Assembly (NCBI GenBank): GCA_021845905.1
Contig: JAJZVA010000003.1
Coordinates: 137,169 to 201,168 of the forward strand
From: Pseudomonadota bacterium
GTDB lineage: Bacteria; Pseudomonadota; Alphaproteobacteria; Micavibrionales; UBA2020
Length of the DNA: 64,000 nucleotides
Direction of reading: 5' to 3'
Shown here: positions 1-64,000 of the stretch, piece by piece
Layout: each line of letters starts with the position of its first letter
How positions within the stretch are numbered: position 1 is the first letter of the stretch
The notes under the pieces: model-generated
The model's input: only the letters and a program-made list of their open reading frames with translations
Told to the model about the DNA's origin: nothing
Database searches by the model: none
Position numbers and translations under genes: made by a program

Positions 1-2
1 GT

Positions 3-116
3 TGGCGCGCCATGCGCCACTACACCGCCGCGCGGGAGATCATCGAGGTCGAACAGCTGATAGCCGTCAACCAAAGCGTCATCGACAAAGCCAAAAAAGC
101 CCCGCCCGCGCCCTGA
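3..116 (+). CDS. C-terminal fragment of an unidentified CDS truncated by the window edge
   Basis: Open frame from the window start (...WRAMRHYTAAREIIEVEQLIAVNQSVIDKAKKAPPAP) ending at TGA 114-116. Confidence 0.4.
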   Translation, partial: WRAMRHYTAAREIIEVEQLIAVNQSVIDKAKKAPPAP

Positions 117-117
117 C

Positions 118-894
118 CTACTTGCCTTTAAACGACGCCTTGCGTTTTTCGACGAAGGCTTCCATGCCCTCTTTCTGGTCCTGGGTCGAGAAACTGGCGT
201 GGAACAGGCGGCGTTCGAAGCGCAGGCCTTCGGCGAGCGTCGTCTCGTATGCGCGATTGACCGATTCCTTGACCATCATCGTCGCCAGCGGCGAGAAGGA
301 GGCGATCTTCTCCGCGATCTTCATCGTTTCGGCCATCAGATCCGCCGCCGGAAAGACCCTTGCCACCAGCCCCGCCCGCTCCGCTTCCACCGCGTCCATC
401 ATGCGGCCGGTGAGGCAAAGCTCCATCGCCTTCGATTTTCCGACAAGGCGCGTGAGGCGTTGCGTGCCGCCGGCGCCCGGCAGTGTGCCGATGGTGATTT
501 CGGGCTGCGAAAACTTCGCCGTGTCGGCGGCGAGAATGAAATCGCACATCATGGAAAGCTCGTTGCCGCCGCCGAGACAATAGCCCGCCACCGCCGCGAT
601 CACCGGCTTCCTGCACCGCGCGACGCGCTCCCAGTTTTTGGTGATGAAATCCTCCCTGAAAGTATCGACGAACGTCTTCTCCGCCATCTCCTTGATGTCC
701 GCGCCGGCGGCGAAGACCTTGTCGCCGCCGGTGACGACGATGACGCGGATCGCGTCGTCGCTTTCGAAGTCGTCAAGCGCGCGCGTCGTCTCGTCCATCA
801 GCGCGGCGCAAAAAGCGTTGAGCGCGTGCGGGCGGTTGAAGGTGATGACGCCGACGGCGCCTTTCTTTTCAGCGATGATGTTCTCGAAAGTCAT
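118..894 (-). CDS. Enoyl-CoA hydratase/isomerase (crotonase) family protein
   Basis: 258 aa; crotonase motifs VFAAGADIKEM, GYCLGGGNELSMMCDFILAAD, FSQPEITIGTLPGAGGTQRL. Confidence 0.93.
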   Translation of the reverse strand: MTFENIIAEKKGAVGVITFNRPHALNAFCAALMDETTRALDDFESDDAIRVIVVTGGDKVFAAGADIKEMAEKTFVDTFREDFITKNWERVARCRKPVIAAVAGYCLGGGNELSMMCDFILAADTAKFSQPEITIGTLPGAGGTQRLTRLVGKSKAMELCLTGRMMDAVEAERAGLVARVFPAADLMAETMKIAEKIASFSPLATMMVKESVNRAYETTLAEGLRFERRLFHASFSTQDQKEGMEAFVEKRKASFKGK

Positions 895-920
895 GGCGCG
901 TCTCCTTGTTAATCGTCCTG

Positions 921-1277
921 TCAGTCATCGGGGGTAACGGAAAAATCGACCAGCGTCTCGCCCGCCGAGCGCCCGAAACTCATCTTCAGCTTCTCATGCG
1001 CGCGGACGAACACGCCCTTCTTTATCTCTTTCCAGCCGAGCGGCGGCAGGCAACGATCATAAAACCCGAGCACGTCTTTTTCCGGCGTCGCGGTCGTGGC
1101 GCTGAACTCGACGATGCGCCCGGCGGGCTTGTCGAAGATGACCGTGTCCGCGGGCTGCTCGACCATGCCCTGCATCATCGGCAGGTCGTTCATCGCGCTG
1201 AAATAGGCCGTCTCCGCCGCAAAGGACGGCGTGGCGAGAAGGGCGAAAGCAAAGATCATGGCGAGTTTTTTCAACAT
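921..1277 (-). CDS. Small secreted protein of unknown function
   Basis: 118 aa with N-terminal signal peptide (MLKKLAMIFAFALLATPSFAA), between mutM and the crotonase gene. Confidence 0.65.
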   Translation of the reverse strand: MLKKLAMIFAFALLATPSFAAETAYFSAMNDLPMMQGMVEQPADTVIFDKPAGRIVEFSATTATPEKDVLGFYDRCLPPLGWKEIKKGVFVRAHEKLKMSFGRSAGETLVDFSVTPDD

Positions 1278-1281
1278 GGGA

Positions 1282-2133
1282 TTATCCTAGCCCCGCTTGT
1301 TTGACGGGGCAATAGAATGTTGAACGCCCGCCCTGCGCGATGCGGCGCACGCCGCCCGTCTTTCTGATATCGCAAACGCAGCCTTTGCATTTTTGCCCCT
1401 CCCTGTCATAAACCGCGAACTGGTGCTGGAAATAGCCAAGCTCGCCGTCGGTCTGCACGTAATCGCGCAAGCTGCTGCCGCCCGCCTTGATCGCGCGTTT
1501 CAAAACGCGCTTGATCTCGGTCAAGAGCCGCTTGAGCGCGGCGGGGCCCACGTCTCCGGCGCGCGCTTCAGGGTCGATGCCCGCGGCGAACAAAGCTTCG
1601 GATGCGTATATATTCCCGACGCCGACGACGATGCGCTGGTCCATGATGGCGGGCTTGACCGCGACTTTTTTTCCTTTGAGTTTTTCCGCGAGATATTTGA
1701 CGGTGAAATCTTTGCCGAGCGGCTCCGGCCCCAAAGCGCGGAACAATTTGTGGTTTTCAAGCGCATCCGTTTGCGCCAGCGTGGCAAGCCCGAAGCGGCG
1801 CGGATCGTTCATCGCCACGCGCGCGCCGTCATCCATCGTCAGGACGAGATGATCGTGCGTCGCGGGTTTATAAACGTCTTCCTTGCCGAAAATCACCAGC
1901 CGCCCCGACATGCCGAGATGCAAGATCAGCGTGCGCCCGTCGGAAAGATTCATCAGAACGTATTTGGCGCGGCGGGAAATGGACGCGACCTTCACGTCGG
2001 CCAGCTTGCGAAGCGCGGGCGGAAACGGCACGCGCAGGCCGCTCCTGTTCAGCGTGACGGATTTTATTTTCCGGCCGGCGAGTTTCTTCGCAAGGCCGCG
2101 GCAAACGGTTTCAACCTCCGGCAGTTCGGGCAT
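1282..2133 (-). CDS. mutM: Formamidopyrimidine-DNA glycosylase
   Basis: N-terminus MPELPEVETVCRGL (catalytic Pro), internal VGNIYASEALF, C-terminal zinc finger CKGC...RSTFYCPVKQ; start set at the MPELPE Met rather than the longer ORF start. Confidence 0.96.
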   Translation of the reverse strand: MPELPEVETVCRGLAKKLAGRKIKSVTLNRSGLRVPFPPALRKLADVKVASISRRAKYVLMNLSDGRTLILHLGMSGRLVIFGKEDVYKPATHDHLVLTMDDGARVAMNDPRRFGLATLAQTDALENHKLFRALGPEPLGKDFTVKYLAEKLKGKKVAVKPAIMDQRIVVGVGNIYASEALFAAGIDPEARAGDVGPAALKRLLTEIKRVLKRAIKAGGSSLRDYVQTDGELGYFQHQFAVYDREGQKCKGCVCDIRKTGGVRRIAQGGRSTFYCPVKQAGLG

Positions 2134-2254
2134 GAATGCGCCTTTCGTCTCGATCATGACAGGACGGAGCATAGCACAAACCCACTGGAATCCGCACGCG
2201 CGGAAAACCGGGCACGCGCACGTCACGCCGTAATCAGACTTTCACGGCAAACAA

Positions 2255-2289
2255 AAAAGACCCCGCCTTCAAAAGCGGGGTCTTTCTTT
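2255..2289. terminator. Intrinsic, probably bidirectional terminator between mutM and groEL
   Basis: AAAAAAGACCCCGCCTTCAAAAGCGGGGTCTTTCTTT: GC stem flanked by A and T tracts. Confidence 0.85.
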
Positions 2290-2311
2290 GTTCTGTGTGA
2301 ACGGGAGAGGA

Positions 2312-4365
<2,054 letters not shown>

Positions 4366-4439
4366 GGTTTGTTTCTCCTTCTATATATGTTGCGAACTAT
4401 GTTCGCGGTTAGACAGGTTGCGGAGGCAGAATCAGTCGA

Positions 4440-4466
4440 TTAGCACTCTGTCTCCTTAAGTGCTAT
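4440..4466 (-). promoter_or_regulatory. CIRCE operator (HrcA site), groES-proximal copy
   Basis: TTAGCACTC-N9-AAGTGCTAT, close to TTAGCACTC-N9-GAGTGCTAA, upstream of groES. Confidence 0.85.
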
Positions 4467-4520
4467 TTTTTACCCCCGCGCCGAAAATTTTTCAATGAAA
4501 TTCAAACAGTTCAAGAAAAT

Positions 4521-4547
4521 TTGGCACTCCCCCAAAAAGAGTGCCAA
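4521..4547 (-). promoter_or_regulatory. Second CIRCE-like operator upstream of groES
   Basis: TTGGCACTC-N9-GAGTGCCAA, perfect 9-9-9 inverted repeat. Confidence 0.8.
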
Positions 4548-4661
4548 GGGCTTGATTTCCAAGTTTTTTACACAGATTGAGCAATATATGATTAAATAAA
4601 GATATGGAGTTGTTACGAAAGAAAACAATTCCGCCAGATTCGGAACAGGAGTTTTAAGAAT

Positions 4662-4925
4662 ATGGCAAGTTTGATTCTGCAACTGCAAGACTACCGCCTG
4701 ACGACGGCGGAAATCCTTTACCACATGCCCGACCACCCGCAACTGCTGCAGACCTTTTTGTGGCAGGAATACGACCTTGCGCCGGAATTCCCCGAGCTTC
4801 AGCGCTTTTTGAAATTCTGGACGCGCGAGATCGACGGCAAGCTTCACTCCGTGCGCGTCGGCCACAAAAAGCTGATCACGCTGGAAGACATTTCCTATTG
4901 CCGGACGGAATATCTGATCAACTGA
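4662..4925 (+). CDS. usg: Usg family protein
   Basis: 87 aa MASLILQLQDYRLTTAEILYHMPDHPQLLQTFLWQEYDLAPEFPELQRFLKFW...LHSVRVGHKK, matches remembered Usg family sequence. Confidence 0.85.
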   Translation: MASLILQLQDYRLTTAEILYHMPDHPQLLQTFLWQEYDLAPEFPELQRFLKFWTREIDGKLHSVRVGHKKLITLEDISYCRTEYLIN

Positions 4926-4931
4926 AAGGCT

Positions 4932-5348
4932 TTAAGGCCCTTTGGGCGCAGCGGCTCTTTTTACGGCCAGCTTTTGCTGGTGATTTTTTTTAGCGACCAG
5001 ATATGTTGCATGCAGGCGCAAGGCAAGGGTTGATACCACGCCCACGGATCCCAATGCTATCGTACATGCCGCTACTGCAGGCAAATTAGCTGTCAATCCC
5101 ACCGCCACCGGAAGCACGGCTGACGATCCCAATACCGCACCGCCAATACCTGTCATGACCCGCGCTCCGGTATCATAATTCACTCCGTTGCGGTCGAGCA
5201 TCGTGTGACCGGAAGCCCAGTTAAAAGTCGCGGCAAGCGCATGTCCGCCGGTATCGACAACAGCGCGCGTTGCGCGATTGTTAAAAAGATTCTTTACCTC
5301 CGCGCCCGCCGTTTTGACCGTGGTTGAAAAATCCCCTTGATTCTGCAT
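4932..5348 (-). CDS. Hypothetical membrane-associated protein
   Basis: 138 aa with hydrophobic Gly/Ala-rich centre; preceded by a promoter TTGACA-N17-TATAAA read on the minus strand. Confidence 0.6.
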   Translation of the reverse strand: MQNQGDFSTTVKTAGAEVKNLFNNRATRAVVDTGGHALAATFNWASGHTMLDRNGVNYDTGARVMTGIGGAVLGSSAVLPVAVGLTANLPAVAACTIALGSVGVVSTLALRLHATYLVAKKNHQQKLAVKRAAAPKGP

Positions 5349-5621
5349 AATTAAACACCCCTCTGTTTAATTCACGTAACTAAATTAATTTATACCCCAT
5401 TTTTATATTTATGTCAATAAAATTCGACTTTTTATTGTTTTTACTGCTTTAATTAGCGGAATATCTGATCAACTGAAGAACGTTACAGCTCGTTGGGTGC
5501 CAAGGGCTTTTTTGCAGCCAGTTTTTCCCGGTGCTGTTGCCTGCCGTCCAGAACCGTCATTACGCTATTTACACGTATTCAATTTTATGGTAAAAAATTT
5601 TCATACAAAGGATCTTTTTGA

Positions 5622-6359
5622 ATGCCAAACGAGAACCGCGACAAACATTCGCCCGCCCCCGCACTCGCCTTCGACTTCAACCGCGCGGCGGAAGACGCGC
5701 GCCGCGATTACCCCGAGGAAACGAAAAACATCACCTTCATCGACATTTCCGAAGAAGGCGCAAGCGAAAAGCTCGCGCGCTGGATCGCCTCGACGTCGCC
5801 CGCCTATCTGGAACAGCTCGCCAAAGGGCTCGGCGTGCCCGTGGCGGATGCGGCGGAGGGAATCCTCTTCAACGCGCTGCTCGGCGGCGGCATCAGCATG
5901 AAGGATTGCGTTTCGGGCAAAAGCTGCCTTCTGATGTCAAACGAAAGCGGCAAATCGCTGGCTGACATCATGTTCTCCCTGCCGGTGGAAAAGACCAACG
6001 CCTTCGCTTTCTATCACGAGCTCGGCCACCTGATCACGCCGCGCGGCATGACGGAGAAGGAACTCGAGTTCGTGAAGGACGGCGACGATCCGGGCATCGA
6101 CGCTACGACGCTCACCCTCTGCGAGATCAGCGCCGATTGCTTCGGCGCGCTGAAAGGCCTGCGCGACGGCTTTCTCGACGCGGACGACCTGAAAAAACTC
6201 ATCGCCGACCGCCGCGCCGGAGACGCGGTGCACGCCACAGCCGACGCGTTGCAAGACATTCTGGACGAGTACGACGCGCATGACATCGCATCCCTCTCGC
6301 CCGCGCAACTCAAAAAAGCCGCCGCCGCGCGCGCGGAAAAATTCGCGCCGGAAATCTAA
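5622..6359 (+). CDS. Putative zinc metallopeptidase-like protein
   Basis: 245 aa; HExxH motif in FYHELGHLITPRG, with CEISADCFG downstream as possible third-ligand region. Confidence 0.6.
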   Translation: MPNENRDKHSPAPALAFDFNRAAEDARRDYPEETKNITFIDISEEGASEKLARWIASTSPAYLEQLAKGLGVPVADAAEGILFNALLGGGISMKDCVSGKSCLLMSNESGKSLADIMFSLPVEKTNAFAFYHELGHLITPRGMTEKELEFVKDGDDPGIDATTLTLCEISADCFGALKGLRDGFLDADDLKKLIADRRAGDAVHATADALQDILDEYDAHDIASLSPAQLKKAAAARAEKFAPEI

Positions 6360-6371
6360 AATATTCCAAAC

Positions 6372-6971
6372 TTAAAAAATCTTGTCGAGCGGGTTGGTTT
6401 TCTGCTCGATGGTCGGCACCATGCCCGTATTGATCGGCTTGCCTTCGGCCTGATCTTTCTTGATGCGCGCGGCTTCGGCCTCCGGATCGACCAGCGAGGG
6501 CGGAATGTCGTTGACCGAAGGCTTGGCGTCCTGCCAGAAGATCAGTTTGTCGGTGACCGGCTGGTTTTTCAAGGCGATATAGCCGTTGTCCTGATCGATC
6601 AGCTGGCGGATGTCGGGATTGGCGTTGGGCACGCCGAGCTTGTCCATGAAGGCGGTCACGGCGGGATCGGCGGGCGCGGGCTTGGGCGCGGGCGCATCCG
6701 TCGTCGCCATGGTCTCGCCCATCAGCTCATCCTTCACCTGCGACGACGTCGCCGCCGTCGCGGCGGGCGTCACGGCGCCGGCATCGGCAGGCGGACGCAA
6801 CGCGTAATCGGGTGGCAGCGTCAGCGGCGCGCGCGTCACGACGTCGAACGCGTTGGGCGAATGACGGCCGACGCCCATTTCCTGTTTCACGCCGGAACAG
6901 GCGGAAAGCGCCAAAGCCGCGAGCAGAAAAGCGCCCGCGGTCAGGAGGTTCTTCGGTATCTTTTTATTCAT
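6372..6971 (-). CDS. DUF3035 / BamF-like lipoprotein
   Basis: Lipobox LSAC after signal peptide (MNKKIPKNLLTAGAFLLAALALSACSG), RAPLTLPPDYALRPP motif; ATGA overlap with lspA. Start taken inside the longer ORF. Confidence 0.7.
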   Translation of the reverse strand: MNKKIPKNLLTAGAFLLAALALSACSGVKQEMGVGRHSPNAFDVVTRAPLTLPPDYALRPPADAGAVTPAATAATSSQVKDELMGETMATTDAPAPKPAPADPAVTAFMDKLGVPNANPDIRQLIDQDNGYIALKNQPVTDKLIFWQDAKPSVNDIPPSLVDPEAEAARIKKDQAEGKPINTGMVPTIEQKTNPLDKIF

Positions 6972-7558
6972 GAGCTTCTCCTTGCGCTGGTATCGCCGAG
7001 AAAGGACCCGAGCATCAGGATGCCCGCGCCGACGACGATGCAGCTGTCTGCGAGATTGAAGGCCGGCCAGTGATACTGCCGGTAGTGAACATCGATGAAA
7101 TCGGCCACGGCGTCGAAGCGCACGCGGTCGATGACGTTGGCGAGCGCGCCGCCGGAGATGAGGCTCAAGGCCGTGGCCGTCCAGGCCTGCGCCGACATCG
7201 CCAGCCACATCAGCAGGAGCAGAGAAATGACCAGCGAAACGCCGATGAAGACCAGCGCCATTTTCGGCTTGCCGGTATCGAACATGCCGAAGCTGATGCC
7301 CTGGTTCCACACCATGACGAGGTTGAGGAACGGCGCCAGCGTCATGTGCTTGAAATGCTCGCGCAGCATGACGAAGAAGCCGATTTTCTTCATGGTGACG
7401 AACCAGTGGGCGAACGTCTCGGGCGCGACGCCCGCGGGGCGCAATATTTTGTTCATGACCAGCCACTTGGTGTACTGGTCGGCGGCGATCACGCCGGAGA
7501 CCAGCGCGAGGCCGGGCAGAAAATATTTTCCCCTGCGGGATGAAGCAGCCATCGTCAT
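6968..7558 (-). CDS. lspA: Lipoprotein signal peptidase (signal peptidase II)
   Basis: 196 aa; ADQYTKW, VWNQGISFGMF, GGALANVIDRVRFDAVADFIDVHY...WPAFNLADS. Confidence 0.95.
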   Translation of the reverse strand: MTMAASSRRGKYFLPGLALVSGVIAADQYTKWLVMNKILRPAGVAPETFAHWFVTMKKIGFFVMLREHFKHMTLAPFLNLVMVWNQGISFGMFDTGKPKMALVFIGVSLVISLLLLMWLAMSAQAWTATALSLISGGALANVIDRVRFDAVADFIDVHYRQYHWPAFNLADSCIVVGAGILMLGSFLGDTSARRSS

Positions 7559-7564
7559 TTCCTT

Positions 7565-8506
7565 TTATCGATCACGCGACGATTTCAGCACAGCGACGGC
7601 GCGGACGCAATCCTCTTTCATTTGCGCGATCAGCGCATCGAGACTGTCGAACCGCGCCTCGGGGCGCAAATGCCGCACGGGGCGCACGCGCGCCATTTTT
7701 CCATAGATTTCCCGATTGAAATCGAAAATAAAAGTTTCGAACAGCGGCTGAGGGCTTTCGAACATCGGGCGGATGCCGAAGCTGGAAACGCCGTCGCGCC
7801 AAAAGTCCTCGCCCGCGACCTGCACCCGCACGGCATAGATGCCGTAGGGAATCTGCACATAGTCCGCCACGCGCTGGTTGATGGTGGGAAAGCCGAGTTC
7901 CCGCCCGCGCTTGTCGCCGTGCTCGATCGCGGCCTCGACCGCCCACGGCCAGCCGAGCATCTCTTCGGCGAGATCGAACCGCGCCGCTTTCAGAAAGCCG
8001 CGCACCGCCGAGGAGGAATAAACCTGATGCGCCGCCGAAAGCGCAGGCGCGAGCGCCGTGAAGCCGAACCTGTCTTTTGCCGCCGCGAGCGTATCGACGT
8101 CGCCGGAGCGGTTTTTGCCGAACAGGAAATTTTCCCCCGTCACGACATGCCTTGCGCGCAAATCGCGCGCCAGTACGTCATCGACGAACGTCTGCGCCGC
8201 CATGTCCGCCAGCGCGGCGTCGAACGTCAGCTCGAAAATATGATCGACGCCGAGATCGAAAAGCAATCTTTGCTTCATCGGCGGAAGCGTCAGGCAAAAA
8301 GGTTCGGAATCGGGCTGGAAAAACCGGCGCGGATGCGGCGCGAAGGTGACGACGCCGAGCGGCGCGTTTTTTTTCCCGGCGATTTTCGCGGCTTCGGCGA
8401 TCAGCGCGCGGTGGCCCTTGTGCACGCCGTCGAAATTGCCGAGCGCGAGCACGCAACCTTGCGCTTGCGACGGAATGTTCCTGCTGTCACGATGAAGCTG
8501 CGCCAT
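7565..8506 (-). CDS. ribF: Bifunctional riboflavin kinase / FAD synthetase
   Basis: 313 aa; LALGNFDGVHKGHRALI, RGRELGFPTIN, GIYAVRV. Confidence 0.95.
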   Translation of the reverse strand: MAQLHRDSRNIPSQAQGCVLALGNFDGVHKGHRALIAEAAKIAGKKNAPLGVVTFAPHPRRFFQPDSEPFCLTLPPMKQRLLFDLGVDHIFELTFDAALADMAAQTFVDDVLARDLRARHVVTGENFLFGKNRSGDVDTLAAAKDRFGFTALAPALSAAHQVYSSSAVRGFLKAARFDLAEEMLGWPWAVEAAIEHGDKRGRELGFPTINQRVADYVQIPYGIYAVRVQVAGEDFWRDGVSSFGIRPMFESPQPLFETFIFDFNREIYGKMARVRPVRHLRPEARFDSLDALIAQMKEDCVRAVAVLKSSRDR

Positions 8507-8525
8507 GAACGTCGGGAGCCGGAGA

Positions 8526-9791
8526 TCAGGCCGCGGCGCGGGTGAGGCTTAAATTCTCCCACACGTCGCACAGGGCGTCGACCAGCGCGTTCATGTCCGC
8601 GTCGGTATGGAACGGCGACGGCGTGAGGCGCAGGCGCTCGGTGCCGCGCGGCACGGTCGGGTAGTTGATCGGCTGCACGTAGATGTTGTGGTAGAGCATG
8701 AGATCGTCCGACGCCGCCTTGCACAATCGCGCGTCACCCACCAACAGCGGCACGATGTGGCTGACCGATGGCATGACCGGCAGGCCGTTGTCGGCGAGAA
8801 GCTTCTTCAAGGTCGCGGCGCGCTCCTGATGCCGCGCGCGCTCGACCTGCGAGGTTTTGAGGTGCTTGACCGAAGCGACCGCGCCCGCCAGCAATCCCGG
8901 CGGCAGCGAGGTGGTGAAGATGAAACCCGATGCATAAGAGCGCACGACGTCGATGATCGCCTTGGTGCTGGCGATGTAGCCGCCCATGCAGCCGAACGCC
9001 TTGCCGAGCGTGCCTTCGATCACGTCGACGCGGTGCATCTGCCCGTCGCGCTCGGCGACGCCCGCGCCGCGCGGGCCGTACATGCCGACGGCGTGCACTT
9101 CGTCAAGATAGGTGAGCGCGCCGTATTCCTCGGCGAGGTCGCAGATCTCCCTGATCGGGGCGATGTCGCCGTCCATCGAATAGACCGATTCGAACGCGAT
9201 GATCTTCGGGCGGCAGCGCTCGACCGCGTTCAAAAGCGATTCCAGATGTTCGAGATCGTTGTGGCGGAAGATGTATTTCTCGCAACCCGATCCGCGGATG
9301 CCCGCGATCATCGAGGCGTGGTTCTTCTCGTCCGAAAAGACGACGCAATCCGGCAAAAGCTTCGCCAGCGTGCTGAGAGAGGCTTCGTTGGAAATGTAGC
9401 CCGAGGTGAAAACCAAAGCTTCCGGCTTGCCGTGCAGGTCGGCGAGCTCTTTTTCCAGCTCGATGTGATAGCGCGTCGTGCCGGAGATGTTGCGCGTGCC
9501 GCCCGCGCCCGCGCCGGAGGATTGCACCGCGGCGCAGGTCGCCTTGATCACGTCCGGATGCTGGCCCATGCCGAGATAATCGTTGCTGCACCAGATGGTG
9601 ATTTCGCGCGGATGGCCGGCGGCGTCGCGAAAGGTCGCCTTGGGGAAATGCCCGACGTGCCGTTCGAGATCGGCGAAGACGCGGTAGCGGCCTTCCTTGT
9701 GCAGGTCGGAGAGGCGCTTTTCAAAGAACGTCTCGTAAAAGCTGACCGGCGTGTTTTTGCTTTGCGCTTTCGGGGGGTTTTTCTTGGCCAT
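8526..9791 (-). CDS. hemA: 5-aminolevulinate synthase (C4 pathway)
   Basis: [51 protein letters not shown]; start at the internal MAKKNPPK Met, ORF extends to 9920. Confidence 0.95.
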
Positions 9792-10064
9792 GTTGTTACC
9801 GGAGCCGTTGTTATTGGAAATGGAACGCATTTTGCTACCTGAGATTGTATATGATTGTCGTGCGGAAAGCACCTGGTTTCTTCCGGCTTTATGTTTACGC
9901 TTCATCGCCGCTGATATCAATATAAGAGCAAAAATTATATTTTGACATAAATTATACAGCCCCGCGCCAGTCCTCTTTGCGCAAAAACCGGCATTCCATT
10001 ATAACCTTCCCCCCGCACCGCCTTTCAGCTTAAGATATGCATCAGGGGGAGTTTTTTCAGCGCC

Positions 10065-10994
10065 ATGATCATTGTCTTCGGATCCTTGAACATCAACACG
10101 GTCATGCCGGTGGCGCATTTTCCCAAGCCGGGCGAGACCGTTCCCTGCACCTCGGATTATTTAAGCCATCCCGGCGGCAAGGGCGCGAACCAGGCGGTCG
10201 CGGCGGCGCGCGCGGGCGCGAAAGTCGCGGTGGTCGGAAAGATCGGCGACGACAGCTTCGGCCGCCGTTGCGTCAACAATCTCAAGAACCAGAGCATCTG
10301 GGCCTCGGGCATCGGCATGTCGGAGCACCCGACCGGCCACTCGACCGTCGCCGTCGATTCAAGCGGCATGAACATGTCGATCGTCGCGCCCGGCGCCAAC
10401 AACGACGCCACCGCCGATCAGGTGCCGGACGAGGTGCTGATCCCGCGCAACATCCTCCTCACCCAGCTTGAAGTGCCGCCGAAGGAAACCTTCATGGTTC
10501 TCTCCCGCGCGCGCAACCACAAGACGCCGACGATCCTCGACGCCTCGCCCGCCACCAAGATGACCAAGGAAGGCCTCGCCAACGTCGATTACCTGATCGT
10601 CAATGAGGTCGAGGCGCATCAGCTCGCCCACACGCTGCAGATCGCCGAGACCGATCCGCGCCTTATCGCCAAGGCCATCACCCGCCTTGGCAGCCCCGGC
10701 ATGGCCTGCATCATCACGCTGGAATCGAAAGGCTCCGTCGCGGTCAAGAACGACGAAACCTACGTCGTGCGCACGCTGCAGGTCGACGCGGTCGACACCA
10801 CCGGCGCGGGCGACGCCTTCTGCGGCATTTTCGCCGCGCGCCTCCAGCTCGGCCACGACTGGCGCAACGCCATGCACTACGCAGGGGTCGGCGCCGCGCT
10901 CTCGTGCCTTGCGCTCGGCGCGCAGGAAAGCATGCCGTTCATCGACGACATCGAGGCGCACGTCCACAAGGTCGAGCCCCCGCGCAAGATATGA
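10065..10994 (+). CDS. rbsK: Ribokinase / PfkB-family carbohydrate kinase
   Basis: 309 aa; HPGGKGANQAVAAARAGA and DTTGAGDAFCG signatures. Confidence 0.88.
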   Translation: MIIVFGSLNINTVMPVAHFPKPGETVPCTSDYLSHPGGKGANQAVAAARAGAKVAVVGKIGDDSFGRRCVNNLKNQSIWASGIGMSEHPTGHSTVAVDSSGMNMSIVAPGANNDATADQVPDEVLIPRNILLTQLEVPPKETFMVLSRARNHKTPTILDASPATKMTKEGLANVDYLIVNEVEAHQLAHTLQIAETDPRLIAKAITRLGSPGMACIITLESKGSVAVKNDETYVVRTLQVDAVDTTGAGDAFCGIFAARLQLGHDWRNAMHYAGVGAALSCLALGAQESMPFIDDIEAHVHKVEPPRKI

Positions 10995-11088
10995 AACGCC
11001 GCCTCGTGCCTGCGTGTTGAAAGCTTTCGTTTTTCCATTCGAATGAAACCCGTTTACACTTGTGACGTTGCGGCATTTTTTGCGGCAA

Positions 11089-11260
11089 CCGGGGCTTGAT
11101 AATCCCGTACTGAACGGTGGCGTGACCGTATTCACGCCGCTTCTCCGCGCTTTCATGCCCGGGAGGCGGCGGCGTATGTCCAAGGTTCTGCCCAAAGGCC
11201 GTCGCGGTCGTTTCAGTACGGCTTATCAACTCCCGGCGCCAGAGAATCCTCTCTGGCGCC
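11089..11260 (+). ncRNA. Structured RNA element, copy 1 (candidate cis-regulatory leader)
   Basis: Long-range helix CCGGGGCTTGATAATCCCGTACTGAA / TTCAGTACGGCTTATCAACTCCCGG, inner hairpin GGCGTGA-CCGTAT-TCACGCC, 3' hairpin GGCGCCAGAGA-ATCC-TCTCTGGCGCC; second copy at 48835-49011 with compensatory changes. Confidence 0.75.
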
Positions 11261-11283
11261 ATCTTTATCAAGGGAGAAAGACC

Positions 11284-11457
11284 GTGCGCAAAGACGATAG
11301 CATCCACGCCAGGAACATGCAAAGCCTCGCGGAGGAACTCCGCCGCATGTCGCGGCTGGAGCCTCCCTATGATGTTTATTTCGCGGACGTTCCACCGCTG
11401 ACGCGCGGCATCCGGCACCTCGCCGCTTTCTATCTCGATGGAAGGGCGCGGCCCTGA
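11284..11457 (+). CDS. Small protein (57 aa) downstream of structured RNA element
   Basis: GTG start after AAGGGAGAAAGACC; VRKDDSIHARNMQSLAEELRRMSRLEPPYDVYFADVPPLTRGIRHLAAFYLDGRARP; related sequence at 49036-49225. Confidence 0.6.
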   Translation: MRKDDSIHARNMQSLAEELRRMSRLEPPYDVYFADVPPLTRGIRHLAAFYLDGRARP

Positions 11458-11475
11458 ACGCTGCGGCGCTGTCTG

Positions 11476-12324
11476 TCAGCCGTTTTTGGGTTTCGCCCAC
11501 ACCTGGTTCATGTGCGTGGTTTTTTCGTGCGCGTAGCCTTTGTCTTTCAGCAGCGCGGAAAGGTCGATCTTCCACGCGGCGGGGGAATTTTCAAGGATCA
11601 GCAGGCGCGGATGCAGCGCTTCGGGCGCGTCTTTGAAAAACGGCGCGAGCGCCTTGTCCTCCGCGCCCTCGATGTCGATCTTGAGCGCGTCGATCTTCTC
11701 CAGCCCGTGTTTTCCGGCCAGCGCCAGAAGCGTGTGACAGGCGATGGAGATTTTCCGCGCACCGCGCGTTTCAACAAGACTCGATCCGCCGAGGTTGCTG
11801 TCGTCGAGCGTGAGATCGAAGCTGCCTTCCGCGTCCGCGACGCCGACCGGCGCGACGATCACGCGGCTTTCAAGCCCGTTGAGCGCGACGTTGAATTTCA
11901 GGCGCTCCAGCACGGCGGGGTTCGGCTCGACCGCCAGAACTTTTCCGCTCGTCCCGACGTGCGGCGCGGCGGCGAGCGTATAGAGCCCCGCGTTCGCGCC
12001 GATATCGACGAATACGCTGCCGTCGAACAGGATTTGTTTCAGCCGAGCGCGCTCGTAAGGGTCGTAGAACTGCGGCATGAAAAGGAATTTCCGCTCGGAA
12101 ACGTTGTCGCGCGTGTAAAGGCGGTATTTGAGGCCCTCGACCGTCGCGTCGACGACCGTCGCGCCGCCCGACAAAACCGCCTTGCGCAAAATCAGCGCCG
12201 CGCGCCGCCCGAACCAACCCGCGGGCAGGGCTTGCGCCCATTTCAGCAGCTGCGCGTCGCGCCCGTGAAGCGCATAGGCGCCGAATGGTTTTTCGCTTTC
12301 CGGTTTTTTCATCTCATCGGCCAT
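11476..12324 (-). CDS. FkbM-family methyltransferase
   Basis: 282 aa; VFVDIGANAGLYTLAAA, VLAVEPNPAVLERLKFNVALNG, DALKIDIEGAEDKAL. Confidence 0.85.
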   Translation of the reverse strand: MADEMKKPESEKPFGAYALHGRDAQLLKWAQALPAGWFGRRAALILRKAVLSGGATVVDATVEGLKYRLYTRDNVSERKFLFMPQFYDPYERARLKQILFDGSVFVDIGANAGLYTLAAAPHVGTSGKVLAVEPNPAVLERLKFNVALNGLESRVIVAPVGVADAEGSFDLTLDDSNLGGSSLVETRGARKISIACHTLLALAGKHGLEKIDALKIDIEGAEDKALAPFFKDAPEALHPRLLILENSPAAWKIDLSALLKDKGYAHEKTTHMNQVWAKPKNG

Positions 12325-13606
12325 TTTTTCCTCCCCGCAAATGCAAGACGCGCATGAACCAGTTTTCCGTCTTCCGCCACAGCGACGGTTGCGGCGGCGC
12401 CGCGGGCAAGAGCATCCAGGCGTATCCCTTGCTGTCCATCAGCCCCGCCATGGCGGTCGCCTCTTTTCCGTCGCCCCAGAAGAAATCGCCGCGCACCGCG
12501 CCGGTGATCGCTCCGCCCGTGTCCTGCGCGACCATCAGGCGCCGGATGTTTTCCGCGCCCGCCGCGGCGTTGCCCTGCCCGCCTTTGGCGGCGGGGTTTT
12601 GCGCGTCGATCCAGACCGGCACGCCGTAAGGAACGAGACGATGGTCGACGGCAAGGCTGCGGCGCGGCACCAGCGGCACGCCTTCCGCGCCGAGCGGCCC
12701 GTCCAGGGGTCCCGTCGCGCGCCCGAGCTTGCGGAAGAAGACGTACGATTGATTTATATCCATGACGCCTGCCGCTTCCTTCGGATGGCTTTCGAGCCAC
12801 GCGCGGATCGACTGCATGGAGACGTCGTTTTTTTGCAAATACCCCTTCTTGACCATCGCGCGGCCGATGGCGACGTAAGGCAGGCCGTTCTGCGCCGCGT
12901 AGCCGACGCGCAGGATTTTGCCGTCCTCCATCTCGATGCGGCCGGAACCCTGAATGTGCAGGAAGAACGCATCGACCGCGTTGTTGACCCAGACGATCGC
13001 GTCCTTCTGCCCCTTGAGCGCGCCTTTGTCGATCGCCGCGCGGGCGTAATAGGGCACCAGCGCCTTGTCTTTATCCACCCGCCCGACGATGTGCTCGCCC
13101 TTGAACTCCGGATTGAACGCGCCGAGATCGACGGTGACGAGATTTTCAGGCCTGCCGTAGACGGGATAGATGTATTTTCCGTGACGGCGGTAAGCGCCAT
13201 GCAGCGTCGGCTCGTAATAGCCGGTGAAAAGCCCCTCCGCGCCGTTTCTGCCCGACATGGCGTAAGGCGTGAAATGATCTTCGAGAAACGCGCGCGCGGA
13301 CGCGGCGGTTTTTGGCGGCGCGGCGGCAAGATCCGTGCAGATATTCTGCCACTGCTTCATCGTTCCCCTGTATCCGCCGACAACGAACGGCGCATCGGGC
13401 TTTTCCAGCATCATCCTGCCGCAGGAACGCTGTAGCGCGACAAGCGCCTTCGCCTGATCGTCGGCGCGCCAGCCCGGCAGGTCGCCAAACGCCGTTTGAT
13501 GAAGCGTGAGCCGGTCGGCGGGCGCGAGCCACGACGACAGCAACGCGCACCCCGAGAGCACGCAACATCCCACGGCCAGCGCGAGGGAGGATTTTTGCAA
13601 ACGCAT
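12314..13606 (-). CDS. mltA: Membrane-bound lytic murein transglycosylase A
   Basis: 430 aa; GLFTGYYEPTLHGA, FFLHIQGSGRIEM, VAQDTGGAITGAVRGDFFWG. Confidence 0.93.
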   Translation of the reverse strand: MRLQKSSLALAVGCCVLSGCALLSSWLAPADRLTLHQTAFGDLPGWRADDQAKALVALQRSCGRMMLEKPDAPFVVGGYRGTMKQWQNICTDLAAAPPKTAASARAFLEDHFTPYAMSGRNGAEGLFTGYYEPTLHGAYRRHGKYIYPVYGRPENLVTVDLGAFNPEFKGEHIVGRVDKDKALVPYYARAAIDKGALKGQKDAIVWVNNAVDAFFLHIQGSGRIEMEDGKILRVGYAAQNGLPYVAIGRAMVKKGYLQKNDVSMQSIRAWLESHPKEAAGVMDINQSYVFFRKLGRATGPLDGPLGAEGVPLVPRRSLAVDHRLVPYGVPVWIDAQNPAAKGGQGNAAAGAENIRRLMVAQDTGGAITGAVRGDFFWGDGKEATAMAGLMDSKGYAWMLLPAAPPQPSLWRKTENWFMRVLHLRGGKNGR

Positions 13607-14310
13607 TATTTTTCCGCCGTGCGCGTCTCGATGAGAATCCAGTTGGGATCGCTCGAGCGCGTGTCGCGGGTGAAGGTCCAGATGTCGGCGAGGTTTTCCT
13701 GCTCCGACGCGTCGGTCAGCGAGGCCTGCGCGACATGATATTCGACGGTGATGTAGGCCATCGTGCCGCCGAGGTGCGCCGCGACGATCCTGGCCGACTT
13801 GACGCTCCGCAACGACGGCACGCCCGCGGGGGATGCGTCCGCCGACTGGCGCGCGGATATGCCGCGGTCGAAATCGGCATAAAGCTTCGGGCTGAGCAGC
13901 GGTTTCAGCGCCGCGCGGTCGCCCTTGGCGTAAGAATCCACGATCAGCCCGAAGGCATATTCCGCCCCGGACATGAAATGCGCCGCATCGAACCCGGGAT
14001 CGGCGGCGGCGATGTCTTTCAGCCCTTCGGAGATCTGCCCTTCGGCGTCGGCGGCGGAATCGATCAGGGTTTCGGGCGCGGGCGGTTTGATCGAGAGGTT
14101 GGTTTTGAGCGGCAAAACGGTGCCGGCGGGCCGCGCGGGCGGACGTTGCGGCGGCGCGGGATTGGACGCGAACGGATTGGGGCGCTGCGGCGTCTCGTCA
14201 AACGGGTTGGGACGCTGCGGATCGTCTTCATTGCGTGTGCCGAGCACGGCGTTGAGACGGTAGATCAGGATGGCCGCGATCACGGCGAAAATCAGGATGT
14301 CGGCATGCAT
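13606..14310 (-). CDS. Tim44/TimA-family protein
   Basis: 234 aa; N-terminal TM (DILIFAVIAAILIYRLNAVLG), C-terminal Tim44-like region; adjacent to mltA and FxsA genes. Confidence 0.85.
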   Translation of the reverse strand: MHADILIFAVIAAILIYRLNAVLGTRNEDDPQRPNPFDETPQRPNPFASNPAPPQRPPARPAGTVLPLKTNLSIKPPAPETLIDSAADAEGQISEGLKDIAAADPGFDAAHFMSGAEYAFGLIVDSYAKGDRAALKPLLSPKLYADFDRGISARQSADASPAGVPSLRSVKSARIVAAHLGGTMAYITVEYHVAQASLTDASEQENLADIWTFTRDTRSSDPNWILIETRTAEK

Positions 14311-14592
14311 GTCGGGAGCCTCCGCAAATTAAACCCGCGGGCGAACGCGCGCGAAAAATTATATATGTTTATACGCCAAATCGCGGCACGGGTTCAACAG
14401 TTCAAAAAATCACGGCGCTTTCCGGATTATGGACGGCGGCGCGGCATCTCGCGGATAATTTTCTCCGCCGCCGGCGGGTTTGCGCCGCCGCGCATTCCTT
14501 ATCTTTCATTTTTCGCGTCCATTCTGAAATATTGTAGCGGAATTTTAAAGCACAGCGGCATACACAAAGCCGCCCTGCGGGTGTATAACGGC

Positions 14593-15090
14593 ATGATGTT
14601 TCTTCTTTCGCTGATTATATTTTTGCCCGTGCTTGAAATCATCGGCTTTGTGGTGATCGGCGGGCGCATCGGGCTCGGATGGACCTTGCTGTGGCTGATG
14701 GCGGACGTCGCCGCCGGGTTTGCGCTGCTCCGCACAATAAACACCCGCCCGCTCCGCGCCGCGCGCCTGCCCGACGATCCCGACGCCGCGCTGGAGGACA
14801 TGTTCGACGGATTTTGCATCCTCGCCGGCGCCCTGCTGCTGATTTTTCCCGGCTTCGTCAGCGATTTTCTCGCCCTGCCGCTGCTGATCCCGCCCGTCCG
14901 CCGCCTGCTGTTTCTCTATCTCAAAAGGCACGACGGCGCGCTCGACAACATACACACCCGCGCGCGAAGCTTCACCGGGCAAAACTTCGCATACTGGGAT
15001 TTCACCAGCGGCGAAAACGCGCCGCATGCGCCGTCCAAAACCATCGACGGAGAATTCAGAAACGTCGGAGACGAGAAAAAGCTGCGTTAA
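14593..15090 (+). CDS. fxsA: FxsA family membrane protein
   Basis: LPVLEIIGFVVIGGRIGLGWTLLWLMADVAAGFALLR...LLLIFPGFVSDFLALPLLIPPVR. Confidence 0.9.
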   Translation: MMFLLSLIIFLPVLEIIGFVVIGGRIGLGWTLLWLMADVAAGFALLRTINTRPLRAARLPDDPDAALEDMFDGFCILAGALLLIFPGFVSDFLALPLLIPPVRRLLFLYLKRHDGALDNIHTRARSFTGQNFAYWDFTSGENAPHAPSKTIDGEFRNVGDEKKLR

Positions 15091-15156
15091 CGGCCTTGGC
15101 AAGCGCAGTTTTTCTTGGCAAACTTGCAACAGCAACAAATAAGGATTTGAAACATC

Positions 15157-15690
15157 ATGGCTGACAAAAAAGACACCGAGAAGAAAACCGCGCCCGAAGC
15201 GCAAAATCCCGCTGGCGCGCAACAGAACGCGCCCAGCCTGCAAATGATCGCGCAATACGTCAAGGACGCCTCGTTCGAGAACCCGAACGCGCCGGAAAGC
15301 CTCGTCTCCGGCTGGCCCGCGCCGGAAACGGAAGTCAAGATCGCCATCGCCAACAAGCACCTCAAGGACAACCTGTTCGAATCCGAGGTCATCTTTCAGG
15401 TCGAGGCGCGGCACCCGAAGGAAAAATCCAAAATCGCCTTCATCATCGACCTGCACTACGGCGCGATGGTCGCCCTGCAAAACATCCCGCAGGAAAACAT
15501 CCACCCTATTCTGATGGTCGAAGTGCCCAAGCTGCTTTTTCCCTTCATGCGCGAGCAGATCGCCGACATGACCGCGAAAGGCGGCTTTCCGCCGCTTTAT
15601 CTCGCTCCGGTGAGCTTCGAGCAGATGTATGTCGAGCAAATGAAGCTTTTGAAGGACAAGCAGGACAAACAGCAGGCCGGCAACGCCTGA
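15157..15690 (+). CDS. secB: Protein-export chaperone SecB
   Basis: 177 aa; LQMIAQYVKDASFENPNAPESL...SEVIFQVEARHP...FPFMREQIADMTAKGGFPPLYLAPVSFEQMY. Confidence 0.97.
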   Translation: MADKKDTEKKTAPEAQNPAGAQQNAPSLQMIAQYVKDASFENPNAPESLVSGWPAPETEVKIAIANKHLKDNLFESEVIFQVEARHPKEKSKIAFIIDLHYGAMVALQNIPQENIHPILMVEVPKLLFPFMREQIADMTAKGGFPPLYLAPVSFEQMYVEQMKLLKDKQDKQQAGNA

Positions 15691-15699
15691 CCGCTTGCC

Positions 15700-16389
15700 T
15701 TATTCCGCCTTCCGCCACAGCGGATCCTTGAGATTGTCGAGTAGCTCCTCATGCGCCTTGAGCTCTTCTTTGGACGCCGCAAAACTGCGCTTCTCGCGCG
15801 TCTGGCGCTTGATGCGGGCGTTGAGCGCGACCGACCGCTTTTCCGCCCGCGCGTCGCCGAGGCCGAGACCATGCTGCCGCCCGCCGACCAGTTCGAGATA
15901 GACTTCGGACAACAGCTCGGAGTCGAGCAGTGCGCCGTGGAACTTGCGGTTCGAGTTGTCGATGTTGAAGCGGCGGCAGAGCGCGTCGAGGTTCGCGGGC
16001 TGGCCCGGAAACTTTTCCCGCGCCATCGGCAGCGTGTCGACCACCCGCGTCATGGAAATTTTTTTAAATCCTGCTGACTGCAACTCGGCGTTGATGAACT
16101 TCATGTCGAACTCGGCATTGTGGATGACCAGCGCCGCGTCGCCGATAAAATCGAGAAAATCGCCCACCGCCTCGGTGAACAGCGGCTTGTCCTTCAGAAA
16201 TTCGGTGGTGAGCCCGTGCACCCTTGCCGCTTCCGCCGGCACGTCGCGCATGGGGTTGAGATAAACCTGATAGGTCTTGCCCGTCGGCAGGTGATTGGCA
16301 AGCTCGACGCAGCCGATTTCCACCAGCCGGTGGCCTTCGGCGGGATCGAGGCCGGTTGTTTCCGTATCGAGGACGATTTCGCGTGTCAT
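15700..16389 (-). CDS. dnaQ: DNA polymerase III subunit epsilon
   Basis: MTREIVLDTETTGLDPAEGHRLVEIGCVEL; exonuclease motifs HNAEFDMKFINAEL and HGALLDSELLSEVYLEL; start at internal Met. Confidence 0.97.
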   Translation of the reverse strand: MTREIVLDTETTGLDPAEGHRLVEIGCVELANHLPTGKTYQVYLNPMRDVPAEAARVHGLTTEFLKDKPLFTEAVGDFLDFIGDAALVIHNAEFDMKFINAELQSAGFKKISMTRVVDTLPMAREKFPGQPANLDALCRRFNIDNSNRKFHGALLDSELLSEVYLELVGGRQHGLGLGDARAEKRSVALNARIKRQTREKRSFAASKEELKAHEELLDNLKDPLWRKAE

Positions 16390-16493
16390 GCCTTGGATAG
16401 TAAGGCGCAGGCGCGGATTGTCCATACAAAATATATTTTCATAAATAACGACTTGGGGCTTGTGAAATTGCGGCGGAGAGGTAATATCGCGCC

Positions 16494-16892
16494 ATGCAGA
16501 AAGATGTCGTTGCATTAAAGAAAATCACCGACCCGCGCGGCAACCTCGTGGTGCTTGAAGAGGGCCGCGACATCCCCTTCGCCGTGAAACGCTGCTACTA
16601 TATATACGGCGTCAGGGAAGACGCGCCGCGCGGCTTTCACGCGCACAAAACGCTCCAGCAGCTTTTGATCTGCGTCGCGGGCGGCTGCGACATCCTGCTC
16701 GACGACGGCGCGGCCAAAACAACCCTGCGCCTCGACGATCCCGCCGCCGCCGTCTATGTCGGCCCGCTGGTCTGGCACGAGATGCGCAACTTCACGGCCG
16801 ATTGCGTGCTCCTCGCGCTCGCCTCGGCGGTTTACGACGAGAGCGACTATATCCGCGATTACGAAGATTTTCTGCAACGGGTGAAAGCATGA
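16494..16892 (+). CDS. FdtA/QdtA-like cupin, probable sugar 3,4-ketoisomerase (WxcM-like)
   Basis: 132 aa; [40 protein letters not shown]. Confidence 0.85.
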
Positions 16893-17989
16893 TTCCCTTC
16901 CTCGACCTTAAAGCCGTCAACATGAAGCGCGCGGCGGAACTGGAGAACGCCTTCGCCCGCGTGCTGGAAAGCGGCTGGTACATCCGCGGCAAGGAAGTCG
17001 AAGAGTTTGAAAAAGAATTCGCCGGATACTGCGGCGCGGGGCATTGCGTCGGCGTCGCCAACGGGCTCGACGCGCTCAGCCTTATCCTCCGCGCCTACAA
17101 GGAACTGGGAAAACTGCAAGACGGCGACGAGGTGATCGTCCCCGCCAACACCTACATCGCCACCATCCTTAGCATAACGGCGAACAACCTCGTTCCCGTG
17201 CTCGCCGAGCCGGACGACCGCAGCTTCAACCTCGACGCCGCGGGCGTGAGGGAAAAACTGTCGGCGCGCACCAAAGCCGTCATGCCGGTGCATCTCTACG
17301 GCCAGACGGCGGACATGGCAGGCATCAACGCGCTCGCCAAAGAGAAAGGCCTGCTGGTGATCGAGGACGCGGCGCAGGCGCACGGCGCGGAGGATAACGG
17401 GAAACGCGCGGGCGCGCTGGGCCATGCGGCGGGCTTCAGCTTTTACCCCGGCAAGAACCTCGGCGCGCTGGGCGACGCGGGCGCCGTCACCACCAACGAC
17501 GCGGAACTCGCCGCCGTCGTGCGCGCGCTCGCCAACTACGGCAGCCACAAGAAATACGAAAACGTCTATCAGGGCGTGAACAGCCGCCTCGACGAAGTGC
17601 AGGCGGCGCTCTTGCGCGTCAAGCTGAAATATCTCGACGACGAGATTCTGGAGCGCCGCGCCGCGGCGGATTTTTATCTCTCGCGCATCGCCAATCCCGG
17701 CGTCGTTTTGCCGCAGGTGAAAGATACGCAGGCGCACGTCTGGCATCTTTTCGTCATCCGCCATAAAAACCGCGACGCGCTGCAAAAGGCGCTGGCCGAA
17801 AAAGGCATCCAGACGCTGATCCACTACCCCGTGCCGCCGCACAAGCAACGCGCCTACGCGGCGTGGAACGGTCTCTCCCTGCCCGTCACCGAACGCATCC
17901 ACGATCAGGTTTTGAGCCTGCCGCTGTGGCCGGGTATGACGGAGGAGCAGCAAAGCGCCGTCGCGCAAGCGGTCGACAGCGCCGCCTGA
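16889..17989 (+). CDS. DegT/DnrJ/EryC1/StrS (FdtB-like) sugar aminotransferase
   Basis: [11 protein letters not shown]...; [48 protein letters not shown] overlap with upstream ketoisomerase. Confidence 0.93.
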
Positions 17990-17998
17990 AAAATCCTT

Positions 17999-18841
17999 TT
18001 ACCGCCGCACGGCCGGAGCGCGCGTCTTCTGCAGCCCGTCGGCGAGGAAATTGAACGCCAGAACGGTGATGAAGATCATCATGCCGGGATAAACGGTGAC
18101 GGACGCGTGCGTCCAGATGGTGTCTTCCGCGCCGGTCAGCATGTTGCCCCAGCTCGGCAGCGGCGGCTGGATGCCGAAGCCGAGAAAGCTCAAGACCGAT
18201 TCGATCAGGATGAAATTGCCGACCGACAGCGCCGCCGCGACCGCGACGGTATCGGCAAGATTGGGCAGGATGTGGCGCAGGACAAGCAGCAGGGGCTTCA
18301 CGCCCAGCGCGCGCGCCGCGGTGACGAAATCCATCTCCTTCAGCGTCAGCGTCCGTGCCCGCACCAGCCGCGCCGTCATCGCCCAGCCGGTCAGACCGAC
18401 CAGCGCGACGATCTTGACGAAGCTCGCCGCCGCGCCGTCGGGTAGCCCGAGTTTTTTCATGTCGACGGCGGAAAGGATGATCAGCAGCGGCAGCAGCGGC
18501 AGGGCGATCAGCATGTCGGTCGCGCGCATCAAAAGCGCGTCCGTCCAGCCGCCCCTGTATCCGGCGAGAAGGCCGACCGCCGTGCCGAGGAAAGCCGCTG
18601 CGGCCGCGGCGGCGAACCCGACGCCGAGCGATACGCGCGCGCCGAACAGCAGGCGCACGAAAATGTCCCGCCCCAGCGCATCGGTGCCGAAGATATGCCT
18701 TGCCGACGGCGGCAGGAAGCGCGCGGCGAGGTTGGCGGTGTCGCCGTGGATATGCAGCAGCGCGGCGATCGCGGGCGCGCAGAGCGCGAGCGCCGACAGC
18801 GAAAGGATGACGGCGAGAGGAAAAACGACGCGCCTTCTCAT
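17999..18841 (-). CDS. ABC transporter permease, DppC/OppC type
   Basis: 280 aa; FGTDALGRDIFVRLLFGARVSLGVG, EAA-loop-like ARALGVKPLLLVLRHILPN. Confidence 0.92.
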   Translation of the reverse strand: MRRRVVFPLAVILSLSALALCAPAIAALLHIHGDTANLAARFLPPSARHIFGTDALGRDIFVRLLFGARVSLGVGFAAAAAAAFLGTAVGLLAGYRGGWTDALLMRATDMLIALPLLPLLIILSAVDMKKLGLPDGAAASFVKIVALVGLTGWAMTARLVRARTLTLKEMDFVTAARALGVKPLLLVLRHILPNLADTVAVAAALSVGNFILIESVLSFLGFGIQPPLPSWGNMLTGAEDTIWTHASVTVYPGMMIFITVLAFNFLADGLQKTRAPAVRR

Positions 18842-19773
18842 GCGTCGCGCCCCACGCGCGGATCAAGCCGCGCATAAAGGATATCGGCGAGGAGATTGGC
18901 CGCCATCACGCAGGCGGTGAGCAGCAGAAAGCCCGCCAGCGCGAGATTGTAGTCGTTGCCGGTGATGGCGTCGAACATCAGTTTTCCCATGCCGGGATAG
19001 GCGAAGATCTCCTCTATCACGACCGTGCCGCCGACCAGCGCGCCGAGGTCGATCATCAGCACGGTCACCACCGGCGCGAGCGCGTTGCGCAGCGCGTGCC
19101 CCCAGACGATGCGCGCGGGCGAGCACCCCTTGGCGGCCGCGGTCTTGATGTAATCGGCGGAGAGCGCGGCGATCATCGACGCGCGCAAATGGCGGATATA
19201 GACGGCGATGCCGCCCGCCGCCAGCGTCACCACCGGCAAAATCATCGAGAGCGGATGACGCGCGGACGCGCCCGCCGGGAGCCAGCCGTGCCGCACCACG
19301 AAAAAATCGATCAGCAGCAGCGCCAGCCAGAAAGCGGGCAGCGACAGGCCGGACAGGCAGAAAATATTGATGATCTTGTCGCCCGGCGACCCCGGCCGCC
19401 GCGCGGCGGAAACGCCGAGCGGCACGGCGATGCACAGCGTCAGAAGCAAAGCCAGCCCCATCAGCAGCGCGGTGTGCGCGAGGCGCGGCCACAGCACCTG
19501 CATCACCGGCATGTCGTACAAACGGCTGAAGCCCGCCCGCCCTTGCAAAGTCTGCAAGAGCCAGTGCGCCCAGCGCGAAAGCAACGGCTTGTCGAGCCCG
19601 TACATCGCTTTGAGCCGCAGCGCGTCGGCGGCGGTGAGGTGCGGATCGCCCGCCAGCATCAAATCAACCGGATCGCCCGGCATCAGCCCGATCAGCATGT
19701 ACATGAGAAACGACATGGCGAGCAATGCCGCACCCATTTGCAAAAGACGCTGAAGGAAATGCCGCGCCGTCAT
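18838..19773 (-). CDS. ABC transporter permease, DppB/OppB type
   Basis: 311 aa; MPGDPVDLML, YIRHLRASMIAALSADYIKTAAAKGCSPARIVWGHALRNALAPV. Confidence 0.92.
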   Translation of the reverse strand: MTARHFLQRLLQMGAALLAMSFLMYMLIGLMPGDPVDLMLAGDPHLTAADALRLKAMYGLDKPLLSRWAHWLLQTLQGRAGFSRLYDMPVMQVLWPRLAHTALLMGLALLLTLCIAVPLGVSAARRPGSPGDKIINIFCLSGLSLPAFWLALLLIDFFVVRHGWLPAGASARHPLSMILPVVTLAAGGIAVYIRHLRASMIAALSADYIKTAAAKGCSPARIVWGHALRNALAPVVTVLMIDLGALVGGTVVIEEIFAYPGMGKLMFDAITGNDYNLALAGFLLLTACVMAANLLADILYARLDPRVGRDA

Positions 19774-20543
19774 TGCTTCACGCGCCGGGCGGGCGGTTTG
19801 TTCTTCGCGGAGACATTTTTCGCGGCGGGGTTTTTCGGCATCGGCGCGGTTTTTCCTTCGCGCGGCGCGGTCTTCTTCGCTGGCGGTTTGTTTTTACCGC
19901 CGATATATTCTTCCGTCAGCCGGCGCAGGGCGGCGCGGTAGAGCGGCCATTGGACACGCGGCACGGGCGTGGCATCGCTGAGGACATATTTGCAAAGGCG
20001 CGCGGGATCGTCCGCCGCCGGATATCTGGCGTCGAAATCGAGCACGCGCCGGAGCGCGTCCTTCAGCGCGCCGGGGTCGCGCCGCATCAGGTCGTCGACG
20101 CGCTTCGAGGTCTTGACGTCGAGCAGCCCGTCGAGGCGCGCCGCGTCCTCCGGCGTGCCGCCGCAGCGCAAGAGATCGTAGCGCATGCGGTAGCGCCCGA
20201 GCTGCAGCCAGAACAGCGCCTCCCTGATCCGCCCCAGTTTCAGCTCGTTGCGGAACACGGCGAAGAAAACCTGCGGCGCGAGCACGCCGCTCTGCGGCAC
20301 GAGCACGCGCAGTTCCGCGTCCGTTTGCGCGGCGGGGTGCGCGGAGATCCACGCGGCGACGTCCGACGTATCGCCTTTTTCGGCGGCGGAGGCGATCAGC
20401 GGCGCGAGCGCGGAGAGCGGCATGGCGGCGAAGCGGGCGTTCTCGTAGAGCGCGGCGGCGGAGAATATCCCTGCCAGCGCGTAGAAAAACAGCACGACGA
20501 AAAGCACGGCTTTCGCGCAGAAACGCAACAGCTTGCGCGCCAT
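19770..20543 (-). CDS. Hypothetical membrane-anchored protein within peptide-transport cluster
   Basis: MARKLLRFCAKAVLFVVLFFYALAGIFSAAALYENARF...; Lys/Pro/Ala-rich tail; overlaps permease start. Confidence 0.6.
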   Translation of the reverse strand: MARKLLRFCAKAVLFVVLFFYALAGIFSAAALYENARFAAMPLSALAPLIASAAEKGDTSDVAAWISAHPAAQTDAELRVLVPQSGVLAPQVFFAVFRNELKLGRIREALFWLQLGRYRMRYDLLRCGGTPEDAARLDGLLDVKTSKRVDDLMRRDPGALKDALRRVLDFDARYPAADDPARLCKYVLSDATPVPRVQWPLYRAALRRLTEEYIGGKNKPPAKKTAPREGKTAPMPKNPAAKNVSAKNKPPARRVKQ

Positions 20544-20554
20544 CCCGCCCGCGG

Positions 20555-22252
20555 TCACGGTTTCACCTTCCAGTCCTCGATCCACAAGGTCGTCGGGTCC
20601 TCGTCGCCGGTCGGCGTGACGCCCGCGAGCCACGGCGGGATGAAATAGGCGTTGACGCGGTAAAAGAGCGGCAGCGCCGGCAGGTCGCGCGCGTAGAGGG
20701 TTTGCAGCGCGTTCCACAGCGCCCGGTTCTTTTGCGGCGCGCATGCGGTTTCGAGCCGGTTGATGATGTGATCGGCTTTGTTGTTTTTGTAGCCGGGATA
20801 ATTCTGCCCGCTGTAGCTGTTTTTGGCGGACGGAATCATTGCGGAGGAGAGCGTCGTCTTGGGGATCTCGCGCGGCGCGCCGATCCAGGCGTACATCACG
20901 CCCCCGGTGAACGTCCGCTTGCGCAAGGTCTGACCGAAAAGCACGCGCGGCGTCTGGTTGGAGATGACGGCGTCGACGCCGATCTTGCGCCAGTCGGACT
21001 GGATCGCCTGCTCGACGATGGCGCGCTCCTCGTCGCCCGCGGTGGTGGACAGGGTGAAGGAGAGCTTTTGCCCCGCCTTGTTTTCGCGGATGCCGTCCGG
21101 CCCGGTCTTCCAGCCCGCCGCGGCGAGCAACGCCTTCGCTTTCGCGGGATCGTAGGGATATTTTCGCACGCCGGGATCGTAAACCGTATCGAGCGGATTG
21201 ACGAACGACGCCGCCACCGGCTGCTGGCCGGAGAAGAGATTCTGATTGATCGCGGCGCGGTTCATGCCGTAGAGCAGCGCGCGGCGCACGCGGACGTCCT
21301 TCAGTAGCGGCGTATCAAGGTTAAGATCGATATGCTCGTAGGAAAGGCCGGGCTTGAAGACCGTCTTGTATCCCGCGGGCAGGCGGTTCTTGAGGGAAAG
21401 CGCCTGATCGAGCGTGAGGCCGAGCTCGCCCGCGATCATGTCGACGCCGCCGGAAAGCAGGTTGGCGGCGAGCGCGGCGCTGTTCTCCACCACCTTGACC
21501 GTCACTGTGCCGAACGCCGGTTTTTTGCCGTGCCAGTAAGGGTTGCGCTTCAGGACGACGTCCGCGCCGGGGTCGACCCTGGCGATCACATAGGGCCCCC
21601 AGTAAAGGCCGGGGTTCGTCGGGTCGGTGCTGTAAAGCGAACGGTGACGGTAGGCCGCGGGGTCCCTGTCGAATATTTTCCCGTCGAGATGCGACGGGAG
21701 CGCGTAGAAATCGTCGATCGAGGCGAAGTCGCAGTCGCGCTTTGAAAACTCTATCACGAAGGCGCGTTTGCCGACGGCCCTGACCGAAGCGATCTCGCGC
21801 GCGAAAAAATCCCCGTCGGCCACGCCGGAGACAGGGCTCCTGCCGACGCGCCACGCGAAGACGATGTCTTGCGCCGTCACCGGCGCGCCGTCGCCCCACG
21901 TCAGCCCTTTTTTGATCGTGTAGGTCGCGGCGATGCCTTTCCTGCCGTTTTTGAGGATGATCTTTTTGGCGAGGCCGTTTTGAAAGGTCGGCAGTTTCAC
22001 GCACATCAGGCAGGTCGGCCGCCAGTCGGCGTCATAGGCGGTGACCGGACGCTGGGCCATGCCGAGAATATAGTCGTCCGCCATCATCGAACCGAACAGC
22101 GGGTGCAGCGTCGCCGGATACTGCGAGATGCCGATAACGAGATCGCGGTGCGCCGCCGCCCGCGCCGGAACGGCCCGCAACATGAAAAAAGCCGCCAGCA
22201 GCAGAATAAAATGCTTTGCCATTTTCGCGCGGATGGGATTGAATCTTTTCAT
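20555..22252 (-). CDS. Extracellular solute-binding protein family 5 (peptide ABC transporter)
   Basis: GISQYPATLHPLFGSMMADDYILGMAQRPVTAYDADW...YTIKKGLTWGDGAPVTAQDIVFAWR...VRRALLYGMNRAAINQ. Confidence 0.9.
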   Translation of the reverse strand: MKRFNPIRAKMAKHFILLLAAFFMLRAVPARAAAHRDLVIGISQYPATLHPLFGSMMADDYILGMAQRPVTAYDADWRPTCLMCVKLPTFQNGLAKKIILKNGRKGIAATYTIKKGLTWGDGAPVTAQDIVFAWRVGRSPVSGVADGDFFAREIASVRAVGKRAFVIEFSKRDCDFASIDDFYALPSHLDGKIFDRDPAAYRHRSLYSTDPTNPGLYWGPYVIARVDPGADVVLKRNPYWHGKKPAFGTVTVKVVENSAALAANLLSGGVDMIAGELGLTLDQALSLKNRLPAGYKTVFKPGLSYEHIDLNLDTPLLKDVRVRRALLYGMNRAAINQNLFSGQQPVAASFVNPLDTVYDPGVRKYPYDPAKAKALLAAAGWKTGPDGIRENKAGQKLSFTLSTTAGDEERAIVEQAIQSDWRKIGVDAVISNQTPRVLFGQTLRKRTFTGGVMYAWIGAPREIPKTTLSSAMIPSAKNSYSGQNYPGYKNNKADHIINRLETACAPQKNRALWNALQTLYARDLPALPLFYRVNAYFIPPWLAGVTPTGDEDPTTLWIEDWKVKP

Positions 22253-22277
22253 ATTTGATTTTTTCAGGGGGCATCTC

Positions 22278-22640
22278 ATGTGGGTAGTGTACATTTTTAT
22301 AGGCTTTTTTGTGACAGCTTTATTGCTGGCCGCGTTGCTTTTTCCGTTCTGGAAAGTATGGCGGCGCTTAAGCTCCCATCACCCCGACATCTGGCAGGCG
22401 GCGGGGCCGTTCGAAGCGCGCGACATGATCCGCAGCCCCGGCCTTATCGGCATTTTCATCGACGTGACCGTGAAAATCAACCGCGACCGCGAACGGCAGG
22501 CGCAAGATCCGGTGCTGGCGAAATGGGTGCGCGCCTCGGTCGAGATCATCCGCATGTTTCCGCGCACGTGGGGCGCGCGGATATTGACGCTGATCGTATT
22601 TTTCTACCTCGTCGCGGAAATCACCAAACGGCTGGCTTGA
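22278..22640 (+). CDS. Hypothetical membrane protein
   Basis: 120 aa, TM segments at both ends. Confidence 0.5.
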   Translation: MWVVYIFIGFFVTALLLAALLFPFWKVWRRLSSHHPDIWQAAGPFEARDMIRSPGLIGIFIDVTVKINRDRERQAQDPVLAKWVRASVEIIRMFPRTWGARILTLIVFFYLVAEITKRLA

Positions 22641-23376
22641 GTTTGCTTATGGCCGCTTTTTTTCTCTGTTCCGCCACGGCGAGACGCGCCTGCCGCGCGG
22701 CGGGGAATTTGCGCTCGACCACGCGTTGCAACAGGGCGTCGTTTTCGGGCGTCTCCGCGATCCTGCGCGCGGGCATGGGGCCGCGGGGATAAAGAAAGCG
22801 CAACGCGTAATCCTCCATGATGGAGGCTTGCTGCTCCTTGCCGAAAAAGGTGAAGCGCGAGCGCTCCGTCAGCTTGTAATCGTATTGTTTCGTCCGGATG
22901 AAAAAACGGCGCAAAACATCAGCCATGATGTTGGTACGCTGCCAGATATGCGTCATCTCGTGCATGAAATTGCCGAAATCCCACGACCAGGCGTTGCTAT
23001 AGTCTTCATCGTGTTGCCCCATGACGTAAAACTTGACGCCGCGGCGGTTGAAAACCGCACCCACCACGCACTCTTTCCCTTCGATCCTGAGCGGCTCGAA
23101 ATATTTTCTGACTTTTTTGATGTCGGCGTCGGCCAGCTTGCGGCCGAAAACGCTCTTGACAAGCTTGATTTCGCCGGCGCTCAGCGGCAAAGGCGTACCT
23201 TCGTGCAGCTCCACCGGAAGAAGGTCTGCAAGATTGTAAAGCGTTGCATACCCCAGACCCGCGGCCAGAGGGCTAAAGGCTAATAACATACCCGCCGGTG
23301 CCATGGTCAACAAAAGGCCTGCGGTCGCCGCGCCGAAAGCCGCCGTCAGAAATCCTCTTTTCACGGCATGGCGCAT
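22621..23376 (-). CDS. HEMTH-motif paralogue 1, putative metallopeptidase-like membrane protein
   Basis: 251 aa, MRHAVKRGFLTAAFG...FMHEMTHIWQRT...EQQASIMEDYALRFLYP...ENDALLQRVVERKFPAARQARLA. Confidence 0.65.
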   Translation of the reverse strand: MRHAVKRGFLTAAFGAATAGLLLTMAPAGMLLAFSPLAAGLGYATLYNLADLLPVELHEGTPLPLSAGEIKLVKSVFGRKLADADIKKVRKYFEPLRIEGKECVVGAVFNRRGVKFYVMGQHDEDYSNAWSWDFGNFMHEMTHIWQRTNIMADVLRRFFIRTKQYDYKLTERSRFTFFGKEQQASIMEDYALRFLYPRGPMPARRIAETPENDALLQRVVERKFPAARQARLAVAEQRKKAAISKLKPAVW

Positions 23377-24452
23377 GATTTCTCCTTGATGGCGCGCGCG
23401 GGGATTTTTCCCAGCAATCCCCGTTCTTCCGCGTCGAGACGCAAGCTGGACAAGACGAGCCCCGCGTCGGCGGACGTTCCCGCATAAGTCACCTCCGGCG
23501 CGTCATAGCCCGGATCTTCATGGAGAAAAACAGCGCCGTCGCGCCGGACCAGCAGGGTATCCGGCAGGCTGGAAAAGACGGCAAGGCAGGTGTCTTTTTT
23601 ATCTGCGGTTTTGACGATATCCGCGTGAAAGCGGAATCCCGACCCGGGTTCGCGCGCCCACCGCCCGAACGTCGCGGTGATCTTTCCGCCGAGGCCGCGC
23701 AGGAATTTCTCGCGTTCTTCCGGCGCCGCCTGCGCGCGTTTTTTTTCGGCCAGCGCGAGGCGCGCCTGCCGCGCGGCGGGGAACTTGCGCTCGACCACGC
23801 GTTGCAGCAAAGCGTCGTTCTTTGCCGTCGTCGCGATATGCGCCGCGGGAATATCGCCGTGCGGATAGAGAAAGCGCAAGGCGTAGTCTTCGATGATCGA
23901 TGCCTGCTGTTCCGCGCCGAAAAAGCCGAAGCGCGAGCGCTCCGTCAGCTTGTAATCGTACGACCGCGTCCAGCGGACCTTGCGCATGAACGACGCGGAA
24001 AGGCTGGTGCGCTGCCAGAGCCGCGTCATCTCGTGCATGAAAACGCCGAAATTCTGCGGCACGACGGCGCGGCTGTAGTCTTCCTCCGCGTGCGCCGCGC
24101 CATAGAAGCCGACCGCGCGGCGGTTGAGCGTTTCCGCGCCCATGCGCGGGTCCTTCGGCGCGACGACTTTCCTGATTTTCGCGATATCCGCATCGGCCAG
24201 CGCGGCGCCGAAAACGCTTTTGAGCAGGGCGGCCTCGCCTGCGGACAGCGGCTGGGCGGCGCTTTTGGGCAGGCGCGCGGGCAGAAGGTTCCACGCGCTG
24301 TCCAAAAACCCGAACAGCGCGGCGCCGAACGCGACCGCGGCGCCGAGGCCGACGACACTTCCGAGAGCCAGCTGCGCGGCAACCGCGCCCATCGCCACGG
24401 TTGCGCCGCCGAAGGCCGCCGTCAAAAATCCCCTTTTTATCGCATGACGCAT
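23361..24452 (-). CDS. Paralogue 2 of the HEMTH family, motif degenerate (HEMTR)
   Basis: MRHAIKRGFLTAAFG...FMHEMTRLWQRT...EQQASIIEDYALRFLYP...NDALLQRVVERKFPAARQARLALAE. Confidence 0.65.
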   Translation of the reverse strand: MRHAIKRGFLTAAFGGATVAMGAVAAQLALGSVVGLGAAVAFGAALFGFLDSAWNLLPARLPKSAAQPLSAGEAALLKSVFGAALADADIAKIRKVVAPKDPRMGAETLNRRAVGFYGAAHAEEDYSRAVVPQNFGVFMHEMTRLWQRTSLSASFMRKVRWTRSYDYKLTERSRFGFFGAEQQASIIEDYALRFLYPHGDIPAAHIATTAKNDALLQRVVERKFPAARQARLALAEKKRAQAAPEEREKFLRGLGGKITATFGRWAREPGSGFRFHADIVKTADKKDTCLAVFSSLPDTLLVRRDGAVFLHEDPGYDAPEVTYAGTSADAGLVLSSLRLDAEERGLLGKIPARAIKEKSCAMP

Positions 24453-24581
24453 GATGATACCTTTTTTATATTTATATGGTAAATTAAGACGGCGCGCAAT
24501 AAAAATCGTCGTTTTTTTATATAAAAACAAGTTATTTCAAATAGTTAATTGATATTGCCACCCGACGCGGCAAGGCTTGTT

Positions 24582-25760
24582 TCAGACGCAGGTCGGCGCT
24601 GCGGGCGCGGACGGGGCAGAATCGCGCTCCGGCGCTTGCTTCTTTTGCAAAACGCCCGCCTCTTCCAGACGCGCGCGGAACGGGGCCAGCGCCGCCGGCA
24701 CATCTTCGACGGTGCCGATAAAATCGAGGCGCTCGTCGGTATCGTTGCAGAGAATTATTCTGCCGTTGCGCAGAAGCATCAGGGCGTACGGCGACTCCGT
24801 ATCGATTCCCAGACACACCGCGTTTTCACGGGCCGCGTTTTCACGGACCGCGTTTTCACGGGCCGCGCTTTTATCGTCAGCATCCACGATGCCGTCCCTG
24901 AAACGGAATGCCGATCCCGGTTCCCGCGTCCAGCGGTTGAGCGTTTCAATGACGTCGCTGCCGGCGGCGCGCAGGAATTTTTCGCGTTCTTCGGGCGTCG
25001 CCTGCGCGCGTTTCTTCTCCGCCAGCGCAAGACGCGCCTGCCGCGCGGCGGGAAACTTGCGCTCGACGACGCGTTGCAGCAGGGCGTCGTTTTCCGGCGT
25101 CGTCGCGATCCATTGCGCGGGCACGTCGCCGTGCGGATAAAGAAACCGCAACGCGTAATCCTGCACGATGGAGGCTTGCTGCTCCTCGCCGAAAAAGCTG
25201 AAGCGCGAGCGTTTCGTCAGCGCATAGCTGTATTCTTTCGACCGGAAGACGGCGCGCGAGAAAGACGCGGTCGCTCTTGTCTTCTGCCAGATGTGCGTCA
25301 TCTCGTGCAAAAACGCGCCGAAATTGAGCGGCGCTTTGGCGACGCTGTAATCCTGCGCATGCTGCCCCGCGCCGTAGAACTTGACGACGCGGCGGTTGAA
25401 GACGGCGGCCAGCGTACTTCCAGTCGGCGCGCGGCCGGTGCCGACTTTGGCGCTTTCCGCGGACGGCTCCATATATTTTCTGATTTTTTTAATGTCGGCG
25501 TCGGCGACCTTGCGGCCGAAGACGCTTTTGAACAGTTTGATTTCATCGTCGCTGAGCGGCGCGGACGTTCCCTTGGGCATGCGGACGGGCAACAGGGCAA
25601 CGGCATTGTCCAGAAACATGTAGAAAGAAAAACCGAATACAGCCGACAGCCCCCAGCCAAGCACGCTGGTGACGGCGAGAGGCGCGGAAACGACGGCTGA
25701 AACCGCCGCCGCCGCACCGAAAGCCACGGTCAGAAATCCTCTTTTGACGGAAGAGCGCAT
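24582..25760 (-). CDS. Paralogue 3 of the HEMTH family
   Basis: 392 aa MRSSVKRGFLTVAFG...FLHEMTHIWQKT...EQQASIVQDYALRFLYP...ENDALLQRVVERKFPAARQARLALAE. Confidence 0.65.
   Translation of the reverse strand: MRSSVKRGFLTVAFGAAAAVSAVVSAPLAVTSVLGWGLSAVFGFSFYMFLDNAVALLPVRMPKGTSAPLSDDEIKLFKSVFGRKVADADIKKIRKYMEPSAESAKVGTGRAPTGSTLAAVFNRRVVKFYGAGQHAQDYSVAKAPLNFGAFLHEMTHIWQKTRATASFSRAVFRSKEYSYALTKRSRFSFFGEEQQASIVQDYALRFLYPHGDVPAQWIATTPENDALLQRVVERKFPAARQARLALAEKKRAQATPEEREKFLRAAGSDVIETLNRWTREPGSAFRFRDGIVDADDKSAARENAVRENAARENAVCLGIDTESPYALMLLRNGRIILCNDTDERLDFIGTVEDVPAALAPFRARLEEAGVLQKKQAPERDSAPSAPAAPTCV
24818..24867 (-). repeat. 15-bp in-frame tandem repeat in paralogue 3
   Basis: About three units of CGTTTTCACGGNCCG(C), encoding RENAV/RENAA repeats. 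Confidence 0.85.
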
Positions 25761-25840
25761 GAAAAAGTTTTCCTTATTGAATATGAATTATATATACGCT
25801 TTGTGATCAGCTGTAAATCTGATGATATTTCAGGATTACG

Positions 25841-26758
25841 TCAATTATCCTCAGCGACGATATAAATCGGGCGGCCTTTGACCTCGGTGAAGATGCGGCC
25901 GATATATTCGCCGATCACGCCGAGCGAGATCAGCTGGATGCCGCCCATGAAGAGGATGCCGCACATCAGCGACGGAAAGCCCGGCATGTCGACGCCGAAC
26001 AAAAGCGTGCGCACGACCAGATAAACGGCATAGACCGTGGCGACGGTGGAAATCAGAAAACCAAACAGCGACCAGACGCGCAAGGGCACGTTGCTGAAAG
26101 CCGTAAGCCCGTTGATCGCCAGCATGAAAAGATTCTTGAACGACCAGCTGGACACGCCGCCCGCCCGCTCGGCGGCGTCGAAGTGCACGAAGCCGGATTT
26201 AAAACCGACCCAGGTCATCAGGCCTTTCATGAACCTGTTTTTCTCCGGCAGGCTGTTGATGGCGGCGACGACTTTTTTGTCGAGCAGGCGAAAATCCCCC
26301 GCGCCCTCGGGCAGTTCCAGTTCGCTGATGGTTTTGAACAGCCGGTAAAACATTTTCGTCCAGGCGCGGCGCAAAAGGCCGTCGCCGTCGCGGTTGCGGC
26401 GCAGGGCATAGACCATCTGGTCGCCCTGCTTCCATTTTTCGAGCATCTCCAAAATCACTTCCGGCGGGTGCTGCAAATCGGCGTCGAGCATCGCCACGGC
26501 GTCGCCGCGCGCGCGGTTGAGGCCGCAGGTCAGCGCCGCCTCCTTGCCGAAGTTGCGGGCGAACCTGATGATATGTAAATCTTTATACTGCGGCTGAAGC
26601 GATTTCAGCACGTCATATGTATTGTCGGGACTTCCGTCGTCGATGGCGAGAATTTCCTTATCGCCGTCCACCTGATCAAGCACCTTTTGCAACCGTTCCA
26701 TCAGGACAGGAAGGTTGGTCGCCTCGCGGTAACAGGGTAAGATGACGGTGAGATGCAT
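25841..26758 (-). CDS. Family 2 glycosyltransferase, GtrB/dolichol-phosphate-sugar synthase type
   Basis: 305 aa; LPCYREATNLPVLMERL, DGSPDNT, GDAVAMLDADLQHPPEVI, two C-terminal TM segments. Confidence 0.92.
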   Translation of the reverse strand: MHLTVILPCYREATNLPVLMERLQKVLDQVDGDKEILAIDDGSPDNTYDVLKSLQPQYKDLHIIRFARNFGKEAALTCGLNRARGDAVAMLDADLQHPPEVILEMLEKWKQGDQMVYALRRNRDGDGLLRRAWTKMFYRLFKTISELELPEGAGDFRLLDKKVVAAINSLPEKNRFMKGLMTWVGFKSGFVHFDAAERAGGVSSWSFKNLFMLAINGLTAFSNVPLRVWSLFGFLISTVATVYAVYLVVRTLLFGVDMPGFPSLMCGILFMGGIQLISLGVIGEYIGRIFTEVKGRPIYIVAEDN

Positions 26759-26807
26759 ATGCTGTTCTTTTGGCGCTGTTCTCTTGTGAATTGTGCTGTA
26801 ACTCTAT

Positions 26808-28016
26808 ATGACGAAGCTTATGAAATCAACGGTCATACTCTGCGCCGACGACTTCGGCATCAGCCCCGGCGTCAACCGCGCCATTCTCGACCTTGCGGCG
26901 CGCGGCAGGCTGTCGGCGGTGAGCTGCATGAGCGGCGGCGAATCTTTCGCCGAAGGCGCGGCGCTGCTGAAGCCGCTGGCGGGAAATATCGACGTCGGCC
27001 TGCACCTCACCTTCACCAATCTCGCGCCGCTGACCCAAGACTGGGGCGCGAAATTCCCGCCGCTCAAGAAACTGATCGTCGAAAGCTGGCTGCGGCGGCT
27101 GGACGCGCGCGCGGTTGAAAACGAAGTGCGCGCGCAGTTTCAAAACTTCGTCCGGCACTGGGGCAAACCGCCGGATTTCATCGACGGCCACCAGCACGTC
27201 CACATCCTGCCGCAAATCCGTGAGGCGCTGCTCAAAGTCCGCGCGGAGCTGGCGCCGCAATCGTGGATGCGCAACGTCGTCGACGCGCAAACCGCGCGGG
27301 GCGGGCTCAAGGGCGCGGTGATGGCGGTGCTCGGCTGGCGGCTCCTCGAAATGATGAACAAGAAGAACATCGCCCACAACATGCTCTTTCGCGGCGCGTA
27401 TGATTATTCGAGGCCTGCCGACTTTCCCGCGCTGATGGAAGAATGGATCGCGGAGGAAGAACCGGTGCTGGTCTATTGCCATCCGGGCTTCCCCGACAAA
27501 ATCCTCGCCGCGCACGACGACGTGCTGGAGCCGCGCCGCGCCGAATACGATTTTCTCGACGGCGCGCAATGGGGCGCCCGGCTGAAAGACGGCGCGGTGA
27601 CGCTGCAAAGGCGGCCGCCCGCGGGCGCGCACGCGCTCTTCGCCCTGTCGCGGCAGATGCTCCGCTTTCTCATGACCGGCGGGGTCAACACGCTGTTCGG
27701 CTACTTCGTCTACGTCTGCGGCATCGTGCTGTTCAACCTGCATTACTTCTGGGCGGTGATGTGGTCTTACATCATCGGCACGACCTTCAGCTTCGTCACC
27801 TTCCGCGCCTTCGTCTTCACCGGCGGCGGGCGCGGCCTGTTGCAGAGCTATCTGCGCTTCATCCCGACCTACATCGCGCTGTTCGTCATCAATGAAATCC
27901 TCCTCTTCGCCTTCGTCGACGTCATGAACTGGAACAAGCTGATCGCGCAAGCGGGCGTGATTCCAGTCTGCGCCGCGCTCTCCTTCGTCATCAACAAAAT
28001 ATTCGTGTTCAAATGA
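26808..28016 (+). CDS. Fusion protein: N-terminal YdjC/ChbG/HpnK-like deacetylase + C-terminal GtrA-like membrane domain
   Basis: N-term VILCADDFGISPGVNRAILDLAARGRLSAVSCMS...DGHQHVHILPQIR; C-term LRFLMTGGVNTLFGYFVYVCGIVLF...TFRAFVFTGG...FVINKIFVFK. Confidence 0.88.
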   Translation: MTKLMKSTVILCADDFGISPGVNRAILDLAARGRLSAVSCMSGGESFAEGAALLKPLAGNIDVGLHLTFTNLAPLTQDWGAKFPPLKKLIVESWLRRLDARAVENEVRAQFQNFVRHWGKPPDFIDGHQHVHILPQIREALLKVRAELAPQSWMRNVVDAQTARGGLKGAVMAVLGWRLLEMMNKKNIAHNMLFRGAYDYSRPADFPALMEEWIAEEEPVLVYCHPGFPDKILAAHDDVLEPRRAEYDFLDGAQWGARLKDGAVTLQRRPPAGAHALFALSRQMLRFLMTGGVNTLFGYFVYVCGIVLFNLHYFWAVMWSYIIGTTFSFVTFRAFVFTGGGRGLLQSYLRFIPTYIALFVINEILLFAFVDVMNWNKLIAQAGVIPVCAALSFVINKIFVFK

Positions 28017-29479
28017 AAAAAGAATCCTGTTGCAAGATATCCTTCCCCAAACGCGCGTTCATCGCCTTCGCCACGCTGCTCTCCGTCCGCCTCGCGGGCA
28101 TGTGGATGATCCCCCTCAATGAAACGACCGAGGCGCGCTACGGCGAAATGGCGCGCAAGATGCTGGTCTCCGGCGACTGGGTGACGCTGTGGCACGAATA
28201 CGGCGTGCCGTTCTGGGCGAAACCTCCCCTGTACGCCTGGCTCTCCGCCGCCTCGATGGGCGCGCTGGGCGTTTCCGCCTTCGCCGCAAGGCTGCCGTCG
28301 CTGATCCTCTCCGCCGTGATGTGCTGGCTGGTGTATGACGCGGCGAAACGCAGGGAGAAAAAAGACGGCCTGACGCAGGGCGGCGGGAAAAACGCGGGCC
28401 TGACCGCCGCGCTGGTGCTGGCGTCCTCCGCCGGATTCTACGTCGCCGCAGGCACGGTGATGACAGACCCGTCGCTGGTCTTCTGCACCATGGTGGTGCA
28501 GCTCGCCTTCTGGCACGCGCTGCACGACGACAGGCATCCGAAAACATGGTCGTGGATCTTCTTCATCGGCTGCGGGTTCGGGCTGCTCTCCAAAGGGCCG
28601 GTCGCGCTGGTGCTGCCGGGGCTGCCGGTGTTCTTCTGGGTCCTGATCAGGAAGGAATGGAAGGCGCTGTGGCGGAAACTGCCGTGGATCAGGGGCACGG
28701 CCCTCACCTTCGCCATCGCCGCGCCGTGGTACGTCATGGCGGAGATCCGCACGCCGGGCTTTTTGAAATATTTCATCGTCGGCGAAAACATCCGCCGCTT
28801 TCTCGACCCGCACTGGAAGGGCGACCTTTACGGCTTCGCCCACGCCTATCCTTACGGCTCGATCTGGCTTTTCGGCGTCGCCGGCCTCTTTCCGTGGAGC
28901 CTCGTCGCGCTGAAATGGGCGCGCGCGCGCCTGACGACGCAGGACGGCTGGATTTTGTATCTCGTCCTGTGGAACGTCGCCAGCCTCGCCTTCTTCACCT
29001 TCTGCGCCAACATCATCTGGCCTTACGTGCTGATGATGCAGCCGGGCTTCGCGCTGCTCTTCGCCGCCTATGCCGCGCGAGAGGAGAATTTCATCCGCAA
29101 GTTCGTGCCGCTGACGGCGCTGACGGCGGCGCTGCTCGCCGCGGGCGCGATTTTCGCCTTCAAGGCCTATCCGCAAAAAATCGCCAACGACCAGGCGGAC
29201 ATCGTCGCCGCGTGGAAGGACACGAACCCCGCACCCAACAGCCATCTCCTTTTCTGGAGCAACCGCATGGAGTTTTCGGCGGAATTCTATTCCGGCGGGC
29301 GCGCCTTCGTCACCAGCGATCCGCGCGCGGCGGAATTGCTGCTCACCGACAAAACCCGCGACTGCATCATCGCCTACGCCTACAACGAGGACACGCTGCC
29401 GAAAAAAGTCCGCGCCGCCTTCCACGAGGTGACGCGCATCACCAACCACCGCGGGACAAGGATTTTATTGTGCCAGTAA
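28013..29479 (+). CDS. ArnT-like/PMT-family (GT39/GT83) glycosyltransferase
   Basis: 488 aa; IPLNETTEARYGEMARKML, PFWAKPPLYAWLSAASM, many TM segments. Confidence 0.88.
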   Translation: MKKESCCKISFPKRAFIAFATLLSVRLAGMWMIPLNETTEARYGEMARKMLVSGDWVTLWHEYGVPFWAKPPLYAWLSAASMGALGVSAFAARLPSLILSAVMCWLVYDAAKRREKKDGLTQGGGKNAGLTAALVLASSAGFYVAAGTVMTDPSLVFCTMVVQLAFWHALHDDRHPKTWSWIFFIGCGFGLLSKGPVALVLPGLPVFFWVLIRKEWKALWRKLPWIRGTALTFAIAAPWYVMAEIRTPGFLKYFIVGENIRRFLDPHWKGDLYGFAHAYPYGSIWLFGVAGLFPWSLVALKWARARLTTQDGWILYLVLWNVASLAFFTFCANIIWPYVLMMQPGFALLFAAYAAREENFIRKFVPLTALTAALLAAGAIFAFKAYPQKIANDQADIVAAWKDTNPAPNSHLLFWSNRMEFSAEFYSGGRAFVTSDPRAAELLLTDKTRDCIIAYAYNEDTLPKKVRAAFHEVTRITNHRGTRILLCQ

Positions 29480-29480
29480 A

Positions 29481-29590
29481 TTAATGTTCGGTTTTCTTCG
29501 CCCGCACGCTGGCTGATTTCAGCTGTCCGCAGGCGGCGGGAATATCCTGTCCGCCCCGGCTTCGCCGGAATATAAATTTCAGCGCGGACG
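29481..29590 (-). repeat. Partial tandem duplication of the rlmN 3' end
   Basis: Encodes [28 protein letters not shown], versus rlmN C-terminus [27 protein letters not shown]. Confidence 0.8.
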
Positions 29591-29599
29591 CTTTCCAGC

Positions 29600-30733
29600 T
29601 CACTCCGTCGTTTTTCTGATCCGCACGCTGGCTGATTTCAGCTGTCCGCAGGCGGCGAGAATATCCTGTCCGCGCGGCCGCCGCACCGGCGCGTCCAGAC
29701 CCGCGCCCTGCAAAATACGCGCAAAGCCATGCACGCGGTTGTTGCTTGACGTCTCGAATTCCGCGCCCGCCCACGGGTTGAAGGGGATCAAATTGACCTT
29801 GCAGGGAATGCCCGCGAGCAATTTCACCAGCGCGCGCGCCTGATCGTCGCTGTCGTTGACGTCTTTCAGCATCACGTATTCGAAGGTGATGCGCCGCTGC
29901 TCGCTGAGAGAGGGATAATTGCGGCAGGCGTCCAGCAATTCGGCGAGCGGATATTTCTTGTTGATCGGCATGATCTTCGAACGCAACGCGTCGTCCGGCG
30001 CGTGCAGCGAGATGGCGAGGTTGACGTTGAGCTCCTCCCCGCACTGCACGATCTGCGGCACGACGCCGGAGGTGGAGAGCGTGATGCGCCGCCTGGAGAT
30101 GTTGAGGCCGTCGGCGTCCATGCAGATTTTGAGCGCCTTTGAAACATTGTCGTAGTTGTACAGCGGCTCGCCCATGCCCATCATCACGATATTGGTCAGT
30201 TCGCGGTCATCGGCCTGTTTTTCGCCCGCCTTCGGCCACTCGCCCAAAACGTCGCGGGCGTGCAGGATCTGCTGCAAAATTTCCTCCGCGCCCAAATTGC
30301 GCACCAGCGGCTGCGTGCCGGTGTGGCAGAACTTGCAGGTCAGCGTGCAGCCGACTTGGCTCGAGACGCAGAGCGTGCCGCGTTTTTCCTCGGGGATGTA
30401 CACCGTCTCGACCATCTGCCCGTCGGAAAGCTTCAAGAGCCACTTGATCGTGCCGTCGGACGATTTCTGCTCCGCCGCCACGGCGGGACGTTCGATGGAA
30501 TATTTTTCGGCGAGACGCGCGCGCAGGTCCCTGGGCAAATTCGCCATGGCGGAGAAATTCTTCACGCCGCGATGATAGATCCAGTTCCACACCTGTTTGG
30601 CGCGAAACTTCGGCACGCCCGCTTCTTCCATCACCGCCTGCATCTCGGGCAGCGACAGGCCGATCAGCGGCACCTGCCCCGCGGCGTTGGCTGCGGGCGC
30701 GGCGAAACGTCCTGAATGCGAAGCGATGCTCAT
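29600..30733 (-). CDS. rlmN: 23S rRNA (adenine2503-C2)/tRNA methyltransferase RlmN
   Basis: 377 aa; radical [30 protein letters not shown]-terminal ACGQL. Confidence 0.95.
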
Positions 30734-30748
30734 GGGAAAAAATCAGCC

Positions 30749-30991
30749 TTAGCTGAAATGGAAATCCTGAACATGGCCTTTATCATCCAGCCATGCGGTG
30801 ATGCGCTTCTGTCCGCGGTCATGAGAGGGCGCGTCTCCATAGTGGCGCACGCGCGCTTCGGCATAGCCGGCCTTTTCGGCTTCGGCGTAAAAAAGCTGCT
30901 CGAGCTGCTCGTTGAAATAACGCCCGACCATGGTGTTGAAGATTTCACTGAACACGCCTTTTTCGTTGTGCTTGTTTCTCTCGAATTTCAT
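30749..30991 (-). CDS. Hypothetical small protein
   Basis: 80 aa; upstream promoter-like TTGACA-N17-TAGTGA on minus strand. Confidence 0.55.
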   Translation of the reverse strand: MKFERNKHNEKGVFSEIFNTMVGRYFNEQLEQLFYAEAEKAGYAEARVRHYGDAPSHDRGQKRITAWLDDKGHVQDFHFS

Positions 30992-31117
30992 TTCAAGCCG
31001 GATCCTTTGTCCTCACTATTGCATAACCGTCCATAATCACTACCCAATATATCAACTTATGTCAATAAAATTGTATATCATATTGATTATCAAAGCAGAT
31101 ATGCCATAAATGAAAAT

Positions 31118-31855
31118 ATGAAACCGATCATCATGATCCCCGCGCGACTCGCCTCGACGCGCCTGCCGAACAAACCGCTCGCCGACATCCACGGCCTGCC
31201 GATGATCGTGCAGGTGATGAAACGGGCGGAAGAATCGGATCTTGGCCGCATCGTCGTCGCCTGCGCCGAACAAGAGATCAGGGACGCGGTCGAAAAGGCG
31301 GGCGGCGAAGCGGTCTTGACCGATCCCGATCTGCCTTCCGGCTCTGACCGCATCCGCGCCGCGCTCCAAACCGTCGATCCGCAAAAAGAATACGACGCCG
31401 TGATCAACGTGCAGGGCGATTTGCCGACGCTCGACCCGAAACTCATCCAGACCGCCTTCGACCTGCTGAAAGACAAAGACGTCTCCATCGGCACGCTCGG
31501 CGCGGTGATCGTGAAAGAAACGGAAAAGGCCAATCCCAACGTCGTGAAGGCCGTGGCGGAGATCGATTTCGCGTCCGGCCAAAAACAGGGCCGCGCGCTC
31601 TACTTCACCCGCGCGACCGCGCCCGCCAACGACGGGCCGCTGCTGCACCACATCGGGCTTTACGCCTACAGGCGCGACGCTTTGGAAAAATTCGTCGCCG
31701 CCAAACCCGCCGCGCTCGAACGCCGCGAAAAGCTGGAACAGCTCCGCGCGCTGGCCTTGGGGATGCGCATCGACATCGCCGTCGTGGAAACCGTGCCTCT
31801 CGGAGTCGACACGCGGGAAGACCTCGACGCCGCGCGGCGCATGCTGAAAAAATAG
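31118..31855 (+). CDS. kdsB: 3-deoxy-manno-octulosonate cytidylyltransferase
   Basis: 245 aa; [47 protein letters not shown]. Confidence 0.96.
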
Positions 31856-31871
31856 CGCGGAAAGGCAGCCG

Positions 31872-32260
31872 GTGACTTTTGAACTGATCAATCCGTACGC
31901 GCTGCTCGCCTTGCTGCTGGGGCCGCGGATCTGGAGCCTTTTTCTCCACACGCACCTGCCCTGGCCGGGGCTGAAGGGCACGATCCTCTCCGGCGCCGTG
32001 CCGACGCATCTGTACGCGACGCTGCGGAACCTGCCGCAGGCAGCGGCGGACAGCATGATCCGTCTGGCCGTATTCTCCCTGCTTTATCTGACGGGCGTCG
32101 CCGATGGAAAAACCATCGCCTGCGCTGTCTCTTTCCTCTGTCTTTACAACAGCTTCATCCACGCCAACTGCCGCTGGCGCTCGGCATCGGCGCAGGCCAG
32201 AAGAACTACCCGCAAAGCTTCTGGCGGCAGCTCGTCCATCCTTTTCTTTGGATAAAATAA
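31872..32260 (+). pseudogene. Probable degenerate sterol-desaturase/fatty-acid-hydroxylase family gene
   Basis: DSMIRLAVFSLLYLTGVADGKTIACAVSFLCLYNSFIHANCRW resembles the late TM region of the family; C-terminus-like LALGIGAGQKNYPQSFWRQLVHPFLWIK* is in another frame; central His-box region absent. Confidence 0.5.
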
Positions 32261-32264
32261 CGCT

Positions 32265-33164
32265 TCAGGGCGCGGGCGCTTTTTCGCCGGGCGCGGGGCG
32301 CAGCCGTTCGGCGGCGGCCAGCCTCGTTTCGTAAGCGCCGGCCATGCGGGCGGCGTCTTTGGTTTTATCGATCGCGGCGGGATCGTCCCAGCCCGCGACG
32401 AGTTTTCCCTCCTCTTTGTAAACCGCGCACAACTTGAAGAACTGCTGCATTTTCGCGGGATCGGCGGGGCCGGACGCATCCGGCCAGGCGTCGTCGAGCG
32501 CCTGACGCAACGGCCTGTATAAGGTTTCCGCCGCGGCCCTGGCTTCGAGCGCGAAGGCGCTTTCGCGCGCCGGATCTTCCTTCTCGAGCGCCCGCCCGAG
32601 AACAGACACGCGCTCCGTCAGTTCACTGACGGCGCCGCGGTCGATGACGACCGGAACGCCTTCGGGAAAGAGCGGCATTTTGACGGGCAACCGCCCGAAA
32701 TTCACGAATTGAAAATCCGAAAAATTCACGTCTTGCGCGCGCAGGCGCTCTTTCAAAAAGACCAGTTGCGCCATGCTGCCGCCGACATGGCAGGCGGGGC
32801 AAACGGCCACGACGGCCATTCCCGCGTCGATCGACTTCAGCGGTTGCAAAACCCACGGCGCGCCCTTGACTTGCGCGGGCGTGGCGTATCGCTTTTCCTC
32901 GATGCGCAAAACAAGACCGTAGCGCGACAGGAAGACAAGCTGCCCTTCGCTGCCTTTCATGAATTCGGCGCTCGACACGGGAGGCGGCAGGCCGAGCTTG
33001 CCGAAAACGCCGAGAATATTCCTGACCGTCGCGTCGTCGTATCTGAGAAAATGTTCGCCGCGCAAACAACCGGTGAAGGGCGTGGCCGGAATGGCGGGTT
33101 CTTGCGCCGCATGGCCGAAGGCGCCGGAAAGTTTCTCTCTGACAATGGACAGGACGTTTCTCAT
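32265..33164 (-). CDS. Hypothetical protein
   Basis: Long ORF with start MRNVLSIVREKLSG; no family recognised. Confidence 0.55.
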   Translation of the reverse strand: MRNVLSIVREKLSGAFGHAAQEPAIPATPFTGCLRGEHFLRYDDATVRNILGVFGKLGLPPPVSSAEFMKGSEGQLVFLSRYGLVLRIEEKRYATPAQVKGAPWVLQPLKSIDAGMAVVAVCPACHVGGSMAQLVFLKERLRAQDVNFSDFQFVNFGRLPVKMPLFPEGVPVVIDRGAVSELTERVSVLGRALEKEDPARESAFALEARAAAETLYRPLRQALDDAWPDASGPADPAKMQQFFKLCAVYKEEGKLVAGWDDPAAIDKTKDAARMAGAYETRLAAAERLRPAPGEKAPAP

Positions 33165-33338
33165 GTTTCTATGGCCGCATTCCGTTTCAGGCCATTGTAA
33201 CATAATAAAAGTTAAAATTTAACTTATGAAAAAAAAATATATAATACCATAATATTAATGGATATTTTCCCGTGACCGCCTCCGTCGTGCGTGTTAGGGT
33301 TTTGGCGTGTAAAACTCTTTCGGGAAGGATCAAGACCC

Positions 33339-33530
33339 ATGGCCACGCACGCCCATCTCGCCGCCAAGCTTCTGCGCGACGCCGCGACTTTTTTCAGAAA
33401 CGTCGGCGCGCAAAACCCGCCGCTGAAGGAGCAGATGGACGATAACGCCTCGGTCTACGATCAGGTGGCGGACCTCGTCGAAAACGACCCGATGGGCGAT
33501 CTTGACATCGGCGACGGCGAAAGCAAGTAA
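33339..33530 (+). CDS. Small hypothetical protein
   Basis: 63 aa MATHAHLAAKLLRDAATFFRNVGAQNPPLKEQMDDNASVYDQVADLVENDPMGDLD. Confidence 0.6.
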   Translation: MATHAHLAAKLLRDAATFFRNVGAQNPPLKEQMDDNASVYDQVADLVENDPMGDLDIGDGESK

Positions 33531-33663
33531 CCGGCGGCGCGGGCTGACGTCCGCGCAAAAATAATCTTCCCGCTTTTTACGCCATAAAACCCGCCTTCTC
33601 TTGAGATCGGATGCGGCTGTGACTATAATTGCCCTTAAGGGAGCGAGGGGAGACAAGACCGGC

Positions 33664-36081
33664 ATGGGGATTTTTTCACGTAAATCAGGCGGCAAACTGC
33701 GCGTCAAAAAGCGCCAAAGACCGCCGTTGCTGCCTGCGGCGGCGCAAGCTTTCATCGCCCGCCGCCTGACGGACGCCGCGGGCGCGGGCTTTGTCGCGCT
33801 GGGCCTCAGCCTCGCGCTCTCGTTCCTCACCTTCGACCCCGCCGATCCGTCGTTCGACACCGCCGCCACCGGCGCGAAGATCCACAACCTCTTCGGCAGC
33901 TTCGGCGCGCACACGGCGGACCTCCTGTTGCAGACGCTCGGGCTGGCGTCGTGGCTTTTCTGCGGCGCGTTCGTCGCCTGGGGCTACCGCATCATCGCGC
34001 GCAAGCCCCTGTTCAACTTCAGCAGCAAGGTGACGATGCTGATCGTCGCGGTGCTGGCCTTTTCCGTCACGCTCGCGCGCGTGCCCGCGTTCCACGCGTG
34101 GGAGATCGGCGGCACGCACGTCAGCGCCTATCTCGGCGGCAGCGCGGGCGCGTTGCTCTTCTCCAAGCTCGGCAACCACCTGCACGGCTGGATCGGCGCA
34201 CCGGCCTTCATCTTCGTCGCGCTGTCGGCCTTCATGATCGCGACGGTGAGCTATCTTTTCGCGCTCGGCATCAGCTTCGGCGAATGGACGACGATCCTCT
34301 CGGCGGCGCGGCGCGTTTCATCGCGCGCGCTGGAAAGGTCGGGCGGCGCGATTGAAGGCTTCAGGACATGGCACGGCCGCGCCAGCGCGGAAAAATCCGC
34401 CCGCGCCCGCCGCCCGCGCATCAGCCTGAAAACCGACGCCGCGGATGAACCGGTCGCGGAAAGCGCGCCCGAACCGTCCTTCGCCGAAGCGCGGAAACCT
34501 CTGGTCGCCGAGCGCGCCGACAAGAAGAAATCCGCCGCCAGGGACACGCGGCAGAAAAACCTCAACCTCCGCCAGAGCGACGAGGACTGGGAACTGCCTT
34601 CGCTCGACCTCCTCGAAGACCGCTCCAACACCGTCGCCAAGCTCGACGAGGCGGCGCTGCAAAAGAACGCCGAGATGCTGCAATCCACCTTGAGCGACTT
34701 CGGCGTCTCCGGCGAGATTTTAAAAGTCAGCCCCGGGCCGATCGTCACCCTCTATGAAATGGAGCCCGCGCCCGGCACCAAAACCTCGCGCGTCATCGGC
34801 CTTTCGGACGACATCGCGCGGTCGATGAGCGCCGTCTCGGTGCGCGTCGCGGTCGTGCCGGGCAAGAACGCCATCGGCATGGAGCTGCCCAACGCGAAAC
34901 GCGAAACAGTGTTCTTCAAGGAGATGGCCGCCGCGCGCGACTACGAGAAAACCTCCGCCCACCTGCCGCTCGCGCTCGGCAAGAACATCTCCGGCGGCGC
35001 GGTGATCGCCGACCTCGCGCGCATGCCGCACCTGCTCGTCGCGGGCACCACCGGCTCGGGCAAATCCGTCGCCGTCAACACCATGATCCTCTCGCTGCTG
35101 TACAAGCTCTCGCCCGCGCAGTGCCGCTTCATCATGATCGACCCGAAGATGCTGGAACTGTCCGTCTATGACGACATCCCGCACCTGCTCACCCCGGTGG
35201 TGACCGAGGCCCACCGCGCCGTGACCGCGCTCAAGTGGGCGGTGCGCGAGATGGAAGACCGCTACCGCGCCATGTCCAAGCTCGGCGTGCGCAACATCGA
35301 CGGCTTCAACGCCCGCGTCAAGGAAGCGCAGGAAAAAGGCGAAGTGCTGATGCACAAGGTGCAGACGGGCTTCGACGCCGACACCGGCAAGCCGGTCTAT
35401 GAAGAGCAGCCGATGTCGATGACCGAGCTCCCCTACATCGTCATCATCGTCGACGAATTCGCCGACCTGATGCTCGTCGCGGGCAAGGAAGTCGAAAACG
35501 CCATCCAGCGCCTCGCGCAGATGGCCAGAGCCGCCGGCATCCACCTCATCATGGCGACGCAAAGGCCTTCCGTCGACGTCATCACCGGCGTCATCAAGGC
35601 GAACTTCCCGACGCGCATCTCGTTCCAGGTGACGAGCCGCATCGACAGCCGCACCATTCTCGGCGACAGCGGCGCGGAGCAGCTTCTGGGTCAGGGCGAC
35701 ATGCTTTATATGGCCGCGGGCGGGCGCCTGACGCGCGTGCACGGGCCTTTCGTCAGCGACGATGAAGTCGAAAAAGTCGTCAAGTACCTGCGGGCGCAGG
35801 GCGCGCCCGACTACATCGACGGCGTGACCGAAAACGACGAAGACGGCGGCGACGCGGGCGGCGGCTTCGGCGGCGGCGGTTCCGGCGACGATCTTTACGA
35901 TCAGGCCGTCGCCATCGTGCTGCGCGACCGCAAGGTTTCCACCAGCTATATCCAGCGGCAGCTCAGCATCGGCTACAACCGCGCCGCCAACATCATCGAC
36001 CGCATGGAAAAAGAAGGTCTCATCAGCTCTGCCAACCATGTCGGCAAGCGCGAAATCCTCGTGGAGAATTACGGCACATGA
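33664..36081 (+). CDS. ftsK: DNA translocase FtsK
   Basis: N-terminal TM helices; VAGTTGSGKSVAVNTMILSLLY, IVDEFADLMLVAGKEVE, C-terminal gamma winged helix SYIQRQLSIGYNRAANIIDRMEKEGLIS. Confidence 0.97.
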   Translation: MGIFSRKSGGKLRVKKRQRPPLLPAAAQAFIARRLTDAAGAGFVALGLSLALSFLTFDPADPSFDTAATGAKIHNLFGSFGAHTADLLLQTLGLASWLFCGAFVAWGYRIIARKPLFNFSSKVTMLIVAVLAFSVTLARVPAFHAWEIGGTHVSAYLGGSAGALLFSKLGNHLHGWIGAPAFIFVALSAFMIATVSYLFALGISFGEWTTILSAARRVSSRALERSGGAIEGFRTWHGRASAEKSARARRPRISLKTDAADEPVAESAPEPSFAEARKPLVAERADKKKSAARDTRQKNLNLRQSDEDWELPSLDLLEDRSNTVAKLDEAALQKNAEMLQSTLSDFGVSGEILKVSPGPIVTLYEMEPAPGTKTSRVIGLSDDIARSMSAVSVRVAVVPGKNAIGMELPNAKRETVFFKEMAAARDYEKTSAHLPLALGKNISGGAVIADLARMPHLLVAGTTGSGKSVAVNTMILSLLYKLSPAQCRFIMIDPKMLELSVYDDIPHLLTPVVTEAHRAVTALKWAVREMEDRYRAMSKLGVRNIDGFNARVKEAQEKGEVLMHKVQTGFDADTGKPVYEEQPMSMTELPYIVIIVDEFADLMLVAGKEVENAIQRLAQMARAAGIHLIMATQRPSVDVITGVIKANFPTRISFQVTSRIDSRTILGDSGAEQLLGQGDMLYMAAGGRLTRVHGPFVSDDEVEKVVKYLRAQGAPDYIDGVTENDEDGGDAGGGFGGGGSGDDLYDQAVAIVLRDRKVSTSYIQRQLSIGYNRAANIIDRMEKEGLISSANHVGKREILVENYGT

Positions 36082-36767
36082 AAAAAACCAACGCTCTGAC
36101 CGCATCCCTGCTCGTTCTCGGCTTCTCCGTTTGCGCCTTCGCGCAGGCGCGCGCCGAGGTCGTGACGAAAACCCAGCCGGCGCGGCGCACGCTTTACGTT
36201 TCGGCGTGGAACACCACCCTCAAGCTTCAGGCGCCGCAAGGCATGTGCTTTCTCGACCGCACGCTGGCGATCCAGTCCAAGCACTGGAAGCGCCTGAAAA
36301 AAATCGCCGAGCGCGACCACGACCAGCAGATGCTCGCCGCCTTCATGAAATGCGACCAGATCGACAGCACCGGCGCATGGCGGCACGGCGCGCCCGATTA
36401 CGGCATCGTCACCTGGCTTGACCCCGCCATCGGCGCGACCACCAAAATGCGCCGCGAGGATTATCTCGACATGCGCGAGCCTTACTTTCTCCATTACGCC
36501 GCCGCGCGCTTCCCGCACCTGACGCCGGAAAAGACCGCGCGCCGCACGGTCTACGACGTGTCGGTCGCCCTGAGCGGCGACGATCCCGGCGCGGGCGGCG
36601 ACCCCGGCATCGCCTATCCTTCGGCCGCGGTCATCGCCACGACGACGCTCCGCCGCGTGCCGGTCGAATTCACGCTCCACTTCGGCGGCAAGAACGCGCC
36701 GGACAATGCCGCGCTCGACAGCATCGCCGACAGGATGGCAAGACAGCTGATCTTGCTGAACCCGTGA
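36078..36767 (+). CDS. Hypothetical secreted protein
   Basis: 229 aa, signal peptide MKKTNALTASLLVLGFSVCAFAQARA. Confidence 0.6.
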   Translation: MKKTNALTASLLVLGFSVCAFAQARAEVVTKTQPARRTLYVSAWNTTLKLQAPQGMCFLDRTLAIQSKHWKRLKKIAERDHDQQMLAAFMKCDQIDSTGAWRHGAPDYGIVTWLDPAIGATTKMRREDYLDMREPYFLHYAAARFPHLTPEKTARRTVYDVSVALSGDDPGAGGDPGIAYPSAAVIATTTLRRVPVEFTLHFGGKNAPDNAALDSIADRMARQLILLNP

Positions 36768-37414
36768 GCATGCGCGCCGTTTTCGCCTGCGTCTTTCTTC
36801 TCGCGCTCGCCGCGCCGCCTCGCGCGCGCGCAAGCGTGCCCTCCGGCAGCCTCGCCGCCGCGCCGGTCGAACGGAAGGTCGTCAAAACAATCACGGATTA
36901 TCTCGACGGCCTCACGACGCTGAAGGCGCATTTCGTCCAGACGGCGGAGGACGGCACGCGCCGCGCCGGCACCTTCTACCTCAAGCGCCCCGGAAAGATG
37001 CGCATCACTTACGATCCCCCGGACAGGGACTTCATCGTCGCCGACGGCCTCTTCATCCATTTCTACGACGCAGGCACGGGGCGGACGAGCAGCACGCTGA
37101 TCAGCCGCTCGATTGCCGACTTCTTTTTGCGCAAGCATCTCAAGATCGCCGGAGACCTCACGGTGTCCGCCGCTGTCGACAAGGGCGACACGCTGACGAT
37201 GACGGTGGAACAGGCCAAAAACCCGCTGGCCGGATCGCTGACGCTGGTGCTGGACAAAGATCCCCTCAGGCTCGCGTCGTGGCGCGTTGTCGACGCCGAG
37301 GGCCTGACGACGACGGTGGTTTTAAGCGATGTCAAAACCGGCGTCGCGTTTCACGGCGACTTGTTCCATTATTACGACCCGGCACGGTTCGACCGTCTCT
37401 ACAACCGGAATTAA
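36764..37414 (+). CDS. lolA: LolA-family outer-membrane lipoprotein carrier protein
   Basis: YLDGLTTLKAHFVQTAEDGTRRAGTFYLKRPGKMRITYDPPDRDFIVADG. Confidence 0.88.
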   Translation: MSMRAVFACVFLLALAAPPRARASVPSGSLAAAPVERKVVKTITDYLDGLTTLKAHFVQTAEDGTRRAGTFYLKRPGKMRITYDPPDRDFIVADGLFIHFYDAGTGRTSSTLISRSIADFFLRKHLKIAGDLTVSAAVDKGDTLTMTVEQAKNPLAGSLTLVLDKDPLRLASWRVVDAEGLTTTVVLSDVKTGVAFHGDLFHYYDPARFDRLYNRN

Positions 37415-37465
37415 TATTTATTATCAATAATATATGATATTCAGGCTTGTTATTTTCCAAAAAGC

Positions 37466-38818
37466 GTGATAGATTACAAGGAACTTCACTCTAAAATCAA
37501 AAGTCGAGGCGTGATCATGGTATGGGGCAGTCGGTTTATTTCTAGATTCACGCGCAACGGCGCGCCGTCGCGGCAGGATGCGCCAGCGCCCGCCGGATCG
37601 CCGCCCGACTGGTCGCTCGGCATCGCCGCCGCGCACGGCTATCCCGCCACGGACGATTTTCTCTTCGACGCGAACGGGGAAGAGCTTCCCGGCATCAGCG
37701 GACAGGGCCTCGCCAGCCACGTTTCCAACGTCCTCGAGCAACAGCAGGCCGCCGCGCAAAATCCGGCGGACCATACGCCGGACATGCCGCCGGCGGCGCT
37801 GCGCGAGACCGCGCTGCATAAAATCCTCAGGGAACTTTGGGGCGAAGACAGCATCGCCGACTTCATGACCGCCCGCCTCGCCAAATATCTCGACCTCGAC
37901 TCGGCGAAAAAAACCGCCAACGGCTTTCAGGTCAGCACCCACGGCGGGCATGTGGTCAAATGGGGCCTTGTCCAAACGCCGGACGGCGCGGCGCAAGAAG
38001 CCATCACCGGGAACAAAAAGAACTTCACGCAGGAAGCGGCGGACGCCATCGTCGCTCTGGCGATGACCCACGGCTGGCGCGAGATCAACGCCCACGGCAA
38101 TCAGGCGCAAAAAGAGATGATATGGCTCGCCACCCAGCGCCACGCCATGGCGGAACAGGAAGAATTCGAAAGGCTCAAGGCGACGGGCGAATATGAACCG
38201 CCGGTCGTCACCAACTTCGCGCCCGCGCAAGACTCCGCCGTCTATCAGCAGTTTTTGCGGGAAAGAGCGGAATGGGAAGCCCGCCGCGCCGCGCAAAAAC
38301 CCGGCGAAAACACGCCGGCGGTGACGCCCGCGCAAACAGCGGACAAGCCGCAACAACAAACAGCGGACAGGCCGCAGGCCGGAACGGCAAACGCCGCGCC
38401 CGCACAGACGCCGCAACAGCAAATGCCGCTCTTCCCCGATCCGCAGCAGATGCCGTTGTTCCCCGAAACGCCCGCAGAAAAACCCGCAGAAACCGCACCG
38501 GCGGCAAAAAAAAAATCTGCCGCGCCTGCCGACCCTCTGAAATCCGGAAAAGCCAGAAATCCGGCGTTCGAGGCGTTGCACCCGCGCGATGAAAACGGAC
38601 ATTTCGTCAGCAAGAAAACCGGCGGGCATAAGCGCATCGGCACGCTTCAGTGCGGCGACGTCAGCAAGGAATTCAATGCCAGCGCGCAATGCGCGCAAAA
38701 TATCAAGCCGCAATGCGCGCAAAATGCAAACGCGCCCCGCGCGTCTAATGAAAACACGGCTCCCGCGCCAGAGACAGCCGGGCGCGCGCCATGGCGCAGC
38801 ATGTGGTTTCAAGGTTGA
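37466..38818 (+). CDS. Protein with LPD7-like domain and low-complexity C-terminus
   Basis: Central EAADAIVALAMTHGWREINAHGNQAQKEMIWLATQRHAM resembles LPD7 of relaxases/polyvalent proteins; alternative start 37517. Confidence 0.6.
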   Translation: MIDYKELHSKIKSRGVIMVWGSRFISRFTRNGAPSRQDAPAPAGSPPDWSLGIAAAHGYPATDDFLFDANGEELPGISGQGLASHVSNVLEQQQAAAQNPADHTPDMPPAALRETALHKILRELWGEDSIADFMTARLAKYLDLDSAKKTANGFQVSTHGGHVVKWGLVQTPDGAAQEAITGNKKNFTQEAADAIVALAMTHGWREINAHGNQAQKEMIWLATQRHAMAEQEEFERLKATGEYEPPVVTNFAPAQDSAVYQQFLRERAEWEARRAAQKPGENTPAVTPAQTADKPQQQTADRPQAGTANAAPAQTPQQQMPLFPDPQQMPLFPETPAEKPAETAPAAKKKSAAPADPLKSGKARNPAFEALHPRDENGHFVSKKTGGHKRIGTLQCGDVSKEFNASAQCAQNIKPQCAQNANAPRASNENTAPAPETAGRAPWRSMWFQG

Positions 38819-39019
38819 GGCATGTCGCATTCATGCCCGCCGCGCAAAGCGGAAATATCGAACCGGCGCGGAAAGGCGCAAAGACGGGCCCGCGCGGCGC
38901 AAACCCGTCCATCGGGCCGTTTTCACCGCGAGAAAGCGTCTTCCGCCGGTTTTCAACCCTTGCCTCCGGCCGGGGTTGCCTCTATAGAATCTCATGCATT
39001 TAACGAGTTTTGGCCCTGA

Positions 39020-39760
39020 ATGACCCTCCCTCCCCGCCACTATAAAGGCCGCGTGATCGGCGTTTACGATGTCGCCGACGATACCCGCAAAATCACCGTC
39101 GAGCTCGAAGGCCGCCAGCGCCTGCCGTTCAGCGCGGGGCAATATATGCGTCTCGCGGTCGAAGGATTCGGCCAGCGGCCTTTTTCCATCGCCTCGGCGC
39201 CGCACGAACCCCTGCTGGAGTTCCACATCAAAAACAGCGGACAAAAGGACGGTCAGCCGTCTTTAAGCGCCCATATCGCCGCAACGCTGCAGCCCGGCCA
39301 TGCCGTGACGCTCGAAGGCCCGCTCGGCGAGAACGTCTGGACGCCCGCGGCGGAAAACGGGCCGCCGCGCCCGCTGCTGATGCTGGCGGGCGGGCTCGGC
39401 ATCGCGCCGCTGAAATCCATCATCGCCGCCTGCCTGCACATGCCCGCGCATCCTCCCGTGCATCTTTACTGGGGCGCGCGCGGGCGCGACCAGCTCTATC
39501 TCGACGGCTTCTTCCGCGATCTCGCCAAAAAATACCCGCGCTTTTCCTACATTCCGGTGCTGTCGGACGAACGGGAGACGGCGGGATACAACGGCCGCAC
39601 CGGCCTCATCGGCCACGCCCTCGCCGAGGATTTCGAGACGCTTGCCGGTTTCACCATCTACATGGCGGGGCCGCAGGCGATGGTCGACGCGACGCTGCCG
39701 CTGTTGCTGCATAAAAACGCCGAGGAGGACTATATCTTCAGCGACGGGTTTGGTGTATAA
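39020..39760 (+). CDS. FAD/NAD(P)-binding oxidoreductase (ferredoxin/flavin reductase-like)
   Basis: 246 aa; [57 protein letters not shown]. Confidence 0.85.
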
Positions 39761-39767
39761 TAACGCC

Positions 39768-40361
39768 ATGATCGGCGCCGAAATCGAACATCTCATCAAG
39801 CTCCTCGCCCGCCTGCCGGGCTACGGGCCGCGCTCGGCGCGCCGCGCCGCGTTGCACCTTCTCAAGAACCGCGAGAGCCTGATGCGCCCGATGAGTCAGG
39901 CGCTGACCGTGGCGGCGGACGTCATCGTCGCATGCCCGCAATGCCACAATCTCGACACCTCGTCGCCCTGCTCCGTCTGCTCCAATCCGGCGCGGGACGG
40001 GAGCCAGATCTGCGTGGTCGAGGACATCTCCGATCTCTGGGCGGTGGAGAAGACCGGCGCTTACCGCGGCTATTATCACGTGCTGGGCGGCACGCTCTCC
40101 GCACTGGACGGCATCACGCCGGACGACCTTTCCATTCCGCATCTCGTCGCCCGCGCGGGCGACTCCGCCGTGCGCGAGGTGATCGTCGCCTTGAGCGCCA
40201 CCATCGACGGGCAGACGACGGCGCATTACCTTTCCGAAGCCTTGCGCGCCGCCGGCGTGACGGTGACGCAGCTCGCCCACGGCGTGCCGATCGGCGGGCA
40301 GATCGATTACATGGACGACGGCACGCTCTCCACCGCGCTCAAATCGCGCAAGGCCGTTTAG
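39768..40361 (+). CDS. recR: Recombination protein RecR
   Basis: [33 protein letters not shown]4 zinc finger; toprim [26 protein letters not shown]. Confidence 0.96.
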
Positions 40362-40372
40362 GGGCGGAACGC

Positions 40373-41059
40373 ATGGACAGGTTCAGGCATATCGACACGT
40401 GGCTGTTCGATCTCGACAACACGCTTTACGACGCCTCGACCGGCGTCTTCGACCAGATCATCGAGCGTATGACGCTCTACGTCTGCAACCTCCTCGGCGT
40501 CTCGCGCGAAGAGGCGAACGCGCTCCGCCGCGGCTACTGGGAGAAATACGGCACCACGCTCTACGGCCTGATGCAGGAGCACAGGATCGACCCGCAGGAT
40601 TTTCTCAGCTTCTCGCACGACGTGGACATCTCCGCCGTGCCGCAGTGCGAGACCATCAAGGAAAAGCTGGGCGGGCTGCCGGGGCGCAAGATCATCTTCA
40701 CCAATTCCTCGCGGGCTTTCGCGGAGCGCATGACCCGCCATCTCGGCATCGACGGCCACTTCGAAAGCACCTTCAGCATCGAAAGCGCGGACTTCGTGCC
40801 CAAGCCGAACCCGGAAACCTACCGCGCGATCATCGAAAAATTCTCCTTCGACCCGAAGAGGGCGGCGATGTTCGACGACATGCAGGTGAACCTGAAAACC
40901 GCGGCGGAACAGGGCATGACCACGGTCTGGATCGACTGCGGAGAGCCGGGCGAAGGCGCAAGCGGCGGCGCGCTCCCTTCGCACATCCACCACAAGACGG
41001 AAAAACTCGCCGACTGGCTCCGCGAAACCGTTCCCGAACATCCCGTCAAAAGGAAATAA
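40373..41059 (+). CDS. HAD-family pyrimidine 5'-nucleotidase-like hydrolase
   Basis: TWLFDLDNTLYDASTGVFDQI, YGTTLYGLMQEH, IIFTNSSRAFAERM, AAMFDDMQVNL. Confidence 0.9.
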   Translation: MDRFRHIDTWLFDLDNTLYDASTGVFDQIIERMTLYVCNLLGVSREEANALRRGYWEKYGTTLYGLMQEHRIDPQDFLSFSHDVDISAVPQCETIKEKLGGLPGRKIIFTNSSRAFAERMTRHLGIDGHFESTFSIESADFVPKPNPETYRAIIEKFSFDPKRAAMFDDMQVNLKTAAEQGMTTVWIDCGEPGEGASGGALPSHIHHKTEKLADWLRETVPEHPVKRK

Positions 41060-41062
41060 ACC

Positions 41063-41908
41063 ATGTCCGACGCCGGAAAACTCGAAGCCGAGATCGACAC
41101 CGTCTGGGAGCAACGCGAGCAACTGACCGACAAGACCAAAGTCCTCGCCAAAAGCACCGTCGACGAGGCCCTGCAACTGCTCGGCGCGGGCAAGCTCCGC
41201 GTCGCGGAAAAGAAGGACGGCGCGTGGCGCGTCAACGTCTGGCTCAAAAAGGCCGTGCTGCTCTCGTTCCGTCTCAACGGCAACACATTGATCTCCGGCG
41301 GCGTCGGCGGCACAAACTGGTGGGACAAGGTCGCTCCCGCATTCAAAGGCATGAAGGAAAAAGAATTCGAAAGCGCGGGCTTCCGCGCCGTGCCGGGCAG
41401 CATCGTCCGCGCCTCGGCCTTCATCGCGCGCGGTGTCGTTTTGATGCCGAGCTTCGTCAACGTCGGCGCGTTCGTCGGCGAGGGCACGATGGTCGACACG
41501 TGGGTGACGATCGGCTCCTGCGCGCAGATCGGCAGGCACTGCCACATTTCCGGCGGCGTCGGCATCGGCGGGGTGCTTGAACCTTTGCAAGCGGAGCCGG
41601 TGATCATCGAGGACAACTGCTTCATCGGCGCGCGCTCCGAAGTCGCCGAGGGCGTGATCGTCGAGGAAGGCGCGGTTTTGTCGATGGGCGTGTTTCTCGG
41701 CGCCTCCACGAAGATCATCGACCGCGCGACGGGCGAGGTTTTCACGGGCCGCGTTCCCGCCTATTCCGTCGTCGTGCCGGGATCGCTGCCCGGCAAGCCT
41801 CTGCCCGACGGATCGCCGGGGCCGAACCTCGCCTGCGCGGTGATCGTCAAGCGCGTGGACGAGAAAACCCGCGCCAAAACCTCGATCAACGAATTGCTGC
41901 GGGCCTGA
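41063..41908 (+). CDS. dapD: 2,3,4,5-tetrahydropyridine-2,6-dicarboxylate N-succinyltransferase
   Basis: 281 aa; [46 protein letters not shown]. Confidence 0.97.
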
Positions 41909-41918
41909 AAAAAAGAAC

Positions 41919-43079
41919 ATGACCGACCCGCTTAAAATCGCGCAAGACCTGATCCGCTGCAAAAGCGTGACGCCCGCGGAAGGCGGCGCGCTCGATTATT
42001 TGGAAAAACTTTTGAGCGCACATGGCTTTATCTGCCAGCGCGTGACCTTTTCGGACAAAGACACGCCCGACGTGCAAAATCTCTATGCGCGGCGCGGAAA
42101 CTGCGCGCCCAACATTTGCTTCGCCGGACACACGGACGTCGTGCCGGTCGGCGATGAACGCGCCTGGACGGTCGATCCGTTCGGCGGAGAAATCAAGGAC
42201 GGAAAACTTTTCGGCCGCGGGGCCTGCGACATGAAGGGCGCGATCGCCTCCTTTGTCGCCGCGGCGCTGGACGTGACGGATGCAAAAGGCTCCGTCAGCC
42301 TGCTCATCACCGGCGACGAGGAAGGCCCCTCGATCAACGGCACGCGCAAAATGCTCGGCTGGCTCGCGGAGAAAAACGAGAAGATCGACTACTGCATCGT
42401 CGGCGAGCCGACGTCGGCGGAAACCCTCGGCGACACGGTGAAAATCGGCCGCCGCGGCAGCTTCACCGGACGCATCACCGTGACGGGCAAGCAGGGGCAC
42501 GTCGCCTATCCGCATCTCGCCGACAATCCGGTGCCCAAATTGCTCGAACTGCTCGACGTGCTGGAGGGGCTGATCCTCGACGCGGGGACGGAGCACTTCC
42601 AGCCCTCCAATCTCGAAATCGTCGATATCGGGGCGGGGAATGAAAGCGGCGGCAACAGGGCGGAGAACGTGATTCCGGCGCAAGCGCACGCGGTTTTCAA
42701 CGTGCGCTTCAACGATCTTTACAGCGGCGCGACGCTCGAAAAGAAACTCCGCGCGGCTTTGAACGCGCTCGACACGCCCTTTGACATGACGACCCGCATC
42801 GGCGGCGAAAGTTTTTACACTCCGCCGGGCAAACTCTCGGACGCGCTTTCCGCGGCGGTCGAAACCGTCACGGGGCAAAAACCGCTTTTAAGCACCTCGG
42901 GCGGAACGTCGGACGCGCGCTTCATCCACAAAGTATGCCCCGTCGCCGAGCTCGGCCTGCTCAACGCCACGGCGCATCAGGTGGACGAACATGTCGCCTG
43001 TGCCGACATCACCGCCCTCGCCGACATATATAAAGCCGCCTTGCGGATGATTCTCGCCGATAGACAGATAAATAATTGA
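41919..43079 (+). CDS. dapE: Succinyl-diaminopimelate desuccinylase
   Basis: 386 aa; LIRCKSVTPAEGGALDYL, FAGHTDVVPVGDERAWTVDPFGGEIKDGKLFGRGACDMKG, TSGGTSDARFI. Confidence 0.97.
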   Translation: MTDPLKIAQDLIRCKSVTPAEGGALDYLEKLLSAHGFICQRVTFSDKDTPDVQNLYARRGNCAPNICFAGHTDVVPVGDERAWTVDPFGGEIKDGKLFGRGACDMKGAIASFVAAALDVTDAKGSVSLLITGDEEGPSINGTRKMLGWLAEKNEKIDYCIVGEPTSAETLGDTVKIGRRGSFTGRITVTGKQGHVAYPHLADNPVPKLLELLDVLEGLILDAGTEHFQPSNLEIVDIGAGNESGGNRAENVIPAQAHAVFNVRFNDLYSGATLEKKLRAALNALDTPFDMTTRIGGESFYTPPGKLSDALSAAVETVTGQKPLLSTSGGTSDARFIHKVCPVAELGLLNATAHQVDEHVACADITALADIYKAALRMILADRQINN

Positions 43080-43197
43080 TATAAAACGATATTTTTATTA
43101 TTTTTAATCTTATGTTAATAAAAATATTGACATAAGTCATAAACAATCATAAAGTTATCTACATGCTTCGTTAAAGAATCTTTCAAGGAGAGTACAA

Positions 43198-44499
43198 ATG
43201 TTCAAATACGATATGCCCCTCACGCTGGATTTCATTGCAGAAGAGATTTTGTTTTTCAAACCCAACACAGAGGCCGAAGCAAAAGAGATTCAGGAGTGCC
43301 TCTTCAAAATGGGGTGCGTGTGGCCTAAAGCCGGAAAAGAGGAGCAGACGCAAGTGCAACTTCCCGACTACTGCGTCCAACGGGGCATTGTCGTGAATAA
43401 AGGCGCCCTCAGCCTTTTCACCGGCTACAGGGAAGAACTTGAATTCGCCTACCACTGCACGCTCGATCAGTTGAAGGAAGGCATTGCGCTCGCCAGCAAG
43501 CCCGTAAGAGGAGAAGTCAACGAAGCAGCCCTCAAGGAAGCGCGGCAGGATATCGACAGCATGATCGGCCTCGGCCAGGCGAAGAAAGACACTGCCCAAA
43601 CCATCGCGCTCGCCCGCATCCATCAGGCCAAGATTGACATGGGCCTGAAGGTCGAAGCGGCATCGATGCACATGGTCTTCACCGGCAATCCCGGCACGGG
43701 CAAAACCACCTTCGCCCGCAAGGTCGCGAAGCTTTATCACGCGCTCGGCTTTATCGAGAGTGACAAGGTCGTCGAGGTGAAGCGCAAGGATGTCGTCGCG
43801 GGCTATATCGGCCAGACCGCCAAAGCGATGGAGAAAAAGATCAAGGAAGCGACCGGCGGCGTGCTGTTCATCGATGAAGCCTACGCTCTGGTGCGCGAGA
43901 AAAACAGCGACGGCAAGGACTTCGGCCATGAAGCGATCGAAACGCTGGTGGCAGAGATGGAAAACCTGCGCGACAGGCTCGTCGTCATCGTCGCGGGCTA
44001 TCCCGAAGACATGAAGAGACTGATCGAGTCCAACGCGGGCCTGGAATCGCGCTTCATCAACTATATCTCTTTCGAGGACTATTCCATCGGCGATCTCGGC
44101 CTGATCATGGATCAGATGTGCGAAATGAACGGATGCCGCATGCAACCCGCGGCGCGCAAGGCCGCGCTGGAACTGCTGGAAGACGTGAAAAAATCGACCG
44201 ATCCGCGCAGTTTCGGCAACGCGCGCGCCGTGCGCAACCTCGTCGAAAAAGCGCTGAAGACGCAGGCGGAGAGGCTCGACAAGTCAACCCTGTTCAACGA
44301 ACATGCCAGCGGCCAGATCACCGACGGCCTCTTCAAGCTGGCGCTCGCGACCATCACGCCGGCGGACATCGCGAATATTTCGCTGAAAGATATCAAGACG
44401 GCGAAAGAAGAGCAAAAACGCGGCATCGGCTTCACGGCAAAATGGCCGGAGGAAGAGACCAGGAAACTTGTCGCCGTACCCGCCGCGGCGAACATGTAA
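43198..44499 (+). CDS. CbbX/SpoVK-like AAA+ ATPase
   Basis: 433 aa; MIGLGQAKKDTAQTI, Walker A FTGNPGTGKTTFARKVAKLY, VLFIDEAYALVRE, VIVAGYPEDMKRLIESNAGLESRF. Confidence 0.9.
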   Translation: MFKYDMPLTLDFIAEEILFFKPNTEAEAKEIQECLFKMGCVWPKAGKEEQTQVQLPDYCVQRGIVVNKGALSLFTGYREELEFAYHCTLDQLKEGIALASKPVRGEVNEAALKEARQDIDSMIGLGQAKKDTAQTIALARIHQAKIDMGLKVEAASMHMVFTGNPGTGKTTFARKVAKLYHALGFIESDKVVEVKRKDVVAGYIGQTAKAMEKKIKEATGGVLFIDEAYALVREKNSDGKDFGHEAIETLVAEMENLRDRLVVIVAGYPEDMKRLIESNAGLESRFINYISFEDYSIGDLGLIMDQMCEMNGCRMQPAARKAALELLEDVKKSTDPRSFGNARAVRNLVEKALKTQAERLDKSTLFNEHASGQITDGLFKLALATITPADIANISLKDIKTAKEEQKRGIGFTAKWPEEETRKLVAVPAAANM

Positions 44500-44606
44500 A
44501 GACGCAAGATGACGGCGTTCGGGGTCACGCCCGGACGCCGCGCGCCTTTCTCCAGCGCGCGCCGCATCATGCGCCGCCGGATCGCGCAGTTTCATATTCC
44601 GTACTT

Positions 44607-46532
44607 TTAAATTTCGTACTGGCCGCCGATTTCGACCACGCGGTCGGAGGGAATGCCGTAATAGGCGCCGGCGTTCGAGGCGTTCTTTTTCAGCCAGGCG
44701 AAGATGCGCTCGCGCCAGCGGGCGATGCCCGAGGGTTCCTCGGTCGAAATCACCGTCTCCTTGCCGAGGAAGAACGACGCCTGATGGATGTCGTCGAAAT
44801 CCATGCCCCGCGCCTGGCACTGCTGGAGCGCGGCGGGCACGTTGGGCTCGTCCTGGAATCCGGTGTGGAGATCGAGCTGGTAGAAGTCGTTGCCGAGGTT
44901 GTAGACGTGCACGCGGTTTTCCGCCGGAACGTAGGGCACTTCCTGCGACACGACGGTGAGGAAGATGATGCGCTCGTGCAAGACCTTGTTGTGCTTGAGG
45001 TTGTGCAGCAGCGAGGCGGGGATGACGTTGTGCACCGCGGTCATGTAGACGGCGGTGCCGGGCACGCGCACCGGCGGGTTTTTGTAGATTTCCTTGATGA
45101 AGCGCTCGGTCGAGACGGAGGCGCGGGCGATTTTTTCGTTGAGGATGCGGTTGCCGCTCTTCCACGTGGTGAGCAACGTGAAGATGACCGAGGCGATCAT
45201 CAGGGGCACGTAGCCGCCCGAGGCGATCTTCTGCGACGAAGCGGCGAAGAGCACGGCGTCGACCGCGGCGAACCCGCCCGACGTCGCCAGCACGCGCCAC
45301 CACGGCCAATGCCATTTGAGCCGCATGACGAAGCTGACCTGTATCGCGGCGATGAACATCGCGCCGGTGACGGCGACGCCGTAGGCCGCGGCGAGCCCTT
45401 CCGACGACTTGAAGATCACGACGACGGAAAGCACCATCGCCAGCAGCAGCCAGTTGACGAAGGGAATGTAGATCTGCCCCATTTCCTTGGCGGAGGTGAA
45501 GAAGATGCGCATGCGCGGCAGATAGCCCAGCATGATCGCCTGACGGGTGAGCGAATAGGCGCCGGAAATGACCGCCTGCGAGGCGATGACCGTCGCCATC
45601 GCGGCGAGGATCAGCAGCGGCACGGAGAGCGCCTTGGGCGCGAGCAGGTAAAAAGGATTCTCGATCGCCTTGGGATGCAAGATCAAAAGCGCGCCCTGGC
45701 CGAAATAGTTCAAGATCAGCCCCGGCCAGACGATCGCCAGCCAGACGGCGCGGATCGGCTTCGCGCCGAAGTGGCCCATGTCGGCGTAAAGCGCCTCGGC
45801 CCCGGTGACGGACAGCACCGTCGCGCCGAGCGCCATGAAAGACAGGAACGGCCGGGTGATGATGAACTTGAGGGCGAAGAGCGGATTGACCGCCTGCATC
45901 ACCTCGGGCGCATGGACGATTTGCAGAAGGCCGAAGATCCCCAGCGTCGAAAACCACAAAAGCATGATCGGGCCGAACAGGTTGCCGACCTTGCCGGTGC
46001 CGAAGCGCTGGCCGAGGAACAGGCAGATGAGGATGACCATGGCGAGCGGAAGCTCGATGGTGTGCAGGCTCGGCGCGACGACCTGAATCCCCTCGATCGC
46101 CGACAAGACGGAGATCGCCGGGGTGATGACGCCGTCGGCGTAAAACAGGCTGCCCGCCATCACGCCGAGCAGACCCGTCATGTAAAACAGCGACGGGCTG
46201 GGGCGCGTGAGGCGCTGCACCAGCGCGAGCAGCGCGAAATCGCCGCCCTCGCCCTTGTTGCTCGCCTTCATCACCACCATGACGTATTTGAGCGTCACGA
46301 CGATCAACAGCAGCCAGAAGATCATGGAAAGAAAACGGTAGATGTTCTCCGGCGCGACGGCGAGCCCCGTCTGGGTGAAACTCTCCTTCAGGGCATAGAG
46401 CGGGCTGGTGCCGATGTCGCCGAAGACGACGCCGAGCGCGCCCAGCATCAGCAGTTTGGACGAGCTTGCGTGGTGCGAACCGGAGCGTTCCTGCTCCAGC
46501 TTACTGTTCAGGTGTTCGGAAAGGCTTTGCAT
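44607..46532 (-). CDS. kup: Potassium uptake protein Kup
   Basis: LGALGVVFGDIGTSPLYALKESF, LFYADGVITPAISVLSAIEG. Confidence 0.96.
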   Translation of the reverse strand: MQSLSEHLNSKLEQERSGSHHASSSKLLMLGALGVVFGDIGTSPLYALKESFTQTGLAVAPENIYRFLSMIFWLLLIVVTLKYVMVVMKASNKGEGGDFALLALVQRLTRPSPSLFYMTGLLGVMAGSLFYADGVITPAISVLSAIEGIQVVAPSLHTIELPLAMVILICLFLGQRFGTGKVGNLFGPIMLLWFSTLGIFGLLQIVHAPEVMQAVNPLFALKFIITRPFLSFMALGATVLSVTGAEALYADMGHFGAKPIRAVWLAIVWPGLILNYFGQGALLILHPKAIENPFYLLAPKALSVPLLILAAMATVIASQAVISGAYSLTRQAIMLGYLPRMRIFFTSAKEMGQIYIPFVNWLLLAMVLSVVVIFKSSEGLAAAYGVAVTGAMFIAAIQVSFVMRLKWHWPWWRVLATSGGFAAVDAVLFAASSQKIASGGYVPLMIASVIFTLLTTWKSGNRILNEKIARASVSTERFIKEIYKNPPVRVPGTAVYMTAVHNVIPASLLHNLKHNKVLHERIIFLTVVSQEVPYVPAENRVHVYNLGNDFYQLDLHTGFQDEPNVPAALQQCQARGMDFDDIHQASFFLGKETVISTEEPSGIARWRERIFAWLKKNASNAGAYYGIPSDRVVEIGGQYEI

Positions 46533-46738
46533 GGGGGGATCTTGTATTGTTCCTTGGTTTCTGAACGCGCGGCGCGGCGGATGCGCGGCGGAGGTTTCCC
46601 GGTTGAATCCGTTCCAAGGGATAACACACTTTGCCTCCCTTGGCAAAAGAAGCCGGTGACGTTTTTTCTATCTACCTGAAATAAAAGAGAAATTTTGAGA
46701 GACGGAGCGGCCTTCGGGCACGGATGCGCGCCCGCCGC

Positions 46739-47146
46739 TCAGTCGGTCGGGTTGCCGGACGCCTTCAGCTCCTGCTCGATGGCCTTTTTCTCCTGCGGCG
46801 TCATATGCGCCCATTCGGCCTGCGCCTGCGCGCGCGCCGCGGCCTGTTCCTGCGGCGTCATGGCTTCATATGTCTGTTGCGCCTGCCGCTCCATCTGCTT
46901 TTGCTCGCCGGGGCTGAGGTTCTGCCACTGCGCCGCCGCGGTGTCCTCGGCCTGCTGTTTGGCGGCGGGGCTGAGCGTGCTGAAGTTCTTTTGCGCCTGC
47001 TGCTCGAAGGCCTTCCTTTGCGCGGGCGTCATGCCGTTGAGCTTTTGCATGGTCTGGTCGGCGGTGACCGGCAACTGCACCTGCGCGCCTGCGGGCGCGG
47101 CAAGCGCGAGAAGAACGGCGGTCATCGTCAAAATGCGTGTTCTCAT
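46739..47146 (-). CDS. Small secreted TPxEQ-repeat protein (DUF3106-like)
   Basis: Signal peptide then MTPAQRKAFEQQ...LSPAAKQQAED...LSPGEQKQMERQ...MTPQEQAAARAQ...MTPQEKKAIEQE. Confidence 0.6.
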   Translation of the reverse strand: MRTRILTMTAVLLALAAPAGAQVQLPVTADQTMQKLNGMTPAQRKAFEQQAQKNFSTLSPAAKQQAEDTAAAQWQNLSPGEQKQMERQAQQTYEAMTPQEQAAARAQAQAEWAHMTPQEKKAIEQELKASGNPTD

Positions 47147-47172
47147 TTTTTGTTTCCTTTCGTTGATCGTCG

Positions 47173-47586
47173 TCAGTCTGTCGGGTCGCCGTCCGGCAGG
47201 TCCTTGAGCAGAAGGTTTTTTTCGCCCGGCGTCATGCCCGCCCATTCCGCGCGGGTGCGGGCGCGCGCCGCGGCCTGTTCTTGCGGCGTCATCGCGTCGT
47301 ATTGCGCGGCGGCATCCTGTTCGAGCCGCCGCTGCTGGTCGGGAGAAAGCGCCTGCCATTGCTGCACGGCCTGCCGTTCAAGCATTTCCTGTTCCTCCGG
47401 CGTGAGCGCGTCGAACCGCGACACGGCCTGCCGCTCGAAATCGTCGCGCTCATCGGCCGCCATCCTGTCGATGGTGCGCATGGTGCGGGCGACGATCGAA
47501 AGGCCTTTTTTGTCCTGCCGCGCCAGATGCGCGGTGAAAAAAACCAGCAACGCCAGAACCGGCAGCAAGAACGGTATCTTATTCAC
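47173..47586 (-). CDS. Small membrane-anchored TPxEQ-repeat protein (paralogue of previous)
   Basis: 137 aa; LTPEEQEMLERQAVQQWQALSPDQQRRLEQDAAAQYDAMTPQEQAAARARTRAEWAGMTPGEKNLLLKDL. Confidence 0.6.
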   Translation of the reverse strand: MNKIPFLLPVLALLVFFTAHLARQDKKGLSIVARTMRTIDRMAADERDDFERQAVSRFDALTPEEQEMLERQAVQQWQALSPDQQRRLEQDAAAQYDAMTPQEQAAARARTRAEWAGMTPGEKNLLLKDLPDGDPTD

Positions 47587-47662
47587 CCCTGATTCCTTCC
47601 GTGGTTGGCGGCAGAACGGATGACGGAAGATTATATTGTCACGCGAAAACGAATTTCAAAAG

Positions 47663-47699
47663 AAAAGCCGCAAGGCTCCCCCGAACCTGCGGCTTTTTT
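47663..47699. terminator. Intrinsic terminator
   Basis: AAAAGCCGCA...TGCGGCTTTTTT. Confidence 0.75.
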
Positions 47700-47736
47700 C
47701 ATCGTTTCCCCGAACCCCCGTCCGGACAATCTCCTC

Positions 47737-47886
47737 TCAGGCGTGCTTGTGCGCGGGCGCGGCGGGCGCCTGTTTCGGCTGACGGGCGCGCTCTTCGGCG
47801 CGTTTGATCGCCACCAGCCCCTGACGGAACGCGGCGAGGTTGTTTTCAATGTTACCGCGATTGAATTGCGCGCTCAGTTTTGCCAT
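47737..47886 (-). CDS. Small hypothetical protein (49 aa)
   Basis: MAKLSAQFNRGNIENNLAAFRQGLVAIKRAEERARQPKQAPAAPAHKHA*, read manually because it is below the ORF-track cutoff; abuts the next small gene. Confidence 0.45.
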   Translation of the reverse strand: MAKLSAQFNRGNIENNLAAFRQGLVAIKRAEERARQPKQAPAAPAHKHA

Positions 47887-47887
47887 G

Positions 47888-48112
47888 TCAGTGCACTCCT
47901 TCTTCTTGCAACAATGATTCCAGTTCTTCGATCCGCCGTTCCAGATGTTCCCTGCTCACGGTGATCACGCCGCGGCGCATCACCGCCTTGGCGTTGGCGC
48001 GGATGGCGTTGCGCAGGTCGGCGATGCCGCTCTCGCCGAGAATGTCCTTGTCGCCAAAGACCGCCACATATTCGTCGCCGCGCTGCGCCGTCATGAGAAA
48101 CACGTGTTGCAT
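47888..48112 (-). CDS. Small hypothetical protein
   Basis: [74 protein letters not shown]. Confidence 0.5.
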
Positions 48113-48327
48113 ATTCCGTCTCCTTTTTCGTCCTTGTGCCCCGGCTGATTGCTTTGACACGGTTGATTGCTTGCTATGTATTACTTTATGCAAACAAAGT
48201 TAAACAATGGTTAATATTGCATAATTTATTGTTATTGCTATATTTTCCGAAGCGAATCTATCCGGCTTTTTATGTTTTTTCGCCCGTTCCGCAAGGCAAA
48301 AAGCCGCTTTTCAGAAGGAGAGACGAC

Positions 48328-48744
48328 ATGCACGCCGTGACGACCGTAACAGAATCGGGCGAAGGGCTTTATACGCAAAACATCAACACGGCGGGACACG
48401 CGCTCATGGCGGACGAACCCGTCGATCTCGGCGGGCGCGATTTGGGCCCCGCGCCTTACGATTTGCTGCTGGCCGCGCTCGGCGCCTGCACGGCGATGAC
48501 TTTGCGCATGTACGCCAACCAGAAAAAGTGGGATTTGAAAAAGGCCAGCGTGACGCTCAGCCACGAAAAACGCACCGACGCGGAAAATAAAAAATTCGAC
48601 TTCATCACGCGCGAGATCGCGCTCGAGGGCGAGCTCGACGCGGCGCAACGCGCGCGGCTGCTCGAAATCGCCAACAAATGCCCCGTGCACAAAACCCTCA
48701 CCGGCGATATGCGCCCCGTGGTGGAAAGCCGTTTGGCGGAGTGA
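48328..48744 (+). CDS. OsmC family protein
   Basis: [33 protein letters not shown]...[13 protein letters not shown]. Confidence 0.9.
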
Positions 48745-48834
48745 CGATTGACGCATCGCGCTCCCGCGCGAACGTTGCTTTATCAAACAGAATGCCTGTG
48801 CTAGCCTGAAACCGTTGCCGCGTCCGCGCGGCGG

Positions 48835-49011
48835 CCGGGGCTTAAGAATCCCGCAATAACCGGTGACGTGACCGTATATCACGTCGCTTCTCCGCGTTTT
48901 TATTATGCCCGGGAGGTGGCGGCGCATGTCCAGAGCTTCGGCTTAAAGGCCGTCGCGGTCGTGTTACAGCGGCTTCTAAACTCCCGGCGCCAGAGAATCC
49001 TCTCTGGCGCC
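48835..49011 (+). ncRNA. Structured RNA element, copy 2
   Basis: Same architecture as 11089-11260: CCGGGGCTTAAGAATCCCGCAATAAC / GTTACAGCGGCTTCTAAACTCCCGG, GACGTGA-CCGTATA-TCACGTC, identical 3' hairpin GGCGCCAGAGAATCCTCTCTGGCGCC. Confidence 0.75.
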
Positions 49012-49035
49012 TTCTTCTAGAAAGGGAGCAAGACC

Positions 49036-49225
49036 GTGCGCACAGACGACAGCATCCACGCCAGGAACATGAAAAAACCTCGCCGAAGAACTCCGCCGCA
49101 TGTCGCGGCTGGAGCCGCCGTATGACGTCTGCTTCAAAAACGCGCCGGACATCTCGCGCGGCATCTGGCATCTCGCCGCCTTCTATCTCGACGGAAAAGA
49201 GCGGAATAAAAGCGACTTCCACTGA
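49036..49225 (+). pseudogene. Frameshifted copy of the 57-aa ORF of 11284-11457
   Basis: GTGCGCACAGACGACAGCATCCACGCCAGGAACATGAAAAAACC has one extra nucleotide (A6 run) relative to copy 1; downstream frame encodes MSRLEPPYDVCFKNAPDISRGIWHLAAFYLDGKERNKSDFH*. Confidence 0.6.
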
Positions 49226-49264
49226 CGGGTTGGCGCAGTTCACCCCCGCACGACGCTGCGGCCT

Positions 49265-49927
49265 TTAGCCGCGTCCGACAACGGCGTACACCGCCTTGAC
49301 CTCGTCCCTGGGGATGTCTTTTTCCTCCGGCGGGTTGAACTGCGCGACGCGGATATTGTCCACCGACTGGCGCAGATAGCGCGTGATGTGCGCGTCGCCG
49401 TTTTGCATTTCGATCACGCAGTCGCGCCCCTGTTCGGGCGGGCGTCCGGGATGCACATAGACAAGCTCGCCCGCGAAATAGCGCGGCTCCATCGCATCGG
49501 AGAAAACGTAGATCGCGAAGGCGTTGCCGCCCGCCTGCGCCGGATGCCGCGCCACCCAGTCGACGACCGCGCCGCTTTCGAGATTGGGGCATTTTTGCAG
49601 GCTGTCCGGCGCGGCGCCGTAAACCGGCACGTAATTGTCGGTCGGGCGCGGCGCGGGCTGCATCGGCACGTCGGAAAAGCCGTGGTGGTGGCTGAGTTTG
49701 TCCTGCCTGTATTCGAAATCGCCGCCGATTCCGCCGGAAAGGTCGAGCTTGACGCCGAGATAATCCTCGATCACCGGAATCTCGGTCGCCATGATGTTGC
49801 GCCGCCCGTGGATCAGGCGGTTGACCGCGGCGGGGTTGAGCCCCATATGCTCGGCCAGCCCTTTTTGGGTTTTGCCGGGGGTGTTTTCAATGATCTTGCG
49901 GATCTGCTCATATATGCGCGTTACCAT
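49265..49927 (-). CDS. HTH / S24 peptidase-like phage-type repressor
   Basis: 220 aa; N-terminal HTH GKTQKGLAEHMGLNPAAVNRLIHGRRNI; C-terminal S24-like AIYVFSDAMEPRYFAGELVYVHPGRPPEQGRDCVIEMQNGDAHITRYLRQ. Confidence 0.85.
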   Translation of the reverse strand: MVTRIYEQIRKIIENTPGKTQKGLAEHMGLNPAAVNRLIHGRRNIMATEIPVIEDYLGVKLDLSGGIGGDFEYRQDKLSHHHGFSDVPMQPAPRPTDNYVPVYGAAPDSLQKCPNLESGAVVDWVARHPAQAGGNAFAIYVFSDAMEPRYFAGELVYVHPGRPPEQGRDCVIEMQNGDAHITRYLRQSVDNIRVAQFNPPEEKDIPRDEVKAVYAVVGRG

Positions 49928-50039
49928 TCCTTTATATTATCGCACTTTTATAAATGACGCTATAGCAATTTAGTAATCATTTGATATTTATATTTTAATT
50001 TTAAAAAATTTCATTTTAGAAAATTTATATTGACAATAA

Positions 50040-50056
50040 ATTGCGAATATAGCAAT
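50040..50056. promoter_or_regulatory. Candidate repressor operator inside the rightward promoter
   Basis: ATTGCGAATATAGCAAT (ATTGC-N7-GCAAT) lies between TTGACA (50030) and CAATAT (50053); TATAGCAAT also at 49961. Confidence 0.5.
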
Positions 50057-50100
50057 ATTTGCAAAGGATATGATTCGAAAGCGTAACTGGAATATGACAT

Positions 50101-50586
50101 ATGAGCTATAAAATCCCCATCGGGCTGCCTCAAGACCCTAAACTGACGGTTATTGCCCGCGCCGCTCAAGTGAAGCGCGGCGTGGCCCTCGGCGTGTGGG
50201 TTGCGTTGCTCGATCACGCCGCCCGCGCAAAACCGCGCGGCAGCCTCGCCGCCGCCGCGCCGGACGAGATCGCCGCAACGCTGGAATGCTCCGCAACGGA
50301 GGTCGCCGCCGTCATCGCGGCGCTGCGGGACAAAAAGATGATCACGGCGGAACAGTCCGTCGCCCACTGGCAACGCTATCAGAAACTTTCCACCCCGCGC
50401 GTCCGCGCGCACCGCGCGCAAAACCGAATAGATGCGCACCGCGCGCAAAACCGAATAGATGCGCACCGCGCGCAAAAAGAAAACGCCGCCGCGCCGGAAA
50501 CGGATGCGACGCGGCGCGACCGTCTGCAAAAGGAAATGAACAGACGGCGGGGGAAATCCGATAAGCCCCAAGCCGTTCTCATGTGA
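50101..50586 (+). CDS. Phage-like winged-helix protein (replication-initiator-like)
   Basis: 161 aa; AARGVALGVWVALLDHAARAKPRGSL-type N-terminus and EIAATLECSATEVAAVIAALRDKKMI; divergent from the S24 repressor. Confidence 0.5.
   Translation: MSYKIPIGLPQDPKLTVIARAAQVKRGVALGVWVALLDHAARAKPRGSLAAAAPDEIAATLECSATEVAAVIAALRDKKMITAEQSVAHWQRYQKLSTPRVRAHRAQNRIDAHRAQNRIDAHRAQKENAAAPETDATRRDRLQKEMNRRRGKSDKPQAVLM
50407..50477 (+). repeat. 27-bp in-frame tandem repeat (2.6 copies)
   Basis: GCGCACCGCGCGCAAAACCGAATAGAT x2 + 17 bp. Confidence 0.95.
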
Positions 50587-50623
50587 CCGCCCCCCATAAC
50601 CTCATCCCCCGGAGACTTGCCGC

Positions 50624-51310
50624 ATGATCCTCGCCAAAGAAAAGCGCCATCTGAATAAACCGCCCACGGAATATAAATCCATAGACCCCTGGGCGGACTG
50701 GAAGCCGCAGTGGACGCAAAAAGAGGCGAAAAGAGACAGGGCCGCGCCACAAGACAATGCGCATCCGATCGGCGCCCGCCCGACGCCTTTCGATTTGCAG
50801 GAAAAGCACGCGCCCACGCGCAGCGCGCATCCGCATGGGGCGCGGCGCGGAACGCAGGACAATATACAGCCGCGTGAAACGTGAGATAATATACAGCCGC
50901 GTGAAACGCGAGATAATATACAGCCGCGTGAAACGCGGCGGCGCATCGTCGACGCGCGCCTGTGGGACGCGATGACCTCCAGCCAGCAGGACGCCGCCTG
51001 CCAGATCGCCAGCGCCTTCGAGATGCTGGGCAAGGGGCTCGGCTACGCGCAGAGCAACTGGCAGCGCATCCCCGGGTGCAGGGGCGCCGAAAACGTCTCC
51101 GAAGCGCACGCCCGCATGATCAACGCCTACACGCTCTGGGCACGGGAATGCGCGCGGGAAAAAATCAGCCACGCGATGATCGTCGACGTGCTCTGCTACG
51201 GCTTTTCCTGCAAGATGATCGACTGCGACCGGCGCATCCGCAACGGCGCGACGCGCGAAAACCTCATGAAGGGGCTGACGCTCTATTGCCGCTTGCAGGG
51301 GTGGCGGTGA
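50624..51310 (+). pseudogene. Phage-like gene split by one in-frame TGA
   Basis: Frame open from 50624 to 51310 except TGA at 50882-50884; supplied as two ORFs (50624-50884 and 50972-51310) in the same frame. Confidence 0.65.
50855..50935 (+). repeat. 27-bp in-frame tandem repeat (3 copies)
   Basis: (CAG/TGA/CGA)-GA(C/T)AATATACAGCCGCGTGAAACG x3. Confidence 0.95.
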
Positions 51311-51313
51311 GCG

Positions 51314-52366
51314 CTATTCATCCGGATAATTATGCGCGGCGCCCTGCCAGTCGGTCACGGTTTCGCCGTCGTAGTATTCCTCTTCCAGCGGAACCTTGCC
51401 GAAGCCGCCCGGAATATCGAGCACGTAGCGCGGCAGCGCGATGCCCGACAATCGCCCGAGAAGTTTTTTCATCAAACCGCGCCCGATCGACACGGGCAGG
51501 CGGAAGTGGCTTGTGCCGCGCGCCATGTCGGGGTGATGGAGGTAATAGGGCTTGATGCGCATCTCGACCAGCCTGCGGAACAGATTCTCCAGCGCCGCCG
51601 CGCTGTCGTTCACGCCCTTCAGCAAAACCGACTGCGACAGGAGCGGAATGCCCGCACGCAAAAATTTTTGTGTTGCCGTGCCCACCTTGTCGGTGAGTTC
51701 GTTTTCATGATTGCAGTGCAACACGACATAGACCGCTTTTTCGCTCGCCAGCGCCGCCACCAGTTCATCCGTCACGCGCGACGGGTCGGCGACCGGCACG
51801 CGGGTGTGAAAGCGCACGACCTTCACATGGCCGATCGCGTTCAGCGCGTCCATGAGATTCTTGATCCGCCGCGGCGACAAAACGAACGGATCGCCGCCGG
51901 TCACGATCACCTCCCACACTTTGGGCGCGGCGCGGATATAATCAAGCGCGGCTTCCAGCTCTTCGGCGCTCAAAGCTTCACTCTTACCCGGCCCGACCAT
52001 CTCGCGCCGGAAACAAAACCGGCAATAGACCGCGCAGACGTGCACCGGCTTCAGAAGCACGCGGTCGGGATAACGGTGGACGATGCCCCGCAGACGCTTC
52101 GCGCCTGCCGAATTAAGAACTTCCGGACTGTGTGCGTCATCGCCGATCGGATCTTCCAGCTCGCGCGGGGTGGTGTTCAACTCCTCGACCGACGGTATAT
52201 ATTGCCGCGCCACCGGGTCGTACGGATCGGTGGGATTGATTGTTGCCATAACGTCATCCGTGACGGCAACGGCGTACTGTTCGGCAACCGCTTCGAGCGG
52301 CCCGCGGACGTCATGAGCGGACAAATGCGGATCAATGCAGTCGGTTTGCGGATGGATGCGGGTCAT
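51314..52366 (-). CDS. Lysine 2,3-aminomutase family radical SAM protein (KamA/EpmB-like)
   Basis: 350 aa; [52 protein letters not shown]. Confidence 0.93.
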
Positions 52367-52459
52367 ATACGGTCAAATACGGGCTGTTTGCAGGCAGATG
52401 CGGACAGGTTTTTAGCAGTTTTCGCCCGCCTTCACAACAAAAATCTTTACATAAATGAA

Positions 52460-53917
52460 ATGCCGGATTATAAAACCTCCGCCATGACAGCAAAGAAAAA
52501 AGACACATCGAAACCTCAATCCGCCACCGGCGCCGCCACCGGCGCCGCAACCGCCCCCACCGTCGGTCTGGTCAGCCTCGGCTGCCCGAAGGCGCTGGTC
52601 GATTCAGAGCGCATCCTGACGCAGCTCCGCGCCGAGGGCTACAAATTCTCGCCCGATTACGACGGAGCGGACGTCGTCATCGTCAACACCTGCGGCTTTC
52701 TCGACAGCGCGAAAGAAGAATCTCTCAACGCCATCGGCGAAGCGCTCAATGAAAACGGCAAAGTGATTGTGACCGGCTGCATGGGCGCGAAGCCGGAAGA
52801 CATCACCAAAATCCACCCGAAAGTTTTATCGGTCACGGGTCCGCACCAATATGAAGCGGTGGTCGAAGCGGTGCATGCCGCCGTGCCGCCGTCGCAAAAC
52901 AAATTCATCAACCTCATGCCGCAACAAAAAGAGGACGGCATCGGCATAAAACTCACGCCGCGCCACTACGCTTACCTGAAAATTTCCGAGGGCTGCAACA
53001 ACCGCTGCTCCTTTTGCATCATTCCGAGCTTGCGCGGCGATCTCGTCTCGCGCCCCGTCATTCAGGTGCTGGCCGAAGCGGAACGGCTGGTCAAAGGCGG
53101 CGTGAAGGAACTGCTGGTCATCTCGCAGGACACGTCGGCCTACGGCGTCGATACGAAGTACCAGCCCTACCCTTGGAAAAACCGCACGGTGCGCACCAAA
53201 TTCATCGACCTTTGCCGCGAACTCGGAGAGTTGGGCGCATGGGTGCGCCTCCACTACGTTTACCCTTATCCGCACGTCGATGAAGTGTTCGAATTGATGA
53301 ACCAAGGCAAAGTTTTGCCTTACATCGATATTCCGTTCCAGCACGCGTCGCCGTCTGTTCTGAAGGCGATGAAAAGACCCGGCGCGGGCAAGCCCGCGCC
53401 TAAATCGATATTAGGCGCGGAACGCGCCGGCAATCAGGAAAAAACGCTGGAGCGCATCAAGGCGTGGCGCAAAGTCTGCCCCGATCTCACCATCCGCTCG
53501 ACCTTCATCGTCGGTTTCCCCGGCGAGACGGAGGAGGATTTTCAATTCCTGCTCGACTGGATGCAGGAGGCGCAGATCGACCGCGCGGGCTGCTTCAAAT
53601 ATGAAGCGGTCAAAGGCGCGAAAGCCAACGAGATCGCGGGCGCCGTGCCGGAAGAAATAAAAGAAGAACGCTTCCACCGCTTCATGACGTTGCAACAGGA
53701 AATCTCCGCCGCGAAGCTCAAAGAGAAAATCGGCAAAACCCTGCCGGTGATCATCGACGAGATGGGAGCGGAAGGCTACACCGGACGCACGCAAGGCGAC
53801 GCGCCGGAAATCGACGGCTGCGTCTACGTGACCGGCAAAGGCCTGAAGCAGGGCGATATCGTCAACGTGAAAATCACCGGCGCCGACGAATACGACCTCT
53901 TCGGTGAGGTCGCATGA
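52460..53917 (+). CDS. rimO: Ribosomal protein S12 methylthiotransferase RimO
   Basis: [65 protein letters not shown]; alternative start 52484. Confidence 0.95.
53379..53430 (+). repeat. Palindromic element inserted in frame in rimO
   Basis: CCGGCGCG-GGCAAGCC-CGCGCCTAA-ATCGATA-TTAGGCGCG-GAA-CGCGCCGG: outer 8-bp and inner 9-bp perfect inverted repeats. Confidence 0.8.
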
Positions 53918-53959
53918 CTCTTCCCGCTTTCGGGGAGAACATCAAAACCATCACAACCG

Positions 53960-54056
53960 CTTGCCGCACTCCGCCACGCCGCATTTTTTGCGGCGTCCGC
54001 CATGCTTTTACGCGCAACACGCGCGCGGATGCCGGAACAAGTCCGGCATGGCAACG
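53960..54056. repeat. REP-like palindromic intergenic repeat
   Basis: CGCCGCA-TTTTT-TGCGGCG and ATGCCGGA-ACAAG-TCCGGCAT hairpins; minus-strand translation HAGLVPASARVLRVKAWR is typical of alphaproteobacterial dispersed repeats. Confidence 0.6.
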
Positions 54057-54060
54057 ATCG

Positions 54061-55890
54061 TTACCCCGCCGCTTTTTCTTCCGCCATTTGCAGACCGGCC
54101 AGGTGCGTATAAAGACTGTTCTTGCCGTAGAGCGTGTCGTGCGTGCCTTCGGCGATCTTGCGGCCTTCGTCGAGGACGATGATCTTGTCGGCATTTTGCA
54201 CCGTCGAGAAGTGGTGGGCGATGGCGATGGTGGTGCGGCCCTTCATCAGGTTTTTCAAGGCCAGCATCACCGCCTGCTCATTTCCACTATCGAGCGCGGA
54301 GGTCGCCTCGTCAAGGAGCAGCACGCGCGGATCTTTCAAGAGCGCGCGGGCAATCGCGATTCTTTGTTTCTGCCCGCCGGACAAAAGGCTGCCGCGCTCG
54401 CCGACCAGCGTTTCGTAACCGTCCGGCAGGGCGGAAATAAACGCGTGCGCCTGCGCGAGTTCCGCCGCGGCACGGATCTCGTCGTCGGTCGCATCGGGGT
54501 TGCCGAGGCGGATGTTGTCGGCGATCGTGCCGGAGAAAATCGCCGGATCCTGCGACACCACGCCCATGTAGCGCCGGATGTCGGACGGCTTGCAATCGGC
54601 GATGTTGAAGCCGTCAATGGTGATTCTGCCCTCCCTGGGGTCATAGAAGCGCTGCAACAGCTGGAAGATGGACGATTTGCCCGCGCCGCTCGGCCCCACC
54701 AGCGCGACGACTTCGCCCGCCTTGATGTCGAACGAGACGTCGTTCAGCGCCACATGGTCGGGACGCGAAGGATAGACATGCGTCACATGCCCGAAGCTGA
54801 TCGCGCCCTCGACGTGGCGCGGCGCGGGCTTGGAGGCGAAGCTGCCTTTCAGCGCCGGTTTGCGGCGGAGCAGGCCGACGATGCGGTCTGCCGCGCCCAT
54901 CGCCTGACTGAAAGCGCTCGCCGCCTCGCTCATCGCGCCGACGGCGCCCGCCACGGTCACGGCGTAAAAGAGGAACGCCGACAAATCGCCCGCCGAGATC
55001 GTGCCGGAGAGCACGCGGTGGCCGCCCATCCACAAAAGGATGCCGATGGCGCTGAACACGATGAAGATCACGAAAGCCGTCAGCACCGCGCGCACCTTTA
55101 TATATTGCAACGCGGAGAAGAAGATGCTGTCGGACATGCCGTCGAACGTTTCGGCGGCCTTCGCCTCGTAGCTGAAGGTCTGGATCGTCTGGATGCCCTG
55201 AATGGTCTCGTGCGCGTAGGAGCCGATGTCGCCGATGCGGGTTTGCGTGTCCTTGGAGCGCGTGCGCACCTTGCGTCCGAGCAGGATGATCGGCGCGACG
55301 ACCACCGGCACCGCCAGCAAAACCGTGCCCGTCATCAGCGGGCTGACCACCAGCATCATGATGATGCCGCCGATAATCGTGAGAATATGGCGCGTGCCCA
55401 TCGGCAGGTTCGTCGTCGCCACCATCTTCAAAACCGTCGTGTCGGTGTTGATGCGCGAAACCTGCTCGCCCGTCTTGTGCGTCTCGAAATAGGCCGGGTC
55501 AAGCTGCAGGATGTGCGCGTAAATGCGTTTTCTGAGATCGGCGACCAGTTTTTCCGCCGTCCAGTACACGAGAGAAAACCGCGCGTAGCTCGTCGCGGCC
55601 ATGAGAATGATAATGCCGAGCATCACCCCCAGCGCCATGTTCAGCGTATGCCCCGTATGGTCGGAGAAGCCCTTGTCGACCAGAACCTTCAGCCCCCAGC
55701 CGAACACCAGCACCGTCGCCGCCGACACCAGAATGGCAAAAAGCGCCCCGATCATCTGCCAGCGGTAGTTTTTCAGGTCAGGGAAAAGCACTTTGAGGTA
55801 TTCGGCCATTTTGGCCATGCGGTTGACTCTCTGGCGGCCGGATTTCTGGCTGTCGGATTTTTCATATTTTACAGATTCCGTAGATGGCAT
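54061..55890 (-). CDS. ABC transporter, fused permease/ATPase (MsbA-like)
   Basis: Walker A ALVGPSGAGKSSIFQLLQRFYDP, LLSGGQKQRIAIARALLKDPRVLLLDEATSALD. Confidence 0.95.
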   Translation of the reverse strand: MPSTESVKYEKSDSQKSGRQRVNRMAKMAEYLKVLFPDLKNYRWQMIGALFAILVSAATVLVFGWGLKVLVDKGFSDHTGHTLNMALGVMLGIIILMAATSYARFSLVYWTAEKLVADLRKRIYAHILQLDPAYFETHKTGEQVSRINTDTTVLKMVATTNLPMGTRHILTIIGGIIMMLVVSPLMTGTVLLAVPVVVAPIILLGRKVRTRSKDTQTRIGDIGSYAHETIQGIQTIQTFSYEAKAAETFDGMSDSIFFSALQYIKVRAVLTAFVIFIVFSAIGILLWMGGHRVLSGTISAGDLSAFLFYAVTVAGAVGAMSEAASAFSQAMGAADRIVGLLRRKPALKGSFASKPAPRHVEGAISFGHVTHVYPSRPDHVALNDVSFDIKAGEVVALVGPSGAGKSSIFQLLQRFYDPREGRITIDGFNIADCKPSDIRRYMGVVSQDPAIFSGTIADNIRLGNPDATDDEIRAAAELAQAHAFISALPDGYETLVGERGSLLSGGQKQRIAIARALLKDPRVLLLDEATSALDSGNEQAVMLALKNLMKGRTTIAIAHHFSTVQNADKIIVLDEGRKIAEGTHDTLYGKNSLYTHLAGLQMAEEKAAG

Positions 55891-56093
55891 TACAATGATT
55901 TCCTTGTTCGGCTCAGTTGGCGGCACAGATCCTCCGCGCTTTTGCTTGGCTGGCGAGACAGAATTGTCCTAATTTCCCCGTCTGTCAACATTTTGACTTG
56001 CATATTACGCGAAATAAAGGTAGAAACAGCCATAATCACAAGCCGCGCGGGCGCGATGTCCGCGTGGTTGTTTTGCAAGGAGTTTTAAAGGCC

Positions 56094-56354
56094 ATGAAAG
56101 CCAACATTCACCCCGACTATCACGAAATCAAGGTCGTCATGACCGACGGCACCGCATACACGACTCACAGTTGCTGGGGCAAGCCGGGCGATGAAATGCG
56201 CCTCGATATTGACCCGCTGAACCACCCGGCCTGGACGGGCGGCGCGGCGAAAGTGCTGGAAAAGGGCCGTCTTGCCAAATTCGGCAACAAATACGCCGGT
56301 CTCGGCGTCGCCAGCTCCGACAAGCTCGATATCGTCAAGAAGGCCAGTGACTGA
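56094..56354 (+). CDS. rpmE: 50S ribosomal protein L31
   Basis: [50 protein letters not shown]. Confidence 0.95.
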
Positions 56355-56373
56355 ATTCAGAAAGGTCAAAAAG

Positions 56374-56901
56374 ATGTCTTTGAAAAATACCTGGAAAAAA
56401 GCCGCGCAAAAAGCGCAAGCCGCTCTTGACGCCGTCGGCGACGTCGTCGGGCAAACCGCCAGCGTCACCGTTGACGCCGCCGGCAAAACCATCAAAAAGA
56501 CATCGCAACTCGTCGATCAGGGCATGGATAAAGCCGTCGAGCTCGTCGAACATGAAAAAACGCCGAAATATGTCGGCAAAATCGTCGAAAAAGTGACTGA
56601 AAACAAAAGCACCGGCGCACTGATCGCCGAAGGCGCGATCGGCGTCGCGGCAGGCGTGGTTCTCGGCGGCGCGGTCGTTCCCGTGGTCGCGGGCGCCGTG
56701 GTCGAAGGCATTGTCACCAAGCACCTCATCGACAAATACAGATCCAGAAAAGCCGCCAAGATCGCGGCCGCTGAAGAAGCGGCCAAGAACGACAACGCGC
56801 CCGTTGCGGAAGCCAAAGTCACCGCGAACAAGCCCGCGGCAAAATCGCAAAAACGCTCCACACCGAAAAAGAAAAGCTCTCCCAAGGGTCCAGGCGCCTG
56901 A
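56374..56901 (+). CDS. Hypothetical protein with hydrophobic segment and basic Lys/Pro/Ala tail
   Basis: MSLKNTWKKAAQKAQAALDAVGDVVGQTAS...GVAAGVVLGGAVVPVVAGAVVEG...KSQKRSTPKKKSSPKG. Confidence 0.6.
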   Translation: MSLKNTWKKAAQKAQAALDAVGDVVGQTASVTVDAAGKTIKKTSQLVDQGMDKAVELVEHEKTPKYVGKIVEKVTENKSTGALIAEGAIGVAAGVVLGGAVVPVVAGAVVEGIVTKHLIDKYRSRKAAKIAAAEEAAKNDNAPVAEAKVTANKPAAKSQKRSTPKKKSSPKGPGA

Positions 56902-57234
56902 TCTGCTGGAAATCCGCCGGCGCGCGTTTCCCTGGCTTGCCATGTTTTTTGCATGCCGAGACGATATGAGTTGTCGCCTTTAAAAAAATTCCATCTTCCG
57001 CCATACCTTCTTCCATAAATAGAATCTCAACGGCATATGCAGCTGGCGATGACTCAATACATATTGCGCGCCACCTCCGCACATAGTTCACCAATTACGT
57101 AAATCATATCTCTTTCTATGATTTATCTGTAAATATTCATTTGACCTAACCCAATGGCTGTGCAATATGTAATTCAAGCAAGGAATCATCTTGTGGGAAA
57201 CGACATATTTTAATTTAAAGAGGAGAAAAGAACC

Positions 57235-57687
57235 ATGAAGGCAAAAATCCTGAAAGCGATGTGGGACGCCGCGCAAGACACCGAACTGGTCAAAGGCGCC
57301 AAAGAAAAGGTCAGCACACTCGTGAACAACGTCAAGGCCGTCACGGAGACGTTTATCAGAGACATTGAATCTCAGAACGAAGAAACACTGAAAGGCCTTT
57401 TCAAAGACATCGAATCTCAAGGCGAACAAACACTGAAAGACCTTTTCGGCGATCTCTCCGGCGCGAAACAAAGCGCTCCTGAAACGCCGCAAAAGCCTGC
57501 AACAGCACAGAAAAGCGCGGTCAAGACCTTCAAAACGAAGCCTGCGCAAACCGAAGTAACGGCGCCTGCCGTGGAAACTCCCGCGAAAAAGACGCCTGCC
57601 GCGAAGAAAACCGCTCCGGCGAAAAAGGCCGTCGCGAAAAAAACAACGGCGAAGAAACCGGCTGCAAAAAACACGCCGAAGAAGTAA
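57235..57687 (+). CDS. Hypothetical protein with 15-aa tandem repeat and histone-H1-like basic tail
   Basis: DIESQNEETLKGLFK DIESQGEQTLKDLFG; tail TPAKKTPAAKKTAPAKKAVAKKTTAKKPAAKNTPKK. Confidence 0.65.
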   Translation: MKAKILKAMWDAAQDTELVKGAKEKVSTLVNNVKAVTETFIRDIESQNEETLKGLFKDIESQGEQTLKDLFGDLSGAKQSAPETPQKPATAQKSAVKTFKTKPAQTEVTAPAVETPAKKTPAAKKTAPAKKAVAKKTTAKKPAAKNTPKK

Positions 57688-57736
57688 AAAAACGCGACCG
57701 ATTCGCATCGCAAAGACATAAAAAATCTTTGTATTT

Positions 57737-57771
57737 CAAGGGGCAGAAGCAATTCTGCCCCTTGTTTTCTT
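57737..57771 (+). terminator. Intrinsic terminator
   Basis: CAAGGGGCAGAA-GCAA-TTCTGCCCCTTG TTTTCTT, 12-bp stem. Confidence 0.85.
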
Positions 57772-57798
57772 GACACGAAAAAAACGCAATTATAAAAT
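57770..57798 (+). promoter_or_regulatory. Sigma70-type promoter for hsp20
   Basis: TTGACA-N17-TAAAAT. Confidence 0.65.
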
Positions 57799-57805
57799 GA
57801 AAATA

Positions 57806-57948
57806 TGGATCGGTTGACGTGCCCGGAGGTCGGGGCGTCAAGGTTCCGGTCCCGCGTCCGGCTCTTTTCGAGCGGACCGTATAACCTGAAACCGATATTG
57901 CTGCATGTCGATAAGGCAGTATCGGTGATATTGCTCAAGGAGGATATC
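57806..57948 (+). promoter_or_regulatory. ROSE-type RNA thermometer in the hsp20 5' UTR
   Basis: Hairpin-rich leader; SD-masking hairpin GATATTGCTCAAGGAGGATATC (57927-57948) immediately before ATG. Confidence 0.8.
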
Positions 57949-58434
57949 ATGACCAACACGTTCGACTTTTCACCCCTTTTCCGTTCCACCGTCGGCTTTG
58001 ACAGGCTCTCGCGCCTGCTCGAGGCGGGCACGCTTGGCGAGCAGGGCGCGGCCTACCCGCCCTACAACATCATCAAGCTGGACGAAGACAACTACGGCAT
58101 CACCATGGCTGTCGCCGGCTTCACAGAAGACGACCTTGAAATCACCGCGCGTGAAAACCAGCTGATCGTCTCCGGCAAGACCGCGGGCGCGGGCGTTCCC
58201 GAAGGCGCGGTTTATCTCCATCGCGGCATCGCGGAGCGCGCGTTCGAACGCCGTTTTCAGCTCGCCGACCATATCCGCGTCACGGGCGCGGCGATGGAGA
58301 ACGGCTTGCTCACCATCTCTCTGGTGCGCGAAATACCCGAGCAGATGAAGCCGCGCAAGATCGAGATCTCGTCCGGCGAAAAAGGCAAGGATAAGGCGAA
58401 GCTGAAGACCATCACCGGCCAGCGTAGCGCCTGA
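57949..58434 (+). CDS. Small heat shock protein Hsp20 (IbpA-like)
   Basis: YPPYNIIKLDEDNYGITMAVAGFTEDDLEITARENQLIVSGK...RGIAERAFERRFQLADHIRV...MENGLLTISLVREIPE. Confidence 0.95.
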   Translation: MTNTFDFSPLFRSTVGFDRLSRLLEAGTLGEQGAAYPPYNIIKLDEDNYGITMAVAGFTEDDLEITARENQLIVSGKTAGAGVPEGAVYLHRGIAERAFERRFQLADHIRVTGAAMENGLLTISLVREIPEQMKPRKIEISSGEKGKDKAKLKTITGQRSA

Positions 58435-58461
58435 TCTTTAGAAACAACCTGACATGACGGA

Positions 58462-58496
58462 AAGGCCGCTCCTTTGAAAAAGGGGCGGCCTTTTCT
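58462..58496. terminator. Intrinsic terminator downstream of hsp20
   Basis: AAAGGCCGCTCCTTTGAAAAAGGGGCGGCCTTTT. Confidence 0.8.
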
Positions 58497-58513
58497 CCTG
58501 ATGACCTGCCTTA

Positions 58514-59095
58514 TCAGGGCGAAGGCGGCTTGCGAGAAGGCGGCGGCTGACGGAAAGCTTCCTGCCATAAAAGCATGACCACCGCGCGGTGATTGTTGAG
58601 TTGCGCGTAATATTCAGGCACATGCTTCCATTTGTCTTTCGCGTTGATGTCCGCCCCTTTGTCGATCAGCCGTTGCGCCAGCGCCGCATCGCCGCGCTTG
58701 GCCGCGTAGTGGAGCGCCGTAAGACCCGAATTGTCCGCAACCCTGACATCCGCGCCGTAATCCAGCAGCGCATTTGCGATCGCTGAAAAATGCCGTTGCG
58801 CCGCGATCAGCAACGGCGTGGTGCCGCTAAAATCGTTGAATCCGCCGTTCACCCCTTTCACACGCGCGTTGACGTCCGCGCCGTGATCCAGCAGCACCCG
58901 CACGGTTTCAAGGTTATTGGACAAGACGGCGTAATAAAGCGCGGTGCGCCCGCCGTTGTAATCGTGGATGTCGGCGCCGGAAGCGATCAGCTTTTCCACT
59001 TCGTCCGGCTTGCCGCGGGCGCAGGCATCGAGAAAATCCTCGCGCAGTTTGCTGCGTTCTTTTTGCTGTTTTTTGTTTCTGCGGGGGAAAAACAT
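58514..59095 (-). CDS. Ankyrin-repeat protein
   Basis: 193 aa; NGGRTALYYAVLSNNLETVRVLLDHGADVNA, SGLTALHYAAKRGDAALAQRLIDKGADINAKD. Confidence 0.92.
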   Translation of the reverse strand: MFFPRRNKKQQKERSKLREDFLDACARGKPDEVEKLIASGADIHDYNGGRTALYYAVLSNNLETVRVLLDHGADVNARVKGVNGGFNDFSGTTPLLIAAQRHFSAIANALLDYGADVRVADNSGLTALHYAAKRGDAALAQRLIDKGADINAKDKWKHVPEYYAQLNNHRAVVMLLWQEAFRQPPPSRKPPSP

Positions 59096-59267
59096 GTCCG
59101 TCTCCTCAAGCTGGCGCGATTACGGCCGGTGCAAGCCGGGTATTTTTCATTATTATGGCAAAAAATAAGCGCCAAAAAATGATTTTAATGCCTGCGACTC
59201 CGTATAGAATTGTCACCCAGTATACAAAAGCGACAGACACAAGAACAGCTCTCATGGAGCCTTAGAA

Positions 59268-59960
59268 ATGGAACTTTACAGTTATTACCGCTCGTCCGCC
59301 TCCTACCGCGTGCGCATCGCGCTCAACGTCAAAGGACTTGCTTACGACTGCCACGGCGTCCATCTGGTCAAAAACGGCGGCGAACAGCATACGCCCGAAT
59401 ACAAGGCGCTCAATCCGCAGGCGCAGGTGCCGACGCTGGTCGACGGGAATTTCACCCTCACGCAATCCATGGCCATTCTCGAATATCTCGAGGAGAAATA
59501 TCCCAAGCCGCACATTCTGCCGAAGGATGTCGAACAACGGGCCTATGTGCGTCAGCTGGCGCAAATCTCCGTCGCCGATATCCATCCTCTCAATAACCTA
59601 AAAGTGCTCACGCATCTTTCCGGCGAGTTCGGCATCACGCAGGATCAAAAGCTGGACTGGTACCACAAATGGGTGCGTCTCGGTTTCGACGCCACCGAAA
59701 AACTGCTGGAGAAAAGCCCCTTCCGCACCGGCGTTTACTGTTGCGGCGACGCGCCAACGGTAGCCGACATGTGCCTCATCCCGCAGGTCTACAACGCAAG
59801 GCGCTATGACATGGAGATGAGCGCATGGCCGCTGATCTCCGCCATCGAGCAATCCTGCCTCAAGCTGGAAGCGTTCCGTCTCGCGTCGCCCGAGCGGCAG
59901 CCCGACACGCCGGAGGATCATCGCGCACCCTTCATGAAAGGACAGGCCTCCAATGGATAA
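59268..59960 (+). CDS. maiA: Maleylacetoacetate isomerase (zeta-class GST)
   Basis: YSYYRSSASYRVRIALNVKGL, LNPQAQVPTLVDG, LTQSMAILEYLEEKYP. Confidence 0.92.
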   Translation: MELYSYYRSSASYRVRIALNVKGLAYDCHGVHLVKNGGEQHTPEYKALNPQAQVPTLVDGNFTLTQSMAILEYLEEKYPKPHILPKDVEQRAYVRQLAQISVADIHPLNNLKVLTHLSGEFGITQDQKLDWYHKWVRLGFDATEKLLEKSPFRTGVYCCGDAPTVADMCLIPQVYNARRYDMEMSAWPLISAIEQSCLKLEAFRLASPERQPDTPEDHRAPFMKGQASNG

Positions 59961-60855
59961 AGGCATCGGCTCCGCGGAACATTACACGACCGGAGAAGGC
60001 TGGACGCCCGGCGACCTCGATTTCTTCACCGTGCCGCAAAAGCGCTTTACGGAAGAAGAACACGACATCTGGCGCGCGCTTTACAGGCGCCAGCTCGACA
60101 TTCTCCCGAAACGCGCCATCAGCCTGTTCATGGACAGCCTCTCGACGCTTGGCATCTCCCAGGAAAAAGTGCCCGATTTCGCGGATGTCAACGAAATCCT
60201 CATGAAGCGCAGCGGCTGGCAGGTCGTGCCCGTGCCGGGGCTGATCCCCGACGAGCCGTTTTTCGAGATGCTCGCCAACCGCCGCTTTCCCTCCGGCAAC
60301 TTCATCCGCACCAAGGCGCAGATGGATTACATTCAGGAACCGGACGTCTTTCACGATCTGTTCGGCCATGTGCCGATCCTCGCCGATCCGGTCTTCGGCG
60401 ATTACATGGAAGCCTACGGCAAGGGCGGCCTCAAAGCCGCCAGGCTCGGCACCATAGACCAACTGGCGCGGCTTTACTGGTACACCGTCGAGTTCGGCCT
60501 CATCAAGGAGCCGCAGGGATTGCGCATCTACGGCGCTGGCATCCTGTCCTCGCCGACGGAATCCATCTTCTGCCTCGAGGACCCGTCGCCGCACCGCATC
60601 GGCTTCGACCTCAGGCGCGTACTCCGCACGCACTATCATATCGACGATTTTCAGGACAATTATTTCGTGATCGACAGCTTCCAGTCGCTGTTCGACGCAA
60701 CGCTGGCCGACTTCACGCCCATTTATGAAGAGCTGGCCGAGGCGCCCGTCATCCTGCCGGGAGAACTGCACGCGGGCGACGCCGTCCTGCATCGCGGCAC
60801 GGGGACCTATGCCGCGAAAGCCGCGGCGCGGCGCGCGGCGAGGACGAAAAAATGA
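59953..60855 (+). CDS. phhA: Phenylalanine-4-hydroxylase
   Basis: VPVPGLIPDEPFFEMLANRRFPSGNFIRTKAQMDYIQEPDVFHDLFGHVP; YWYTVEFGLIKE. Confidence 0.96.
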   Translation: MDKGIGSAEHYTTGEGWTPGDLDFFTVPQKRFTEEEHDIWRALYRRQLDILPKRAISLFMDSLSTLGISQEKVPDFADVNEILMKRSGWQVVPVPGLIPDEPFFEMLANRRFPSGNFIRTKAQMDYIQEPDVFHDLFGHVPILADPVFGDYMEAYGKGGLKAARLGTIDQLARLYWYTVEFGLIKEPQGLRIYGAGILSSPTESIFCLEDPSPHRIGFDLRRVLRTHYHIDDFQDNYFVIDSFQSLFDATLADFTPIYEELAEAPVILPGELHAGDAVLHRGTGTYAAKAAARRAARTKK

Positions 60856-61535
60856 AGCTCCTGCTGATCGAAGACGATGAAAGCCACGCGCAGTTCATTC
60901 TCGGCGGCCTGCGTGAGGCGGGGCACACGGCCGACCGCGCCAAGGACGGCATGGACGGCCTGTTTCTCGCCACCGAGGAGAAATACGACGTCATGATCGT
61001 CGACCGCATGGTGCCCAAGCTCGACGGCCTCGCCATCATCCAGGCCTTGCGCGCGAGCGGCAACAAGACGCCGGTGCTGATTTTAAGCTCGCTCGCCAAG
61101 GTCGAGGAACGCATCAAGGGCCTCAAGGCCGGCGGCGACGACTATCTCACCAAGCCGTTCGAATTCGGCGAGCTGCTGGCGCGCATCGAGGCGCTGGTGC
61201 GGCGCGGCAGCGCCGAGCAGAGCGAGCAGACGACGCTTGCGCTCGATGACCTTGAGATGAACCTCCTCACCCGCGAGGTGAAACGCGCGGGCACGCCCAT
61301 CGACCTGCAGAACAAGGAGTTCCGTCTGCTCGAATTCCTGCTCCGCCGCCCAGATCAGGTGGTGACGCGCACCATGCTGCTCGAAGGCGTGTGGGATTTT
61401 CACTTCAGCCCCAACACCAACCTTATCGACGCGCAAATGTCCAAGCTGAGGCAAAAGGTCGACAAAGACTTCAAAAAACAGCTCATTCACACGGTGCGCG
61501 GCGCCGGGTATAAAATCAGTGCCAAGCAGGATTAG
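60852..61535 (+). CDS. OmpR-family response regulator
   Basis: MKLLLIEDDESHAQFILGGLREAGH, VDRMVPKLDGL, LSSLAKVEERIKGLKAGGDDYLTKPF; winged-helix C-terminus. Confidence 0.95.
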   Translation: MKLLLIEDDESHAQFILGGLREAGHTADRAKDGMDGLFLATEEKYDVMIVDRMVPKLDGLAIIQALRASGNKTPVLILSSLAKVEERIKGLKAGGDDYLTKPFEFGELLARIEALVRRGSAEQSEQTTLALDDLEMNLLTREVKRAGTPIDLQNKEFRLLEFLLRRPDQVVTRTMLLEGVWDFHFSPNTNLIDAQMSKLRQKVDKDFKKQLIHTVRGAGYKISAKQD

Positions 61536-62898
61536 AAGTTTTTTCCGCTCGTTTTCGTTCCGCGCGGGGATGATCTTCTTCATCGCGCTGTGCAGCACGC
61601 TCGTCGCCTTGCGGGTGCAGACTTATTACCGCTCCCTGTCCATGTCCTACGCCGACATCCGCGCGCTGATCAACGCCCACGCCTCCGACATCGACCAGGG
61701 CATCACCCGCTACGGCGCAGCCTACGCCGAATATCTCGTCCACGCCATCCTGCAGGACACGGAGGACAAGCGCCTCTATCTCCTCTTCAAGGACGGAAAG
61801 AAACTCACCGGCAACCTGCCCGCCTGGCCGGCGGAGGTCGACCCCAAGGCGACGTGGCAGGACATCCTCATCCCGCAGGCGGACGGCGCGCGGCCGCTGC
61901 ACCTGCTCGTCAAGCTGACGACTTACCGGCACCGGCGCTACACGCTTCTGACCGGTTATAATCTGCAGCGCGTCGACATGCTGCAAAACACGCTCCTGCG
62001 CGTCGCCATCAGCAACGTCCTTTTGTCGCTGTTCATGTCGTTCGTCATCAGCATTCTCGTCGTCTGGCTGATCAACCGCTACCTGCAGGGCATCAACCGC
62101 GCGGCAGGCCGCGTGATGGGCGGGCAGCTCGGCACCCGCGTGCCGGTGAGCGGCGCCAACGACCAGTTCGACAAGCTATCCTCCAACATCAACGGCATGC
62201 TCGACTGGATCGCGACGCTGCTCGGCACGGTGCGCGATTCGACCAACGCCCTCGCCCACGACATGCGCACGCCGCTTTCCCGCCACCGGCTGGAACTCAG
62301 CGCGCTGGCGGAAGATCCCGCCGTGCCGGAAGAAATCCGCGGAAAGATCGCCGCCGCGGTGATGCGCGTCGATGATATCGTCGAGATGTTCGATGACATT
62401 CTCTCCATCGCCCGCGCGGAATCGCGCTCCGGGGCGGAACTTTTCGCGCCATTCGACGTCGCCGAAACCGTCAGCGACGTCATCGAGTTCTACACCGCGC
62501 TGATCGAGGAGAAATCCCTGTCGCTCGCGTCCGACCTGCCCGCCTGGCCGGTACGCATGACGGGCGACAAGCAGCTCGTCACGCAGGCGGTCGTCAACCT
62601 GCTCGACAACGCCATCAAATACACGCCCGAAAACGGCCATATCGATGTCGCGCTGAAAGAAGCCGACGGATGCATCTCGATTATCATCGCCGACAACGGG
62701 CCGGGCATTCCGGCGCGGTTTCTCGACAAGGCGAAGGAACGGTTCTTCCGCGTCGATGAAAGCCGCAACACACCCGGCACCGGCCTTGGCTTGAGCCTCG
62801 CCAATGCGGTTGCGGGCCTGCACCACGGCGCGCTTGTTCTGGAAGACAATCATCCGGGCCTCCGCGCCTCCCTGACGCTCAGCGCGGCGGCGGATTAG
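61519..62898 (+). CDS. Sensor histidine kinase
   Basis: Two TM segments, HAMP, LAHDMRTPLSRHR H-box, LVTQAVVNLLDNAIKYTP, GTGLGLSLANAVAGLH. Confidence 0.95.
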   Translation: MPSRIRSFFRSFSFRAGMIFFIALCSTLVALRVQTYYRSLSMSYADIRALINAHASDIDQGITRYGAAYAEYLVHAILQDTEDKRLYLLFKDGKKLTGNLPAWPAEVDPKATWQDILIPQADGARPLHLLVKLTTYRHRRYTLLTGYNLQRVDMLQNTLLRVAISNVLLSLFMSFVISILVVWLINRYLQGINRAAGRVMGGQLGTRVPVSGANDQFDKLSSNINGMLDWIATLLGTVRDSTNALAHDMRTPLSRHRLELSALAEDPAVPEEIRGKIAAAVMRVDDIVEMFDDILSIARAESRSGAELFAPFDVAETVSDVIEFYTALIEEKSLSLASDLPAWPVRMTGDKQLVTQAVVNLLDNAIKYTPENGHIDVALKEADGCISIIIADNGPGIPARFLDKAKERFFRVDESRNTPGTGLGLSLANAVAGLHHGALVLEDNHPGLRASLTLSAAAD

Positions 62899-62900
62899 CC

Positions 62901-63818
62901 CTAAACGACATGATCCGGCGCGAGCGGACAGGCCTCGCCGTCACCGAGCTCGATCTGGATCGTCGTATGGCCGATATTGAAATCGTCCTCCAGTTCATGC
63001 GCGATGTGTTTCATGAAGGCATCGCCCGGATGTCCGGACGCCATGACAAGATGCACCGAACAGGCGGACGACGCGGTATTGAGCGCCCAGATGTGAAGAT
63101 CGTGCACCTCGCGCACGCCGGGTTGCGCGACAAGGAAATCCCTCACTTTTTGCGCGTCGATCGACTGCGGAACACCCTGCAGGGAAAGGCTTAAAGATTC
63201 TTTCAGGAGCCTGAAAGTGCTGACAATGATCAAAACGGAAATGATCAGGCTCGCCAGCGGGTCGATGGAAAGCCAGTGCGTGTAGAGAACGATCCCTCCC
63301 GCGACGACGACACCGAAGGAGATCGCCGCATCCGCCGCCATATGCAGATAGGCGCTGCGGACGTTGAGGTCGTGTTTTTGCCCCGCCATGAAAAGAAACG
63401 CCGACGCGCCGTTGACGGCGACGCCCGCCGCGGCCACGGCCATCATCGTCGCTCCGCCCGTCTGCTCGGGGTGCGCGAGACGGAGCAGCGATTCCCAGCC
63501 GATCGCGCCGACGGCCAGCAACAGGATGACTGCATTCACCGTCGCGGCGAGAATGGAAGATCCGCCATAGCCGTAGGTAAACCGCGCCGACGGGCGCTTG
63601 CGTCCGAGAAGCACGGCGGCGAAAGAGAGCATGAGGCCGAAAACGTCTCCGGCGTTGTGCCCCGCGTCGGCCAGAAGCGAGAGCGAGTTGGCGCGCAGGC
63701 CGAAAAACACTTCCGTGACCACGAACGCCGCATTGAGCGCGATGCCGATCAGAAACGCCCGTCCGAAATCGGCGGGGGCGCGGCGGTGATCATGATGGTC
63801 GTGATGTTCGTGGGGCAT
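62901..63818 (-). CDS. CDF-family cation efflux protein (CzcD/DmeF-like)
   Basis: His-rich N-terminus MPHEHHDHHDHRRAP, LSLLADAGHNAGDVFGLMLSF, HMAADAAISFGVVVAG. Confidence 0.93.
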   Translation of the reverse strand: MPHEHHDHHDHRRAPADFGRAFLIGIALNAAFVVTEVFFGLRANSLSLLADAGHNAGDVFGLMLSFAAVLLGRKRPSARFTYGYGGSSILAATVNAVILLLAVGAIGWESLLRLAHPEQTGGATMMAVAAAGVAVNGASAFLFMAGQKHDLNVRSAYLHMAADAAISFGVVVAGGIVLYTHWLSIDPLASLIISVLIIVSTFRLLKESLSLSLQGVPQSIDAQKVRDFLVAQPGVREVHDLHIWALNTASSACSVHLVMASGHPGDAFMKHIAHELEDDFNIGHTTIQIELGDGEACPLAPDHVV

Positions 63819-63864
63819 GAAAAAATCATATCACCGACGTTTCAAATCCGCTAGAATTTCCTGC

Positions 63865-64000
63865 ATGGCGAAAGTCCACCTGCACATGATTTCGGACTCC
63901 ACCGGCGGCACGCTGTCCAGCGTCGTCAAGGCCTGCCGCGCCCAGTTCGAGGGGGTCGAAACCGAGGAGCATTTCTGGCCTCTGGTGCGCACCCGAAAAC
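63865..64000 (+). CDS. ppsR: Pyruvate phosphate dikinase/PEP synthase regulatory protein (DUF299), truncated by window edge
   Basis: MAKVHLHMISDSTGGTLSSVVKACRAQFEGVETEEHFWPLVRTRK, N-terminal family pattern. Confidence 0.85.
   Translation, partial: MAKVHLHMISDSTGGTLSSVVKACRAQFEGVETEEHFWPLVRTRK

Follow-up and report, generated by a model that had tools for sequence, protein, structure and literature searches.

An RNA element present in two diverged copies in the window (the whole 64,000-nucleotide stretch of DNA analysed here) very probably has a C4/sRNA-Xcc1-type architecture. Until now, C4 was viewed as an RNA of phage immunity, and sRNA-Xcc1, which has a separate Rfam entry, as an integron sRNA without kinship to it. 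Our analysis joins the two and extends them by a large branch that 92 of 142 genomes of one order carry, which indicates a so far overlooked alphaproteobacterial branch of a regulator described from phages and integrons. Most likely, judged by analogy with C4, the element is an RNase P-processed, C4-derived leader and antisense RNA that keeps accessory genes off. We also consider it rather probable that it serves as the leader of small accessory-gene cassettes and falls within a wide group of C4-type antisense RNAs.

Anatomy and covariation of the two copies

Both copies, at 11089–11260 and 48835–49011, were found where an earlier note on this sequence had placed them, and its claim of a diverged second copy holds, with 85% mean column identity in an alignment of about 370 bp. 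Compared with shuffled sequences, copy 1 folds with a z-score of −7.3 and copy 2, less markedly, with −3.9. All features described here lie on the + strand. In copy 1, a 5′ hairpin P0 (11067–11089, from a fold of 11064–11105) stands directly 5′ of H1; a hairpin in this place is also present in relatives and in phage P1, and its position equals that of the 5′ hairpin of the Rfam family c4-a1b1. The H1 hairpin itself (GGGG-CUUGAUAA-UCCC, 11091–11106) carries the segment a1 (UUGAUAA, 11096–11102) in its loop and is followed by the hypervariable segment b1 (GUACUGAA, 11107–11114). The next part, 11115–11138, is an H-type pseudoknot made of CGG (11115–11117) and the hairpin P3 (GGCGUG/CACGCC, 11119–11138), in which CCG at 11126–11128 of the P3 loop is the partner of CGG (pairs counted on alignment A2); the bases adjoining CGG and CCG covary in the alignment.

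The predicted mature C4-like antisense domain spans 11157–11241. It is built on an acceptor-like stem (CCGGGAG/CUCCCGG, 11159–11165/11230–11236) with two arms, P5 (GCGGCGGC/GCCGUCGC, 11166–11205), whose apical region holds the conserved UAUGUCCA ... AAAGG, and P6 (GUCG/CGGC, 11207–11222), seen in the fold and with the stem variants GUCG/CGAC, GUUG/CAAC, GCUG/CAGC and CUAU/AUAG in the alignment. The partner of b1, b′ (UUCAGUAC, 11212–11219), sits in the P6 loop; a′ (UUAUCAA, 11223–11229), which pairs with a1, follows, and GCCA, an RCCA motif, stands at 11238–11241, 3′ of the acceptor-like stem. When 11155–11250 is folded alone, both arms appear, b′ lying in a loop and a′ staying unpaired, at a modest z-score of −1.96. 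An intrinsic-terminator hairpin (11235–11268, z −7.8) overlaps the RCCA motif; it contains the 3′ hairpin GGCGCCAGAGA-AUCC-UCUCUGGCGCC exactly as described earlier, and its U tract is weak in copy 1 (AUCUUUAU). Behind it lie a Shine-Dalgarno (SD) sequence GGGAG (11272–11276), which complements CUCCC of the acceptor 3′ strand, and the cargo, a GTG-start ORF of 57 aa (11284–11457) that has paralogues at genome copies L002–L004 and gave no match in a Pfam search.

Copy 2 (48837–49011) scores 138.6 bits with R1, our covariance model of the window type. It has H1 at 48837–48852, b1 at 48853–48860, the acceptor-like stem at 48909–48915/48981–48987, b′ at 48963–48970, a′ at 48974–48980 and the terminator hairpin at 48986–49011. 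The SD GGGAG (49024–49028) precedes an ORF (49036–49125) that is frameshifted in an A6 run and has 29 aa as present. The same A6-run frameshift is common to the copy 2 ORF (49036–49230) and the ORF of genome copy L002, so that two of the four paralogues look broken or need slippage.

R1 was built from 18 sequences on a first structural model with a long outer helix (GGGG/CUCCC) and a hairpin (CUUCUCG/CGGGAGG). In these sequences 95.8% of the cells were paired, 23 of 46 pairs had changed on both sides, and the covariation score was 0.438 compared with 0.189 for shuffled and <0.10 for slid alignments. Double changes occurred at 8/8 pairs of b1/b′ and at three pairs of P5, the latter being paired in 100% of cells. 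After a comparison of 93 sequences we dropped the long outer helix in favour of H1 and the acceptor-like stem, because these pair in 89/93 and 88/93 relatives, respectively, covary, and remove conserved G-U pairs. H1 is a 4-bp stem of the form GGGG-8 nt-CCCC with the covarying variants GGAG/CUCC, GAGG/CCUC and UGGG/CCCA. The acceptor-like stem occurs as CCGGGAG/CUCCCGG, CUGGGAG/CUCCCAG, CCGGGUG/CACCCGG, CGGGGAG/CUCCCCG, CCGGAGG/CCUCCGG and others, with a pairing score of 13.59 for own strands against 10.87 for permuted ones. Among the core members, a1 and a′ score 13.18 (7.86 permuted) and b1 and b′ 13.47 (5.50 permuted); in copy 1, a1:a′ pairs at 7/7 and b1:b′ at 8/8 positions. RCCA follows the acceptor stem in 39/40 core members compared with a background of 4%, and a terminator consisting of a hairpin and a T-run is present in 39/40 core members and in 12/53 other members.

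Together, the covariation in 18 and in 93 sequences supports selection on an RNA structure rather than a chance fold, as the earlier note had suspected, and its terminator-like 3′ hairpin is supported as well. The long closing helix that it had drawn survives in part. The arms with the double changes it listed are indeed present; the outermost CCGGG/CCCGG pairing is better described by H1 and the acceptor stem, and copy 2 has three unpaired positions instead of two, of which the TTGATAA arm holds one and the GTACTGAA arm the others. A mixed alignment of mature domains (A5) aligned too poorly for modelling.

The conserved AUG behind GGGAGG would allow another reading of the P5 region, in which translation of a six-codon ORF (MSKASA-like) opens the structure. 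Such a frame stands at the proper distance behind GGGAGG in 24/40 core members (11175–11200 and relatives), but the remaining 16/40 have other lengths, from 4 to >90 codons. Since the AUG is moreover missing from the sRNA-Xcc1 branch and what would serve as SD is itself a strand of the acceptor stem, we regard a leader-peptide attenuator as very improbable.

Kinship, distribution and cargo

An Rfam scan of the whole window gave no match at threshold. A known alphaproteobacterial leader family, which had been named as a possible home of the element, was thus not found at this level; speF, 6S, SRP and other Rfam leaders were excluded, appearing neither at threshold nor among matches with E up to 10, and a riboswitch or known-leader identity was rejected, with no Rfam match to support it. 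The best sub-threshold matches include sRNA-Xcc1 (RF02221; 22.6 bits for copy 1 and 21.3 for copy 2, curated cut-off 53) and c4-a1b1 (RF03163; 15.6 and 18.8 bits, full length 1–53, curated cut-off 46.7), at the expected place in both copies, which are paralogues and hence do not give independent matches. The C4 model (RF01695, curated score 45 bits) found no match in the window, and its best match in the genome (15.2 bits) lies elsewhere.

With the sRNA-Xcc1 model, 7/20 diverse members match over the full length and in register at 29.8–32.5 bits (cut-off 53); counting the two window copies beside these seven (E≤0.5), the matches amount to 9/20. Taken singly, the matches are weak, with E of about 0.1 to 0.4, and the argument lies in their recurrence in register: all 87 model positions are aligned, with the same secondary structure in both copies and in the matching relatives. 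We also searched the phylum sample with the Rfam sRNA-Xcc1 model and obtained matches in 58/398 genomes, 39 of them above cut-off. Upstream of these matches, beyond the 5′ end of the Rfam model, the same H1, b1 and GCGG plus hairpin are found, and R1 aligns to sRNA-Xcc1-type loci at all 145 positions including the unannotated 5′ halves, with E from 1e-5 upward. From the upstream H1, b1 and P3 and from this full-length alignment, the Rfam sRNA-Xcc1 entry seems to cover no more than the 3′ half of a larger, C4-like RNA. As P1 does, loci L119–L148 among the sRNA-Xcc1 matches have a terminator-like hairpin and T-run (GCGGUAUUUUUGUG) that separate b1 from the mature RNA. Against plasmids, the sRNA-Xcc1 consensus gave weak matches.

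The connection to C4 is seen in the P1 immI locus, which is annotated with a1 at 48255, b1 at 48269, c4 at 48343–48419, a2 at 48423, b2 at 48452 and icd at 48470. The window RNA has its parts in the order of this locus (a1-b1-c4-a2-b2), minus a2/b2. A search of P1 with R1 gave no match. We then used a second model, R2, which describes the 5′ half and for which sRNA-Xcc1-type and antirepressor-type loci were taken, with P1 and the window left out. The best match of R2 in 78 kb is the a1-b1-P3 hairpin part of P1 (E 2e-4), and in the window it matches copy 2 with E 0.006 and copy 1 with E 0.38. Of the features by which a C4 RNA is recognised, the window RNA has a′ and b′ complementary to upstream a1 and b1, and b′ in a hairpin loop with a′ between this hairpin and the acceptor 3′ strand (fold of 11155–11250); a second target a2/b2 at the SD of the next gene is absent from window-type leaders.

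In its own genome (2.42 Mb, 26 contigs), the RNA occurs in four copies with the small ORF, once with another ORF and as two fragments, besides four further, more distant relatives. At L006 (own genome, C11:22647) the RNA passes directly into the ORF body, and at L019 (G002, C180:2692) another RNA subtype precedes a related ORF; we take both for decayed or recombined copies. Searching with R1, we detected the RNA in 92/142 genomes of the order (Micavibrio relatives) with up to eight copies each, in 38/385 genomes of an even sample of the class and in 25/398 of the phylum sample. Further homologues and covariation, whose absence would have spoken against the element, are both at hand. Where records of relatives carry names, these denote Micavibrio and further alphaproteobacterial assemblies from metagenomes, and what is conserved beyond the own genome is the RNA (query about 1–162), not the ORF. 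Three rabbit-gut assemblies labelled Oscillospiraceae (L166, L168, L171) have the exact alphaproteobacterial core pattern, which would reflect mis-binned contigs or transfer. No near relatives were found in phage records, viral sequences gave a single matching contig, and plasmids gave four weak matches. The Shinella plasmid CP132318.1 (L117, 8426–8500) carries part of a related RNA, followed after 65 nt by a pair of a hypothetical and an HTH gene that looks like a toxin-antitoxin operon.

The start codon of the downstream gene follows the RNA at a median of 49 nt, which supports the proposed connection between RNA and ORF. The cargo proteins are mutually unrelated. In relatives they comprise antirepressors (Rha, Bro-N, AntA, P22_AR_N, ORF6N), sigma factors, XRE regulators, HNH, GIY-YIG and PD-(D/E)XK nucleases, some PADLOC candidate defence families (PDC-S11, PDC-S26) and, judged by eye, many lipoproteins. 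Among the few recurrent cargo families are near-identical 95-aa proteins (VELDPDVDDEAPTGD...) at L093, L092 and L114 in different genomes. Near an antirepressor-type member, L106:2768–3128 holds five evenly spaced, sub-threshold CRISPR-DR9-like repeats.

The apical region of P5 is among the most conserved parts of the RNA, and a terminator stands before the SD in 39/40 core members. Both would suit an attenuator in which the invariant UAUGUCCA/UAAAGG loop binds a ligand or protein and decides on termination. The downstream genes, however, have no common function, unlike a riboswitch regulon, and the sRNA-Xcc1 branch has another apical loop (AAUACAA...GGGGAAUA) yet keeps the antisense parts. 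We saw no anti-terminator pairing with the terminator strand and no sign of a ligand-binding role, so that a sensing attenuator seems quite improbable.

Comparison with sister genomes shows what surrounds the element. At the copy 1 site the flanking genes adjoin in G004 with nothing between them, and G002 has a different gene there; the copy 2 site is occupied by another RNA subtype and a related ORF in G002 and by other genes in G004 and G005. Cassettes thus turn over at intergenic sites that stay fixed. Such gain and loss, together with the residence of sRNA-Xcc1 in integron cassettes (PMC12444791), could also point to a feature of the DNA, namely a recombination or transposition end or an attC-like hairpin. 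This we judge extremely improbable, given the single orientation, the fixed distance upstream of SD and ORF, the GU pairs, the T-run terminator, and a homology that spans from the upstream region to the end of the ORF with no flanking repeats noticed.

Target sites and proposed mechanism

In sRNA-Xcc1-type loci, complements of b′ and a′ recur in the leader of the next gene (own 7.05 nt vs 5.43 permuted, p 0.0002). These a2/b2 segments mostly touch the ribosome site, for example in CCGAAAA-GGAG-CAACAAG-ACC-AUG. In antirepressor-type loci, the a/b repeat is found at the start of the next gene (own 7.75 vs 5.60 permuted, p 0.0002). For window-type (core) leaders we detected no a2/b2 (5.14 vs 5.06 permuted, p 0.33; other tests p 0.85 and 0.21). 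Core leaders have the SD GGGAG in 21/36 cases compared with 3/45 background SD sites, and the contrast of GGGAG to AGGAG between core leaders and background gives a Fisher p of 0.0005. Additionally, where the acceptor 3′ strand changes, the SD changes with it (p 0.006; all members p 0.0002). A GGGAG ribosome site that covaries with the acceptor 3′ strand suggests that the CUCCC of the RNA can cover the SD; a functional use of this pairing would build on a 5-nt complementarity in sequences that are related to each other. We rejected a complementarity of the leader to the H1 loop, which looked suggestive for the four own-genome copies only and did not hold in the family (p 0.16–0.22). The upstream promoter signal is weak, with a mean best score of 7.92 compared with 7.53 for shuffled sequences.

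We propose that a single transcript would carry a decoy, made of a1 in the loop of H1 with b1 behind it, and downstream the acceptor-like antisense domain ending in RCCA. RNase P would cut 5′ of the acceptor stem, predicted at about 11156/11157, by transfer of the cleavage known from the C4 of P1; the resemblance of this stem to a tRNA acceptor and the RCCA motif are features of an RNase P substrate. The freed RNA of the classical branches would bind a2/b2 over the downstream start site and block translation. The window branch would have lost a2/b2; here most transcripts may end at the intrinsic terminator right behind the RNA, leaving expression of the downstream gene low, and upon read-through the CUCCC strand could pair with the GGGAG ribosome site and keep the gene off. 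The decoy a1/b1 would determine the conformation that the RNA adopts and prevent cross-reaction between sister copies. We hold this cis-silencing account of the window type tentatively, as somewhat short of probable. The choice between a cis leader and an sRNA that the earlier note had offered is a false one, as the anatomy is that of a leader carrying a C4-type antisense RNA; the ligand-binding variant of its leader found no support.

The mature domain could also act in trans as an immunity RNA against incoming phages or mobile elements with matching a2/b2, the ORF being mere cargo. C4 is indeed the immunity RNA of P1/P7 (PMC5320573), b and a are hypervariable between copies, relatives control the phage antirepressors Rha, Bro-N, AntA and ORF6N, and some cargo matches the PADLOC candidates mentioned above. 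A search of the own genome for a second exact a..b site of copy 1, on the other hand, returned the element itself only, the tight coupling to the downstream SD favours a role in cis, and phage records hold no near relative, with one viral contig matched. Altogether we consider trans immunity unlikely. A broader version appears rather doubtful to us, in which bar-coded, self-contained C4-type RNAs of alphaproteobacteria have lost their cis target, tell self from foreign mobile elements in trans by a hypervariable a/b address, and spread in cassettes of promoter, RNA and gene, the accessory or defence genes being exchangeable.

Comparison with C4, IsrK and sRNA-Xcc1

The kinship with C4 leads to predictions for sRNA-Xcc1: the Rfam family would represent only the 3′ half that RNase P releases from a longer transcript, and its target would be the mRNA directly behind it. 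More generally, accessory genes would travel together with their own antisense off-switch. We found no publication that unites sRNA-Xcc1 with C4; the single one that names both annotates them separately.

The C4 of P1 is cut from its leader by RNase P and blocks translation via a′/b′ (PMC5320573). With the C4 of P1/P7 (RF01695, RF03163, clan CL00128), the window type shares an upstream part of a 5′ hairpin, a1 in the H1 loop, b1 and GCGG plus hairpin, and a downstream part of a two-armed acceptor-like stem, b′ in a loop, a′ and an RCC(A) end. It differs from C4 by an acceptor stem of 7–9 bp instead of about 17, a P5 arm with a conserved internal loop, a terminator placed 3′ of the antisense domain, the lack of a2/b2, cargo other than icd/ant, and the lack of an Rfam match at threshold. 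By their description, the Group 1 C4-like sRNAs of Acinetobacter baumannii are likewise multi-copy chromosomal C4 relatives with variable specificity loops, and the RNA-seq read pattern of the C4-like RNAs there is one of 5′ processing at GG (PMC5320573); the Group 1 sRNAs are, however, reported as P1-like C4 recognised by Rfam and belong to another bacterial class.

At an antirepressor locus of Gifsy-1, one promoter gives both the short RNA IsrK and a read-through mRNA (PMC4825925), hence the same kind of locus, an sRNA plus the read-through mRNA of an antirepressor operon. The Rfam model isrK (RF01394) hits the a1-b1-terminator part of P1 with 35 bits, below cut-off. Compared with IsrK, the window type has no terminator at the IsrK/P1 place and no antirepressor. 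Finally, sRNA-Xcc1 is known as an integron-cassette sRNA upstream of symE in Xanthomonas (PMC12444791, PMC2996969); the window copies sit singly between ordinary genes. Both types share the acceptor stem, the two arms and a′ in register, as well as H1, b1 and P3 in the 5′ half. Beyond the differing P5 apical loop, they are set apart by a2/b2, which sRNA-Xcc1 loci keep and the window type is without, and by the terminator-like hairpin, which lies 5′ of the mature RNA in sRNA-Xcc1 loci and 3′ of it in the window type.
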